In this document: piece by piece, positions 1-64,000 of the stretch
Position numbering within the stretch: position 1 is the first letter of the stretch
How the letters are laid out: every line of letters starts with the position of its first letter
Assembly: GCA_021730985.1 (NCBI GenBank)
Contig: JAKFYI010000014.1
Span: 1 to 64,000 of the forward strand
DNA from: Hyphomicrobiales bacterium
Lineage (GTDB): Bacteria > Pseudomonadota > Alphaproteobacteria > Rhizobiales > Xanthobacteraceae
Reading direction: 5' to 3'
Length of the DNA: 64,000 nt
Notes under the pieces: model-generated
Databases searched by the model: none
The model's input: only the letters and a program-made list of their open reading frames with translations
Told to the model about the DNA's origin: nothing
Program-made: the position numbers and the translations under genes

Positions 1-77
1 ACCCCACACCCCTTAAGTGGGGGTAGTGGGGCGGGCGGAGCAGCACCAGTGCCCCAGTTTGCCCCGCCCCAGTTGAA

Positions 78-1358
78 TCAGACTGGGGCGGTGGTTGGTC
101 CTGCAACCGCAATGTACTTTTTAAACTCGCGTTTGACGGGATCGCGGCGGGTTTCAATCTTGAAGTGCCCGGCCTTGATCCATGCGGCTAGCATTCGCTT
201 GATGCGTTGGCGCGTCGGCTTTTCATCGCAATCGAGTTGAAGAATATCCGCCACCACATGGCCAGCCCAATCGTTGGCCAGCGCATGTTCTTTGTAGTCG
301 CCACCGCGTAGACGGGCTTTGATGGCATCTAGCGCACCCGCTGGTAAGCCTTCGACCATTGACGCCGCCGAGGGCCATTCCCAGCGCCTGACGACGCCTA
401 CGTGGTCCTGTGGCTTCGTCAGCCCTGTAGTATTGCCCATGGGGTATGAGTGCAGTTCACGCCAGTCGGCATGATCTGATCGCAACGTTAGATTACTCTT
501 GCCGTTGGTCACCTTGAAAAACTGAAACCGTCCGCCTGGCTTAATGCCAGCCGCCGACTCTTCGTCCGCAGACATTGGCGACAACAATCGAACGGCCCGC
601 GCGGCATTACCCAACGCCCCGCCGCCACGCATGTCTTCGACCGTCAACTCGCGGCTGTCACCCTTTCGCACATGATGCACCAACTGAACGGCACACCGGC
701 ATTCGTCCGCAATGCGCCCCCATAGTTTAGCAACGGCTGCGATTTGCGTGTTGTCGTTTTCAGGCACGCCATGGGTCGTGACAAAAGGATCGACAATGAA
801 AACGTCGATCCGGTTGCCTCGAATGGTCGCCTTGATCGCCTCAACAACAGGCGCTGCGACAACTGATTTATTCCGGTCTTGCGTGACAATCACCAGCCCT
901 TGCTCGCGGCCCGTGTCCACGAACAACCGGCCTCCGATATCAGCGGCGCTGATCTTGAAATACCCGCAAGCTGCCGCAATGCGCCGCTCGATTTCATCGC
1001 GGGGGTCTTCGCCGTTCCACAGCCAGACACGCAACTTGCCGTCCGGTTCGTCGCCTAGCAACGTTCGCCCCGTCACCATGGCCAGTGCGTCAACAATCAC
1101 TTGGGATGACTTGCCCACACCACCAGGGGCAGCGTCGGTTGTGATGTAGCTGCGGCAAAGGTGCTTGCCGTACAGAAACTCACGGCGCGGCGTATCGGCG
1201 GCAGCCCGCCAGACGTAGGGCGTCGCAGTGATCGGCTTGCCCTGTTGGTTATCATTGGCGGCTTGGGCTTCCGCTGACTTTTCGGACAGCATCCGCACGA
1301 ATGCGGTCTTTTCCTCGGGGGTGCTGGCCCGCCCGGTGCGTTTCGCTGCGGCGCTCAT
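78..1358 (-). CDS. RepA-like AAA (AAA_25) ATPase of an integrated element
   Basis: A 426-residue P-loop ATPase of the RecA/RepA-like (AAA_25) class, which in phages and plasmids acts as a replicative helicase or DNA-mobilising ATPase. The Walker A motif (APGGVGKSS) is at about residues 77-85, a GEDP motif at 116-119, a Walker B (IDVFIVD) at 184-190, and the class-typical LVHHVRKG at 226-233. The C-terminal ~120 residues look like a winged-helix region, which is inference. Its ATG overlaps the stop of the upstream small gene (TAATG), so the two are translationally coupled. The sequence is less GC-rich by eye than the core genome, fitting transferred DNA. The specific element type cannot be told from this end alone. 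Confidence 0.75.
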   Translation of the reverse strand: MSAAAKRTGRASTPEEKTAFVRMLSEKSAEAQAANDNQQGKPITATPYVWRAAADTPRREFLYGKHLCRSYITTDAAPGGVGKSSQVIVDALAMVTGRTLLGDEPDGKLRVWLWNGEDPRDEIERRIAAACGYFKISAADIGGRLFVDTGREQGLVIVTQDRNKSVVAAPVVEAIKATIRGNRIDVFIVDPFVTTHGVPENDNTQIAAVAKLWGRIADECRCAVQLVHHVRKGDSRELTVEDMRGGGALGNAARAVRLLSPMSADEESAAGIKPGGRFQFFKVTNGKSNLTLRSDHADWRELHSYPMGNTTGLTKPQDHVGVVRRWEWPSAASMVEGLPAGALDAIKARLRGGDYKEHALANDWAGHVVADILQLDCDEKPTRQRIKRMLAAWIKAGHFKIETRRDPVKREFKKYIAVAGPTTAPV

Positions 1359-1687
1359 TACTTCTCACCCTTCGCCGCGAGCCTTGCAACGGCCAGAGCT
1401 AAGAACTCCTGCATTCCTTTGACGCGGCAGCGAAAGCCAACATCGCGGGCGCACTCACTGGTGACAACGTGCAACGTGTGGGTGTTGAAGTAGGGCGCAA
1501 GCGCGGCAATCGTGTCGTCATCGATCACGCTGCGATCTTCGGCAATCGCATCGAGTTGCACGGCGGCGGTAACGTTGCGCGGGTCCGCGTATGTTTCGGC
1601 AAGGTTGCGCCGCCAAATCGCGGTGTGGGTTAGCTTGTCGGCAATCAAGTCAATATGCGTATCGGGGTCGCTCATTTTCAAATCCAT
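1358..1687 (-). CDS. Hypothetical element-borne protein, 109 aa
   Basis: I do not recognise a family. The product is soluble, has no signal peptide or membrane segment, and is coupled to the downstream ATPase by a TAATG overlap, so it probably belongs to the same replication or mobilisation module. Two ATGs (at 1687 and 1675) could serve as start and neither has a clear Shine-Dalgarno sequence; the longer form is given. Two Cys residues in the C-terminal third (SECARDVGFRCRV) are spaced too far apart to call a metal site. Confidence 0.6.
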   Translation of the reverse strand: MDLKMSDPDTHIDLIADKLTHTAIWRRNLAETYADPRNVTAAVQLDAIAEDRSVIDDDTIAALAPYFNTHTLHVVTSECARDVGFRCRVKGMQEFLALAVARLAAKGEK

Positions 1688-1755
1688 TTTGTGTTGTGCT
1701 GAAAAGCTGCCAGCGGCAGCGGGTCGTTCACCGCCAAACGGCGGGATTCAAATGG

Positions 1756-1774
1756 CCGGGCCTGAGGGCGCGCG
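1756..1774 (+). repeat. 19-bp direct repeat, copy 1 (partner at 2049-2067)
   Basis: The 19-mer beginning CCGGGCCTGAGGGC recurs at 2049-2067 in the same orientation with one mismatch (G/A at position 15). The copies bracket the small zinc-ribbon gene. They could be recombinase or regulatory sites of the element, or remnants of a duplication. Confidence 0.6.
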
Positions 1775-1851
1775 GTGCCACGGCCCAAAACAGGCGGTGG
1801 AATACGTCTTGGCTGAACACGTTTCGTTAGGCCTTAGTGGTACGCTGCGGG

Positions 1852-2013
1852 ATGGAAATCCAATTCCCGCTATGCCCCAACTGCATCAAGCCAATGACGT
1901 TCGGGCGTCTGATTCCGGGCTCGACGGTATTCAGGCCAGTCAATTCATTCGATTGCCTGCCCTGCCACATCGTGCTGACAGAGGCGGCAAAGGGCACCGG
2001 GCCGAACGTTTAG
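1852..2013 (+). CDS. Small zinc-ribbon protein, 53 aa
   Basis: A 53-codon frame encoding a protein with two Cys pairs, CPNC at residues 8-11 and CLPCH at 35-39, about 24 residues apart: the layout of a small zinc ribbon. The KPM after the first pair and the TEA after the second resemble short phage and rhizobial proteins I have seen annotated as hypothetical. It lies on the opposite strand to the ATPase module. The Shine-Dalgarno sequence is poor (GCGGG just before the ATG). A nucleic-acid-binding or regulatory role is inference from the fold only. Confidence 0.5.
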   Translation: MEIQFPLCPNCIKPMTFGRLIPGSTVFRPVNSFDCLPCHIVLTEAAKGTGPNV

Positions 2014-2299
2014 CTGGCATCGCCCAAAACGTTGGTGGTGCATTGTGACCGGGCCTGAGGGCACGCGACCACACCTAAGATGTTACCACACTCGGCAGTG
2101 TTGCTGTAGACGGCGCGAGGTGGCGGGCCGTGAACAAAATGGGATTCAGCGGAAATGCTGGTAGCCATTTTGGTAGCCACTCACACCGGTTTTGTTCGCT
2201 TTAGTGTCGTTGTGGTGCAATCGATCACATGCGCGATAGCCCATATGCGACGGGGCTTCCGTGCGTTTTCAGAACAAAAGCGAACGGCCTTAAATCGAA

Positions 2300-2336
2300 T
2301 TACAAAACCGCTGCTCTACCGCTGAGCTAATCCGGC
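2300..2336 (-). pseudogene. 5' half of tRNA-Thr(TGT), interrupted
   Basis: Read on the minus strand, this is a normal tRNA-Thr 5' half: acceptor strand GCCGGAT, D-arm GCTCAGCGGTAGAGC, anticodon-stem 5' arm GCGGT and loop TTTGTAA with anticodon TGT. The expected 3' stem ACCGC is absent (TTCGA follows), and no T-arm or acceptor 3' strand is found. The break falls at the end of the anticodon loop, a classical tyrosine-recombinase attachment position, and marks the island boundary. Confidence 0.75.
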
Positions 2337-2398
2337 ACCGCGTTCCGAGAGCTATCAGCCCGGCCGGACCCGGACAAGACGCCGCCGCCAAGGCCGCG

Positions 2399-2767
2399 CT
2401 ACTTGCCGGCCAGGCCGAACACCAGGGCAATTACCCACAGCGCGATCGCGATCATGGAGGTCCAGAGCGCGAAGGTGAGGTAGGTCTCGCGCAGCACCGT
2501 GGCGCTGGCCCATTGGGCGTAGGCGGCGGGTGGACGGTCGCCGGGCTCCAGGTAGAGCCACATCTCGGTGTGGCGATAGGGCTTGGTCCGCGCCTCGTAG
2601 GCTTTGTAGATCAGGATCAGCGCCATCATCGTGGTGAGGAAGCCCCCGGCCTGGAAGGCGAGCCGCGGCAGGAAGGACATGCCGATCATGATGCAGAAGA
2701 TCGCAAGAGAACCGAAACCGCAGGCTCGCAGCACGGTTTCGTAGGCGACGCGTCGCATGTGTTCCAC
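2399..2767 (-). CDS. Small inner-membrane protein, 122 aa
   Basis: Unrecognised membrane protein with about three hydrophobic helices: near residues 14-32, 40-55 and 98-118. The central part (YKAYEARTKPYRHTEMW) is polar and probably cytoplasmic. A GTG start at 2767 is chosen because GAGG lies about 8 bases upstream; an internal ATG at 2758 is the alternative. It is the last of three small membrane-protein genes on this strand, next to the tRNA-Thr boundary, so it probably marks the first core gene beyond the island. Confidence 0.6.
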   Translation of the reverse strand: MEHMRRVAYETVLRACGFGSLAIFCIMIGMSFLPRLAFQAGGFLTTMMALILIYKAYEARTKPYRHTEMWLYLEPGDRPPAAYAQWASATVLRETYLTFALWTSMIAIALWVIALVFGLAGK

Positions 2768-2846
2768 GGGCTTGCCTCGTCCGCAGATTGGCCGACAAAA
2801 GCAGCTTACCCCGAGGCGCCACGGCTCACAATTTCATGTTGGCGGC

Positions 2847-3173
2847 TTAGAGCTTGATTTCCAGGAAATTGCCGACTGCCGGAAGCGTCAGCAGTCCGGT
2901 ACCGGCCAGCCAAACCCACAGCGAGGCCTCGGTGGAGTCGGTGGTGGCGCCGGTAAAGCGTTCATAGAGCGCGGCCGGAATGCCCGCGACGATGATCGTT
3001 GCCGTGGAAACCATGAGCGACGCAAACATCAGCGTCAGCGATTCGCTGCCGAACAGAAGCGCCGGTGCCAGCACTTTGACGAACACATAGGCGGGAGGCA
3101 GAGCGGCCTGATTGAACAGCCCGTTGATCATGCCGAACGCGGCGATGCCGATGTAATACCAGGTGCGATCCAT
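2847..3173 (-). CDS. Hypothetical membrane protein, 108 aa
   Basis: A 108-residue protein with three hydrophobic segments (near residues 6-20, 33-72 and 84-103), so probably integral to the inner membrane. The ATG at 3173 gives MDRTWYYIG; the same frame runs open further upstream, but that part overlaps the preceding gene and reads as low-quality Arg/Gly-rich sequence. It starts 8 bp after the stop of the 101-aa membrane gene, suggesting a two-gene unit. No family recognised. Confidence 0.6.
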   Translation of the reverse strand: MDRTWYYIGIAAFGMINGLFNQAALPPAYVFVKVLAPALLFGSESLTLMFASLMVSTATIIVAGIPAALYERFTGATTDSTEASLWVWLAGTGLLTLPAVGNFLEIKL

Positions 3174-3181
3174 CGTGCGGC

Positions 3182-3487
3182 TCACATCACCTTGGGTGCG
3201 GTGCCGGTCGCTGCGAACAGCAGCAACAGGCCGACCCGCAGCCAGAACAGCCACACCACGCCGAACAGCCAAATGACCACCTGCGCCGTGGCTTTGGGCG
3301 TCACGGCCGTGACGGCCGCCACGATCGGATCGGTGGTCCAGACGAAGAACCGCCAAATGTAGTTGGGCGAATCGGCGCTAACGATCAGTCCCAGCAGGGC
3401 GCGCCCGAGCAGAGTGTACATCAGCGCCGCCAAGATGAAATTCGGCAGGTGGAAGTACCAGTAGGTGAGGAGTCCTGAACCGGTCAC
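3182..3487 (-). CDS. Hypothetical membrane protein, 101 aa
   Basis: Hydrophobic protein with an N-terminal helix (LPNFILAALMYTLLGRALLGLIV) and a C-terminal helix (VVIWLFGVVWLFWLRVGLLLLF); the linker carries WRFFVWTTDPIVAAVTAVTP, faintly recalling YggT-type proteins with paired helices and a conserved P. The start is GTG at 3487. It lies downstream of the symporter operon on the same strand but beyond that operon's terminator, so it is probably transcribed separately with the 108-aa gene. Confidence 0.6.
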   Translation of the reverse strand: MTGSGLLTYWYFHLPNFILAALMYTLLGRALLGLIVSADSPNYIWRFFVWTTDPIVAAVTAVTPKATAQVVIWLFGVVWLFWLRVGLLLLFAATGTAPKVM

Positions 3488-3581
3488 GGACGCTTGCGCC
3501 TTTCGTTAGGTCTACTGATGCCGAGCATGCCACGAGGATAGTGCCTGGCCGCGGTCCGGTCACGCGGGATCGTGGATTGTG

Positions 3582-3613
3582 CAAAAAGAAGCGGGGCCCC
3601 GGAGGGCCCCGCC
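3582..3613 (-). terminator. Intrinsic terminator of the symporter operon
   Basis: On the minus strand a GC-rich hairpin with an 8-9 bp stem (GGGGCCC/GGGCCCC core) is followed by CTTCTTTTT. It lies about 25 bp after the symporter stop codon. Confidence 0.85.
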
Positions 3614-3637
3614 GATTTCGCAACGCCCTGAGTTCGA

Positions 3638-5644
3638 TCAGGATTTTTCTTCGAGAACCGTCCGGCCACGCGGCTTGCGGATTTCGTCCACGAAGGCCTG
3701 CATCTCCTTGGAGGGCTCCGGGGTCATCAGGCTGACCACGTAGATCACCAGGAAGCCGAGCGGCATCCCCAACAGACCGCAGTTGATGTTGTTGAGGTTG
3801 AACCAGCCCACCTTGTTGGCCAGCGGGTGCGCCAGCGTCGGCCAGGACTCCATGGCGTTGGGCAGAGCCATTGCCTTGGCGAGATCCGGGATGATCGGAT
3901 TGCCGGTCACCGGATTGAGCAGAGACGTCATACCCGCATACTTCACACCGAAGCCCGGGTAATAGCGGCTCACCACCAGGTAGAACAGGCAGAGGCCGAA
4001 CCCGGCGATCATGCCGGCGATGGCTCCCTGCGTGGTCGCCCGCTTCCACCAGATGCCCATGACGAGCACCGGGAAGTTGCCGGCCATTGCGAGCGAGAAC
4101 GCCCAGCCCACCATGGCCAGGATGTCGCCCGGTTTGGTCGCAGCGAGCGCCGCCGAAGCCACGGCCACGAAGAACAGCAGCACGCGGGCAACGGTGAGCC
4201 GGCGGATCGTCGGCGCGTTCGGATCGATCATCTTGTAGTAGATGTCGTGGCTGAGCGCGTTGGCGATGGCCAGCAGCAGGCCGTCGGCGGTGGAGAGCGC
4301 GGCGGCGAGACCGCCGGCGGCAACGAGGCCCGAGATCACGTAGGGAAGGCCCGCGATCTCCGGTGTGGACAGCACGATCACGTCCGGATTGATGACGAAG
4401 TCCGCAAACCGGACGACGCCCGGATGTCCCGCAATCGCCTTACAGGCCGCGATCGCGGCGTCGAGACTTGCTGCGTTCTTGCCGCAGATCTGGATCAGCC
4501 CGAGTTCGCCCCAAGTGAACAGCCACGGGCGAAGCGCGGTCACATCCCTGCCGATGATGTTGGTGTACACCTCCAGCTTCGAGAACGCCGCGTAGGCCGG
4601 CGCCGAGAAGTACAGCAGGAAGATGAACAGCAGCGACCAGGCCACCGACTGTCGCGCCTCACGCACCGACGGGGTGGTGAAGTAGCGCATCAGGATGTGC
4701 GGCAGCGAAGCGGTGCCGACCATCATGCAGAAGATGATGCCGAAGAAGTTCAGCGGCGTGTAGTTGATGAACGGCTCGATGTGCGGCTTGAGCGCGCCGG
4801 CCGGGCAGCTCGCGGCGGTACAAAGCGTGGCTAGGCCATCCTTGATCATCTGGCCTTCACGCGCCGTGATTTCCGCAATCGCCACGCCGTAGGTCAGTTC
4901 CGGGATCGGAATGCCGAACTTTTTGGTCGATAGGATCACGATCGGCGTGAGGTAGGCGATGATCAGCACGATGTACTGGGCGATCTGCGTCCAGGTCACC
5001 GCCCGCATGCCGCCCAGCATCGCGCACAGCAGAATGCCGACGAGGCCCGCGAACACTGCGACCTCGAACTGCATGCCCAGGAAGCGCGAGGCGATCAGGC
5101 CGGTGCCGTAGATCTGCGCCGTCACATAAGTGAAGGAGCAGCACACCAGGACGATCACCGCGAGGAAGCGCGCGACGTTGCCGCCGAAGCGGAACGCCAT
5201 GAAGTCCGGCACCGTGTAGGCGCCGAATTTGCGCAGATACGGACCGACCAGGATCGAGACCAGAACGAAGCCGCCGGTCCATCCCAGCACCCAGGCGATG
5301 CCGTCGTAGCCGAACAGGAACAGCGTCCCGGCCATGCCGACGAACGAAGCCGCCGACATCCAGTCGGCGCCGGTCGCCATGCCGTTGTAGAATGCGGGCA
5401 CGCGCCGGCCTGCGACGTAGTATTCGGACAGTTGCGCTGTCCGCGTCATCACGCCGATGACGGCGTAAACCGCCAGCGTGAAGAACACGAAGAGATAGCC
5501 GAGCACCTTATTCGGTACGCCGACTTGCTCCAGGATTGCGAGCAGAATGATGAAGGCAACAAAGCCGCCCGTGTAGACGCCGTACATCCGGCCGAGCTGC
5601 TTATAGAAGGCGTCGGCTCCGTCGGAGCTGGATTGAGTGGCCAT
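3638..5644 (-). CDS. Na+/solute symporter large subunit (VC_2705 subfamily)
   Basis: A 668-residue member of the SSS (solute:sodium symporter) family, with about 13 membrane helices. Family signatures include the early ADWMSAASFVGMAG stretch and the Na+-site region around GLAAALSTADGLLLAIANALSHD. The subfamily with a separate small subunit is suggested by the neighbouring DUF4212 gene 13 bp upstream. Related carriers import acetate or other short monocarboxylates; the substrate here is not shown by sequence. A Gly/Ala-rich insert around residues 270-290 and one near residue 400 lie in loops. Transcribed with the small subunit and ended by the terminator at 3582-3613. Confidence 0.88.
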   Translation of the reverse strand: MATQSSSDGADAFYKQLGRMYGVYTGGFVAFIILLAILEQVGVPNKVLGYLFVFFTLAVYAVIGVMTRTAQLSEYYVAGRRVPAFYNGMATGADWMSAASFVGMAGTLFLFGYDGIAWVLGWTGGFVLVSILVGPYLRKFGAYTVPDFMAFRFGGNVARFLAVIVLVCCSFTYVTAQIYGTGLIASRFLGMQFEVAVFAGLVGILLCAMLGGMRAVTWTQIAQYIVLIIAYLTPIVILSTKKFGIPIPELTYGVAIAEITAREGQMIKDGLATLCTAASCPAGALKPHIEPFINYTPLNFFGIIFCMMVGTASLPHILMRYFTTPSVREARQSVAWSLLFIFLLYFSAPAYAAFSKLEVYTNIIGRDVTALRPWLFTWGELGLIQICGKNAASLDAAIAACKAIAGHPGVVRFADFVINPDVIVLSTPEIAGLPYVISGLVAAGGLAAALSTADGLLLAIANALSHDIYYKMIDPNAPTIRRLTVARVLLFFVAVASAALAATKPGDILAMVGWAFSLAMAGNFPVLVMGIWWKRATTQGAIAGMIAGFGLCLFYLVVSRYYPGFGVKYAGMTSLLNPVTGNPIIPDLAKAMALPNAMESWPTLAHPLANKVGWFNLNNINCGLLGMPLGFLVIYVVSLMTPEPSKEMQAFVDEIRKPRGRTVLEEKS

Positions 5645-5657
5645 GATCTGATTCCCC

Positions 5658-5933
5658 TTATTCGTCTTCGGCGTAGCCGTGGTCGCGGTCGATCTTGTCT
5701 TGCTGCTTTGCGAACATGAACAGCATGACGACGAACGCGATCAGCGAACCCTGCGCGGCCATGTAGAAGCCGAGCGGGAAGCCGAGCACGGGGATGACGA
5801 TTTTGTTGAGCGGCACCACGAACATGTGGACCACGTAGCCGAAGAAGAACCAGACGCCGAGATGCGTGAACATCAGGCGGGTGGTCTTGTTCCAGTGCGC
5901 TTCTTCGTTCGCTTTACTGTCGGGCTGAGCCAT
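5658..5933 (-). CDS. DUF4212 Na+/solute symporter small subunit
   Basis: A 91-residue protein with two membrane helices (about residues 24-43 and 52-75) and the DUF4212 signatures FPLGFYMAAQGS and IDRDHGYAED at the C-terminus. Such proteins are encoded just before VC_2705-type symporters and are thought to be their small subunits. The ATG at 5933 is preceded by a strong GGAGG Shine-Dalgarno; longer upstream frames have no such support. The 295-bp gap to the next divergent gene should hold both promoters, but I could not place them with confidence. Confidence 0.88.
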   Translation of the reverse strand: MAQPDSKANEEAHWNKTTRLMFTHLGVWFFFGYVVHMFVVPLNKIVIPVLGFPLGFYMAAQGSLIAFVVMLFMFAKQQDKIDRDHGYAEDE

Positions 5934-6228
5934 GGGTGGTTCCCCCTCCCTGCGTTGAACCGTCCCGCGATTGCGGTAGCGGCTTGAACGCGGGGGACAC
6001 CCGGTAACCGAACTGGAGCGTTGCCCCCGCAACGAATGCATGCCCGCGTGTCTAACGACGCGGGTCCGCGCCATAAGCATTAACATTGCGTAAACTTCGG
6101 CCCTATACGACTTTTGGCGCAGGGAGCGGCTGGTGTGCAGAACGCTCGGTGATTTTTCCGCAACGCAGCAAATCGGGCTTTGCGGATTGCACTTGCGCCC
6201 ATACGGGCTTTTACGGCACGGCTAGGTC

Positions 6229-6840
6229 ATGGGTTTCCTTGATTTTTTCCGCCGCCCGCCGCCGGTTCGCGATACGGCGGAGCTTGCCGAGTTCATCGAT
6301 CGTCACGCCGCCTTCGTGGCCCAGAAGGGGATCTTCGAATACGCCCGCGCCCGGGCGGGGCACTACGCGAAGGTGCTGATGAAGGAGCCGGAGTTTCTTG
6401 CCGCCTGCGACGTCGCGCGCTGGCAGACCTTTCCGATTGCGTTGGCGATGGTCGGCGAAATGACCGAAGGCGTGCTGTTGCCGTCCTGGCGCGGCGACCG
6501 CGTGGACCTGACCGATGCGGTTCGCAAGCTGACGCTTGGGGTGTTCGACCGTTATCCGGCGCCGCAGGCGTTCGACGCGCAGACGTGGGCACGGTTGCGC
6601 GTCGAGCTCGACCGGCATCTCGTGCAGATGTCGCTGCACCCGCCGAAATGGGCGAAGGATATTCCAGAGCCGTTTTGGCAGCGCTATTTCGACCTGATGC
6701 CGATCCACGAAAAGATGCGCACTCGCGATGAGATGACGACGCGGGCCTACCTGCGCGTCACGCTGGTCAACGTGCACGATGAATTAACCAAACGAATCGA
6801 GGCTCCGGCCTTGATCCAGCAGCTCGCGGCGGCAAAGTAG
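6229..6840 (+). CDS. Conserved hypothetical protein, 203 aa
   Basis: A soluble, mostly helical protein without signal peptide or membrane segment. I do not recognise a domain. The N-terminal MGFLDFFRRPPP resembles membrane-peripheral amphipathic starts, but that is a weak inference. It stands alone, divergent from the symporter operon, and the frame is intact with codon use like its neighbours. Confidence 0.65.
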   Translation: MGFLDFFRRPPPVRDTAELAEFIDRHAAFVAQKGIFEYARARAGHYAKVLMKEPEFLAACDVARWQTFPIALAMVGEMTEGVLLPSWRGDRVDLTDAVRKLTLGVFDRYPAPQAFDAQTWARLRVELDRHLVQMSLHPPKWAKDIPEPFWQRYFDLMPIHEKMRTRDEMTTRAYLRVTLVNVHDELTKRIEAPALIQQLAAAK

Positions 6841-6936
6841 CGTCCAGTTAATGCTAACGCGCAAATCAGGCGCGGGATAAACGGCTGCCTCGCAGAATTC
6901 GACTAAAATGAATCCGGAAATCGAACCGGATCGATC

Positions 6937-7476
6937 ATGTCGGGTTTCTCGGCGCGTCACATTGCAGCATTCGCGATCGGCTTCGCCATCACGGCGAGTG
7001 CTGCTCCTGTGCGCGCGGATGGCGGCCCGGTGTTCGTCGTGCCGAGCAGGCCCGGCGTTCCGATCGCGATCAACGGGCGCGACGCGTCGTGGTCGGTGGT
7101 CGAAGGCGACATCGGTCTCGCGCGTCCCGGACATCTTACGCCGGTGATCATCGGCGGCGGCCGGCCGCTGCCGAAGCGCACGTCGTACGACCGCAATCCG
7201 TATTACCCGCGCTATGGCACCATGCCGGCGCGCGGCCGCAACGAAGTCGATCCGGGACCGGATCGTCCGATGCCGGAGCCGGCCGAGAATTACTCGCGCT
7301 CATGGTCCACCAGTTCGGAGCCGCAGCAGCCCGCGCCGCGCTACAGCGAAACTCCGCGCCAGCGTTCGCAGCAGTACCAGGGCGAAAGCGACAACCTCCC
7401 GGCCACCATCGACGATGGCCAGCCGCCGTTCGCGCCGCCGATCGTTGTCGTTCCACACCGGGGACGCAGACAATAA
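6937..7476 (+). CDS. Secreted proline-rich hypothetical protein
   Basis: A 179-residue protein with a Sec signal peptide (about residues 1-27, HIAAFAIGFAITASAAPVRA with cleavage after ADG or VRA). The mature part starts with a compact segment (PVFVVPSRPGVPIAINGRDASW) and continues as a disordered Pro/Arg/Ser-rich tail. The family is unknown; a periplasmic or surface location is likely. It is followed 67 bp later by another secreted proline-rich gene, so the two may be co-transcribed. Confidence 0.6.
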   Translation: MSGFSARHIAAFAIGFAITASAAPVRADGGPVFVVPSRPGVPIAINGRDASWSVVEGDIGLARPGHLTPVIIGGGRPLPKRTSYDRNPYYPRYGTMPARGRNEVDPGPDRPMPEPAENYSRSWSTSSEPQQPAPRYSETPRQRSQQYQGESDNLPATIDDGQPPFAPPIVVVPHRGRRQ

Positions 7477-7543
7477 TCATATGCCCGCGCGGCCACCGCG
7501 GGCGAGCACCAAACAAGATGCGGAGGTACCAAGGGGAAGTTTC

Positions 7544-8260
7544 ATGTCCCGCCGCATCGCTTATGTTTTCGCCATCGCCGGTTGCGCCCTGTTCGTCGTC
7601 CCGGCTTCCGCCGACCGCGAATGTTTCGAAAACACCTGCCGCATGCCGGAGGTGATCGAAACGCCCGATGCTCCGGCGGTAGCGGCCGAGCAGGCCGTCA
7701 TCACCGATGCGACGCGCACGGCCGCACCTCCGCCTGCATCCCCGGTTCCGGCACATGCGGCGGCGTCCGTGCCGCCGCCGGCTCCGATCCGTCCGCAGAT
7801 GGTGGTCGATCAGTTTCCGCCCCCCGCGCTGAAGCCGCTGCCGTTTGCGCCGCACGAGCCGGTGCGTCAGGCCAAGCGCCAGCCTACTCGTCAGGCCGAG
7901 ACCCCGAAGGTGCGTCAGGCCGACGCGCCGCAGGAGCCGGTCGAAGTGGCGAACCGCGCATACTCGACGGAGCAGGCGTATGCGGCACCTTCATACGTGC
8001 AGCCCAGCGCCAACGTGATCGTGGTGACGCCCGGCTATTCGTACGGCGACGATGGCGTGGTGATGGCGCACAAGCGCAACGATCCGTCGTGGAAGCTGTG
8101 CCAGACCGAACGCAGCCGCCGCGACGATACGTGCAGCCCGTATCAGTATCACGCCTACGGCGAACACGGTTATCGGCCGCTGGGCGCGTACCGCGTGCAG
8201 CGCTCGGCGCCTGCCTACGTCTACATTCCCGATGCGAAGATCGTGACGATTGGCGACTAG
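7544..8260 (+). CDS. Secreted Pro/Ala-rich hypothetical protein
   Basis: A 238-residue protein with a signal peptide (about residues 1-23, ending ASA-D). After a short Cys-containing part (RECFENTCRM) comes a long Pro/Ala/Gln-rich region (about residues 40-140), then a C-terminal module with VIVVTPGYSYGDDGVV and two further Cys that could form disulphides. The ATG at 7544 has AAGGGG upstream. Its stop codon overlaps the convergent rlmB stop by 4 bp. Function unknown. Confidence 0.6.
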   Translation: MSRRIAYVFAIAGCALFVVPASADRECFENTCRMPEVIETPDAPAVAAEQAVITDATRTAAPPPASPVPAHAAASVPPPAPIRPQMVVDQFPPPALKPLPFAPHEPVRQAKRQPTRQAETPKVRQADAPQEPVEVANRAYSTEQAYAAPSYVQPSANVIVVTPGYSYGDDGVVMAHKRNDPSWKLCQTERSRRDDTCSPYQYHAYGEHGYRPLGAYRVQRSAPAYVYIPDAKIVTIGD

Positions 8261-9132
8261 TGTCGCGGTTGGCCGAGTTTTTCCTTGGCGATGTGAAGTG
8301 CGAGCGCCGCGGCATTCGACACGTTGAGGCTTTTGATCGCGCCGGGCAGCGCAAGCCGCGCGACATGGTCGCAAGTGTCCTTGGTCAGTTGCCGCAGGCC
8401 GCGGCCTTCGGCGCCGAGCACCAGCGCAAGCGGCTCGCGCAGCGGCAGGCTGCCGAGTTCGCTGTCGCCGCTTGAATCGAGCCCGATCACGAAAAATCCT
8501 TGGTCTTTGAGCGCGGCCAGTCCGCGCGCAAGGTTCTGCACCATGATGAACGGCACATGCTCCAGCGCGCCTGACGCCGCCTTCGCCAGCACCCCGGTCG
8601 CCTCCGGGCTGTGTCGCGCGGTGGTGACAATCGCGCTCGCCGCGAACGCCGCGGCGGAGCGGAAGATCGCGCCGACGTTGTGCGGATCGGTGATCTGGTC
8701 GAGCACCAGCACCACGCCTTGCGCCACGATCTTTTCGATCGGCGGCGAGGGCAGGGGATCGGCTTCGAGATAGAGCCCCTGGTGCACCGCGTCCGGCGGC
8801 AGCCGTTCGGCGATCTGACCCGGCCGCACGATCTCCGGCGCGGTCTTGAGCGGCACCTTCTCCTCGGTGAGGCGCCGTGCGGCGTTTTCGGTCGCCAGCA
8901 GCTTGCGGATCCGGCGCGCCGGATTCTCCAGTGCGGCCTGCACGGTGTGCCAGCCGTAAAGAATGGCGACGTCGTCGTCCGGCTTCAGCGTGTCGCGGCG
9001 CGCACGCTCGAAGCGCTCGCGGCGCTCGCTCTGCTCGCGCGTGGTACCGGGCTTGGCTCCGGGTTTGGCTCCGGGTTTGGCGGGTGGCCTGGGCCGTTGG
9101 CGGTCGCGATCTGGCATTGCTGGAGGTTCCAT
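8257..9132 (-). CDS. rlmB: 23S rRNA 2'-O-ribose methyltransferase, TrmH/RlmB family
   Basis: A SPOUT methyltransferase; RlmB methylates G2251 in the peptidyl-transferase loop of 23S rRNA. The three SPOUT motifs are present: LDQITDPHNVGAIFRSA (motif 1), LVLGAEGRGL (motif 2) and LPGAIKSLNVSNAAALALH (motif 3, forming the SAM-binding knot). The substrate-binding domain precedes them (YGWHTVQAAL). An N-terminal basic, repetitive segment (three PGAK/PGTT units encoded by a short tandem repeat near 9055-9080) is extra. ATG at 9132 with GAGG close upstream; a second ATG at 9117 is possible. It sits upstream of tRNA-Tyr, tRNA-Gly and tuf. Confidence 0.9.
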   Translation of the reverse strand: MEPPAMPDRDRQRPRPPAKPGAKPGAKPGTTREQSERRERFERARRDTLKPDDDVAILYGWHTVQAALENPARRIRKLLATENAARRLTEEKVPLKTAPEIVRPGQIAERLPPDAVHQGLYLEADPLPSPPIEKIVAQGVVLVLDQITDPHNVGAIFRSAAAFAASAIVTTARHSPEATGVLAKAASGALEHVPFIMVQNLARGLAALKDQGFFVIGLDSSGDSELGSLPLREPLALVLGAEGRGLRQLTKDTCDHVARLALPGAIKSLNVSNAAALALHIAKEKLGQPRH

Positions 9133-9185
9133 TCGGCCTCAATGTTTACAGGATTGACCGCCGCCGCGGCGGAAATCGCGCTCCA

Positions 9186-9214
9186 TTGACTTCACCCCCT
9201 CGGCTCACCATAAA
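9186..9214 (+). promoter_or_regulatory. Sigma-70-type promoter for the tRNA-Tyr/Gly genes
   Basis: TTGACT at 9186-9191 and CATAAA at 9209-9214, separated by 17 bp. Transcription would start near 9221, about 60 bp before tRNA-Tyr. By eye it is one of the better promoter matches in the window. Confidence 0.6.
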
Positions 9215-9280
9215 GCCGCAAATCCCGGCGGCGTCGGGACCGATCCCGTTTGTCGTTCGAGATCAATGCGATGCGGGTTT

Positions 9281-9366
9281 GGGAGAGTGTCCCGAGTGGC
9301 AAAGGGGGCGGACTGTAAATCCGCTGGCTTACGCCTTCGCAGGTTCGAGTCCTGCCTCTCCCACCA
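9281..9366 (+). tRNA. tRNA-Tyr(GTA)
   Basis: An 86-nt class II tRNA with acceptor GGGAGAG/CTCTCCC, anticodon loop CTGTAAA (anticodon GTA), a long variable arm (GCTGGCTTACGCCTTCGC region), T-arm GCAGG-TTCGAGT-CCTGC and encoded CCA. Confidence 0.95.
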
Positions 9367-9507
9367 GCCTTCGCGCCTGCGGCGCTGCGGTTGGCAAGCC
9401 AGCCTCGACCGCGGAGGGCAGGCACGCGAAGGCCGCTCCGCCAGGGGGCAGGGCAACGCAGGCAGGCTGAATCTGTTATCCTTTTGCGGTATTCAGTGAT
9501 CGGTTTC

Positions 9508-9581
9508 GCGGGTGTAGCTCAATGGTAGAGCAGAAGCCTTCCAAGCTTACGACGAGGGTTCGATTCCCTTCACCCGCTCCA
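9508..9581 (+). tRNA. tRNA-Gly(TCC)
   Basis: A 74-nt tRNA with acceptor GCGGGTG/CACCCGC, D-arm GCTCAATGGTAGAGC, anticodon TCC in CTTCCAA, T-arm GAGGG-TTCGATT-CCCTT and encoded CCA. The tRNA-Tyr, tRNA-Gly, tuf order echoes the thrU-tyrU-glyT-thrT-tufB arrangement of enterics. Confidence 0.95.
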
Positions 9582-9605
9582 ACCTCATAGCTTGACGGCC
9601 CGTCG

Positions 9606-10052
9606 TCACCGCTTGCCGAGCGTCTTCCAGACGCCGTTCGCGGTCGCGACCACGCGCGAGCCGACCACAAGCTCGCCGCTCATGAAGATCAGCGAGCGGG
9701 TGCGCCGCACGACGTGGCATTTACATTCGACGAATTCACCGACCTGAACCGCATCGACGAAGTGCATGTCGAGCTGCACGGTCGCCTGCGGCTGGCGCTC
9801 GTTGGCGTACCAGCAGGTCATGCCCATCGAGCGATCCGCGAAGGTCATCAGCATGCCGCCTTGGACCACGCCGCGGCGGTTGTGGTGCTTCCGTTCGGCC
9901 AGGAACGCGTACAGGTAGCTGTCGCCCGCCTTGCGCATCCACCACGGGCCGATCAGCCCAATGAAGCCCTCGTCCTCGTCGCCGTAGGCCTCCCAGCCTG
10001 CTGAGGCGGGGTCGAAGGCGGGGATTTTGGGGGTGTCGGTGGGCTGGTCCAT
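9606..10052 (-). CDS. PaaI-family hotdog-fold thioesterase
   Basis: A 148-residue single-hotdog protein. The family motif HHNRRGVVQGGMLMTFADRSMG (about residues 56-77) contains the Gly-Gly turn and the acidic Asp73 usually placed at the catalytic site; the ATVQLDMHFVDAVQVGE strand follows. Such enzymes hydrolyse acyl-CoA thioesters; the acyl group here is unknown. The start is placed at MDQPTDTP (ATG 10052), because the upstream part of the open frame reads as non-protein. It lies antisense between tRNA-Gly and tuf, a local interruption of the tRNA-tuf order. Confidence 0.8.
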   Translation of the reverse strand: MDQPTDTPKIPAFDPASAGWEAYGDEDEGFIGLIGPWWMRKAGDSYLYAFLAERKHHNRRGVVQGGMLMTFADRSMGMTCWYANERQPQATVQLDMHFVDAVQVGEFVECKCHVVRRTRSLIFMSGELVVGSRVVATANGVWKTLGKR

Positions 10053-10219
10053 TCTTATCGTCGTATAGCGGATCGGCCGGTCCCTGCAACGGTCTCGAAA
10101 CGCCTGCAATTCTCCAGTCCCCACGCGCAAACCGATTGAAAAACCGGCGCTCCCGGCGCATATGAGCCGCGAGCGAAGACTCGCGAAAATCCACCCAAGA
10201 AACTTTTGAGAGATGCCAG

Positions 10220-11410
<1,191 letters not shown>

Positions 11411-11534
11411 CCAGCCTGACGTCCCCCGCGAAAGCGGGGGGACTCCCCAGCCCGTGATGGGGCAAGGGGGAAAACTTGGATGATGGTCACAGGTGACGGG
11501 CGGGGCCGGCCCGGCTATAGAGACGGCTGCTGCT

Positions 11535-11610
11535 AGGAGTGTAGCTCAACTGGTAGAGCACCGGTCTCCAAAACCGGGGGTTGCAGGTTCGAGCCCTGCC
11601 ACTCCTGCCA
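11535..11610 (+). tRNA. tRNA-Trp(CCA)
   Basis: A 76-nt tRNA with acceptor AGGAGTG/CACTCCT, D-arm GCTCAACTGGTAGAGC, anticodon CCA in CTCCAAA, T-arm GCAGG-TTCGAGC-CCTGC and encoded CCA. In related genomes it leads directly into secE; here 4.7 kb intervenes. Confidence 0.95.
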
Positions 11611-11671
11611 GCTCGAACGATTGCCATCTCGAACGAGGCAGCAGACCCCAACGCCCTCGTTGCCAAATGGC

Positions 11672-12550
11672 CTACGGTTCTGAAGCCACTCGCTTGAGAT
11701 AGGCAGAGTAAGAGGTGTTGCCGAGCTTGGCCGCGAGGTCGAGCAAGGCCGCCCGGTCGATCCAGCCCTTCCGGTACGCGATCTCCTCAAGCGCAGCGAT
11801 GCTCACCCCTTGCCGCCGCTCCATCACCTGGATCAGGTTGGCGGCGTCCAGCAGCGCGTCATAGGTGCCGGCGTCAAGCCAAGCAAAACCGCGGCCCATG
11901 CGCTCGACGTGGAGTTCTCCCATTTCGAGATAGGCCTGATTGAGCGAGGTGATCTCCAGTTCGCCACGCGCCGACTTTTTGACCTTGGATGCGATGTCGC
12001 AGATGCGTTCGTCGTAGAAATAGAGGCCGGTGACCGCCCATGATGATTTTGGCTGCGCGGGCTTTTCCTCGATCTCAGTCGGACGTCCCGCGTCATCGAG
12101 GGTGACGACGCCATAGCGGGCGGGATCTTCGACGTGGTGAGCGAAGATGGTCGCCCCCCTGGTGCGCCGGCTGGCTGCGTGCAGCATCTCCGGAAGGCTG
12201 TGGCCGAAGAACAGATTGTCTCCCAGCACCAAGGCGGCTGGGCCGTCCTGCAGAAAATGCCTGCCGAGAATGAAGGCTTGCGCCAGACCATCGGGCTTTG
12301 GCTGCACGACGTATTGAAATCGCACCCCCCATTGCGACCCGTTACCCAGCAGGCGCATGAACTGCGCCTGATCCTCCGGCGTGGTGATGATCAGGATGTC
12401 GCGAATGTCCGCCAGCATCAGCACGGACAGCGGATAATAGATCATCGGCTTGTTGTAGACCGGCAGTAGCTGCTTGCTGGCCCCGAGAGTGATGGGGTAC
12501 AGCCGCGTTCCGGTTCCGCCCGCCAGCACGATGCCCTTGGTGGTCGCCAT
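11672..12550 (-). CDS. rfbA: Glucose-1-phosphate thymidylyltransferase (RmlA)
   Basis: First enzyme of dTDP-L-rhamnose synthesis: dTTP + glucose-1-phosphate to dTDP-glucose. The nucleotidyltransferase signature GIVLAGGTGTRLYP is at the N-terminus, followed by KQLLPVYNKPM; LGDNLFFG carries the metal-binding Asp, and EEKP and WLDAGTYD are also typical. Length 292 aa is normal. ATG at 12550 is chosen for its GGAG 6-7 bases upstream; a GTG at 12568, overlapping the rfbD stop, is the alternative. Last gene of the rfbCBDA operon; its 3' end lies only 61 bp from the convergent tRNA-Trp. Confidence 0.95.
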   Translation of the reverse strand: MATTKGIVLAGGTGTRLYPITLGASKQLLPVYNKPMIYYPLSVLMLADIRDILIITTPEDQAQFMRLLGNGSQWGVRFQYVVQPKPDGLAQAFILGRHFLQDGPAALVLGDNLFFGHSLPEMLHAASRRTRGATIFAHHVEDPARYGVVTLDDAGRPTEIEEKPAQPKSSWAVTGLYFYDERICDIASKVKKSARGELEITSLNQAYLEMGELHVERMGRGFAWLDAGTYDALLDAANLIQVMERRQGVSIAALEEIAYRKGWIDRAALLDLAAKLGNTSYSAYLKRVASEP

Positions 12551-12564
12551 TCGGTTCTCCGGTG

Positions 12565-13467
12565 TCACGCCTTCGCCGATTCAGCGGCCATCTCGTCAAG
12601 GCAATCCGCGAGCGCATCGCGCCACGGACGCATAACTACACCGTAGGCGGTTCGTATGCGGCTGCAGTCAAGGATGGAGTTTGCCGGGCGCACCGCCTTG
12701 GTTGGATACTCGGCTGTCGTGATTTTCGCCACATGCTCCGGGGTCGTCTCGCCGCGGGCCGCGGTGTGCTTGAAGATCGCCATCGCGAATTCGTGCCAAG
12801 TGGCGGATTCGGTGTTGCTGACGTGATAAGTGCCGAAGCGATGCTGGCCGCGCTCGATTGCCTGGCAGATCGCGACAACCGATCCCGCCAGATCGCCAGC
12901 GGCGGTCGGACAGCTTTGCTGGTCGCCGACGATCCGTAATTCACGGCGCTCTCGACCCAGCCGCGTCATGGTCTTGACGAAATTCGTTCCGAACGGGCTG
13001 AACACCCACGATGTGCGCAGAATGACGTGGCGGGCCGCATTCTCGCGGACCAAAGTCTCGCCCCGCGCCTTGCTGCGTCCGTAGACATTCAGCGGATTGA
13101 TCCCATCGTCTTCGATGTAGGGCGAGCCCTTGGCACCGTCGAATACATAGTCGGTCGAGATCGTGACAAACGCGCTGCCGGTTTGAGCGCAAACCGCGGC
13201 CATTGCGCCGGGGGCATCGGCATTGATCAGTGCGGCGAGACCGGGCTCGCTCTCCGCCTTCTCCACATCGGTGTATGCGGCGGTGTTTATGACGACATCC
13301 GCCTTCGCCGCAGCGACGAACGCTGCCGCCTTGTCGGGGCATTGCAGATCGAGCTCCGGGCGCCCCGCGAACGTCACAGTCCAAGAACCGGGCCACCGCG
13401 CCCGCGCCAGTTCGCGAGCGAGCTGGCCGTGCAGGCCGATCACCAGAACGCGATACGGTGCAGTCAT
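12565..13467 (-). CDS. rfbD: dTDP-4-dehydrorhamnose reductase (RmlD)
   Basis: Last step of the pathway: NAD(P)H reduction of dTDP-4-dehydro-L-rhamnose. A 300-residue short-chain reductase: the nucleotide-binding GLHGQLAREL is at residues 11-20 (a variant of the usual GxxGQLG), STDYVFDG at 104-111 and the catalytic YGRSK at 129-133. Its start overlaps the rfbB stop by 4 bp, so translation is coupled. Confidence 0.95.
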   Translation of the reverse strand: MTAPYRVLVIGLHGQLARELARARWPGSWTVTFAGRPELDLQCPDKAAAFVAAAKADVVINTAAYTDVEKAESEPGLAALINADAPGAMAAVCAQTGSAFVTISTDYVFDGAKGSPYIEDDGINPLNVYGRSKARGETLVRENAARHVILRTSWVFSPFGTNFVKTMTRLGRERRELRIVGDQQSCPTAAGDLAGSVVAICQAIERGQHRFGTYHVSNTESATWHEFAMAIFKHTAARGETTPEHVAKITTAEYPTKAVRPANSILDCSRIRTAYGVVMRPWRDALADCLDEMAAESAKA

Positions 13468-14513
13468 GTCGCGATGCCAAGACGCTCAAGCCGATAGTTG
13501 TCGGCGAGGATCGTTTCCCACCAGCTCTTGTTGTCGATGTACCAGGCGACGGTCTGCCGCAAACCATCCGTGAGGGAGGTTTTCGCACTCCATCCCAGCT
13601 CGCGTTTTAATTTGCTTGAGTCGATCGCGTATCGGAAATCATGACCGGGCCGGTCATCGACGAACGAGATCAGCCGTGAATGCGGCGCCCCCTGTGGCGC
13701 GCGGGCGTCGAGCTCCGCCGTGATCGCGCGGACCAAATCGACATTCCGGCGCTCGCACTCGCCGCCGATCAGGTACGTCTCGCCGGGTTTGCCATGCGTG
13801 GCGACAAGGCACAGCGCCTCGGCGTGATCGTCGACGTACAACCAGTCGCGGACGTTGTGTCCCTTGCCATAGACCGGCATGGGCTGTCCCAAAAGGCCGC
13901 GAAGGATCATCAGAGGAACGAGCTTCTCGGGAAATTGATAAGGCCCGTAATTGTTCGAGCAGTTCGTCACGATGGTCGGAAGACCGTAGGTGTGATGCCA
14001 TGCGTGGGCCAGATGGTCGGCGGCGGCCTTCGATGCTGAGTACGGCGAGCGCGGCGCATACGGCGTCGACTCGCTAAAGCTGCCGGTTTCGCCAAGCGAG
14101 CCGTACACCTCGTCGGTCGAAACTTGAACGAAGCGAAAGTCGCGCGCGCGGGGGGGAGACAATGCCTTCCAGTACGCCAGTGCCGCATCGAGCATGGTCT
14201 GCGTGCCGACGACGTTGGTGTCGATGAACGGTGCAGGACGGTCGATCGAGCGGTCGACGTGGGATTCCGCCGCCAGGTTGAGGATCGCATCGGGCTGAAA
14301 CTCGGCCAGCGCCGCCTTCACGCCTGCGGCGTCGCAGATGCTGCGCTGATAAAAGAGGAAGTTCCCGGTGCCGCGATATTGCGCAAGCGTTTCCGGATGT
14401 GCGGCGTAGGTCATGCAGTCGTAGACGCAGACGGTGACGCCGCTTCGGGCCAGCAGTGCGCGCACAACCGCCGAACCGATAAAGCCTGCGCCGCCGGTCA
14501 CCATCACGCGCAT
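13464..14513 (-). CDS. rfbB: dTDP-glucose 4,6-dehydratase (RmlB)
   Basis: Second step: dTDP-glucose to dTDP-4-dehydro-6-deoxyglucose, using bound NAD+. Extended SDR fold with TGGAGFIG at residues 6-13, the TDEVYG catalytic stretch at 133-138 and the YSASK dyad with Tyr158 and Lys162. The 349-aa length matches the family. It abuts rfbC with no gap (14513/14514) and overlaps rfbD by 4 bp. Confidence 0.96.
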   Translation of the reverse strand: MRVMVTGGAGFIGSAVVRALLARSGVTVCVYDCMTYAAHPETLAQYRGTGNFLFYQRSICDAAGVKAALAEFQPDAILNLAAESHVDRSIDRPAPFIDTNVVGTQTMLDAALAYWKALSPPRARDFRFVQVSTDEVYGSLGETGSFSESTPYAPRSPYSASKAAADHLAHAWHHTYGLPTIVTNCSNNYGPYQFPEKLVPLMILRGLLGQPMPVYGKGHNVRDWLYVDDHAEALCLVATHGKPGETYLIGGECERRNVDLVRAITAELDARAPQGAPHSRLISFVDDRPGHDFRYAIDSSKLKRELGWSAKTSLTDGLRQTVAWYIDNKSWWETILADNYRLERLGIAT

Positions 14514-15080
14514 TCAATGCCCTGTCCATTCAAAGTATCGCGGCAAATCGGCAAGACGGGGAAACTTGCGATCCTTTTCGCTGAGGATGGCCATGCGTTC
14601 GTCCACCGGCCAATTGATCTGGAGCGCGGGATCGTTCCAGGACAAGCCGAAATCGCGCTCCGGATCGTAATGTGCGTCCACCTTGTATTGGACGACGGTA
14701 TCATCGGCGAGGGTGCAGAACCCATGTGCAAATCCCCGCGGCACCAAAATCTGGGTCGCGTTGTCCTCCGATAGGTTGATGGCGACGTGCCGGCCGTAGG
14801 TGGGCGAACCGGCCCGAATATCGACCAGGACATCGAGCGCCGCCCCCCGCACCACCGATACGAGCTTGGTCTGCGCCGATGGAGGCGGCTGGAAATGCAA
14901 TCCCCGAACAACACCGGAGGTCGCGGAATAGGACAGGTTGTCCTGCACGAAGTCGAAATCCAGCCCGAGCCGCGCGAGCGTCTTCTTGTTGTGTTGCTCT
15001 ACAAAATAGCCTCGTGCGTCGTGCCATCGCTTGGGTCGAAGCAAGAACGCTCCCGGTAGCTCAAGCGCAGACAGTTCCAT
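14514..15080 (-). CDS. rfbC: dTDP-4-dehydrorhamnose 3,5-epimerase (RmlC)
   Basis: Third step: epimerisation at C3 and C5 of the dTDP-4-dehydro sugar. A 188-residue cupin with the family motifs RGYFVE (residues 23-28), RGLHFQ at 59-64 with the catalytic His62, VRGAALDVLVDIR, and PRGFAHGF. The start at ATG 15080 gives a normal-length enzyme; the frame is open for ~560 bases upstream, but that part does not look like protein and overlaps the promoter region. First gene of rfbCBDA, preceded by the palindrome at 15136-15165. Confidence 0.93.
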   Translation of the reverse strand: MELSALELPGAFLLRPKRWHDARGYFVEQHNKKTLARLGLDFDFVQDNLSYSATSGVVRGLHFQPPPSAQTKLVSVVRGAALDVLVDIRAGSPTYGRHVAINLSEDNATQILVPRGFAHGFCTLADDTVVQYKVDAHYDPERDFGLSWNDPALQINWPVDERMAILSEKDRKFPRLADLPRYFEWTGH

Positions 15081-15135
15081 GTCGCATGTCCAAGACGCGG
15101 ATCCGCCAGCCTTGACCGAAATGGCAAAACCGGGG

Positions 15136-15165
15136 ATATCCGGCCGGTCAAACCGGGCCGGATAT
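15136..15165. promoter_or_regulatory. Perfect 10-bp inverted repeat before the rhamnose operon
   Basis: ATATCCGGCC (15136-15145) and its exact complement GGCCGGATAT (15156-15165), with a 10-bp spacer, so the half-site centres are 20 bp or about two helical turns apart. It lies 56-85 bp before the rfbC ATG in the 159-bp gap between divergent genes. It could be an operator or a 5'-UTR hairpin. Confidence 0.5.
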
Positions 15166-15239
15166 AGATATTCCAATTTTTTATTGTAGACCAAATCACA
15201 ACCGGCAATCACGCCGTAGCGGCTGACCGCTGACAGCAC

Positions 15240-16133
15240 TTGAGCAAGCCCGCGAACGAATACACGCTGACGGACTGGGCGCACCTGCGTCCACTCACGC
15301 ATTTTTTGAAGTCCGCGCGGTACCGCCGCGTCGATCGGCGCTACCGTGCGCAAAAAGCCGCGGTCGGCGATGCTGCGTCCGTTGCTCGCACCATCCATGG
15401 ACGCAGAGTCCTGTTTACCGTGGGCTTCGGGGATCCTGAGGCGATCGAATGGCAGGCGATGCTGGTGCGCCACTTTGTGCCGGACGTTGTCTACGTCGTC
15501 GTCGATAACACTCCGCAGGATTCCGATGCTGCAGCCATTGAGAGGGTCGCGGCGAACCTCGGCGTGACGTATCTGCGTGCGCCGCCGAATCCCTGGCCGG
15601 CGTCCAGCCGCTCGCATGGAATTGTGCTCAATTGGCTCTGGCACAACGTTGTTCGCCCCGGAGCGCCTTCAGCATTCGGATTGCTGGACGACGATCTGTT
15701 TCCGACCGCGCCGCATGACCCGTTCGAACCGCTTAAGCGGCAGGACGTGTTCGGCGTGGCGCGCCATGCGGGCGACCGCTGGTTCCTTTGGGCCGGCTTC
15801 ACCATGATGCGGTTCGATGCGGTGCGCGATCTCGAACTTGATTTCGGTCAGGACTGGTTCATCGGGCTCGACACCGGTGGCGGCAATTGGCGGCCGCTCT
15901 ACAGCCACATGAATTTCGGCGCATTGGAGTTTCATCCGACACAATTTGTGCCTTATCGGGATGGCATCGACGCTTCTGAAGGTCCGCTACAATGGGCGGG
16001 TTCTTGGTTGCACGAAGTGGGGCAGGTGGGTCGCGACGAGCTGGCGATCGACAAGCGCCGGGTGGTTGCGGGCATTCTGGGCCCTCATCTGGCGGCCGCT
16101 CGTTTGGCCTTTCGCAGGGAGCAAGACCGATAG
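15240..16133 (+). CDS. Glycosyltransferase-like protein, 297 aa
   Basis: Divergent from the rhamnose operon. The sequence has a GT-A-like arrangement: a strand ending VDNT near 89-92, a helix, and a triple-Asp motif GLLDDDLFP (Asp150-152) where GT-A enzymes bind metal and sugar nucleotide; later GLDTGGGNWR and HMNFGALEFHP could line the acceptor side. I could not assign a CAZy family. An in-frame stop at 15231 forces a start at or after the TTG at 15240, which has no clear Shine-Dalgarno, so the N-terminus is uncertain. Its context suggests a rhamnosyl or other sugar transferase, by inference only. Confidence 0.6.
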   Translation: MSKPANEYTLTDWAHLRPLTHFLKSARYRRVDRRYRAQKAAVGDAASVARTIHGRRVLFTVGFGDPEAIEWQAMLVRHFVPDVVYVVVDNTPQDSDAAAIERVAANLGVTYLRAPPNPWPASSRSHGIVLNWLWHNVVRPGAPSAFGLLDDDLFPTAPHDPFEPLKRQDVFGVARHAGDRWFLWAGFTMMRFDAVRDLELDFGQDWFIGLDTGGGNWRPLYSHMNFGALEFHPTQFVPYRDGIDASEGPLQWAGSWLHEVGQVGRDELAIDKRRVVAGILGPHLAAARLAFRREQDR

Positions 16134-16211
16134 GACCGGCTGGCGCGCAGCCCCGAGCGGCCCCAGAAACCGAGCCAAGCCGTTGTCTAGCCGAAAGAAC
16201 TCCGCTTTGCC

Positions 16212-16240
16212 TTGACGGCGGGCCCCGCCGGCAATAGAAA
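16212..16240 (+). promoter_or_regulatory. Candidate promoter for secE-nusG
   Basis: TTGACG at 16212-16217 and an ATAGAA/TAGAAA -10 at 16234-16240 with 16-17 bp spacing, 120 bp before secE. It would make secE-nusG independent of tuf after insertion of the rhamnose block. Confidence 0.45.
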
Positions 16241-16360
16241 CCGGCATCGTCTGCGGCCCGGTAACGGACTTCCTCGGACGAGCGTCATCCCGAACAAGGG
16301 TCCGCCGCGCCGGTCTCATCCTTTCAGGTGGGCCGGCGAAAAACTATTTGGATACGGATA

Positions 16361-16558
16361 ATGGCAAAGGTCAGCCCGTTCAGGTTTCTGCAAGAGGTGC
16401 GCGCCGAGACCGACAAGGTCACATGGCCGACTCGCCGCGAGACCATGATCACCACCATCATGGTGTTCGTGATGGTGGCCGTGTCCTCGATCTTCTTTCT
16501 GATTGCGGATCAGATCATCCGCATGGCCATCACCTTTGTCCTCGGCATCGCCGGATAA
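16361..16558 (+). CDS. secE: Preprotein translocase subunit SecE
   Basis: A 65-residue single-helix SecE of the short alphaproteobacterial type. The cytoplasmic amphipathic part (FLQEVRAETDKVTWPTRRET, with the hallmark KVTWPTR) precedes one membrane helix (about residues 38-60). It clamps SecY (encoded at 55851) in the SecYEG channel. ATG at 16361 is preferred; the frame extends upstream without a good site. Followed after 5 bp by nusG. Confidence 0.93.
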   Translation: MAKVSPFRFLQEVRAETDKVTWPTRRETMITTIMVFVMVAVSSIFFLIADQIIRMAITFVLGIAG

Positions 16559-16563
16559 GATCC

Positions 16564-17094
16564 ATGCCCAAGCGCTGGTACATCGTTCACGCCTATTCGA
16601 ACTTCGAGAACAAGGTCGCGGATTCGATCCGCGAGCAGGCCAAGCAGCGCGGTCTTGGCGAGTTGTTCGACGAGATCATGGTTCCGAAGGAAAAGGTCGT
16701 CGAGGTGCGCCGCGGCCGCAAGGTCGATGCCGAGCGCAAGTTCTTCCCGGGCTACGTACTGGTGAAGATGGACCTCACCGACGAGGCCTATCACCTCATC
16801 AAGAACACGCCGAAGGTCACGGGCTTCCTCGGCACCGACAAGAAGCCGCAGCCGATCACCGAGGCCGAGGCGCAGCGCATCCTGCAGCAGGTGCAGGAGG
16901 GCGTGGATCGTCCGAAGCCCTCGATCTCGTTCGAGGTCGGCGAGCAGGTTCGCGTCTCGGACGGCCCGTTTGCATCGTTCAACGGCACCGTCGAAGAGGT
17001 CGACGAAGGCCGCTCGCGCGTCAAGGTCGCGGTCTCGATTTTCGGCCGCGCCACACCGGTGGAATTGGAATTCGGACAGGTCGAAAAGCTCTAG
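16564..17094 (+). CDS. nusG: Transcription elongation/antitermination factor NusG
   Basis: A 176-residue NusG with an NGN domain (RWYIVHAYSNFENKVADSI; the FFPGYVLVKM core) and a C-terminal KOW domain (about residues 122-176, VRVSDGPFASFNGTVEEVDEGRSRVKV). NGN binds the RNA polymerase beta' clamp; KOW binds Rho or S10. It is the neighbour of secE as in most bacteria. Confidence 0.97.
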   Translation: MPKRWYIVHAYSNFENKVADSIREQAKQRGLGELFDEIMVPKEKVVEVRRGRKVDAERKFFPGYVLVKMDLTDEAYHLIKNTPKVTGFLGTDKKPQPITEAEAQRILQQVQEGVDRPKPSISFEVGEQVRVSDGPFASFNGTVEEVDEGRSRVKVAVSIFGRATPVELEFGQVEKL

Positions 17095-17226
17095 GAGTTC
17101 GTCATGCCGGATCTGTCCCGGCGATGACGGCAAGTCGTGGAAGGTGACGGCGGCAGCCAACCGCCCAGATCCGCACCACGGTCTCTAACCGGCCAGGCAT
17201 GGCCCCAGCGTTAGGAGAAGTAAGTC

Positions 17227-17655
17227 ATGGCAAAGAAAGTTACCGGCTTCCTCAAATTGCAGGTGCCCGCCGGCAGCGCCAATCCGGCGCCGCCGATCGG
17301 TCCCGCGCTCGGCCAGCGCGGCCTCAACATCATGGAGTTCTGCAAGGCGTTCAACGCCCAGACCCAGAAGATGGAGAAGGGCACGCCGATCCCGGTCATC
17401 ATCACGATCTACGCGGACCGCTCGTTCACCTTCGAGATGCGCACCCCGCCGATGTCGTTCTTCCTCAAGAAGGCGGCCAAGGTCGAAAGCGGCTCCAAGA
17501 CTCCGGGCCGCGACAGCGCGGGCACGGTGACCAAGTCGCAGGTCAAGGAGATCGCGGAAGCCAAGATGAAGGACCTGAACTGCAGCACCATCGAAGCCGC
17601 CATGAAAATGGTCGAGGGCTCCGCCCGTTCGATGGGCCTTCAGGTGAAGGAGTAA
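17227..17655 (+). CDS. rplK: Ribosomal protein L11
   Basis: A 142-residue 50S protein of the GTPase-associated centre. The N-terminal domain carries [22 protein letters not shown] (Pro-rich thiostrepton-proximal helix), the C-terminal part binds 23S rRNA helices 43/44. It starts 132 bp after nusG and is followed by rplA 5 bp later. The nusG-rplK gap holds no obvious gene and could include a regulatory leader. Confidence 0.97.
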
Positions 17656-17660
17656 TCGTC

Positions 17661-18371
<711 letters not shown>

Positions 18372-18395
18372 CTCGCGGGCATTCGCGACAACGGC

Positions 18396-18430
18396 CAAGT
18401 CCCGGGCTCGCGCCCGGGACTTTTTTATTT
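18396..18430 (+). terminator. Intrinsic terminator after rplA
   Basis: A stem AAGTCCCGGG/CCCGGGACTT with a short loop, followed by TTTTTTATTT. It ends the secE-nusG-rplKA unit and separates it from the convergent accessory block. Confidence 0.9.
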
Positions 18431-18453
18431 GCCGGCCGTTGGTCTGGGAAAGG

Positions 18454-19416
18454 TCATTGCATCTTGATGCCGGCGTCGCGCACCACCTTGCCCAGGCGGG
18501 CGATGTCGTCGGCATTCAGCTTGGCGAACTCTTCTTGAGTCATCGGCAGGGCGTCGGCCGCCTGCTGCCCGAACATCTTGACGATGTCGGGCGAGCGTAG
18601 CGCCTTCACGAACTCTTCATTGAGCTTGCGCAGGATCGCCACGGGCGTGCCCGCAGGCGCGACCATGCCATGCCAGATTTCGAGTTCGGTTCCGGGATAG
18701 CCGGCTTCCGCCATGGTCGGCACATCGGGGATCGCGGGCGAGCGTTTCACCGCGGTCCAGCCGAGCAGGCGGACCCTGCCGGCCTGCACCTGGCCAGCCA
18801 CCGAAACATACGAGCCGAACAGCATATCGATGTTGCCCGCCGCGATGTCGGTGACCGCGGGACCTGCGCCGCGATAGGGCACATGCACCATCGCCGCCTT
18901 CGACCGCAGCCGCAGCATCTCACCCAGCACATGGCCGCCGGAGCCGACGCCTTGCGAGGCGAAGTTGAGCCCGCCGGCCTTGCTCTTGGAGAGCTCCACC
19001 AGTTCCTTGACGGAATTCGCCGGCAGCCCGGCCGGCACCATCAGCACGCTTGGAAACGACACGATCGGCGTGATCGGCGCGAAGTCCTTGAGCGGATCGA
19101 AGCGCACATCGGCGCCCATCGCCGGCATGATGGCGAACAGCCCGTTGTTGGCGAGGAATAGCGTGTAGCCGTCGGCCGCGGCCTGCTTGGCGGCGATCGC
19201 AGCCGGCACGCCGCCCCCGCCGCCGCGGTTGTCGATCACGATGTTGACCTTGAGGCTCTCGCCGACCTTCTGCGCGACCGCGCGCGTCATCACGTCGGAC
19301 GAGCCGCCGGGCGGGAACGGCACCAGGATGGTGATGGCGCGGTTCGGATAGTCGGCTTGCGCGAGCGCTGTTCCGGGCGCGCAAATGAGCGAAAGCGCAA
19401 CAACGAATGCGCGCAT
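18454..19416 (-). CDS. Bug-type periplasmic solute-binding protein (TTT family)
   Basis: A 320-residue protein with a Sec signal peptide (about 1-19, ending ALAQA) and the tripartite tricarboxylate (TctC/Bug) fold: YPNRAITILVPFPPGGSSDVMTR at the mature N-terminus, VPYRGAGPAVTDIAAGNIDMLF in the middle and a PEAxxxAG-like GYPGTELEIWHGMVAPAGTP near the end. Bug proteins bind carboxylates or amides; the ligand is unknown and no TctA/TctB membrane genes are near, so it is an orphan. A paralogue is encoded at 22955-23914. Confidence 0.88.
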   Translation of the reverse strand: MRAFVVALSLICAPGTALAQADYPNRAITILVPFPPGGSSDVMTRAVAQKVGESLKVNIVIDNRGGGGGVPAAIAAKQAAADGYTLFLANNGLFAIMPAMGADVRFDPLKDFAPITPIVSFPSVLMVPAGLPANSVKELVELSKSKAGGLNFASQGVGSGGHVLGEMLRLRSKAAMVHVPYRGAGPAVTDIAAGNIDMLFGSYVSVAGQVQAGRVRLLGWTAVKRSPAIPDVPTMAEAGYPGTELEIWHGMVAPAGTPVAILRKLNEEFVKALRSPDIVKMFGQQAADALPMTQEEFAKLNADDIARLGKVVRDAGIKMQ

Positions 19417-19473
19417 GACGGTCCCTCCCTTTTGACCGGGAGTGTGAGGCGCGCCGAAAGCCTTGTCGAGCGG

Positions 19474-19746
19474 CTAGAACAGCGCGTACCGCTCCTTGGC
19501 GCGGGCCTTGGCCTTGCGCGCTTCATCGTCGCGGTCGCGCGGCGGACGGTTGGTTTCAAGGGACTGCAACAATCGGTTCGCCACCTTCGCCACGTCATCC
19601 ACCGCGCGGTGGAACGCCTTTTCGTTGGCCTTGGAGGGGCCATTGAAGCCGCTCAGCTTGCGGACGAACTGGAGAGCCGCGGCGCGAACCTCGTCATCGG
19701 TCGCGGGCGGCTCGAAGTTGAACAGCGTGCGGATGTTGCGGCACAT
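19474..19746 (-). CDS. DUF2277 family protein
   Basis: A 90-residue protein matching DUF2277: MCRNIRTLFNFEPPAT start, LQFVRKLSGFNGPSKANE and a basic C-terminus (PPRDRDDEARKAKARAKERY). Its function is not known. It diverges from the alpha/beta hydrolase with 63 bp between start codons, so both promoters must be within or near this gap. Confidence 0.85.
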   Translation of the reverse strand: MCRNIRTLFNFEPPATDDEVRAAALQFVRKLSGFNGPSKANEKAFHRAVDDVAKVANRLLQSLETNRPPRDRDDEARKAKARAKERYALF

Positions 19747-19809
19747 CGTTCGCTCCCGTTGAATGCGGGCGCGGCGGCCCATCGTTTCGGGAAATATAGG
19801 GAGGCCGAA

Positions 19810-20487
19810 TTGAGTGCGAAACCCATCATCATCCCGCTGGAAGGCGGGGAGACCGTTTCCGGGCTGCTGTTGGTGCCGCCGAAGCCGCTCGCCTGCATGG
19901 TGCTGGCCCATGGAGCCGGGGCCGGGATGCAGCATCCGTTCATGGCCAATGTGGCGGAAGGCCTGAGCGAACGGCAGATCGCCACGTTGCGCTATCAGTT
20001 CCCTTACATGGAGCGCGGCGGCAAGCGCCCCGACCCGCCGAAACTGGCGCACGCCACCGTGCGCGCCGCCGTTGTCACGGCGGCGAAGCGATTGCCGAAG
20101 CTTCCGCTGGTCGCGGGCGGCAAGTCGTTCGGTGGACGTATGACCTCGCAGGCGCAATCGCTCGCGCCGCTGCCCGGCGTGCGCGGTCTGGCGTTCTTCG
20201 GCTTTCCGTTGCATCCGGCCAAGCAGCCGTCGCAGGAACGCGGCAAGCATCTCTCGGATGTGAATGTACCGATGCTGTTTCTCCAGGGCACCCGCGATGC
20301 GTTGGCGATGCTCGACCAGGTCGAGCCGGTTTGCGCGGCGCTCGGCCCGCGCGCCACGCTCAAACTGTTCGCCGATGCCGACCATTCCTTCCATGTGCCG
20401 GCACGCAGCGGGCGCAAGGACGCAGACGTCATGCGCGAAATGCTGGACACGTTCGCGGCGTGGCTGGACGAGGTGCTCGTCATCTGA
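19810..20487 (+). CDS. Alpha/beta hydrolase (KANL3/Tex30-like dienelactone-hydrolase type)
   Basis: A 225-residue alpha/beta hydrolase. LAHGAGAGMQHPF supplies the oxyanion region, GGKSFGGRM the nucleophile elbow (GKSFG, Ser), an Asp in QGTRDAL and His in ADHSFHVP complete the probable triad. The GFPLHPAKQP stretch is typical of this family. A TTG at 19810 is chosen since AGGGAGG precedes it. Substrate unknown; it probably pairs with the divergent DUF2277 gene only by position. Confidence 0.8.
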   Translation: MSAKPIIIPLEGGETVSGLLLVPPKPLACMVLAHGAGAGMQHPFMANVAEGLSERQIATLRYQFPYMERGGKRPDPPKLAHATVRAAVVTAAKRLPKLPLVAGGKSFGGRMTSQAQSLAPLPGVRGLAFFGFPLHPAKQPSQERGKHLSDVNVPMLFLQGTRDALAMLDQVEPVCAALGPRATLKLFADADHSFHVPARSGRKDADVMREMLDTFAAWLDEVLVI

Positions 20488-20658
20488 GCCGCTAGGCCGC
20501 TACGCGAGAGTATCCGCCTCGTGCTGCACGCCTGCTGTGCGAGAAAGTGGGACGGCTCCGGGTGGGCAGGACGGCGCTTGTGTTGCTGGCCGCGCGCCGC
20601 TGGTGCCATACTTGAGCAGCGGACGCGCCCGGCGCGCGCAACAGCGGGGAGGCATCGG

Positions 20659-21690
20659 ATGCGGCTCATGGGATCGCTCGCGGCTGCATTGGCCGTGATC
20701 GTCGGGGCAACCGGATGGTCCCCTTCTCGCGCTCAGGAACTGGAGAAGCCGGCCGTGCAGCTTGCGGTCGGCGGCAAGACACTGATCGCCTACCTGCCGC
20801 TCACCATCGCGGAGCGCCGTGGTTACTTCCAGAAGGAAGGCCTCAAAGTCGAGATCAGCGATTTCCAGGGTGGCGCGAAGGCGCTGCAGGCGCTGGTCGG
20901 CGGCAGCGCCGACATCGCGTGCGGCGCTTATGAGCACACACTGTTCATGGCCAACAAGGGCGTCGCCATCAAGGCGATCGCGCTGCAGGCCAATTCGTTC
21001 GGGCTGGTGGTCGGCGTCGGCAAGGAGAAGGCCGCGTCGTACCAATCGCTGCGCGATCTGAAGGGCTTGAAATTCGGCGTGACCGCGCCGGGCTCGGCCA
21101 GCGCCATCGGGCTGCGCATGCTGCTCAGCAAGGCCGGCCTCACCGAAAACGATGTCTCGATCATCGGCATCGGCGGCGGCGCGTCGTCGGTGGTGGCGGT
21201 GAAGTCCAACAAGGTCGATGCGGTGGCGAATTTCGACCCCATGATCTCCATCTTGGAGCGCGACGGCGCGATTAAGACGCTGATCGACACGCGCCAGGAG
21301 AAAGATCTCGACTATCTCTATGGCGGCCCGTTTCCGGCGTCCGCGTTCTACGTCAATGCAAGCTTTGCCGAGCGCAGCCCGAAGACCGCTCAGGCGTTCG
21401 TCAACGCGATCAGCGCGGCGCTCGACTGGATGCACAAGGCCTCGACCGACGAGATCGTGGCGGCCGTGCCCGAGGAATATTACGGCGGCGACCGCGCGCT
21501 CTATCGCCTCATGGTGGAGCGCAACCGCGGCCGCGTCTCGCCCGACGGCCGCATTCCGCTGGAAGGCGCGGGCCGCGTGCTCCGCAACCTGGTGGCGTTC
21601 GAGGAAACCCTGAAGGACGCCAAGGTCGATGTCGCCCGCACGTTCGACAACTCCTTCATCGAAAAGGCCGCGAGCCTGCGCGCGAAGTAG
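20659..21690 (+). CDS. NitT/TauT-type ABC transporter substrate-binding protein
   Basis: A 343-residue periplasmic binding protein of the NMT1/SsuA class: signal peptide (about 1-27, ending SRA-Q), then AYLPLTIAERRGYFQKEGLKVEI and GGAKALQALVGGSADIACG, typical of the family. ATG at 20659 follows GGGGAGG. No permease or ATPase gene is nearby, so the rest of the transporter is elsewhere or absent. A MetE-like enzyme follows 44 bp downstream, suggesting co-transcription, perhaps around sulphur or a sulphonated substrate (weak inference). Confidence 0.83.
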   Translation: MRLMGSLAAALAVIVGATGWSPSRAQELEKPAVQLAVGGKTLIAYLPLTIAERRGYFQKEGLKVEISDFQGGAKALQALVGGSADIACGAYEHTLFMANKGVAIKAIALQANSFGLVVGVGKEKAASYQSLRDLKGLKFGVTAPGSASAIGLRMLLSKAGLTENDVSIIGIGGGASSVVAVKSNKVDAVANFDPMISILERDGAIKTLIDTRQEKDLDYLYGGPFPASAFYVNASFAERSPKTAQAFVNAISAALDWMHKASTDEIVAAVPEEYYGGDRALYRLMVERNRGRVSPDGRIPLEGAGRVLRNLVAFEETLKDAKVDVARTFDNSFIEKAASLRAK

Positions 21691-21734
21691 CGCCCGGACC
21701 CGGTCCCGCAATCTCCCCAACCTGGAATGAACGC

Positions 21735-22901
21735 ATGAAGCTCAGCACTGACCGCATCCTGACCACGCACGTCGGCAGCCTGCCGCGTCCGGACGACCTG
21801 TTTGAAATGATGCTGGCCCGGATGGACGGCAAGCCGGTGGACGAGAAGGCCTATGCCGAGCGCGTGCAGAAGGCGGTGCGCGACACCGTGCGCGAGCAGG
21901 TGGCGGCCGGCCTCGACGTCGTCAACGACGGCGAGATGGGCAAGCCGAGCTTCATCACGTATGCCGCGTCGCGGCTGTCCGGTCTGGAGAAGCGCGAGGG
22001 CAACCGGCCGAGCCCGTTCGCTAACACGCGAGAGACGCGCGACTTCCCTGACTATTACCAGTCGGCTCTTGCCGAGCAGGTCAGCGCGCGGCGCCGCCGC
22101 GCCTTGATGGTCTGTGCCGGGCCGATCAAGTACAAGGGGCAGGAGGCGCTCAAGATCGAACTCGACAACCTGAAGGCGGCGATGGCGGGCTCCGGCGCAA
22201 CCGAAGCGTTCGTCCCCGCGATTGCGCCATCGAACATCGAGACGACTACGCCAAACGAGCACTACAAGAGCGCCGAGGAGTACGTGTTCGCGATCGCCGA
22301 CGCGATGCGTGAGGAATACAAGGCGATCGTCGATGCCGGCTTCCTGCTGCAGATCGACGATCCTTTCCTGGTCACCTATTACATCATGCGGCCGGATCTC
22401 AGCATCGCCGAATGCCGCAAGTGGGCCGAGGTGCGGGTCGAGGCGCTCAACACCGCACTGAAGGGAATTCCCGCCGACCGCGTGCGCTTCCACACCTGCT
22501 ACAGCATCAACATGGGCCCGCGCGTCCACGACATGCAGCTCAAGGATATCGCCGATATCATCCTCAAGGTGAATGCCGGCGCCTACACGTTCGAGGCGGC
22601 GAACCCGCGCCACGAGCACGAGTGGGAGGAGTGGGGACGCGCCAAGATCGCGGACGACAAGGTGCTGATCCCGGGCGTCATCACCCAATCGACCGTGCTG
22701 GTCGAGCATCCCGAACTGGTCGCGCAGCGGTTGGTCCGGTTTGCGGATGTGGTCGGCCGCGAGCGCGTCATCGCCGGCGCCGATTGCGGGTTCGCCTCGT
22801 TCGCGGGATCGAACGAGGTGCATCCGTCGATCGTGTGGGCGAAATTCAAGTCGCTGCTCGATGGCTCGCGCCTCGCCAGCAAGCAACTCTGGGGCAAGTG
22901 A
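21735..22901 (+). CDS. MetE C-terminal-like (cobalamin-independent methionine synthase) protein
   Basis: A 388-residue protein matching only the catalytic barrel of MetE: TTHVGSLPRP at the N-terminus, GLDVVNDGEMGKPSF, IDDPFLVTYY, HTCYSINMG (a His/Cys zinc site) and ADCGFASF (the last zinc Cys). The N-terminal domain of true MetE is missing, as in many standalone MetE-like proteins; these may use other thiol or methyl partners. Whether it makes methionine is not shown by sequence. It follows the substrate-binding protein in the same direction. Confidence 0.85.
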   Translation: MKLSTDRILTTHVGSLPRPDDLFEMMLARMDGKPVDEKAYAERVQKAVRDTVREQVAAGLDVVNDGEMGKPSFITYAASRLSGLEKREGNRPSPFANTRETRDFPDYYQSALAEQVSARRRRALMVCAGPIKYKGQEALKIELDNLKAAMAGSGATEAFVPAIAPSNIETTTPNEHYKSAEEYVFAIADAMREEYKAIVDAGFLLQIDDPFLVTYYIMRPDLSIAECRKWAEVRVEALNTALKGIPADRVRFHTCYSINMGPRVHDMQLKDIADIILKVNAGAYTFEAANPRHEHEWEEWGRAKIADDKVLIPGVITQSTVLVEHPELVAQRLVRFADVVGRERVIAGADCGFASFAGSNEVHPSIVWAKFKSLLDGSRLASKQLWGK

Positions 22902-22954
22902 CGGCACGAGCCCCGGAGTAACGCGGAGCGGTTTTTCCGAAATAGCCCGCCCGG

Positions 22955-23914
22955 CTAAGGCGCGGGCTTGATGCCCGCGCCCTCGATCGCCTTACCCCAG
23001 CGCGCGATCTCGCCCTGCACCAGGGTGCGCATCGCCTCGGGCGTGCCGGAGCGCACGTCGGCGCCAAGTCCGCGCAGCTTTTCCGCGACCTCCGGCGAGT
23101 TGAGCGCGGCGAGTGCCTCCTTATGCAGCCGTGCCAGCACGGGAGCCGGCGTGTCCTTCACGGTGACGAGGCCGATCCAGGTTTCCACCTCGAAGCCTGG
23201 GAGCGTCGCGGCCACGGTCGGTACGCCCGGCGTGCCGGGCCACGGCGCCTTGCTGGTGACTCCGATGCCGCGCAGCGTGCCGCCGGTGATGTGCGGCATG
23301 CTCACGGTCTGGGTGTCGATCAGCACGTCCACCCGGCCGCCCAGCACGTCGGTGGTGGGAGCGGTGCCGCCGCGGTAGGGAATGTGCGTCATCTTCACGT
23401 TGGCTTGCGAGGCCATCAGCTCGCCGGTGAGGTGCGGCACGCTGCCGGCCCCGACCGAGGTGTAGGTAACGGTTCCGGGGTTCGCCTTGGCGGCCGCGAT
23501 CAGGTCGGTGAGATTCTGGAATGGGTGCTCCTTGCGCACCGCGACGACATAAGGAAAGAACGCGATCGTGCTCAGCATGGCGAAGTCGTTGACCGGGTCG
23601 TACTTGATCTTGGAGAGGTTCGCGGTGGTGGCGTGCGCCGCCGTCATCATCAGCAGCGTGTAGCCGTCCGGCGTGGCGCGCGTCAGCATTTCGGAGGCGA
23701 GCACGCCGCTGGCGCCGGGCCTCGGCTCGACGATGACGCGCTGGCCGAGACCCTTGCCCATCGCTTCGCCGAGGATGCGCGCCATCGTGTCGGCGTTGCC
23801 GCCGGCGCCGAAGCCGTGCATCAGCGTGATTGGCTTGTTCGGGAAGTCCTGTGCCTGTGCCGACGCGGCCATTGCCATGATCGCCACGGCCGCCGCTGCT
23901 TGAAGTGCTCGCAT
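22955..23914 (-). CDS. Bug-type periplasmic solute-binding protein (second)
   Basis: A 319-residue Bug/TctC protein with a signal peptide (about 1-21, ASAQA) and FPNKPITLMHGFGAGGNADTMAR at the mature start; VPYRGGTAPTTDVLGGRVDVLIDTQ is the family mid-section (HIPYRGG...). It differs clearly from the paralogue at 18454-19416. It diverges from the MarR-type regulator, with 117 bp between them, and so may be its target. The C-terminal codons lie within a GC-rich hairpin (22959-22981) shared with the convergent MetE-like gene's end. Confidence 0.88.
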   Translation of the reverse strand: MRALQAAAAVAIMAMAASAQAQDFPNKPITLMHGFGAGGNADTMARILGEAMGKGLGQRVIVEPRPGASGVLASEMLTRATPDGYTLLMMTAAHATTANLSKIKYDPVNDFAMLSTIAFFPYVVAVRKEHPFQNLTDLIAAAKANPGTVTYTSVGAGSVPHLTGELMASQANVKMTHIPYRGGTAPTTDVLGGRVDVLIDTQTVSMPHITGGTLRGIGVTSKAPWPGTPGVPTVAATLPGFEVETWIGLVTVKDTPAPVLARLHKEALAALNSPEVAEKLRGLGADVRSGTPEAMRTLVQGEIARWGKAIEGAGIKPAP

Positions 23915-24031
23915 CTTTGTCCTCCCTGTGCTTTCGGCTTATTGGTTTTGCGGGTTCGCGCCGCCGCTCGACAACGTCGGTGGCGCGTGCGACATCTCGC
24001 TGACACTCTTGCACGCTTGCGAGGAACGGCA

Positions 24032-24544
24032 ATGGCTTCGCGCCGCATGGCTTCGCGCCGCATGGATTGGCGACACGACAACACCGGACGCTTGCTGTTC
24101 GACTCGACGCGGCGATTCCAGGAGCGCGTGCTCGCGCTGGTCAACCGCAAGGGCTATCCGGACATGCGGATCGCGCACCTGGCGGTGACGCGGCACATCG
24201 ATCTGGCCGGCACGCGGATTGCCGACGTCGCCTCGCGCGCGGGGGTGACCAAGCAGTCGATGGGCGAAATGATCGATCAGCTTGAGACGATGGGCTTCGT
24301 GGCACGGGCTGCGGACGCCGGCGACAAGCGGGCCAAGATCGTGACGTTCACCACCGACGGCCTCAAGCTGCTTCACACCATTCGCATGGCGGTGGCGGCC
24401 TGCGAGCGCGATCTGGCGGCGCGGATCGGCGGCCGCGCCGTGGCGGCGCTGCGCGATGCGCTGACGGCGTATTGCCGCGCCGACATCGAATCCAAGGTGA
24501 ATGTGCCCGCCGCGCGAATGCGGGGTCAACGGCGAACGGCTTGA
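24032..24544 (+). CDS. MarR-family transcriptional regulator
   Basis: A 170-residue winged-helix regulator: helices around LFDSTRRFQERVLALVNRKGYPDMRIAHLAV, the recognition region IADVASRAGVTKQSMGEMIDQLETMGFV and the wing RAADAGDKRAKIVTFTTDGLKLL. ATG at 24032 has GAGGA 6-7 bases upstream. The first 30 bases are a perfect tandem 15-bp repeat, giving MASRR-MASRR. The tail is Arg-rich. It is divergent from the Bug protein and followed convergently by the oxidoreductase; an effector is unknown. Confidence 0.85.
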   Translation: MASRRMASRRMDWRHDNTGRLLFDSTRRFQERVLALVNRKGYPDMRIAHLAVTRHIDLAGTRIADVASRAGVTKQSMGEMIDQLETMGFVARAADAGDKRAKIVTFTTDGLKLLHTIRMAVAACERDLAARIGGRAVAALRDALTAYCRADIESKVNVPAARMRGQRRTA

Positions 24545-24569
24545 GTGGTTCGGTCGCATCGTCGTTGCT

Positions 24570-25757
24570 TCAGGTCGTGAATAGCAGGGCATCGGGATCG
24601 AGCCCGAGCAGCACCTGGCCGACATTTTCGTAGTGGTTCTGGCGGCCCTGCAGTTGCTGCGTGACTGTGTGGATGTCGCGGAAACGCCGCTCGAACGCTT
24701 GATTCTTGAACACCGCGGTCGATCCGACCATGTGGTAGGCGGTATCCGCAATCTCGGCGCACTGATGGATCGCCCAAGTCGCGGCGAGCCTGATCTCGAC
24801 CTTCTGAGCCGCGGTCTGCACCGGGTCGTCGGCGACAGCCTGCCAGAGGTCGCGCGCGGTGCCGTGCAGGTAGGCGCGCGCGGACCGCCACATCGCCTCC
24901 GAGCGGCCGATCTGCGACTGCACCACGTTGTTGTCGCGCATCGCGCGTTTCGATCCGCCGGGCGTCTTGTCGGCTGCGATCCGGGTCGCGTCGTCGAGCA
25001 TGCGTCGGGCGATGCCGAGTGCGACGGCCGCGAAGCCGAACGAATAGACGTTGCTGGTGCTGAACTTGAACAGCAGCCCGTTCTCGCGCCGATCGCTCTC
25101 CTCATCGCGGGCGAATGAGAGGCGATCCGGCACGAAATAATCCTTCACGCCGTAGGTGTCGCTGCCGGTGCCGTTCAGCCCCATCACGTTCCACACGTCT
25201 GTGATCTGCGCATCCTTGGAGGGAAACAGCATCATGCGGACGAGCGGGGTGCCGTTCGGCCGTCGCACCGGCTGGCCGTCGCGGTCGAGCACATAGCACT
25301 GGCCGCCGAGCCAGGTCGCCTGATGGCCGCCGCTCGCGAATTGCCAGGTGCCGCTGACCCGATAGCCGCCGTCCGTCACCCGCGCCTGCGAGGGCGCGAC
25401 CGGCCCCCAAGCAACGATCCCTTCCGGCGGGCCGAACAGTTCGACCGCGGTGTCGCGATCCAGATAGGCCGAAGCCATCGCGCAAGCGCAGCATTGCGAC
25501 AGGCACCACGCGGTGCTGGCATCGGCGGCCGCGATTTCCTCGATCACTTCGGCGAACGCGGCGAGCGACACTTCGCTGCCGCCGAGGAAGCGCGGCTGAA
25601 GCATACGGTAGAAGCCGCCTGAGATCAGCGCCTTGACCACGGCCGGCGCAAGCCTGCGGTTGCGCTCGGTCTCGCCGGCTGAATCTTCAATCAGGGGGGC
25701 GATGGCGCGCGCACGCCGCAGGTAGTCCTGCCCGGACGGGGGCGACAGGTCGTTCAT
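24570..25757 (-). CDS. Acyl-CoA dehydrogenase/HpaB-type flavin oxidoreductase
   Basis: A 395-residue flavoprotein of the acyl-CoA-dehydrogenase superfamily, nearest to the two-component flavin monooxygenase branch (DszC, IacA, HpaA-like hydroxylases): GGFYRMLQPRFLGGSEV, STAWCLSQCCACAMASAYL, RVSGTWQFASGGHQATW, LNGTGSDTYGVKDYFVP. True acyl-CoA dehydrogenases carry a catalytic Glu; I did not find one in the expected place, which favours an oxygenase role. ATG at 25757 (MNDLSPP) is chosen over the longer frame; it lies in the shared divergent region with the VOC gene. Confidence 0.8.
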   Translation of the reverse strand: MNDLSPPSGQDYLRRARAIAPLIEDSAGETERNRRLAPAVVKALISGGFYRMLQPRFLGGSEVSLAAFAEVIEEIAAADASTAWCLSQCCACAMASAYLDRDTAVELFGPPEGIVAWGPVAPSQARVTDGGYRVSGTWQFASGGHQATWLGGQCYVLDRDGQPVRRPNGTPLVRMMLFPSKDAQITDVWNVMGLNGTGSDTYGVKDYFVPDRLSFARDEESDRRENGLLFKFSTSNVYSFGFAAVALGIARRMLDDATRIAADKTPGGSKRAMRDNNVVQSQIGRSEAMWRSARAYLHGTARDLWQAVADDPVQTAAQKVEIRLAATWAIHQCAEIADTAYHMVGSTAVFKNQAFERRFRDIHTVTQQLQGRQNHYENVGQVLLGLDPDALLFTT

Positions 25758-25849
25758 GGTGGCCCGGCGTTCGAAAAGGGTAGGGCACTGTATGGCGACT
25801 TTCCCGATCCTGTCACCTGGAAAGTCAGGAGACCTGTCTTTATCGCGGC

Positions 25850-25877
25850 ATGACACCGCAGGCGGCGGTGCTATATT
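25850..25877 (+). promoter_or_regulatory. Candidate promoter of the VOC gene
   Basis: ATGACA at 25850-25855, 16 bp, TATATT at 25872-25877: one mismatch from the -35 consensus and a good -10. It lies 35 bp before the VOC gene start. Confidence 0.55.
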
Positions 25878-25912
25878 CGGCCCCGGATCGTCGTCGAAGG
25901 CCGAGGTGATCG

Positions 25913-26317
25913 ATGTCTGCAATCAAGCCGCGCGGGATGGTGCACGCCTGCATTCCGGTGAGCGACCTCGAAGCGAGCAAGAAGTTCTACACTGAGTTGC
26001 TCGGTTTGAATTTCGTCAACTTCTCGCCGGCGTATCAACTGATCTTCCTGACAGCCGGCAAGGACTACCTGATCCTTGCCAAGAGCGAGACGCCGATCAA
26101 TCCAAACCCCGAGGGCAAGCGCCGGGTGCATCATGCCTTCGCGGTGCATCCGGGCGCGGCCTACGACGAGGCCAAGGCGTTCCTGCAGAAGAACGGCGTC
26201 GAGATTTTCGACGAGGAAGACCGCAAGACCGGCGTGTTTCCGGGCCGGCAGTTTTACATCCGCGATCCCGACCGCAACGTGATCGAGTTCAGTGAGTTCG
26301 ACGGCAAGGAATACTGA
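25913..26317 (+). CDS. VOC-superfamily (glyoxalase/dioxygenase-like) protein
   Basis: A 134-residue single VOC domain: HACIPVSDLEASKKFYTELLGLNFV (metal ligand His11), GKRRVHHAFAV (second His), FYIRDPDRNVIEFSEF (Glu ligand). Such proteins act as lyases, isomerases, dioxygenases or resistance proteins. Divergent from the flavin oxidoreductase across 155 bp; together they may form a small aromatic-degradation unit, but that is inference. Confidence 0.82.
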   Translation: MSAIKPRGMVHACIPVSDLEASKKFYTELLGLNFVNFSPAYQLIFLTAGKDYLILAKSETPINPNPEGKRRVHHAFAVHPGAAYDEAKAFLQKNGVEIFDEEDRKTGVFPGRQFYIRDPDRNVIEFSEFDGKEY

Positions 26318-26347
26318 GCGGTTTGCCTCGCGCTTTCCCGACATCGA

Positions 26348-27940
26348 TCAGTTTGGAAAATCGGCGTCGTCATCGATTGAGAGTTTCTCGAAATCGTCGA
26401 TCAGGATTTCAACCCGCACGCGCCAGCGGCCCGACATTGGCACCGTCAAGCCTTCGATGCGCCAGGAAGAGTCGCCGACGTGGGTGGCTGCGGCGCGCAG
26501 CGGCTCGATGCCGGCGTGAGGCCTCGCAAGAACCAGCGTGACCTCCTTGGCTGGAAGCGGCGCAAAGCTGCCGTCCCATAGCGCCACGGTGACGATCCGG
26601 CTTCCCGCTCGCATCGGTTCGAACCGCACATCCGCCATGGCCCTGTCGGTGTGGATGTGGACCTGGATCGGGCTCGCCGCCGCGGCCTGAGCCGCCCGTG
26701 GCGGCGGCGTGAATCGCCATCCAGCCACCAGTCCGAGAATGACGACAACGATTGCCAATTCAAGCTTGATCGATGCCGCGAGGCGGCGGGCTGCAACGGC
26801 ATTGCCGCCCGCGATCCGCCGCGTCAGCGCGGTGCGATTCCAGGCACCGAGCGCGAGCAGCAACGTCACGGCCGCAAGCTTGCCGAGCAGTACGAGCCCG
26901 TAGCCGGTCGTCCAAATCGCGTCGAGAGTTCCAAGCTGGATGATGGAAAGACAGAGCCCGCTCGCAACAAGACCGGCGACAAAGACGGGGATGGCGCGCG
27001 AAAATCGCGTCAGCTCTTCGATCCGTCTCTGGGCATCTGACATCGCGGCCACGAGGGGGATCAGCGCGCCGACCCAGAATGCGGCCGCCACCCCATGCAG
27101 AAAGACCGCAGGCCGTGTCAGGAGTTGCGGCGTTGCGGATGCCGCATGACCGCTGGCGGCGAACGCTGTTCCAACACCGATGAGTGCAAGTGCCGCCAGC
27201 AGGCGCCGTCGCGATTTCGCATGAAGCGCGGCAAGGGCGAGCGCCATCGTCGCTGCGGCAATGCCCGCCGATGCTCCGAAGGACGTGGCGAAGCCCTTGG
27301 CCCAGAGTTGCGTCTGGCGAAGTTCGGACAGCGGCAGGTTCATCACATCGACGCCCTGTACGCCGATCGAGACGATGGCTGCCGCAATGCCGCATTGCAG
27401 AACGACGGAGATCGTTTTCCGCACGCGCTGCTGCAATGGAGCATTTGCAATCCACATCGCATAGAAGACCCCGCCAACGCCGGCCAGCAGTCCGAAGTAG
27501 AGCGCGATCTTGCCGAGCCAGATCGCAATCAGCAGCCTGCGGTCGGCTGCGAATTGGGGACGCATCGGGGGCTCTGCGCTGGGCTCGACGACCGAGAAGA
27601 CGAGCGCCCCGCCCACCGGATGGCCGTCGGCCGATATCACGCGCCAGCTCAGAAGGTGGGTGCCGCGCGGAAGCGAAACAGGAATCGCGATCGTCAGCGC
27701 ATGGTCGGCGGCGGCCGTGTCCTTGAGTTCGATAGACAGGCCGTCTGGTCCCACCAGCCGAAGCGTGAGCGGCGACACCGGCTCGTTGAATATGAGCTTG
27801 ATCGTGGCGGGCGGTTGCGCGACCACGGCGCGATCGACCGGCTCGCTGCCCACGAGCGAGGCATGGCCCCAGGCCGCCGGCGCGAATGCCAGCGCCGCGC
27901 AGGCCGTCAGTATGTGCGCGAGACCGTGCGCCGTCAGCAT
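26348..27940 (-). CDS. CopC-CopD fusion with C-terminal YtkA-like domain (YcnJ-type)
   Basis: A 530-residue copper-uptake-type protein. The N-terminus has a signal peptide (about 1-25) followed by a CopC domain (to about residue 120) whose mature N-terminal His (HASLVGSEP) and the later DGHPVGGALVF DxH motif are the copper-binding residues of CopC. About eight CopD membrane helices follow (roughly 140-415), with HASATPQLL and VFLHGVAAAFWVGAL in the expected places. The last ~110 residues resemble the FixH/YtkA domain. The gene sits 13 bp after the YcnI-like gene, in a copper cluster with the TonB receptor and DUF2946. Confidence 0.88.
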   Translation of the reverse strand: MLTAHGLAHILTACAALAFAPAAWGHASLVGSEPVDRAVVAQPPATIKLIFNEPVSPLTLRLVGPDGLSIELKDTAAADHALTIAIPVSLPRGTHLLSWRVISADGHPVGGALVFSVVEPSAEPPMRPQFAADRRLLIAIWLGKIALYFGLLAGVGGVFYAMWIANAPLQQRVRKTISVVLQCGIAAAIVSIGVQGVDVMNLPLSELRQTQLWAKGFATSFGASAGIAAATMALALAALHAKSRRRLLAALALIGVGTAFAASGHAASATPQLLTRPAVFLHGVAAAFWVGALIPLVAAMSDAQRRIEELTRFSRAIPVFVAGLVASGLCLSIIQLGTLDAIWTTGYGLVLLGKLAAVTLLLALGAWNRTALTRRIAGGNAVAARRLAASIKLELAIVVVILGLVAGWRFTPPPRAAQAAAASPIQVHIHTDRAMADVRFEPMRAGSRIVTVALWDGSFAPLPAKEVTLVLARPHAGIEPLRAAATHVGDSSWRIEGLTVPMSGRWRVRVEILIDDFEKLSIDDDADFPN

Positions 27941-27953
27941 GGATGTATTGAGA

Positions 27954-28478
27954 TCAATGTCCCCTCGCAGGCAAGAGCTTCAATCCGGGCGCACGCAGGT
28001 CGGATGCGGGTTTTCCCGTTTCCGGAATCTCGATCCACCGATTGGTGCCTTTCTCGCACTCCTGCACGGCCGGGAAATACAGCGTGCGGCCCGGCACGAG
28101 ATCGTCGGTGAGAAAGACCGACAGGACGAACTCGTCGTAGTTCTCGTCGGCGAGCCGGCCGGTCCAAGTCACCTCGCGCGCGCCTTCGGTGACGCTGCCG
28201 TGGAACATCTTGTACGACTTGCCGTACTTGGCTTTCACCACTTCGATCTGCCAGCCCGGCTTCGGCATCGGTTTGACGCCCACGACCCCGTCGGAAATCC
28301 GAACGCGTAGTTTCAAGGTCGGCGAATCCCCGCAACCGTGCGGAACCTTGAACGTCGCCTTGTAAGACGCAGCGATCGGCGCCTCTCTTTGTTCGAGGGT
28401 GACATGCGCGGATGCGGCGCTTGCCACCAGGACAGCGACGCCCACCGCTACAGCCTGAATCAGAATACGGGTCCGCAT
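27954..28478 (-). CDS. YcnI-like DUF1775 copper-binding protein
   Basis: A 174-residue periplasmic protein with a signal peptide (about 1-24, SAASA-H) so that the mature protein starts at HVTLE; in YcnI of Bacillus the equivalent His forms a mono-histidine brace for Cu(II). The VPHGCGDSPT loop and GWQIEV are family signatures, and a further Trp near residue 105 is conserved. It is upstream of the CopC-CopD gene by 13 bp, hence one operon. Roles in copper delivery are known for homologues, not shown here. Confidence 0.87.
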   Translation of the reverse strand: MRTRILIQAVAVGVAVLVASAASAHVTLEQREAPIAASYKATFKVPHGCGDSPTLKLRVRISDGVVGVKPMPKPGWQIEVVKAKYGKSYKMFHGSVTEGAREVTWTGRLADENYDEFVLSVFLTDDLVPGRTLYFPAVQECEKGTNRWIEIPETGKPASDLRAPGLKLLPARGH

Positions 28479-28543
28479 GGCAATGTCCTTTCGATAGGGA
28501 CGATCTTACTTGTGATGGGGCGTAAGTTGCGGCCTTGCATTCG

Positions 28544-30595
28544 TTACCTTCGGTATCGCAGGCCGCCGAACACGCCGATCCCGCTGCCCGGCTCGAACAG
28601 CGCCGACGCCGCGTTCGCGGTTTGGGCGATGCTGGCGCTGGCGATATAGCGCTCGTCAGTCAGGTTGCGGCCTTCCAGATAGGCCGACAGGCCGTCGCCG
28701 CGATCATAGCCGACCCTGAAGTTCAGCAGCGCATACGGCTTGGTCGTCGTCGTGTTGGTGTTGTCGACGAAGTACGACTGCGGCACCCACTCGATGTTGG
28801 GCCCGGCGTAGAAGCCGTTGGGATGCTTGTAGAGCACCTCGCCGCGGAAGTAGTGCGGCGGCGCCCCGGGCAGGCGGTTGTTGCCGAACAGCGCATCGCG
28901 GTCGAAGAAGAAGTCGTTGTAGGTGTAGGCGGCATTCACCCAGATGCGGTCGTCCGTTGCAGCCATGCCGCGGAACACCGATACGCCGAAGCCCGCCTCG
29001 ACGCCCTGATGCACGGTGCGGTTGGCGTTGGTCACCGTGCAGGAGCCTGGTGTTGCCGCCGTGGTCAGGCATTGCAGTTCGTTGCTGATGTCGGCGCGAT
29101 AGAGCGCGAAGTCCCAGGAATAATCCGGGCGTCGGCCGCGCGTGCCCACCTCGTACGTCGTCGCGGTCTGCGCCTTGATGTTCGAGAATGCGGCGCTGAC
29201 GAAGCTGTTCTCGCCGAAACTCGGCACCTCGGCGCTGCGCGAGATGTTGCCGAACACCTGCCATGCCGGATCGACATCCCACAGCAACCCTACCTTCGGG
29301 CTCCAGATGTCGAAGGTGCGGCGGCCGGACTGGTCGCCGTTGGTGAGGAAGCGGTCGTCGCGGTCGCGCGTGGCGTGAAGGAATTGCGTTCCCGCCACCA
29401 GCGCCACGTTGGGCAGGAAGAAGAACGAGTCCTCCAGGTAGGCTGAGATATTGTCCGACTTGTCGATCGAGGACGACAGCAGCGCACCCTTCACCGCGCC
29501 GGGCAGGTTGGCGAACTGCCGGTTGTCGATCGAACCGTTGTGCACGTTGATGCCGGCTATCACGCGGTTGCGAAATGCGCCGATCTGGCGGTCGTCGGTG
29601 ACGCGGCTGAACGCGCCGTAGTCCTGATAGCGATAGTCCAGCCACTGGAAGATCGGATGCATCAGGTGCCGGTCGACGCCGAACACGCCGAACTCGACCA
29701 GGGCCGATCCGACCCGCAGCGCGGTCTTGTTGGCGAGCCGGACGGTGTCGATGTTGCGCTGCTGGTCGAGCAGCAGGTTGCCGGCGGCCGCGGTGCGGGG
29801 CGAATTCAGCGCCGAGTTCTTGGTCACCGTGCCGGGAATCCGCTGCCGCACGGTGTTGCCGTTGAAATAGAACCGTGTCTCGGCGTCCGGAGAAATCCGG
29901 TAGCCGACATTGGCGCTGCCGCGCTCGGCGTGGCCGTCGCTGTGATCGCGGAAGCCGTCGAAGCGCTGCGCCGATCCGGTGACGAACCAGTCGGCCGGCC
30001 CGCGCGCGCCGCCGGTGCTGGCCTGACCGCGCACGAAGCCGAAGCTGCCTGCGTCGATCCTGCCGTCGAACGTCCGCGCGTCGCGGCCGGTCGGCATCAC
30101 GAAATTGATCGCGCCGCCGAGCGCGTTGGCGCCGAACCGCAGTGCGTTGGCACCCTTGTATATCTCGACGTAGCGGTAGGCGGTCGGATCGATCTCCTGG
30201 AAATCGCCATAGCCATCGGCGGTGTTCATCGGGATGCCGTCCATGAACAACTGCACGCCGCGCAAGTGGAAATTGCGCGACAGGCCGGAGCCGCGGATCG
30301 ACAGCCGGGTGTCGTCGCCCCACTTGGGCTGTGCCCACACGCCGGGCACGTAATCGACGATGTCCTTGATGGTGGCGGCGGGACTGTTCTTGAACGCCGT
30401 GTCGGGGACGACCTCGACGGCGCCCGGTGTGCGCTCGATGGCGCGGCGCGCCTGTTCGGTGTTGGGGACCGTGAGGCTGCCGCCCTCGGCGCGCACCTCG
30501 ATCTGGGGGAGTTGACTGGTGGACTGGGCCAATGCGCTCGGGCAGCCGGCCATCAGGGCTACGGCCGCGCACGACGCGCGCAACAGGCGTGACAT
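28544..30595 (-). CDS. TonB-dependent outer-membrane receptor
   Basis: A 683-residue receptor: signal peptide (about 1-23, ALAQ), plug domain (VEVVPDTAFKNSPAATIKDIVDYVPG; RLSIRGSGLSRNFHLRG; DGIPMN; YVEIYKGANALRFGANALGGAINF) and a beta-barrel ending in a terminal aromatic/basic strand (GLRYRR). The plug resembles FecA-like siderophore receptors. Genomic context, with CopC-CopD, YcnI-like and DUF2946 genes, suggests copper rather than iron; no direct ligand residue proves it. ATG at 30595 has GAGGAGA 7 bases upstream; a longer TTG start at 30613 lacks a site. Confidence 0.88.
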   Translation of the reverse strand: MSRLLRASCAAVALMAGCPSALAQSTSQLPQIEVRAEGGSLTVPNTEQARRAIERTPGAVEVVPDTAFKNSPAATIKDIVDYVPGVWAQPKWGDDTRLSIRGSGLSRNFHLRGVQLFMDGIPMNTADGYGDFQEIDPTAYRYVEIYKGANALRFGANALGGAINFVMPTGRDARTFDGRIDAGSFGFVRGQASTGGARGPADWFVTGSAQRFDGFRDHSDGHAERGSANVGYRISPDAETRFYFNGNTVRQRIPGTVTKNSALNSPRTAAAGNLLLDQQRNIDTVRLANKTALRVGSALVEFGVFGVDRHLMHPIFQWLDYRYQDYGAFSRVTDDRQIGAFRNRVIAGINVHNGSIDNRQFANLPGAVKGALLSSSIDKSDNISAYLEDSFFFLPNVALVAGTQFLHATRDRDDRFLTNGDQSGRRTFDIWSPKVGLLWDVDPAWQVFGNISRSAEVPSFGENSFVSAAFSNIKAQTATTYEVGTRGRRPDYSWDFALYRADISNELQCLTTAATPGSCTVTNANRTVHQGVEAGFGVSVFRGMAATDDRIWVNAAYTYNDFFFDRDALFGNNRLPGAPPHYFRGEVLYKHPNGFYAGPNIEWVPQSYFVDNTNTTTTKPYALLNFRVGYDRGDGLSAYLEGRNLTDERYIASASIAQTANAASALFEPGSGIGVFGGLRYRR

Positions 30596-30652
30596 GACTT
30601 CTCTCCTCGGCAAAAACGAATGAAGCGGATCGGCCGAATGGCCGAATTCGAA

Positions 30653-31024
30653 TCAGACGTTCTGCGGAGGCGCTCGAGTGAGGCCCGCGCGGGCCTCATG
30701 GAATGAAACGCAGGCCTGGACGGAGACGAACGGCGTCCCGCCGGTCAGGCGCTGGTGCGGGAGGGGGAGTTCCACCGCATCGGGCGTGGCCGCCATCGGC
30801 TGCGCGTTGTCGATGCAGATCGGGCAGTGGGTGGTCGGCTTCACCGGGGCCGTGGCGCCATCGTCGCTGACGAAGCAGATGACGAAGAACGACCCGGTGC
30901 TGCTGCCGTGGGCGGCCGCCTGCGCCGCGATCCCGTAGGCCAGGAATGCCTGCAGCACGAGCGCGTAGGCGGCAAGAATCCCCACCGCACCCCGACAGCC
31001 GCGCCTGACATACGCCCGCATCAT
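30653..31024 (-). CDS. DUF2946 family small membrane-associated protein
   Basis: A 123-residue protein with an N-terminal hydrophobic segment (AAYALVLQAFLAYGIAAQAA) and a central HCPIC motif (residues 66-70) with a further His after it, the DUF2946 pattern. Members occur next to copper-linked TonB receptors; the Cys and His may bind metal, by inference. The start is uncertain: ATGs at 31024, 31021 and 31048; 31024 is given. It diverges from the rplJ leader. Confidence 0.75.
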   Translation of the reverse strand: MMRAYVRRGCRGAVGILAAYALVLQAFLAYGIAAQAAAHGSSTGSFFVICFVSDDGATAPVKPTTHCPICIDNAQPMAATPDAVELPLPHQRLTGGTPFVSVQACVSFHEARAGLTRAPPQNV

Positions 31025-31176
31025 CAAAGCAACACCTTCCGCCAGCATCCATGCACGCCACTTGCCGTTTGGCTAGGTCGCGCCGCAGCAGTCGCGCTTC
31101 GTGCGAGTGCCCGGTTGACGCGTCGGCGGTTGGATACGTTAGCGCCCAGGCCGGTTTTCCGGGCCTTTCTCGACGC

Positions 31177-31206
31177 TTGCATTATCCCCAAGTTCCGCTA
31201 GATATA
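31177..31206 (+). promoter_or_regulatory. Candidate promoter for rplJL-rpoBC
   Basis: TTGCAT at 31177-31182 and GATATA at 31201-31206 with an 18-bp spacer (or TAGATA with 16). It replaces the read-through from rplA that the canonical operon would use and leaves a leader of about 400 nt. Confidence 0.5.
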
Positions 31207-31618
31207 GCCCCACGGGCGTGCCGGCCCAGTTGTCGGCGCGCCTTTGTGCGCTTCTCGAAATCACAGGTGATCAGGAACCTTTTCCTTTTGAATATCCTGC
31301 GGGGTCTTCTGAGGGATGGGGAAAGTTCGCTTTGAACGGGAAACACGCATCCTGTCCAAGACTGCAGGCGCCAGGAATTCCGCGTTGGAAGACCCGGCTT
31401 AATCCGCAAAGCCTGCACAGACGGGTAAGGCCGATTTCGGGCTCGTGTTCCGGGTCCATTTTCGGTTCGAACCTTTGGACCTGCGGCGGCTCAACCGCTT
31501 CAGGGGGCAGGAATGAGCGTCGTCCCTGTCCCCGCGTCGCGTGAGCAAGGACGGCAGGTCGCAACCGGCGGCCTCATGACCGAAGGTCATGTTGCCGCCA
31601 AACCGGAGAGAGCTCGCA
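31207..31618 (+). promoter_or_regulatory. Putative rplJ leader (L10 autoregulation region)
   Basis: About 400 bases without a credible gene between the promoter and the rplJ GTG. It has several imperfect stem-loops and precedes a GGAGAGAG ribosome site. In many bacteria L10(L12)4 binds such a leader and represses translation. I did not identify the exact kink-turn binding site. Confidence 0.35.
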
Positions 31619-32134
31619 GTGGACCGAGCGGAAAAAGCAGCGGCAGTGGCGGAGTTGAACGGGGTATTTAAGGCCGCGAACACCGTCGTCGTCGCTCACT
31701 ACGCCGGCCTTACGGTGGCCCAGATGCAGAGCCTGCGAAAGCAGGCCCGGCAGGCAGGTGCCAGCGTCAAGGTGGCGAAAAACCGCCTCGCCAAAATCGC
31801 TCTTGAAGGCACGGATGCTGCTTCCATCGGCCCCTTGCTGAAGGGTCCGACCGTGATCGCTTATTCGAACGATCCGGTAGCGGCGTCCAAGGTCTCCACC
31901 GACTTCGCCAAGGCGAACGAGAAGTTCGTCATCCTCGGCGGCGTCATGGGCAAGACCACGCTCGATCCGAATGGTGTCAAGGCGCTCGCGTCCTTGCCGT
32001 CACTCGACGAGCTTCGGGCCAAGATCGTCGGCTTGATTCAAGCGCCGGCGACCAAGATCGCTCAGGTCATCAACGCCCCCGCGGCGAAGGTTGCCCGTGT
32101 GATCCAGGCCTATGCCAACAAGAGCCCAGCGTGA
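31619..32134 (+). CDS. rplJ: Ribosomal protein L10
   Basis: A 171-residue stalk base protein that binds 23S rRNA and L7/L12 dimers. [22 protein letters not shown] and [13 protein letters not shown] are conserved; the Ala-rich C-terminal helix ([20 protein letters not shown]) binds L12. A GTG start at 31619 with GGAGAGAG upstream is chosen over the longer frame. Confidence 0.96.
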
Positions 32135-32181
32135 GGCTCTGACCAACTCGACTGGTTCGAACCGAAAAAGGAACTGTAGAA

Positions 32182-32559
32182 ATGGCTGAGTTGTCTAAAA
32201 TCGTCGATGATCTGTCGAAGCTGACGGTCCTGGAGGCCGCCGAGCTCGCCAAATTGCTCGAGGAAAAGTGGGGCGTGACAGCCGCTGCCGCCGTTGCGGT
32301 GGCTGCTGCGCCTGGCGCCGGGGCAGGTGCTGCCGCGGCCGAGGAGAAGACTGAATTCACTCCGATGCTGATGGCTGTCGGCGACAAGAAGATCGAGGTC
32401 ATCAAGGAGGTCCGTGCGCTGACGGGCCTCGGGCTGAAGGAAGCCAAGGACCTGGTCGAAGGCGCGCCCAAGGCGGTCAAGGAAGGCGTGAACAAGGAAG
32501 AAGCTGAGAAGATCAAGGCCACCCTCGAAAAGGTGGGTGCCAAGGTTGAGCTCAAGTAA
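32182..32559 (+). CDS. rplL: Ribosomal protein L7/L12
   Basis: A 125-residue stalk protein: N-terminal dimerisation helices ([25 protein letters not shown]), an Ala/Gly/Pro-rich hinge ([14 protein letters not shown]) and a C-terminal factor-binding domain ([22 protein letters not shown]). Follows rplJ by 47 bp and precedes the hairpin at 32582-32610. Confidence 0.98.
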
Positions 32560-32581
32560 CTCCTGCTTATCTAAGGACTAT

Positions 32582-32610
32582 CCCCGGGCGCGCCTGCTCG
32601 CCGCCCGGGG
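32582..32610 (+). other. GC-rich hairpin in the rplL-rpoB gap
   Basis: A perfect 9-bp stem CCCCGGGCG/CGCCCGGGG with an 11-nt loop, 22 bp after rplL. No T-tract follows, so it is not a simple intrinsic terminator; an attenuator or RNA-processing site is possible, as described in the enteric rplL-rpoB gap. Confidence 0.6.
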
Positions 32611-32806
32611 CAATCAACAATAAGGCTTGGATGACCGGGATAAGTCCCACTTCCAGGCGTTGACAGTGGTAAGGCGGCGGTTCGGTACAGGCCGAATCGT
32701 TTTAAGAATTCGAGGCGCCCGTACGCCTGTCCAGATGGTCGCGATGATGGCGGCTTTCCGGAGAGTCGTCCCGGTACCCGGCCGGTAGACAGCGAAAGAG
32801 AGATCG

Positions 32807-36928
<4,122 letters not shown>

Positions 36929-36940
36929 TTTCAACAGTTG

Positions 36941-37000
36941 CGGGACGGCGAGGGCGCCGTCCCGTGGACAGTTTGACGACCGGCGGGGTTAGGCCCCGCC
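36941..37000 (+). other. Tandem hairpins in the rpoB-rpoC gap
   Basis: A 9-bp stem CGGGACGGC/GCCGTCCCG (36941-36964) and a 7-bp stem GGCGGGG/CCCCGCC (36982-37000), both GC-rich, without T-tracts, right before the rpoC ribosome site. Possible processing or attenuation elements. Confidence 0.55.
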
Positions 37001-37019
37001 CCAGGTCGAGGAGAAGATG

Positions 37020-41252
<4,233 letters not shown>

Positions 41253-41276
41253 CGGTCAGCGATCCGAATTGTTCCG

Positions 41277-41310
41277 AAAAGGCCGCCATTTCGGCGGCCT
41301 TTTCTCTTTT
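41277..41310 (+). terminator. Intrinsic terminator of the rpoBC operon
   Basis: AAAAGGCCGCC/GGCGGCCTTTT stem with a 5-nt loop followed by CTCTTTTG; about 25 bp after the rpoC stop. Confidence 0.92.
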
Positions 41311-41398
41311 GTGCCAGGGCGGGAGGCGAGGGCGCTCACCATCTTGGCGCTCAGAGGCGCAAACCCCGAAAACGTCAGCAATTCCGGCCCTTTCTGCC

Positions 41399-41427
41399 TT
41401 GACACCCGGGTCAACCGCCGATAGATA
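41399..41427 (+). promoter_or_regulatory. Consensus promoter of the str operon (rpsL)
   Basis: TTGACA at 41399-41404 (perfect -35), 17 bp, TAGATA at 41422-41427. The best promoter match in the window; transcription should start near 41434. Confidence 0.75.
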
Positions 41428-41433
41428 CCCGCA

Positions 41434-41748
41434 CTTACGGCAGGCGGTGAGCATCGCCAGTCGGAACGGCCTGCCTTCGAAACCCGCTAAACCATTGAGA
41501 TCACTTAATCTTATATGGCTGCGGATGAAGCGCTCCGCGCCTCGACGAATGAAGCTCAAACGCTGCTACTGACGTCGAACGATTGTCAGACGACTGGTCC
41601 ATGACCGCGGCCGCTTTACGCCGTGGTCCTCTGGCCGACTAGCGTCATCCCGCCGCCGGGGCAGGGTTGGCGCGATTTCGTTTTGCGCGGGTCCGGGCCG
41701 CATCTCACGCCGGGACAATGGCGCCCTGCGCACGAGGTCAAAGCGAGC
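41434..41748 (+). promoter_or_regulatory. rpsL leader, non-coding
   Basis: About 315 bases from the predicted start site to the rpsL ATG. It contains an imperfect GACCGCGG/CCGTGGTC hairpin near 41606-41633 but no supported gene. Possibly a regulatory 5' UTR. Confidence 0.4.
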
Positions 41749-42602
<854 letters not shown>

Positions 42603-42638
42603 CGGCCCAGTCAGCAAAACCCAAGGACACGTTCTCCC

Positions 42639-44711
<2,073 letters not shown>

Positions 44712-44745
44712 CCGATCGCGAAGAGAGACAGACCGGGAGACACCC

Positions 44746-45936
<1,191 letters not shown>

Positions 45937-45949
45937 ATGGGATCGAGGT

Positions 45950-45977
45950 CTTGGGGCGCGGCTCGCCGCGCCCCAAG
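45950..45977 (+). other. Perfect 12-bp hairpin between tuf and rpsJ
   Basis: CTTGGGGCGCGG and CCGCGCCCCAAG with a 4-nt CTCG loop, ending 16 bp before the rpsJ ATG and overlapping the edge of its ribosome-binding zone. No T-tract. It could be an attenuator, a processing site or a block on rpsJ initiation. Confidence 0.65.
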
Positions 45978-45992
45978 CCTTAGGAGCAATTC

Positions 45993-46301
45993 ATGAACGG
46001 CCAGAATATCCGGATCCGGCTCAAGGCGTTCGATCACCGCATTCTCGATGCGTCGACCCGCGAGATCGTGAACACGGCCAAGCGCACGGGTGCGCAGGTT
46101 CGTGGTCCGATTCCGCTGCCGACCAAGATCGAGAAGTTCACGGTCAATCGTTCGCCGCACGTCGACAAGAAGAGCCGCGAGCAGTTCGAGATGCGCACTC
46201 ACAAGCGCCTGCTCGACATCGTCGATCCGACTCCGCAGACGGTGGACGCGCTGATGAAGCTCGACCTCGCCGCCGGCGTGGATGTCGAGATCAAGCTCTG
46301 A
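45993..46301 (+). CDS. rpsJ: Ribosomal protein S10 (NusE)
   Basis: A 102-residue S10, also the NusG/NusB partner in antitermination. [20 protein letters not shown] and [35 protein letters not shown] are canonical. Starts the S10 gene group directly after tuf. Confidence 0.97.
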
Positions 46302-46329
46302 TCCGGGCGGGACAAAAGGGTTTAGGACA

Positions 46330-47064
46330 ATGCGAACCGGTGTGATCGCACAGAAGGTCGGAATGACCCGTCTCTTTACGGACGCGGGCGAGCATGTGCC
46401 TGTCACGGTGCTCCGCCTTGCGCAGTGCCAGGTGATCGCGCACCGCAGCAAGGACAAGAACGGCTACGTCGCGCTGCAGCTCGGCTCCGGCACCCGCAAG
46501 GTGAAGAACGTGAGCAAGGCCGAGCGCGGCCGCTTTGCCGTCGCCAAGGTCGAGCCCAAGCGCAAGATCGTGGAATTCCGCGTCACCGAAGACTCCGTGT
46601 TGCCGGTCGGCGCCGAGATCACCGCGGACCATTTCGTCATCGGCCAGTTCGTCGATGTGACGGGCACCTCGACGGGCAAGGGTTTCGCCGGCGGCATGAA
46701 GCGCTGGAACTTCGGCGGCCTGCGCGCCTCGCACGGCGTCTCGGTCTCGCACCGTTCGATCGGTTCGACCGGCGGCCGTCAGGATCCGGGCAAGACGTTC
46801 AAGAACAAGAAGATGCCCGGTCACATGGGCGTCGACCGCGTCACCACGCTCAATCTCAAGGTTGTGCAGACCGACGTCGAGCGCGGCCTCATTCTGGTCG
46901 AGGGTGCGGTGCCGGGCGTCAGGGGCGGCTGGATCACGGTGCGCGACGCCGTGAAGAAGGTCGCGCCGAAGGATCTGCCGAAGCCGGGCAAGTTCAAGGC
47001 GCCCGCGGCTGCCGAGACTCCGGCCGCTGCGGATGCTCCGGAAGCCGTCAAGGAAGGTGCGTGA
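46330..47064 (+). CDS. rplC: Ribosomal protein L3
   Basis: A 244-residue early assembly protein. [25 protein letters not shown] start and the conserved [26 protein letters not shown] loop (with the peptidyl-transferase-centre extension). The C-terminus has an extra Ala/Pro/Glu-rich tail of about 25 residues. ATG at 46330 follows AGGA. Confidence 0.97.
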
Positions 47065-47065
47065 C

Positions 47066-47686
47066 ATGGAAATCAAAGTCACCAGCCTCGACGGTAAGGC
47101 AGCGGGCTCGCTCCAGCTTTCCGACGAGATTTTCGGGCTGCAGCCGCGTCCCGATCTTATTCAACGCTGCGTGCGCTGGCAGCTCGCCAAGCGCCGCGCC
47201 GGCACCCACAAGGTGAAGGGCCGCGCCGAAATCTGGCGCACCGGCAAGAAGATGTACGCGCAGAAGGGCACCGGCCAGGCCCGTCACGGCTCGGCCCGCG
47301 TCAATCTGTTCCGCGGCGGCGGCCGTTCGTTCGGCCCGGTCGTGCGCAGTCATGAGCATGGCCTGCCGAAGAAGGTGCGCGCCTTGGCGCTGCGTCACGC
47401 GCTGTCGTCCAAGGCGAAGGACGGCGGCCTCATCGTGATCGAATCGGCCACGTTGAAAGACCCCAAGACCAAGGCGCTGGCGGCGCACTTCGAGAAGCTC
47501 GGCTTCAACAACGCGCTGATCATCGACGGCGCGGAGGTCGATATCGGCTTCCGTAACGCCGCCCGCAACATCCCGAACATCGACGTGCTGCCGGTTCAGG
47601 GCATCAACGTCTACGACATCCTGCGTCGCGGCAAACTGGTCCTGACCAAGGCCGCGGTCGATGCGTTGGAGGCGCGCTTCAAATGA
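47066..47686 (+). CDS. rplD: Ribosomal protein L4
   Basis: A 206-residue L4: [25 protein letters not shown] extended loop reaching the exit tunnel, and globular C-terminal part. In E. coli L4 represses the S10 operon by transcription and translation attenuation. Overlaps rplW by 4 bp. Confidence 0.97.
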
Positions 47687-47982
47687 GCACCAGCGATCCG
47701 CGCCACTATGACGTGCTGATCTCGCCCGTCATCACCGAAAAGGCGACGATGGCCTCCGAGCACAGCAAAGTTGTGTTCAAGGTCGCCCGCACCGCTACCA
47801 AGCCGCAGATCAAGGAAGCGGTGGAGAAGCTGTTCGACGTCAAGGTAAAAAGCGTCAACACGCTGATCCGCAAGGGCAAGCAGAAGGTCTTCAAGGGCAT
47901 GCGCGGCGAGCAGCAGTCCACCAAGCGCGCCATCGTGACGCTTGAAGACGGTCAGCGCATCGACGTGACGACGGGCTTGTGA
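47683..47982 (+). CDS. rplW: Ribosomal protein L23
   Basis: A 99-residue exit-tunnel protein, docking site of trigger factor and [21 protein letters not shown] and [18 protein letters not shown] are typical. ATG overlaps the rplD stop (ATGA). Confidence 0.97.
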
Positions 47983-47992
47983 GAGGCGTGGC

Positions 47993-48829
47993 ATGGCACT
48001 GAAATCATACAAACCGACCACACCGAGCCAGCGTCAGCTGGTGCTCGTCGATCGCTCCGCGCTCTACAGCGGCAAGCCGGTCAAGAGTCTGGTCGAAGGT
48101 CAGCATTCGAGCGGCGGCCGCAACAATCTCGGCCGCATCACCACGCGATTCCGCGGCGGCGGTCACAAGCAGGCCTATCGCAAGATCGACTTCCGGCGCG
48201 CCAAGACCGAGCCGGCGACGGTCGAGCGGATCGAGTACGATCCGAACCGCACCGCGTTCATCGCGCTGATCAAGTATTCCGATGGCGAGCTGGCCTACAT
48301 CTTGGCGCCGCAGCGTCTGGCGGCCGGTGACACGATCGTGTCGGGTGCGAACGTCGATATCAAGCCGGGCAACGCGATGCCGGTCGGCACCATGCCGGTC
48401 GGCACCATCGTCCATAACGTCGAGCTCAAGATCGGCAAGGGCGGACAGATCGCGCGCTCGGCCGGCACCTACGCCCAGATCGTCGGCCGCGACCAGGACT
48501 ACGTCATCCTGCGCCTCAGTTCTGCCGAGCAGCGATTGGTTCACGGCCGCTGCATGGCGACGGTCGGCGCGGTGTCGAACCCGGACAAGATGAACATCTC
48601 GATCGGCAAGGCTGGGCGCAAGCGCTGGCTCGGCCGCATGCCGCACAACCGCGGCGTGACGATGAACCCGATCGACCATCCGCACGGCGGCGGCGAAGGC
48701 CGCACCTCGGGCGGCCGCCATCCCGTGACACCGTGGGGCTTCCCGACCAAGGGCAAGAAGACCCGCAAGAACAAGTCGACCACCAAATTCATCATGTTGA
48801 GCCGCCACAAGCGGAAGAAGCAGAGCTAA
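47993..48829 (+). CDS. rplB: Ribosomal protein L2
   Basis: A 278-residue L2, needed for subunit joining and near the peptidyl-transferase centre. [26 protein letters not shown] and the conserved [21 protein letters not shown] with its key His are present. 10 bp after rplW. Confidence 0.98.
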
Positions 48830-48840
48830 GGAAACGGATC

Positions 48841-49146
48841 ATGGCGCGTTCTGTTTGGAAGGGCCCGTTCGTCGACGGCTATCTGCTCAAGAAGGCAGAG
48901 AAGGCGCGTTCGTCGGGCCGCCACGAGATGGTCAGGATTTGGAGCCGCCGCTCCACCATCCTGCCGCAGTTCGTCGGCGTCACGTTCGGCGTCTACAACG
49001 GGCAGAAGCACATCCCGGTGATGGTCACCGAGGAGATGGTCGGCCACAAGTTCGGCGAGTTCGCTCCGACGCGGACGTTCTACGGCCACAGCGCGGACCG
49101 CAAGGCGAAGCGCACGTCGGCGCCATCCGCGCCGTCGGCAGGTTAA
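48841..49146 (+). CDS. rpsS: Ribosomal protein S19
   Basis: A 101-residue S19: [29 protein letters not shown]-like [22 protein letters not shown] and [17 protein letters not shown]. About 9 residues longer than usual owing to a Ser/Ala/Pro tail (SAPSAPSAG). Confidence 0.97.
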
Positions 49147-49164
49147 GGCGCACGAGGGACGATC

Positions 49165-49545
49165 ATGGGTAAACCGAGCCGCGAACGAGTGCTCCCGGAC
49201 AACGAAGCCAAGGCGGTCGCCCGCATGCTTCGCGTGTCGCCGCAGAAGCTCAATCTTGTCGCGCAACTGATCCGCGGCAAGAAGGTCGATATTGCGCTCG
49301 CGGACCTGCAGTTCTCGAGCAAGCGCATCGCTCGCGACGTGAAGAAGTGCCTGGAGTCGGCGATTGCGAATGCGGAAAACAATCACGACCTCGACGTGGA
49401 CGATCTGATCGTCGCCGAGGCGCATGTCGGCAAGGCGCTCGTCATCAAGCGGTTCACGCCGCGCGGGCGCGGCCGGATGGGAAAAATCATGAAGCCGTTC
49501 GCCAACCTGACGATCATCGTTCGTCAGGTCGAAGCGGCGGCTTAA
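49165..49545 (+). CDS. rplV: Ribosomal protein L22
   Basis: A 126-residue L22, lining the exit tunnel. [37 protein letters not shown] and the [10 protein letters not shown] beta-hairpin tip are typical. Start ATG at 49165, 18 bp after rpsS. Confidence 0.97.
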
Positions 49546-49555
49546 GGAGACGGCT

Positions 49556-50254
49556 ATGGGTCAAAAGGTCAATCCCATCGGTTTGCGGCTCGGTATCAAC
49601 CGCACCTGGGATTCGCGCTGGTACGCGGGCAAGACCGAGTACGGCACGCTGCTGCATGAGGACATCAAGATCCGCAAGGCCTTGATGAAGGAGCTCAAGC
49701 AGGCCGCCGTGTCCAAGATCGTGATTGAGCGCCCGCACAAGAAGTGCCGGGTGACGATCCACTCTGCGCGTCCCGGCGTCGTGATCGGCAAGAAGGGCGC
49801 GGACATCGAGAAGCTGCGCAAGCAGGTCGCCAAGCTCACCGACAGCGACGTGGTCATCAACATCGTCGAAATCCGCAAGCCGGAGCTCGACGCCCAGCTC
49901 GTGTCGGAGTCGATCGGCCAGCAGCTCGAGCGCCGCGTGGCGTTCCGCCGCGCCATGAAGCGCGCCGTGCAGTCGGCCATGCGTCTCGGCGCCGGCGGCA
50001 TCCGCATCAACTGCTCGGGCCGTCTCGGCGGCGCCGAGATCGCGCGCATGGAGTGGTACCGCGAAGGCCGCGTGCCGCTGCATACGCTGCGCGCCGACGT
50101 CGATTACGGCGTCTCCACCGCGTTCACCACCTACGGCACTTGCGGCGTCAAGGTCTGGATCTTCAAGGGCGAGATCATGGAGCACGACTCCATGGCGCAG
50201 GATAAGCGCCTCGCCGAAGCCGAAGCGGGCCGTCCGCGTCGCGACCAGGCTTAA
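49556..50254 (+). CDS. rpsC: Ribosomal protein S3
   Basis: A 232-residue S3 with the KH domain ([19 protein letters not shown]) and the mRNA-entry helicase surface; [16 protein letters not shown] start. Length typical for the group. Follows rplV by 10 bp. Confidence 0.97.
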
Positions 50255-50288
50255 AGCGCGCGAGAAGGGATAACAAAGGTCACTCGTC

Positions 50289-50702
50289 ATGTTGCAACCG
50301 TCGCGCACCAAGTTCCGCAAGGCGCACAAAGGCCGCATCCACGGCATCGCCACGAGTGGCGTGAATCTGGCGTTCGGCCAGTTCGGCCTCAAGGCGATGG
50401 AGCCGGAGCGTCTGACCGCGCGCCAGATCGAAGCCGCGCGCCGCGCGCTCACGCGTCACATGAAGCGTGCCGGCCAGGTGTGGATACGCGTCTATCCGGA
50501 CGTGCCGGTCAGCAAGAAGCCGCTCGAAGTGCGAATGGGCTCCGGCAAGGGCAACGTCGAACTGTGGGTCGCTCGGGTGAAGCCCGGCCGCATCCTGTTC
50601 GAAGTCGATGGCATTTCGGTCGAACTCGCCAAGGAGGCGCTGACGCTCGCCGCGGCCAAGCTGCCGATCAAAACGCGCTTCATCGCGCGCATTCAAGGCT
50701 AG
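50289..50702 (+). CDS. rplP: Ribosomal protein L16
   Basis: A 137-residue L16 near the A-site tRNA elbow: [16 protein letters not shown] start, [26 protein letters not shown] and the conserved [20 protein letters not shown] loop. Confidence 0.97.
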
Positions 50703-50716
50703 GTCGAGGACATCCC

Positions 50717-51043
50717 ATGAAAGCTTCGGACGCCCGGGCCATGACCGTCGATCAGATCGACGATGAAGTGCTCAAGCTCAAGAAAGAGCAGTTCAATCTG
50801 CGCTTCCAGCGCGCGACGGGCCAGTTGGAGAACACCGCGCGGGTGCGCGTCGTGCGCCGCGACATCGCGGTGCTGAAGACCATTGCCCGCCAGAAGCGCT
50901 CCGGCGAGCCGATGCCGGCTGCGGCCGCGGCACCTGCGCGCGCCAAGCCGAAGCGGACGACGCGCCCGAAGCCTCCGGCGAAGCCGCAGACCAAGGCGAA
51001 GTCCAAGTCGAAGACGAAATCAAAAGCCAAGCCGAAGAAATAA
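50717..51043 (+). CDS. rpmC: Ribosomal protein L29 with a long basic tail
   Basis: The first ~65 residues are a normal L29 ([42 protein letters not shown]), but the protein runs to 108 residues through a Lys/Pro/Arg-rich tail (residues 66-108, [16 protein letters not shown] at its end). L29 normally has 60-70 residues and sits at the exit tunnel with L23. The ATG at 50717 follows rplP by 14 bp. Confidence 0.93.
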
Positions 51044-51052
51044 GAGGTCGAG

Positions 51053-51364
51053 ATGCCGAAGCGTATGCTCCAGGGCGTGGTGGTGAGCGACAAGCAGGAC
51101 AAGACCGTGGTCGTCCGCGTCGAACGTCGCTTCACGCATCCCGTGATGAAGAAGACGATCCGGCGTTCGAAGACCTTTCACGCCCACGATGAGAAAAACG
51201 AGTTCAAGATCGGCGACCTGGTCCAGATCGAAGAGCACAAGCCGATCTCCAAGCTCAAGCACTGGCTCGTGATCTCCGGCGAGAAGCGGGCCATCACGGA
51301 AGCTCCGATCGAGTCCGACTCCGAGAAGAAACCGAAATCCAGATCCAAGGCCAAAGCGCAGTAA
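51053..51364 (+). CDS. rpsQ: Ribosomal protein S17
   Basis: A 103-residue S17: [27 protein letters not shown], then a beta-barrel with the SKLKHW motif. About 20 residues longer than usual because of a Ser/Lys tail ([13 protein letters not shown]). ATG at 51053, 9 bp after rpmC. Confidence 0.96.
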
Positions 51365-51397
51365 GCGCGGACAGCGGAACGGAATGCGAGGCGCCTT

Positions 51398-51766
51398 ATG
51401 ATCCAGATGCAAACCAACCTTGACGTGGCGGACAATTCCGGCGCGCGCCGTGTCATGTGCATCAAGGTGCTCGGCGGCTCCAAGCGCAAGTACGCCACGA
51501 TCGGCGACGTCATCGTCGTGTCGATCAAGGAGGCGATCCCGCGCGGCCGCGTCAAGAAGGGCGAAGTGATGAAGGCCGTGGTGGTGCGCGTCCGCAAGGA
51601 CATCCATCGCCCCGACGGCTCGGTCATCCGTTTCGACCGCAACGCCGCGGTGCTGATCAACCCGCAGATGGAGCCGGTCGGCACCCGCATCTTCGGGCCG
51701 GTGCCCCGCGAGCTGCGCGCCAAGAACCACATGAAGATCATCTCGCTTGCGCCGGAGGTGCTGTGA
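51398..51766 (+). CDS. rplN: Ribosomal protein L14
   Basis: A 122-residue L14: [28 protein letters not shown] and [23 protein letters not shown]. Stop codon overlaps the rplX ATG (TGATG). Confidence 0.98.
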
Positions 51767-52092
51767 TGGCGGCCAAGATCAAGAAAGGCGACAAGGTCAT
51801 CGTCCTGGCCGGCCGCGACAGGGGCCGTTCCGGGGAAGTGATCGAGGTGCGTCCGGACGATGCGCGTGCGCTCGTTCGCGGCATCAACATGGTCAAGCGG
51901 CACCAGAAGCAGACCGCGCAGCAGGAAGGCGGCATCATCGCCAAGGAGGCGACGATCCACCTGTCCAACCTGGCGCTGGCCGATCCGAAGGACGGCAAGC
52001 CCACGCGTGTTGGCTTCAAATTCGTCGGCGATGGCGAAGACCGCCGCAAGGTCCGCGTCGCCAAGCGCTCGGGAGTTGAGATCGATGGCTGA
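51766..52092 (+). CDS. rplX: Ribosomal protein L24
   Basis: A 108-residue L24 with an N-terminal KOW motif ([23 protein letters not shown]) and [25 protein letters not shown] overlaps the rplN stop; its stop overlaps the rplE start region (rplE begins at 52085). Confidence 0.96.
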
Positions 52093-52777
52093 CAAGCAAG
52101 ACGCCAAGCCGGCGCGGGTGGATCAGTCCCCCGAGGCGCTGGCGCGGGCCGAAAAGGCTCAAAAGGCAAAGGACAAGGCTGCGGCCGCGAAAGCGGCTTC
52201 CGCGGAGAAGAAGCCGCGCGAGCCGGAAGAGCGCGTGACGCCGCGTCTGCGCACGCAGTTCGAGGACGTGGTCCGCAAGAAGCTGACCGAGCAGTTCGGC
52301 TACACCAATCCCATGCAGGTGCCGACGGTCCAGAAGATCGTCCTCAACATGGGCGTGGGCGAAGCCGTCGCCGACCGCAAGAAGGTCGAGCAGGCTGCCG
52401 AAGCGATGGCGGCGATCGCCGGCCAGAAGCCGGTCATCACCAAGTCGCGCAAGTCGATCGCGACCTACAAGCTGCGCGACGGCCAGGCGATCGGATGCAA
52501 GGTCACGCTGCGCAAGTCGCGCATGTACGAATTCCTCGACCGCCTGGTCAACATCGCGCTGCCGCGCGTTCGCGACTTCCGCGGCCTCAACCCGAAGAGC
52601 TTTGACGGCCGCGGCAACTACTCGCTCGGCATCAAGGAACACATCATTTTCCCCGAGATCGACTACGACAAAGCGCAGGACGTCTGGGGCATGGACATTA
52701 CGGTCTGCACGAGCGCGAAAACCGACGACGAGGCGCGCGCGTTGCTGACCGCATTCAACTTCCCGTTCCGGCAGTGA
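52085..52777 (+). CDS. rplE: Ribosomal protein L5 with N-terminal extension
   Basis: A 230-residue L5, versus the usual 179-185. Residues 1-48 are an Ala/Lys-rich extension ([19 protein letters not shown]); the normal protein begins near residue 50 ([34 protein letters not shown]). The ATG at 52085 overlaps the end of rplX by 8 bp, and no later ATG precedes the core, so the extension is probably real. L5 binds 5S rRNA and P-site tRNA. Confidence 0.94.
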
Positions 52778-52817
52778 GGGCTGAAGGCCTTCAAACGCGG
52801 ATCAGCAGGAGAGACGG

Positions 52818-53123
52818 ATGGCGAAGAAGAGTTCGATAGAGAAGAACAACCGGCGACGGAGGATGGCCAAGCAGTATGCCGGCCGTCGTTCGCGTTTGAA
52901 GGCGATCACGATGGACAAGAACAAGCCCATCGAAGAGCGCTTCGCCGCTGTGCTCAAGCTTGCCGAATTGCCTCGCAACTCGGCGAAGGTTCGCATCCGC
53001 AATCGCTGCGAACTGACCGGCCGTCCGCGCGCCTACTACCGCAAGCACAAGCTGAGCCGTATCGCGCTGCGTGAACTTGGTTCCAAGGGCCTGATTCCGG
53101 GCCTCTTGAAGTCGAGCTGGTAG
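52818..53123 (+). CDS. rpsN: Ribosomal protein S14 (zinc-free long form)
   Basis: A 101-residue S14 without the C-x2-C zinc pairs, the long C-minus form common in proteobacteria. [40 protein letters not shown] is at the C-terminus. 40 bp after rplE. Confidence 0.97.
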
Positions 53124-53133
53124 GGAGGATCGC

Positions 53134-53532
53134 ATGTCAATGACCGATCCGCTCGGCGATCTGATCGCGCGAATCAACAACGCGCAGATGCGGAAGAAGC
53201 CGAAGGTTTCCACGCCGAACTCGCGCCTGCGCGTCAGCGTTCTCGATGTGCTCAAGAGCGAGGGCTACATCCGCGGCTACTCGACCGTCGAGCACACCGA
53301 CGGCCGCAGCGAAGTCGAGGTCGAGCTGAAGTATCACGAGGGCGAGCCGGTGATCCGCGAAATGTCGCGGGTTTCCAAGCCGGGCCGCCGTGTCTATGTC
53401 GCCGTGCGCAATCTGCCGCGCATCAACAACGGTCTGGGTGTCGCGATCCTGTCTACGCCGAAGGGCGTGATGGCCGACCACGACGCCCGCGACGCCAATG
53501 TCGGCGGCGAAGTGCTCTGCACGGTGTTCTAA
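53134..53532 (+). CDS. rpsH: Ribosomal protein S8
   Basis: A 132-residue S8: [20 protein letters not shown] and the [33 protein letters not shown] end. In E. coli S8 represses the spc operon. Confidence 0.97.
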
Positions 53533-53584
53533 GGCGCATCGGACAACGGCCAAGAACGAAGCCAAGAGAACAAGAGAAACGACC

Positions 53585-54118
53585 ATGTCTCGTATCGGCA
53601 AAAAGGCGGTTCCGATCCCATCGGGGGTTACCGCGAACGTCGAAGGCCAGACCGTCAAGGTGAAGGGCCCGAAGGGCGCGTTGCAGCTCGTCTTGCACGA
53701 CGACATCGTCGCCAAGATGGAGTCGGGCGGCGTCAAGATCGACCCGCGCTCGGAGACCAAGCGCGCGCGCTCGCAGTGGGGCACGGCCCGCACTCTGGTG
53801 GCGAACCTGGTGGCGGGTGTCACCAAGGGCTTCGAGCGCAAGCTCGAGATCACGGGCGTCGGTTTCCGCGCCGCGGTGCAGGGCAAAAACCTGCAGCTGC
53901 AACTCGGCTACAGCCACGATGTGGTTTATCCGATCCCGGAAGGCATCGCGATCGTGACGCCGAAGCCGACCGAGATTGTCATCACCGGCATGGACCGTCA
54001 GAAGGTCGGGCAGGTGGCGGCTGAGATTCGCGACTACCGGCCGCCCGAGCCCTACAAGGGCAAGGGCGTGAAGTACGCCGGCGAATACATCTTCCGTAAG
54101 GAAGGCAAGAAGAAGTAA
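53585..54118 (+). CDS. rplF: Ribosomal protein L6
   Basis: A 177-residue L6 near the sarcin-ricin loop: [15 protein letters not shown] start, [23 protein letters not shown], and [27 protein letters not shown] at the end. Confidence 0.97.
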
Positions 54119-54146
54119 CGAGCGCCGACGGGTCACGGAGAAGATT

Positions 54147-54509
54147 ATGGCAACTGTCAAAGCGAGAACCGTGCGGCGCAAGGCGACGGTGCGGCGCGCG
54201 ATCAAGAAGGCGGCCACCGGCCGCGCACGCCTGACTGTGTTCCGCTCGTCGAAGCACATCTACGCGCAGGTCATCGACGACTCGAAGGGTCAGACCGTGG
54301 CGTCGGCTTCTTCGATCGAGAAGGACATGCGCGGCAGCCTGAAGACCGGCGCCAACGTCGATGCGGCGAAGGCGGTCGGCAAGCTGGTCGCCGAGCGTGC
54401 GATGCAGAAGGGCGTGACCACGGTCGTGTTCGACCGCGGCGGCTATCTCTATCACGGGCGCATCAAGGCGCTGGGCGACGCCGCTCGCGAGGGCGGCCTC
54501 AAGTTCTGA
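54147..54509 (+). CDS. rplR: Ribosomal protein L18
   Basis: A 120-residue 5S rRNA-binding protein: basic N-terminus, [28 protein letters not shown], and [26 protein letters not shown]. Confidence 0.97.
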
Positions 54510-54553
54510 ACGGATTTTGACGGGCGAACACCCGACAAGGAAAGAAGATCGCT

Positions 54554-55102
54554 ATGGCACGGGAACCGAGACGAGAGCGCGAAGAGAGCGAGTTCATCGA
54601 CAAGCTCGTTCACATCAACCGCGTCGCCAAGGTGGTGAAGGGCGGCCGCCGCTTCGGCTTCGCCGCGCTTGTGATCGTCGGCGACCAGAAGGGCCGGGTC
54701 GGGTTCGGCCACGGCAAGGCGCGCGAGGTGCCGGAAGCGATCCGCAAGGCGACTGACGCTGCGCGGCGCAACGTGACGCGCGTGCCGCTGCGCGAGGGCC
54801 GCACGCTGCATCATGACGTTCACGGCCGGCACGGCGCCGGCAAGGTGTTCCTGCGCGCGGCGCCTCCCGGCACCGGCATCATCGCCGGCGGCCCGATGCG
54901 CGCGGTGTTCGACGCGCTGGGCATGCAGGACGTGGTGGCGAAGTCGATCGGTTCGTCGAACCCCTACAACATGGTTCGCGCCACCTTCGACGCGCTCAAG
55001 ACCGTCGACTCGCCGCGTTCGGTCGCTGCGCGCCGCAACATCAAGGTTTCCGCCCTGCAGTCGCGCCGCCGTGAAGGCGCCGACGCCGAGGCGACCGAGT
55101 AA
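54554..55102 (+). CDS. rpsE: Ribosomal protein S5
   Basis: A 182-residue S5 of the mRNA entry and ambiguity (ram) region: [83 protein letters not shown]. Confidence 0.97.
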
Positions 55103-55113
55103 GGACAATCGGC

Positions 55114-55308
55114 ATGGCGAAAAGCGGCAAGACAGTGAAGGTCATGCAGACCGGCAGCGCGATGCGGCGTGAACACTCGCAGCGCGAGACGCTGATCGGT
55201 CTGGGTTTGAACAAGATCGGGCGGGTCAAGGACCTGCCGGACACGCCGATGACGCGCGGCATGATCGCCAAGGTCAAGCACCTCGTCCGCGTGGTCGAAG
55301 GCAAGTAA
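55114..55308 (+). CDS. rpmD: Ribosomal protein L30
   Basis: A 64-residue L30: [53 protein letters not shown]. Small but complete. 11 bp after rpsE. Confidence 0.96.
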
Positions 55309-55318
55309 GGATACGGCC

Positions 55319-55813
55319 ATGAAGCTCAACCAGATCGCCCCCAAGCACGGCTCGACCAAGAAGCGCATGCGCATCGGCCGCGGCATCGGCTCGGGCATGG
55401 GCAAGACCGGCGGCCGCGGCGGCAAGGGCCAGACCGCGCGCTCGGGCGTGCGCATCAAGGGCTTCGAGGGCGGCCAGATGCCGCTGCATCGGCGTCTACC
55501 GAAGCGCGGATTTCGCAACACCAAGTTCCAACTCCGCCTCAACGAGGTCAATCTCGGCAAGGTGCAGGCTGCCATCGACGCCAAGCTGCTCGATGCCGGC
55601 GCGCTGATCGACTCCGCCGCCCTGATCAAGGCCGGCCTGATGCGCCGCGCCAAGGACGGCGTGCGCCTGCTCGGCACCGGCGAGTTCAAGGCGAAGGCCA
55701 ACTTCGCCGTGTTCGGAGCGTCCAAGTCCGCCCAGGCCGCGGTGGAGAAGGCCGGAGGCTCGGTGAAAATTCTGGCGCCGGCCAAGGAACCAGAGGGCGA
55801 AAAAGCCGCCTGA
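55319..55813 (+). CDS. rplO: Ribosomal protein L15
   Basis: A 164-residue L15: [43 protein letters not shown] long N-terminal extension in rRNA, and globular C-terminal part. 10 bp after rpmD. Confidence 0.97.
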
Positions 55814-55850
55814 CGCCTATATCTCGGCGGGGCGGTAACGGGAGCTCTCG

Positions 55851-57182
55851 ATGGTCTCTGCAGCGGAACAACTGGCGGCCAACCTCAACTTCTCGGCGCT
55901 CGCCAAGGCCGAAGAGCTCAAGAAGCGAATCTGGTTCACGCTCGGCGCGCTGCTGGTCTACCGGTTCGGCACTTACATCCCGCTGCCCGGCATCGACCCG
56001 GCCGCCTGGGATCAGATCTTCAAGTCGCAAGCCGGCGGCATTCTCGGCATGTTCAACATGTTCGCCGGCGGCGGCATCCACCGCATGGCAATCTTTGCGC
56101 TGAACATCATGCCGTACATTTCGGCATCGATCATCATTCAGCTGATGACGACGGTCTCCCCGACGCTCGAGGCGTTGAAGAAAGAGGGCGAGTCTGGCCG
56201 CAAGGTCATCAACCAGTACACCCGCTATCTCACCGTGGTGCTTGCGGTGTTCCAGGCCTACGGCATCTCGCTCGGACTGGAAGGCGCGGGCAACGTCGTC
56301 ACCGACGCCGGCTGGTTCTTCCGTATCGCCACCGTGATCACGCTGACCGGCGGCACCATGTTCCTGATGTGGCTCGGCGAGCAGATCACCGCGCGCGGCA
56401 TCGGCAACGGCATTTCGCTGATCATCATGGCCGGCATCGTGGCCGAACTGCCGTCGGCGATCGCGGGCATGCTCGAACTCGGCCGCCAGGGCGCGCTGTC
56501 CACCGGCCTGATTCTCATCGTCATCGTGATGTCGGTGGTGGTGATCGCCTTCATCGTCTTCATGGAGCGCGCGCAGCGGCGGCTGCTGATCCAGTATCCC
56601 AAGCGCCAGGTCGGCAACCGGATGTTCGAGGGCCAAGCCTCGCATCTGCCGCTGAAGCTGAACACCTCGGGCGTGATCCCGCCGATCTTCGCGTCCTCGC
56701 TGCTGCTGCTGCCGACCACGGTCGCGAACTTCAACGCGGGGCAGGGGCCGGAGTGGTTCGTCACGCTGACCACGCAGCTCGGTCACGGCCGCCCACTGTT
56801 CCTGATCCTCTACATCGGCATGATCATCTTCTTCGCCTTCTTCTATACGGCGATCGTGTTCAACCCGACCGAGACCGCGGAAAATCTCAAGAAGCACGGC
56901 GGCTTCATCCCGGGCATCCGGCCGGGTGAGCGCACCGCCGAGTACATCGACTACGTGCTCACGCGCATCACGGTGGTCGGCGCAGCCTATCTTTCGATCG
57001 TCTGCCTGATCCCGGAAATCCTGATCTCTTACGCGGCGGTGCCGTTCTACTTCGGCGGCACCTCGCTTCTGATCGTGGTCAGCGTCACGATGGACACCGT
57101 GGCGCAGATCCAGGGCTATCTTCTCGCGCACCAATATGAGGGCTTGATCAAGCGATCGAAGCTCAGGGGGAAGCGTAGATGA
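55851..57182 (+). CDS. secY: Protein translocase channel subunit SecY
   Basis: A 443-residue, ten-helix Sec channel. Conserved [16 protein letters not shown] and the [28 protein letters not shown] region, with the cytoplasmic loops C5/C6 ([24 protein letters not shown]) that bind ribosome and SecA. Pairs with SecE (16361). Its stop overlaps the adk start by 4 bp. Confidence 0.98.
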
Positions 57183-58030
57183 GGGTTGTGCTGCTTGGTC
57201 CGCCGGGGGCCGGCAAGGGCACGCAGTCGAAAACGCTGGTTGAACGCTACGGCATCGTGCAGCTCTCCACGGGCGACATGTTGCGGGCAGCGGTCGCCGC
57301 GGGAACGCCCATTGGATTGAAGGCCAGGGATTTGATGGCGAGCGGCGCGCTGGTGCCGGACGATGTCGTGGTCGGCATCGTCGCCGACCGGATCGAACAG
57401 CCGGACGCCAAGCGCGGCTTCATCCTCGATGGCTTTCCCCGCACCGTGCCGCAAGCCGAGGCGCTCGAGCGGATGCTGGCCGAGAAGGGCCTCAAGCTCG
57501 ATGCCGTAATCGAGCTCAAGGTCGATGAGGAGATGCTGATCCGCCGGATCGAGACGCGGGTGTTCGAGATGCGCTCGATGGGCCAGCCGATCCGCCCGGA
57601 CGACAGCCCGGAGGTGCTCAAGCAGCGCCTGGGTGCCTACCGGAGCCAGACCGCCCCGCTGGTCGCCCATTACGGCAAAAAGGGTGCCCTGCGGTCGATT
57701 GACGGCATGGCCCCGATTTCGGACGTGACGGCTGCCATCGGACGCGCGCTGGCCGACGCGGCCGCGTTCGGAGCGCCGAAGTCCGTCAAGACAGCCCCCA
57801 AGCGGGCTGCGGCAGCCGCCAAGGGCAAATCCAAGCCGGGCCGGGCCAAGACGGCCAAAGCCAAAACCCGCTCTAAAGCCGCCGCCAAGCCCGCCAAGGG
57901 GCGCTCCACGGCGTCCGCCAAGGCCGCCAAGAAGCCCCGCGCCAAGGCGCCCGCCGGCAAGGCCCGAAACAAGCCGGCAAGCCGCAAAAAAGCTGACGGG
58001 AAGGCGCGCTCGCAGAGGTTGACGAGGTGA
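57179..58030 (+). CDS. adk: Adenylate kinase with H1-like basic C-terminal tail
   Basis: Reversible phosphotransfer ATP + AMP to 2 ADP. P-loop GPPGAGKGT at residues 7-15, STGDMLRAA (AMP site) at 30-38, DGFPRT at 84-89, and a short lid ([20 protein letters not shown]) without zinc, as usual in alphaproteobacteria. The core ends near residue 197; then an 86-residue tail follows, with about 31 Lys/Arg and one acidic residue, Ala/Pro/Ser-rich with repeated AKP/KAK-type units, like histone H1 or AlgP tails. ATG overlaps the secY stop. Confidence 0.93.
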
Positions 58031-58079
58031 CCGGGAATCCCCTAATAACTTGCACATTCTGTCGGACACAGTTCGAACG

Positions 58080-58104
58080 ATGCCGCCCCTGTAGGAGGGG
58101 GCAT
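58080..58104 (+). other. Hairpin in the adk-rpsM gap
   Basis: ATGCC-G-CCCCT and GAGGGGGCAT arms around GTAG, about 85 bp before the rpsM start. The 159-bp gap is the longest between genes of the spc-alpha cluster; it may hold an attenuator or leader of the alpha genes. Confidence 0.45.
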
Positions 58105-58189
58105 GGCGTCGCGTTACCGCTTGCAGGCCCTCTTGCAACGGTGAAACAGCACCGCCCGGCTTTGCGCCGGCTGCAACAGGAGTAAGGCC

Positions 58190-58564
<375 letters not shown>

Positions 58565-58587
58565 GGCCCGGGCCGATTTCAATTTTG

Positions 58588-58606
58588 CCCGGCGCGCTGC
58601 GCCGGG
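58588..58606 (+). other. GC hairpin between rpsM and rpsK
   Basis: CCCGGCGC/GCGCCGGG 8-bp perfect stem with a 3-nt loop in the 59-bp gap before rpsK; no T-tract. Confidence 0.5.
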
Positions 58607-58623
58607 ATGCGAAAGGATCATGA

Positions 58624-59016
58624 ATGGGTAAGGAAGTTGCCGCCCGCGTGCGCCGCCGCGAACGCAAGAACATTGCGTCGGGCGTCGCTCACGTCAATGC
58701 GTCGTTCAACAATACCATGATCACCATCACCGACGCGCAGGGCAATACCATTGCCTGGTCGTCGGCCGGGACCATGGGCTTCAAGGGCTCGCGCAAGTCG
58801 ACGCCGTATGCCGCGCAGGTCGCCGCCGAAGACGCCGCCAAGAAGGCGTCCGAGCATGGCATGCGCACGCTCGAAGTCGAGGTCGCGGGACCGGGCTCCG
58901 GCCGCGAGTCGGCGCTGCGTGCGCTGCAGGCCGCGGGCTTCACCGTCACATCAATCCGGGACGTCACGCCGATCCCGCACAACGGCTGCAGGCCGAGAAA
59001 GCGTCGGCGCGTATGA
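58624..59016 (+). CDS. rpsK: Ribosomal protein S11
   Basis: A 130-residue platform protein: [35 protein letters not shown] and [18 protein letters not shown] at the end. Its stop overlaps the rpoA ATG (ATGA). Confidence 0.97.
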
Positions 59017-60131
59017 GCGACACATCATTCAGCCGGCCGTCGGATCCTTCGTCGGCGGCCCCGTCCCAGGGATGGGATACGCAGCGGTCGGCCCCAAACG
59101 CGATGGGTGCAAACGTGATCCAGAAGAACTGGCAGGAACTGATCAGGCCCAACAAGCTCCAGGTCGCGCTGGGACAGGACGGCAAGCGTTCGGCGACGTT
59201 GATCGCTGAGCCGCTGGAGCGCGGCTTCGGCGTCACGCTCGGCAACGCGCTGCGGCGCGTGCTGCTGTCGTCGCTGCAGGGCGCTGCGGTGCAGTCGGTC
59301 CACATCGACGGCGTGCTGCACGAATTCTCCTCGATCGCCGGCGTGCGCGAGGACGTGACCGACATGGTCCTCAACATCAAGGACATCGCCATCAAGATGC
59401 AGGGCGAAGGCCCCAAGCGCATGGTGGTGAAGAAATCCGGTCCGGGCACCGTCACCGCAGGCGACATCCAGACCGTCGGCGACGTCGTGGTGCTCAATCC
59501 CGATCTCGTGCTGTGCACCCTCGACGAGGGCGCCGAGATCCGCATGGAGTTCACGGTCAACACCGGCAAGGGCTACGTGCCGTCCGAGCGCAACCGTCCC
59601 GAGGACGCGCCGATCGGATTGATCCCGGTTGATAGCCTGTACTCGCCGGTGCGCAAGGTCTCCTACAAGGTCGAGAACACCCGCGAGGGCCAGATCCTCG
59701 ACTACGACAAGCTCACGCTACAGATCGAGACCAACGGCGCGGTGACGCCCGAGGATGCGCTGGCTTACGCCGCGCGCATCCTGCAGGACCAGCTCAACGT
59801 GTTCGTGAACTTCGAAGAGCCGAAGAAGGAGCAGACCGAGGTCACCATCCCGGATCTGGCCTTCAACCCGGCCTTCCTCAAGAAGGTGGACGAGCTCGAG
59901 TTGTCGGTGCGCTCCGCTAACTGTCTCAAGAACGACAACATCGTCTACATCGGCGATCTGGTGCAGAAGACGGAGGCGGAAATGCTCCGCACCCCGAACT
60001 TCGGCCGCAAGTCGCTCAACGAGATCAAGGAAGTGCTGGCGCAGATGGGCCTGCATCTCGGCATGGAAGTGCCGGGCTGGCCGCCCGAGAACATCGAAGA
60101 GCTCGCGAAGCGCTTCGAGGATCACTACTAG
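59013..60131 (+). CDS. rpoA: RNA polymerase alpha subunit
   Basis: A 372-residue alpha: N-terminal assembly domain ([46 protein letters not shown]) and C-terminal DNA/activator-binding domain ([23 protein letters not shown]...[14 protein letters not shown]). Relatives have about 340 residues; here the coupled ATG at 59013 adds about 30 Ser/Pro-rich residues before [14 protein letters not shown] start at 59103 would give the usual length but lacks a Shine-Dalgarno sequence, so the true start is open. Confidence 0.93.
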
Positions 60132-60143
60132 GCTTGATTCCGC

Positions 60144-60174
60144 GTCGTGGCAGGCTTGTCCCGCCACGACTTTT
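60144..60174 (+). terminator. Possible terminator/attenuator between rpoA and rplQ
   Basis: GTCGTGGC/GCCACGAC 8-bp stem with an 11-nt loop followed by TTTT. It is weaker than the other terminators and would let part of the transcripts into rplQ. Confidence 0.5.
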
Positions 60175-60249
60175 GGGCGAACGCAGGATGCCCACCTGAG
60201 CGCAGCGTCCGACGAACCGTCGTGACCAGAGAGATGAAGGACTAATTCG

Positions 60250-60681
60250 ATGCGTCACGGCAAGGTTCACCGCAAGCTCAACAAGAAGCCCGAACACCGC
60301 AAGGCGATGTTCGCCAACATGTGCGCTGCGCTGATCAAGCACGAGCAGATCACCACCACGCTGCCGAAGGCCAAGGAGCTCCGCCCGATCGTCGAGAAGC
60401 TGGTCACCCTCGGCAAGCGCGGCGGCCTGCATTCGCGCCGTCAGGCGATCTCGCAGATCCGCGACGTTGCGATGGTCAAGAAGCTGTTCGACGTGCTGGG
60501 CCCGCGCTACCAGGAGCGCAAGGGCGGTTACACCCGCATCCTGAAGGCGGGCTTCCGCTACGGCGATAACGCCGCCGTCGCGGTGATCGAATTCGTCGAT
60601 CGTGACGAGGCTGCCAAGGGGCTGGATTCCGGGCCGGTGCAGGAGCGCCGCGCCGACGAGGAAGCCAACGCCGCAGCGTAA
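60250..60681 (+). CDS. rplQ: Ribosomal protein L17
   Basis: A 143-residue L17: [53 protein letters not shown] and [30 protein letters not shown]. Ends with a short Glu/Ala-rich tail. Last gene of the alpha group; 118 bp after rpoA. Confidence 0.97.
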
Positions 60682-60692
60682 GGTTGCCGGCC

Positions 60693-61379
60693 ATGCGACA
60701 TGTCATCAAGGCGGCTTCGGCCGCCTTTTTGCTGATCGGAGCTGCGATCCTGATGCCGGTCTCGCATTTGCAGGCGCAAGGCAACCCGGAGCGCGAGCGC
60801 GATCTGGTGTTCGCCGCCGAGCGCGGCGAGATCGTCGCGGTGCGGGATCTGGTGGCGAAGGGCGCGCGCATCAACTGGCGCGACCATCGCGGGCGCACCG
60901 CGCTTCTCGCGGCCACCCAGCGCAATCAAGTCGAGGTCGCGCGCTTCCTCATCCAAGAGGGCGCCGACGTCAACGCCAAGGACCTCATTCAGGACACGCC
61001 CTTCCTGCTGGCCGGGGCCGAGGGCCGCGTCGAGCTGCTGCGCTTGATGGTGCCGGCCGGCGCCGATCTGAAGGACATCAACCGGTTCGGCGGCACCGCC
61101 CTCATTCCGGCGGCGCATCGCGGTCACGTCGAGGCGGTGAAGTTTCTGCTCACCACCAAGATCGACAAGAACCACGTCAACAATCTCGGCTGGACCGCGC
61201 TGATGGAGGCGGTGGTCCTGGGCGACGGCGGCGCGGCGCACACCGAGATCGTCCGCCTGCTGGTCGCGGCCGGCGCCGACATCGGCATTCCGGATCGCGA
61301 CCGCATCACGCCATTGGAGCACGCCAAGAAGCGCGGCTTCGCCGAGATGGTCCGTATCCTGTCCGCTGCCTCGCGCTGA
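60693..61379 (+). CDS. Periplasmic ankyrin-repeat protein
   Basis: A 228-residue protein: signal peptide (about 1-28, hydrophobic AASAAFLLIGAAILM, cleavage near LQA-Q) and at least five ankyrin repeats, visible as G-xT-AL-xxA and V-xxLL-xxGA units (GRTALLAAT, TPFLLAGAEG, GGTALIPAAHRG, GWTALMEAV, ITPLEHAKKRG). Ankyrin repeats bind proteins; the partner is unknown. The first codons coincide with a terminator-like hairpin (60708-60730). ATG at 60693 has AAGG about 11 bases upstream. Confidence 0.75.
   Translation: MRHVIKAASAAFLLIGAAILMPVSHLQAQGNPERERDLVFAAERGEIVAVRDLVAKGARINWRDHRGRTALLAATQRNQVEVARFLIQEGADVNAKDLIQDTPFLLAGAEGRVELLRLMVPAGADLKDINRFGGTALIPAAHRGHVEAVKFLLTTKIDKNHVNNLGWTALMEAVVLGDGGAAHTEIVRLLVAAGADIGIPDRDRITPLEHAKKRGFAEMVRILSAASR
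60708..60730 (+). terminator. Intrinsic terminator inside the ankyrin gene's 5' end
   Basis: AAGGCGGC/GCCGCCTT 8-bp perfect stem with a TTCG tetraloop, followed by three further Ts. A textbook intrinsic terminator in position to end the ribosomal cluster 27 bp after rplQ, yet it encodes residues 6-13 of the ankyrin protein's signal peptide. Confidence 0.75.
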
Positions 61380-61469
61380 GCCGTCAACAGCGGGCCTTGT
61401 CTGCCGCTTTTGCCGAAGTCATGCTGAGCGCCGGTGCGGCGTTGCAGCCGCGCGGCATTGGGGGTCACC

Positions 61470-62669
61470 ATGTCAGACAGCAGCGGACCTGATTTTTCCG
61501 ACACGTTCACGGAAACCTCCAGCCGGTCGTGGATTTCGCGCATCGGCGACTCGATCAAGGGCGTGCTGTTCGGCCTGTTGCTGGTCGCGGCCGCTTCGGT
61601 GCTGCTGTTCTGGAATGAGGGGCGGGCGGTGCAGACCGCTCGCTCGCTCGATGAGGGCGCAGGCCTGGTGGCCGGCATCGATGCCGCGCGGGTCGATCCG
61701 GCCAGCGAGGGCAAGCTCGTCCACCTGAGCGGCGAGTTGAAGGCGGGTGCCCGGCTGAGCGATCCGGAGTTCGGCGTGTCGGCGAACGGGTTGCGCCTGG
61801 TCCGCAGCGTGGAAATGTATCAGTGGAAAGAGGAGAGCAAGACCGAGACGCGCAAGAATCTCGGCGGCTCGGAGGAGACTGTTACGACGTATTCCTATGT
61901 GCGCGTCTGGTCCGACACGCGCAACGATTCCGGCCGCTTCCGCAGGCCGGACGGCCACGCCAACCCGGAGATGCGCTACCGGCGTTTCGGCGTCGCCGCG
62001 CGCGACGCCTCGCTCGGCGCGTTCCGTCCCGGCGCGCCGGTGTTGCAGCAGCTTCCGGCCTCCGAGGACGTGCGTGTCGATGCCGCGCTGGCGGGCGCGG
62101 TCGCCAAGCGCGTTCCGGGTGGCGCGCATGCCGTGGACGGCAAGCTTTATCTCGGGGCCGATCCGGCGGCGCCCCGCATCGGCGATCTGCGCGTGAGCTT
62201 CACCATGGCCCCGGCCGGCCCTGTGAGCATCGTCGGGCGTCAGTCCGGCACGGACTTCTCCGAGTATCAGACCCAAGCCGGCGACAAGCTGTTGATGGTG
62301 CGGCCCGGAACGCGGTCGGCCGCGGAAATGTTCAAGGCCGCCGTGGACGAGAACCGCATCCTGACCTGGATCCTGAGGTTGGTCGGCGCGGCCATGATGT
62401 TCGCCGGCTTCTCGATGGTGCTGCGGCCGCTCGTTGTGGTCGCCGACGTGGTGCCGCTGATCGGCGACATTCTCGGCGCCGGCGCGGGGTTGGTGTCACT
62501 GGTGCTGACCGCGGTGCTCGCGCCGGTCATCATCGCCGTTGCCTGGCTCTGGTACCGGCCGCTGGTTTCGATCGCGGCGCTCGTCATCGGGTTTGGGCTC
62601 GCCTACGGCTTCAAGGCGCTGGCGTCGCGCCGGTCGGCGGCCCGGTCGCCGCAGCCGGCAGGCACCTAA
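61470..62669 (+). CDS. TMEM43-family membrane protein
   Basis: A 399-residue protein of the TMEM43 family: an early membrane helix (VLFGLLLVAAASVLLFW) followed by the family hallmark NEGRAV, a large extracytoplasmic domain (about 65-300) and a C-terminal bundle of hydrophobic helices (about 305-385). Bacterial members have no known function. The ATG at 61470 is preceded by GGGGG; a longer frame begins at 61434. Confidence 0.82.
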   Translation: MSDSSGPDFSDTFTETSSRSWISRIGDSIKGVLFGLLLVAAASVLLFWNEGRAVQTARSLDEGAGLVAGIDAARVDPASEGKLVHLSGELKAGARLSDPEFGVSANGLRLVRSVEMYQWKEESKTETRKNLGGSEETVTTYSYVRVWSDTRNDSGRFRRPDGHANPEMRYRRFGVAARDASLGAFRPGAPVLQQLPASEDVRVDAALAGAVAKRVPGGAHAVDGKLYLGADPAAPRIGDLRVSFTMAPAGPVSIVGRQSGTDFSEYQTQAGDKLLMVRPGTRSAAEMFKAAVDENRILTWILRLVGAAMMFAGFSMVLRPLVVVADVVPLIGDILGAGAGLVSLVLTAVLAPVIIAVAWLWYRPLVSIAALVIGFGLAYGFKALASRRSAARSPQPAGT

Positions 62670-62746
62670 GGCTCATCGGTCGTGGCCTGGTTCCCCCGGT
62701 TTGGCTAGACTTTGGAAGGATTCGAGACAGCCAGACGGAGGGAACC

Positions 62747-63592
62747 ATGACCCGTTGGGTGCTTGCTTGCATTGCGGCTGCGACGCTCGGCGGCGTGGCA
62801 ATCGCGCAGACGCCGGTCGAGCGCGGCGCCTATCTCGTCAACGGCGTCCTGACTTGCGGCAATTGTCACACCCCGCGCGGACCGGGTGGCGTGTTCGACA
62901 TGGGCAAGCAGTTGTCCGGCGGGCCGCAGACCTGGGATACGCCGCAGTATCGCGTCAAAGGCTCCAACATCACCCAGGACCGCGACACCGGCATTGGCAC
63001 CTGGACCGACGACCAGATCAAGAAGTCGCTGCAGGACGGCGTGCGCCCCAGCGGCGTGCCGCTGTCGCCGCAGATGCCGTTCGGCTTCTACAAGATTTTC
63101 ACGCCGGGCGATCTCAATGCGGTGGTCGCCTTCCTCAAGACGGTGCCTGCGACCCGCAACGAGGTGCCGCCGCCGGTCTACAAGGCCGCGATGCATGTCG
63201 ATGTGCCGCCGGGCGCGGAGCGGCCGTTCAGCGACGCTGACATGGCCGATCCGGTGAAGCGCGGGTTCTATCTCGTCACCATCGGCCATTGCATGGAGTG
63301 CCATACCAAGGTCGGCGGCGCGCCGGCCGATTTCAAGAACGCGCTCGGCAAGGGTGGCGAGGAGTTCAAGGGGCCTTGGGGCGTTGCGGTGGCGCGCAAC
63401 ATCACCTCGCACAAGGAAAAGGGCATCGGCGCCTGGACCGACGCCGAGATCAAGACCGCGATCACGCAGGGCAAGCGCCGCGATGGCACACAGCTCAAGC
63501 CGCCGATGGGCTACGGCCTGTATGCGACGATGACTGACGCCGACCTGACGGCGATGGTGGCCTATCTGCGCACCGTGCCGCCGAAGGAATAG
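62747..63592 (+). CDS. Diheme cytochrome c, periplasmic
   Basis: A 281-residue protein with a signal peptide (about 1-20, VAIA-Q) and two c-type heme sites: CGNCH at residues 37-41 and CMECH at 182-186. Likely axial Met ligands are in SPQMPFGFY (Met110) and LKPPMGYGLY. The two-domain arrangement matches the cytochrome subunits of membrane dehydrogenases (alcohol or nicotinate dehydrogenase type), but no dehydrogenase gene is next to it here. Strong GGAGGG ribosome site before ATG 62747. Confidence 0.9.
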   Translation: MTRWVLACIAAATLGGVAIAQTPVERGAYLVNGVLTCGNCHTPRGPGGVFDMGKQLSGGPQTWDTPQYRVKGSNITQDRDTGIGTWTDDQIKKSLQDGVRPSGVPLSPQMPFGFYKIFTPGDLNAVVAFLKTVPATRNEVPPPVYKAAMHVDVPPGAERPFSDADMADPVKRGFYLVTIGHCMECHTKVGGAPADFKNALGKGGEEFKGPWGVAVARNITSHKEKGIGAWTDAEIKTAITQGKRRDGTQLKPPMGYGLYATMTDADLTAMVAYLRTVPPKE

Positions 63593-63605
63593 CTGCGCGC
63601 TCCGC

Positions 63606-63649
63606 CTCATCCTGAGGAGCGGTCCAAAGGACCGCGTCTCGAAGGATGG
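63606..63649. repeat. Dispersed palindromic repeat (rhizobial type)
   Basis: CTCATCCTGAGGAGC, an inner GGTCC-AAA-GGACC hairpin and CGTCTCGAAGGATGG form an imperfect palindrome (outer CATCCT/AGGATG). I recognise this pattern as an intergenic repeat common in Bradyrhizobium-like genomes. It separates the cytochrome gene from the convergent gene; only one copy is in this window. Confidence 0.6.
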
Positions 63650-63664
63650 CGGCCCTGATGTTGG

Positions 63665-64000
63665 CTATTTCTTCTTGCGCTGATCGCGGCCGATCGCGTT
63701 GTAGAGATCGACCGGGGCGAAATCGTCGGTCAGCATTTCGGCCTGGTCGAGCGCGGGGTCCGCCGTGCGCCGCGCCATCATCGGCGCAAGCGGATAGCGG
63801 AACTGGTGGCGCTGCTGGAGCGACGCGGTTCGCTCTTTCAGGGCCGCATCGGATGGCGCGTCCTGCGCCGTCGCCACCATGATCACTTCGCCTTCCCCGG
63901 TCGGGTAAAGGTGCAATGCCGGAAACACGTCCTTCAGCGTCCTGATCGTCGAGACGTAAAGCTTGGTGCCGTCATGCACGTTGAAGGCGGCGGCGCCGCC
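63665..64000 (-). CDS. Spermidine synthase-like protein, 3' end only
   Basis: The C-terminal 111 residues of a larger protein whose start lies beyond the window; the frame is open to the last base. GAAAFNVHDGTKLYVSTIRTLKDVFPALHLYPTGEGEVIMVA resembles the last strands of spermidine synthase-like methyltransferase-fold proteins, including large fused membrane forms. The C-terminus (PVDLYNAIGRDQRKKK) is similar to such relatives. Without the rest the exact enzyme cannot be named. Confidence 0.6.
   Translation of the reverse strand, partial: GGAAAFNVHDGTKLYVSTIRTLKDVFPALHLYPTGEGEVIMVATAQDAPSDAALKERTASLQQRHQFRYPLAPMMARRTADPALDQAEMLTDDFAPVDLYNAIGRDQRKKK

Follow-up and report, generated by a model that had tools for sequence, protein, structure and literature searches.

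The window, the 64,000-nucleotide stretch of contig JAKFYI010000014.1 (assembly GCA_021730985.1, a Hyphomicrobiales bacterium) that was analyzed here, contains an adenylate kinase gene (adk) with secY upstream and rpsM located 159 nt past the adk stop codon. The reading frame behind adk was named from its sequence as what we take to be ribosomal protein S13, and its translation was used to locate the S13 gene behind adk in the relatives. The features of the locus are collected in Table 1.

Table 1. Features at the 3' end of adk and the start of rpsM (positions in the window)
Feature	Position	Strand	Basis
adk ORF	57179-58030	+	283 residues encoded, stop included in span
Adk catalytic core, short LID (residues 1-197)	57179..57769	+	PF00406, short-type NCBIfam models, alignment
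Polybasic Ala/Lys/Arg/Pro tail (residues 198-283)	57770..58027	+	composition; 10/10 same-genus genomes
A6 tract within Lys codons, 28-33 nt upstream of -35; possibly UP-element-like	57986..57991	+	sequence
Putative -35 box TTGACG of rpsM promoter, inside adk ORF, reads Leu-Thr	58019..58024	+	conserved pattern
adk stop TGA, starting 4 nt past the end of the -35 box	58028..58030	+	sequence
Conserved GAATCCCCTAATAA with -10-like CCTAAT (58041-58046)	58035..58048	+	whole-pattern search
Predicted rpsM mRNA leader hairpin, within leader 58049-58189	58077..58112	+	alignment fold, coordinates by eye
Alpha-operon ribosome binding site-like (Rfam RF00140), sub-threshold	58130..58222	+	weak match
rpsM (ribosomal protein S13), GTG start	58190..58564	+	ORF

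Analysis of the Adk protein with profile models placed PF00406 on residues 5-169 with 189 bits (curated cut-off, 26.8 bits), and short-type NCBIfam adenylate kinase models scored above their cut-offs over residues 1-192 and 1-194. An alignment of 20 rows revealed invariant residues G7, P8, P9, G10, G12, K13, G14, and T15 in the motif GPPGAGKGT, which we take to be the P-loop, and invariant R36, R88, R123, R127, R139, and R150, presumably the substrate-binding arginines. Relatives in the Protein Data Bank (PDB) align across the core. Judged from its sequence, the part comprising residues 1-197 is a complete, standard short-lid Adk; the profile matches bear out what the sequence-only reading had claimed for it. 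The window copy is the sole Adk above the Pfam cut-off in the genome (4.45 Mb, 86% complete).

The tail that follows comprises 86 residues with 21 K, 10 R, 25 A, 7 P, one D, and no E, and its net charge is +30, versus +2 for residues 1-197; the median core charge of Adks is near neutral (+1). With 31 basic residues and one acidic residue, the tail has an H1-like composition, and the basic C terminus that had been read in frame with Adk was confirmed at its full length. The tail is probably disordered. Analyzed alone (57764-58027), it gave no Pfam or NCBIfam match above a cut-off. A simple gene-prediction script was applied to 464 kb of the genome (the window and 20 further stretches of 20 kb), and among the 419 predicted genes Adk alone ends in 86 residues of which 28% or more are K or R and no more than 5% are D or E. 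Since one gene in 419 has such an end, basic C termini of this kind are not a widespread trait of the proteins of this genome, as judged from the sampled tenth.

Occurrence of the tail in relatives and in known families

The tail was found in frame in all ten sampled genomes of the same genus (G001-G010; the Adk match in G002 begins at residue 30). For the wider comparison, approximately 100 of the 147 family genomes with an Adk match were read as DNA. From 199 Adk rows, 21 that shared the first 200 residues with another row and 2 that were cut by a contig end were dropped, together with 6 loci without S13 found downstream and 8 with a core identity of 55% or less (two being both), which left 164 non-redundant loci; the tailed loci L052 and L097 were lost through these filters. 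The tail is present in 79 of the 164 loci, the window counted. The Adk lengths are bimodal, with 85 proteins of 189-214 aa, 79 of 243-420 aa, and none between. Low-complexity repeats are generally error-prone, and an assembly error or frameshift might have produced such a tail. The recurrence of the same tail in the same frame in the ten congeneric genomes and the 79 loci makes this origin vanishingly improbable and rules it out for practical purposes. The sequence-only reading had seen no obvious assembly error and had proposed an alignment of close relatives, naming relatives made tailless by a frameshift at this place as evidence against the tail. Such a frameshift did not turn up: the tail proved conserved in every congeneric genome sampled. 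Conserved in its clade and without a second case among the 419 predicted genes, the tail is supported as the real H1-like basic extension that it had been taken for.

A scan of the collection identified Rhodoplanes piscinae, Pseudorhodoplanes, Afipia, and many Bradyrhizobium records as carriers; the family holding the window and the tail is, as we take it, Xanthobacteraceae in GTDB. Other named relatives (Bosea, Microvirga, Methylovirgula, Mesorhizobium, Aureimonas, Chelatococcus, Hyphomicrobium, and others) are without a basic tail in 23 of 23 distinct loci, with lengths up to 239 aa. All 28 distinct loci from other families of the order are tailless and at most 205 aa long; this count covers loci read as DNA, most other genomes of the order being known as search rows alone. 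In a quick maximum-likelihood tree of the 164 cores, all 80 tailed rows fell inside one branch of 103 rows with an SH-aLRT support of 84, which is not strong. Tailless rows make up 23 of the 103 rows within this branch and 61 of the 61 outside it; Rhodopseudomonas sp. B29 lies within the branch and has no tail. The tree requires a minimum of 13 tail changes, of which strongly supported branches force only 3. One gain of the tail followed by several losses is the simplest reading of this tree, and the count is soft.

More than one Adk match was found in 12 family genomes, and second full-length copies were read in three of them (G103, G118, and G127, the last with an extra partial match beyond the copies read). 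In both tailed genomes read, G118 and G127, the second full-length Adk is tailless, and no S13 or SecY was found beside it; in G103, both copies are tailless. In G009, a draft of the same genus with 5% listed contamination, a second, divergent Adk on contig C386 was matched in two pieces and perhaps lies on a contaminant contig.

Long tailed Adks are already modeled as NCBIfam NF010381 (PRK13808; 335 positions), which has the same core plus long tail as the window Adk and is described merely as adenylate kinase. Four of four tested tailed Adks of Bradyrhizobium and Afipia scored above its cut-off of 426 bits (437-512 bits), and the window Adk (369 bits), that of Rhodoplanes (360 bits), and the tailless Bosea protein (316 bits) scored below it. 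A class-wide search with this model gave matches in 274 of 289 genomes; among the matches listed, the window Adk alone extended past model position 229, in a sample in which its genome was the sole member of the family. One paper names PRK13808, as a weak domain similarity (p 9.44e-3) in part of a fungal protein (PMC8263066), and the tail part of the model may catch unrelated low-complexity sequence. Among the matches listed in a search of open-licence literature by titles and abstract starts, none dealt with this Adk tail or with the promoter overlap described below.

Basic tails of comparable kind are found on other bacterial proteins. AlgP of Pseudomonas aeruginosa has an H1-like C-terminal domain of 154 residues and associates with polyphosphate (polyP) granules and DNA (PMC9239181). 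This domain, as described there, resembles the Adk tail in being rich in Lys, Ala, and Pro, but it is built of KPAA repeats and has no Adk core. To our knowledge, AlgP is not known as an enzyme. The tail of mycobacterial HupB (HU with a basic tail) is required for nucleoid association (PMC5676037), and the lysine repeats of actinobacterial TopA confer processivity (PMC7398561). Both resemble the tailed Adk in that a basic tail is appended to a conserved core, whereas their cores act on DNA and the Adk core acts on small nucleotides.

Chlamydial HC2 (PF07382) is a further bacterial protein of H1-like composition. PF07382 gave no match to the tail alone at E up to 1, and the Adk tail was absent from the matches of a genome search at the same limit; an HC2-type identity was therefore rejected. 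The only place in the genome listed in that search (C2:149811-150110) lies inside a 373-residue open frame and matched with 25 bits, under the cut-off.

The 3' end of adk and the rpsM leader

The Adk proteins of the window and of all ten same-genus loci end in RLTK or RLTR. At the DNA level, the pattern TTGACG-N10-GAATCC-N2-TAATAA, which spans this end, has a single match in the genome, where the backward-pattern control has none; in the window, too, it is found once, versus 0.01 expected from shuffling. The terminal RLT[K/R] residues are encoded by the putative -35 box, which GAATCCCCTAATAA follows. Ahead of S13, all 79 tailed loci and 86 of 89 tailless ones have a TTGAC box, at nearly equal median distances (178 versus 177.5 nt), and the terminal motif is therefore a DNA-level one; for this set no identity cut was applied, gaps of more than 800 nt were dropped, and the box was taken by the best -10 match. 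Because a bare TTGAC is common by chance, the promoter call rests on the longer pattern and on the constant spacing. The B. japonicum promoter consensus is a TTG-N(16-18)-TATA-like pair, as given in PMC4842269. Compared with it, the window has TTGACG, a spacer of 16 nt, and CCTAAT, which agrees with TATAAT in 4 of 6 positions; a simple generic promoter scanner reported no site at the adk end. Conservation argues for a promoter at this place, and the end of the tail overlaps this putative conserved rpsM promoter.

The start of the box lies inside the adk ORF in 42 of the 79 tailed loci and after the stop codon in 37. Among the 42 boxes within the ORF, 35 are read in frame as Leu-Thr, and 7 supply their own TGA as the adk stop. 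For 78 of the 79 tailed loci, no more than 31 nt separate the stop codon from the first base of the -35 box. The Leu codon TTG accounts for 46% of Leu codons in tails versus 9% in cores. In L019 (genome G014), a tailless locus in the tailed branch, 1.2 kb separates adk from the TTGAC box, and an extra gene, by eye a beta-lactamase-like serine hydrolase, is positioned between adk and rpsM.

Upstream of the box, runs of A5 at 10-60 nt from the -35 were found in 54 of 79 tailed loci, versus 24/79, 37/77, and 34/74 in windows farther upstream; this within-tail control is a fairer figure than the comparison of tailed with tailless loci (54/79 versus 6/49), in which the excess is partly an effect of lysine content. 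Exactly 34 nt upstream of the -35, GGTCACGAA was found in 27 of 79 tailed ORFs (at least 7 of 9 bases), against a background within tails of 41 of 7,900 positions; these matches include no locus of the window's own genus. It also occurs at 34 nt, outside the ORF, in three of 54 tailless loci, namely, L047 (Rhodopseudomonas sp. B29) and L117 and L119 (both of genus g35), where the GGTCACGAA-like DNA is located between the adk stop and the TTGAC box. The L119 frame still reads AIKKVTKK ahead of a stop and looks like a decayed tail. A C-terminal protein signal, RLTK or KKVTKKRAK, was considered and rejected as the main cause of the conserved end, since the RLT residues coincide with the -35 box and the distance of 34 nt between this box and GGTCACGAA is the same inside and outside the ORF.

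Contrary to the sequence-only reading, the tail and the S13 gene are not directly adjacent; the gap between the two genes holds the rest of the putative promoter and the mRNA leader. This leader region is conserved. A hairpin fold was predicted from 10 loci with little covariation (term, -0.72), and RF00140 matched at the rpsM start with 24 bits (gathering score, 38; E 0.0023). The leader is possibly a regulatory leader of the S13 operon in this group.

Selection on the tail and its possible role

The 79 tails, picked by Adk length alone, contain 28-48% K+R and at most 5.3% D+E over 48-225 residues and have net charges of +19 to +71. Their Ala codons are mixed (GCC/GCG/GCT/GCA, 53/24/15/9%). 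Read in the +1 frame, the tail DNA encodes 36% R+K and 2.5% D+E, and in the +2 frame 18% and 14%, respectively. Because the +1 frame is also basic and acid poor, composition alone is weak evidence of selection at the protein level. In 44 overlapping close pairs, drawn entirely from the Bradyrhizobium part of the clade with none from the window's genus, the in-frame tail dN/dS was 0.08-0.62 in 43; the 44th had a saturated dS. The core dN/dS in the same pairs was at most 0.17. Gaps in the tails of these pairs are whole residues because proteins were aligned.

Charge changes were counted in 16 hand-picked pairs of distinct rows, 14 from the Bradyrhizobium side and none congeneric with the window, after removal of the last 18 residues. 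Among 170 single-base amino acid changes, 7 involved D or E (14.7% expected), 2 were K-E (7.1% expected), and 23 were K-R (7.4% expected); 333 multibase changes were set aside, the expectation weights transitions 2:1, and the alignments of some pairs are poor, with identity down to 0.28. These results indicate that in relatives the tail is apparently under in-frame purifying selection with fewer acidic changes than expected. What appears to be kept is positive charge and not sequence, and the length varies strongly.

With modest confidence, on the better side of even, we favor a polybasic tail that is under selection, anchors Adk to a polyanion, and has an end dual coded with a promoter. Within the window's family, the tail would have arisen on one or a few occasions and seemingly been lost several times. 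We infer that it is translated and disordered; such a long tail, with a charge in the range given above, would hold Adk electrostatically on nucleoid DNA, on RNA or ribosomes, or on polyP, and the interconversion of AMP, ADP, and ATP would then occur at the tether site, presumably to the benefit of the cell. The last codons and the A-tract would double as the -35 box and the upstream region of an active promoter of the rpsM operon, and this overlap, not protein function, would fix the terminal RLT[K/R]. By analogy with AlgP, HupB, and TopA, tethering of Adk by the tail is plausible. Adk has been linked to polyP metabolism through PPK in older biochemistry. Genes for PPK1 were found in 32 of 32 genomes checked and those for PPK2 in 31 of 32; since PPK1 occurs in tailed and tailless genomes alike, its co-occurrence is uninformative about the tail.

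Tails could also be by-products of stop codon loss, through which adk reads into A- and GC-rich DNA upstream of the promoter and acquires Lys, Arg, and Ala without a protein function. The closeness of the ORF end to the -35 start agrees with such an origin, as do last residues set by the -35 box, the GGTCACGAA copies kept outside the ORF in three tailless loci, the basic +1 frame, and the apparent tail losses inside the clade. The AAA share of Lys codons, 0.52-0.54 at 15-45 nt upstream of the -35 versus 0.22-0.48 at 45-255 nt, points the same way. Purifying selection in frame speaks against a by-product, however; the deficit of acidic changes persists outside the last 18 residues, and tails of 48-225 residues seem far in excess of what a promoter needs. 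We regard this origin as unlikely. A history combining the two is comparably speculative: A-tract DNA read as lysines would have seeded a tail that was later expanded and selected, Adk would be held on polyP or the nucleoid and recycle AMP and ADP from polyP near the chromosome, and the gene end and the promoter would have coevolved.

Binding to RNA or the ribosome rather than to DNA or polyP would couple the ATP supply to translation. Polybasic disordered tails generally bind RNA, and most of the loci read have adk flanked by secY and rpsM, so that Adk is likely made with ribosomal proteins. Tailless relatives share this neighborhood, however, so the neighborhood fails to explain the tail, and we hold an RNA- or ribosome-specific role to be doubtful. 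The tail might instead have no specific partner and serve just to keep Adk soluble, stable, or balanced in charge, consistent with a net charge conserved without sequence conservation and with a nearly neutral core. Tailless Adks suffice in the same family, and +30 seems extreme for solubility alone; this role appears quite improbable.

In the window bacterium and most sampled relatives of its group, the tail of Adk, an essential enzyme of energy metabolism, is apparently kept by selection, and the 3' end of adk likely doubles as the rpsM promoter. In textbooks, Adk is a soluble enzyme, and its activity is usually not assigned to any particular site in the cell. The tailed clade, Bradyrhizobium included, would offer a direct way to learn whether bacteria balance their adenylates at the nucleoid, at ribosomes, or at polyP granules. 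As a caution, the overlap with the promoter shows that in a low-complexity tail even the best-conserved residues can owe their conservation to the DNA.
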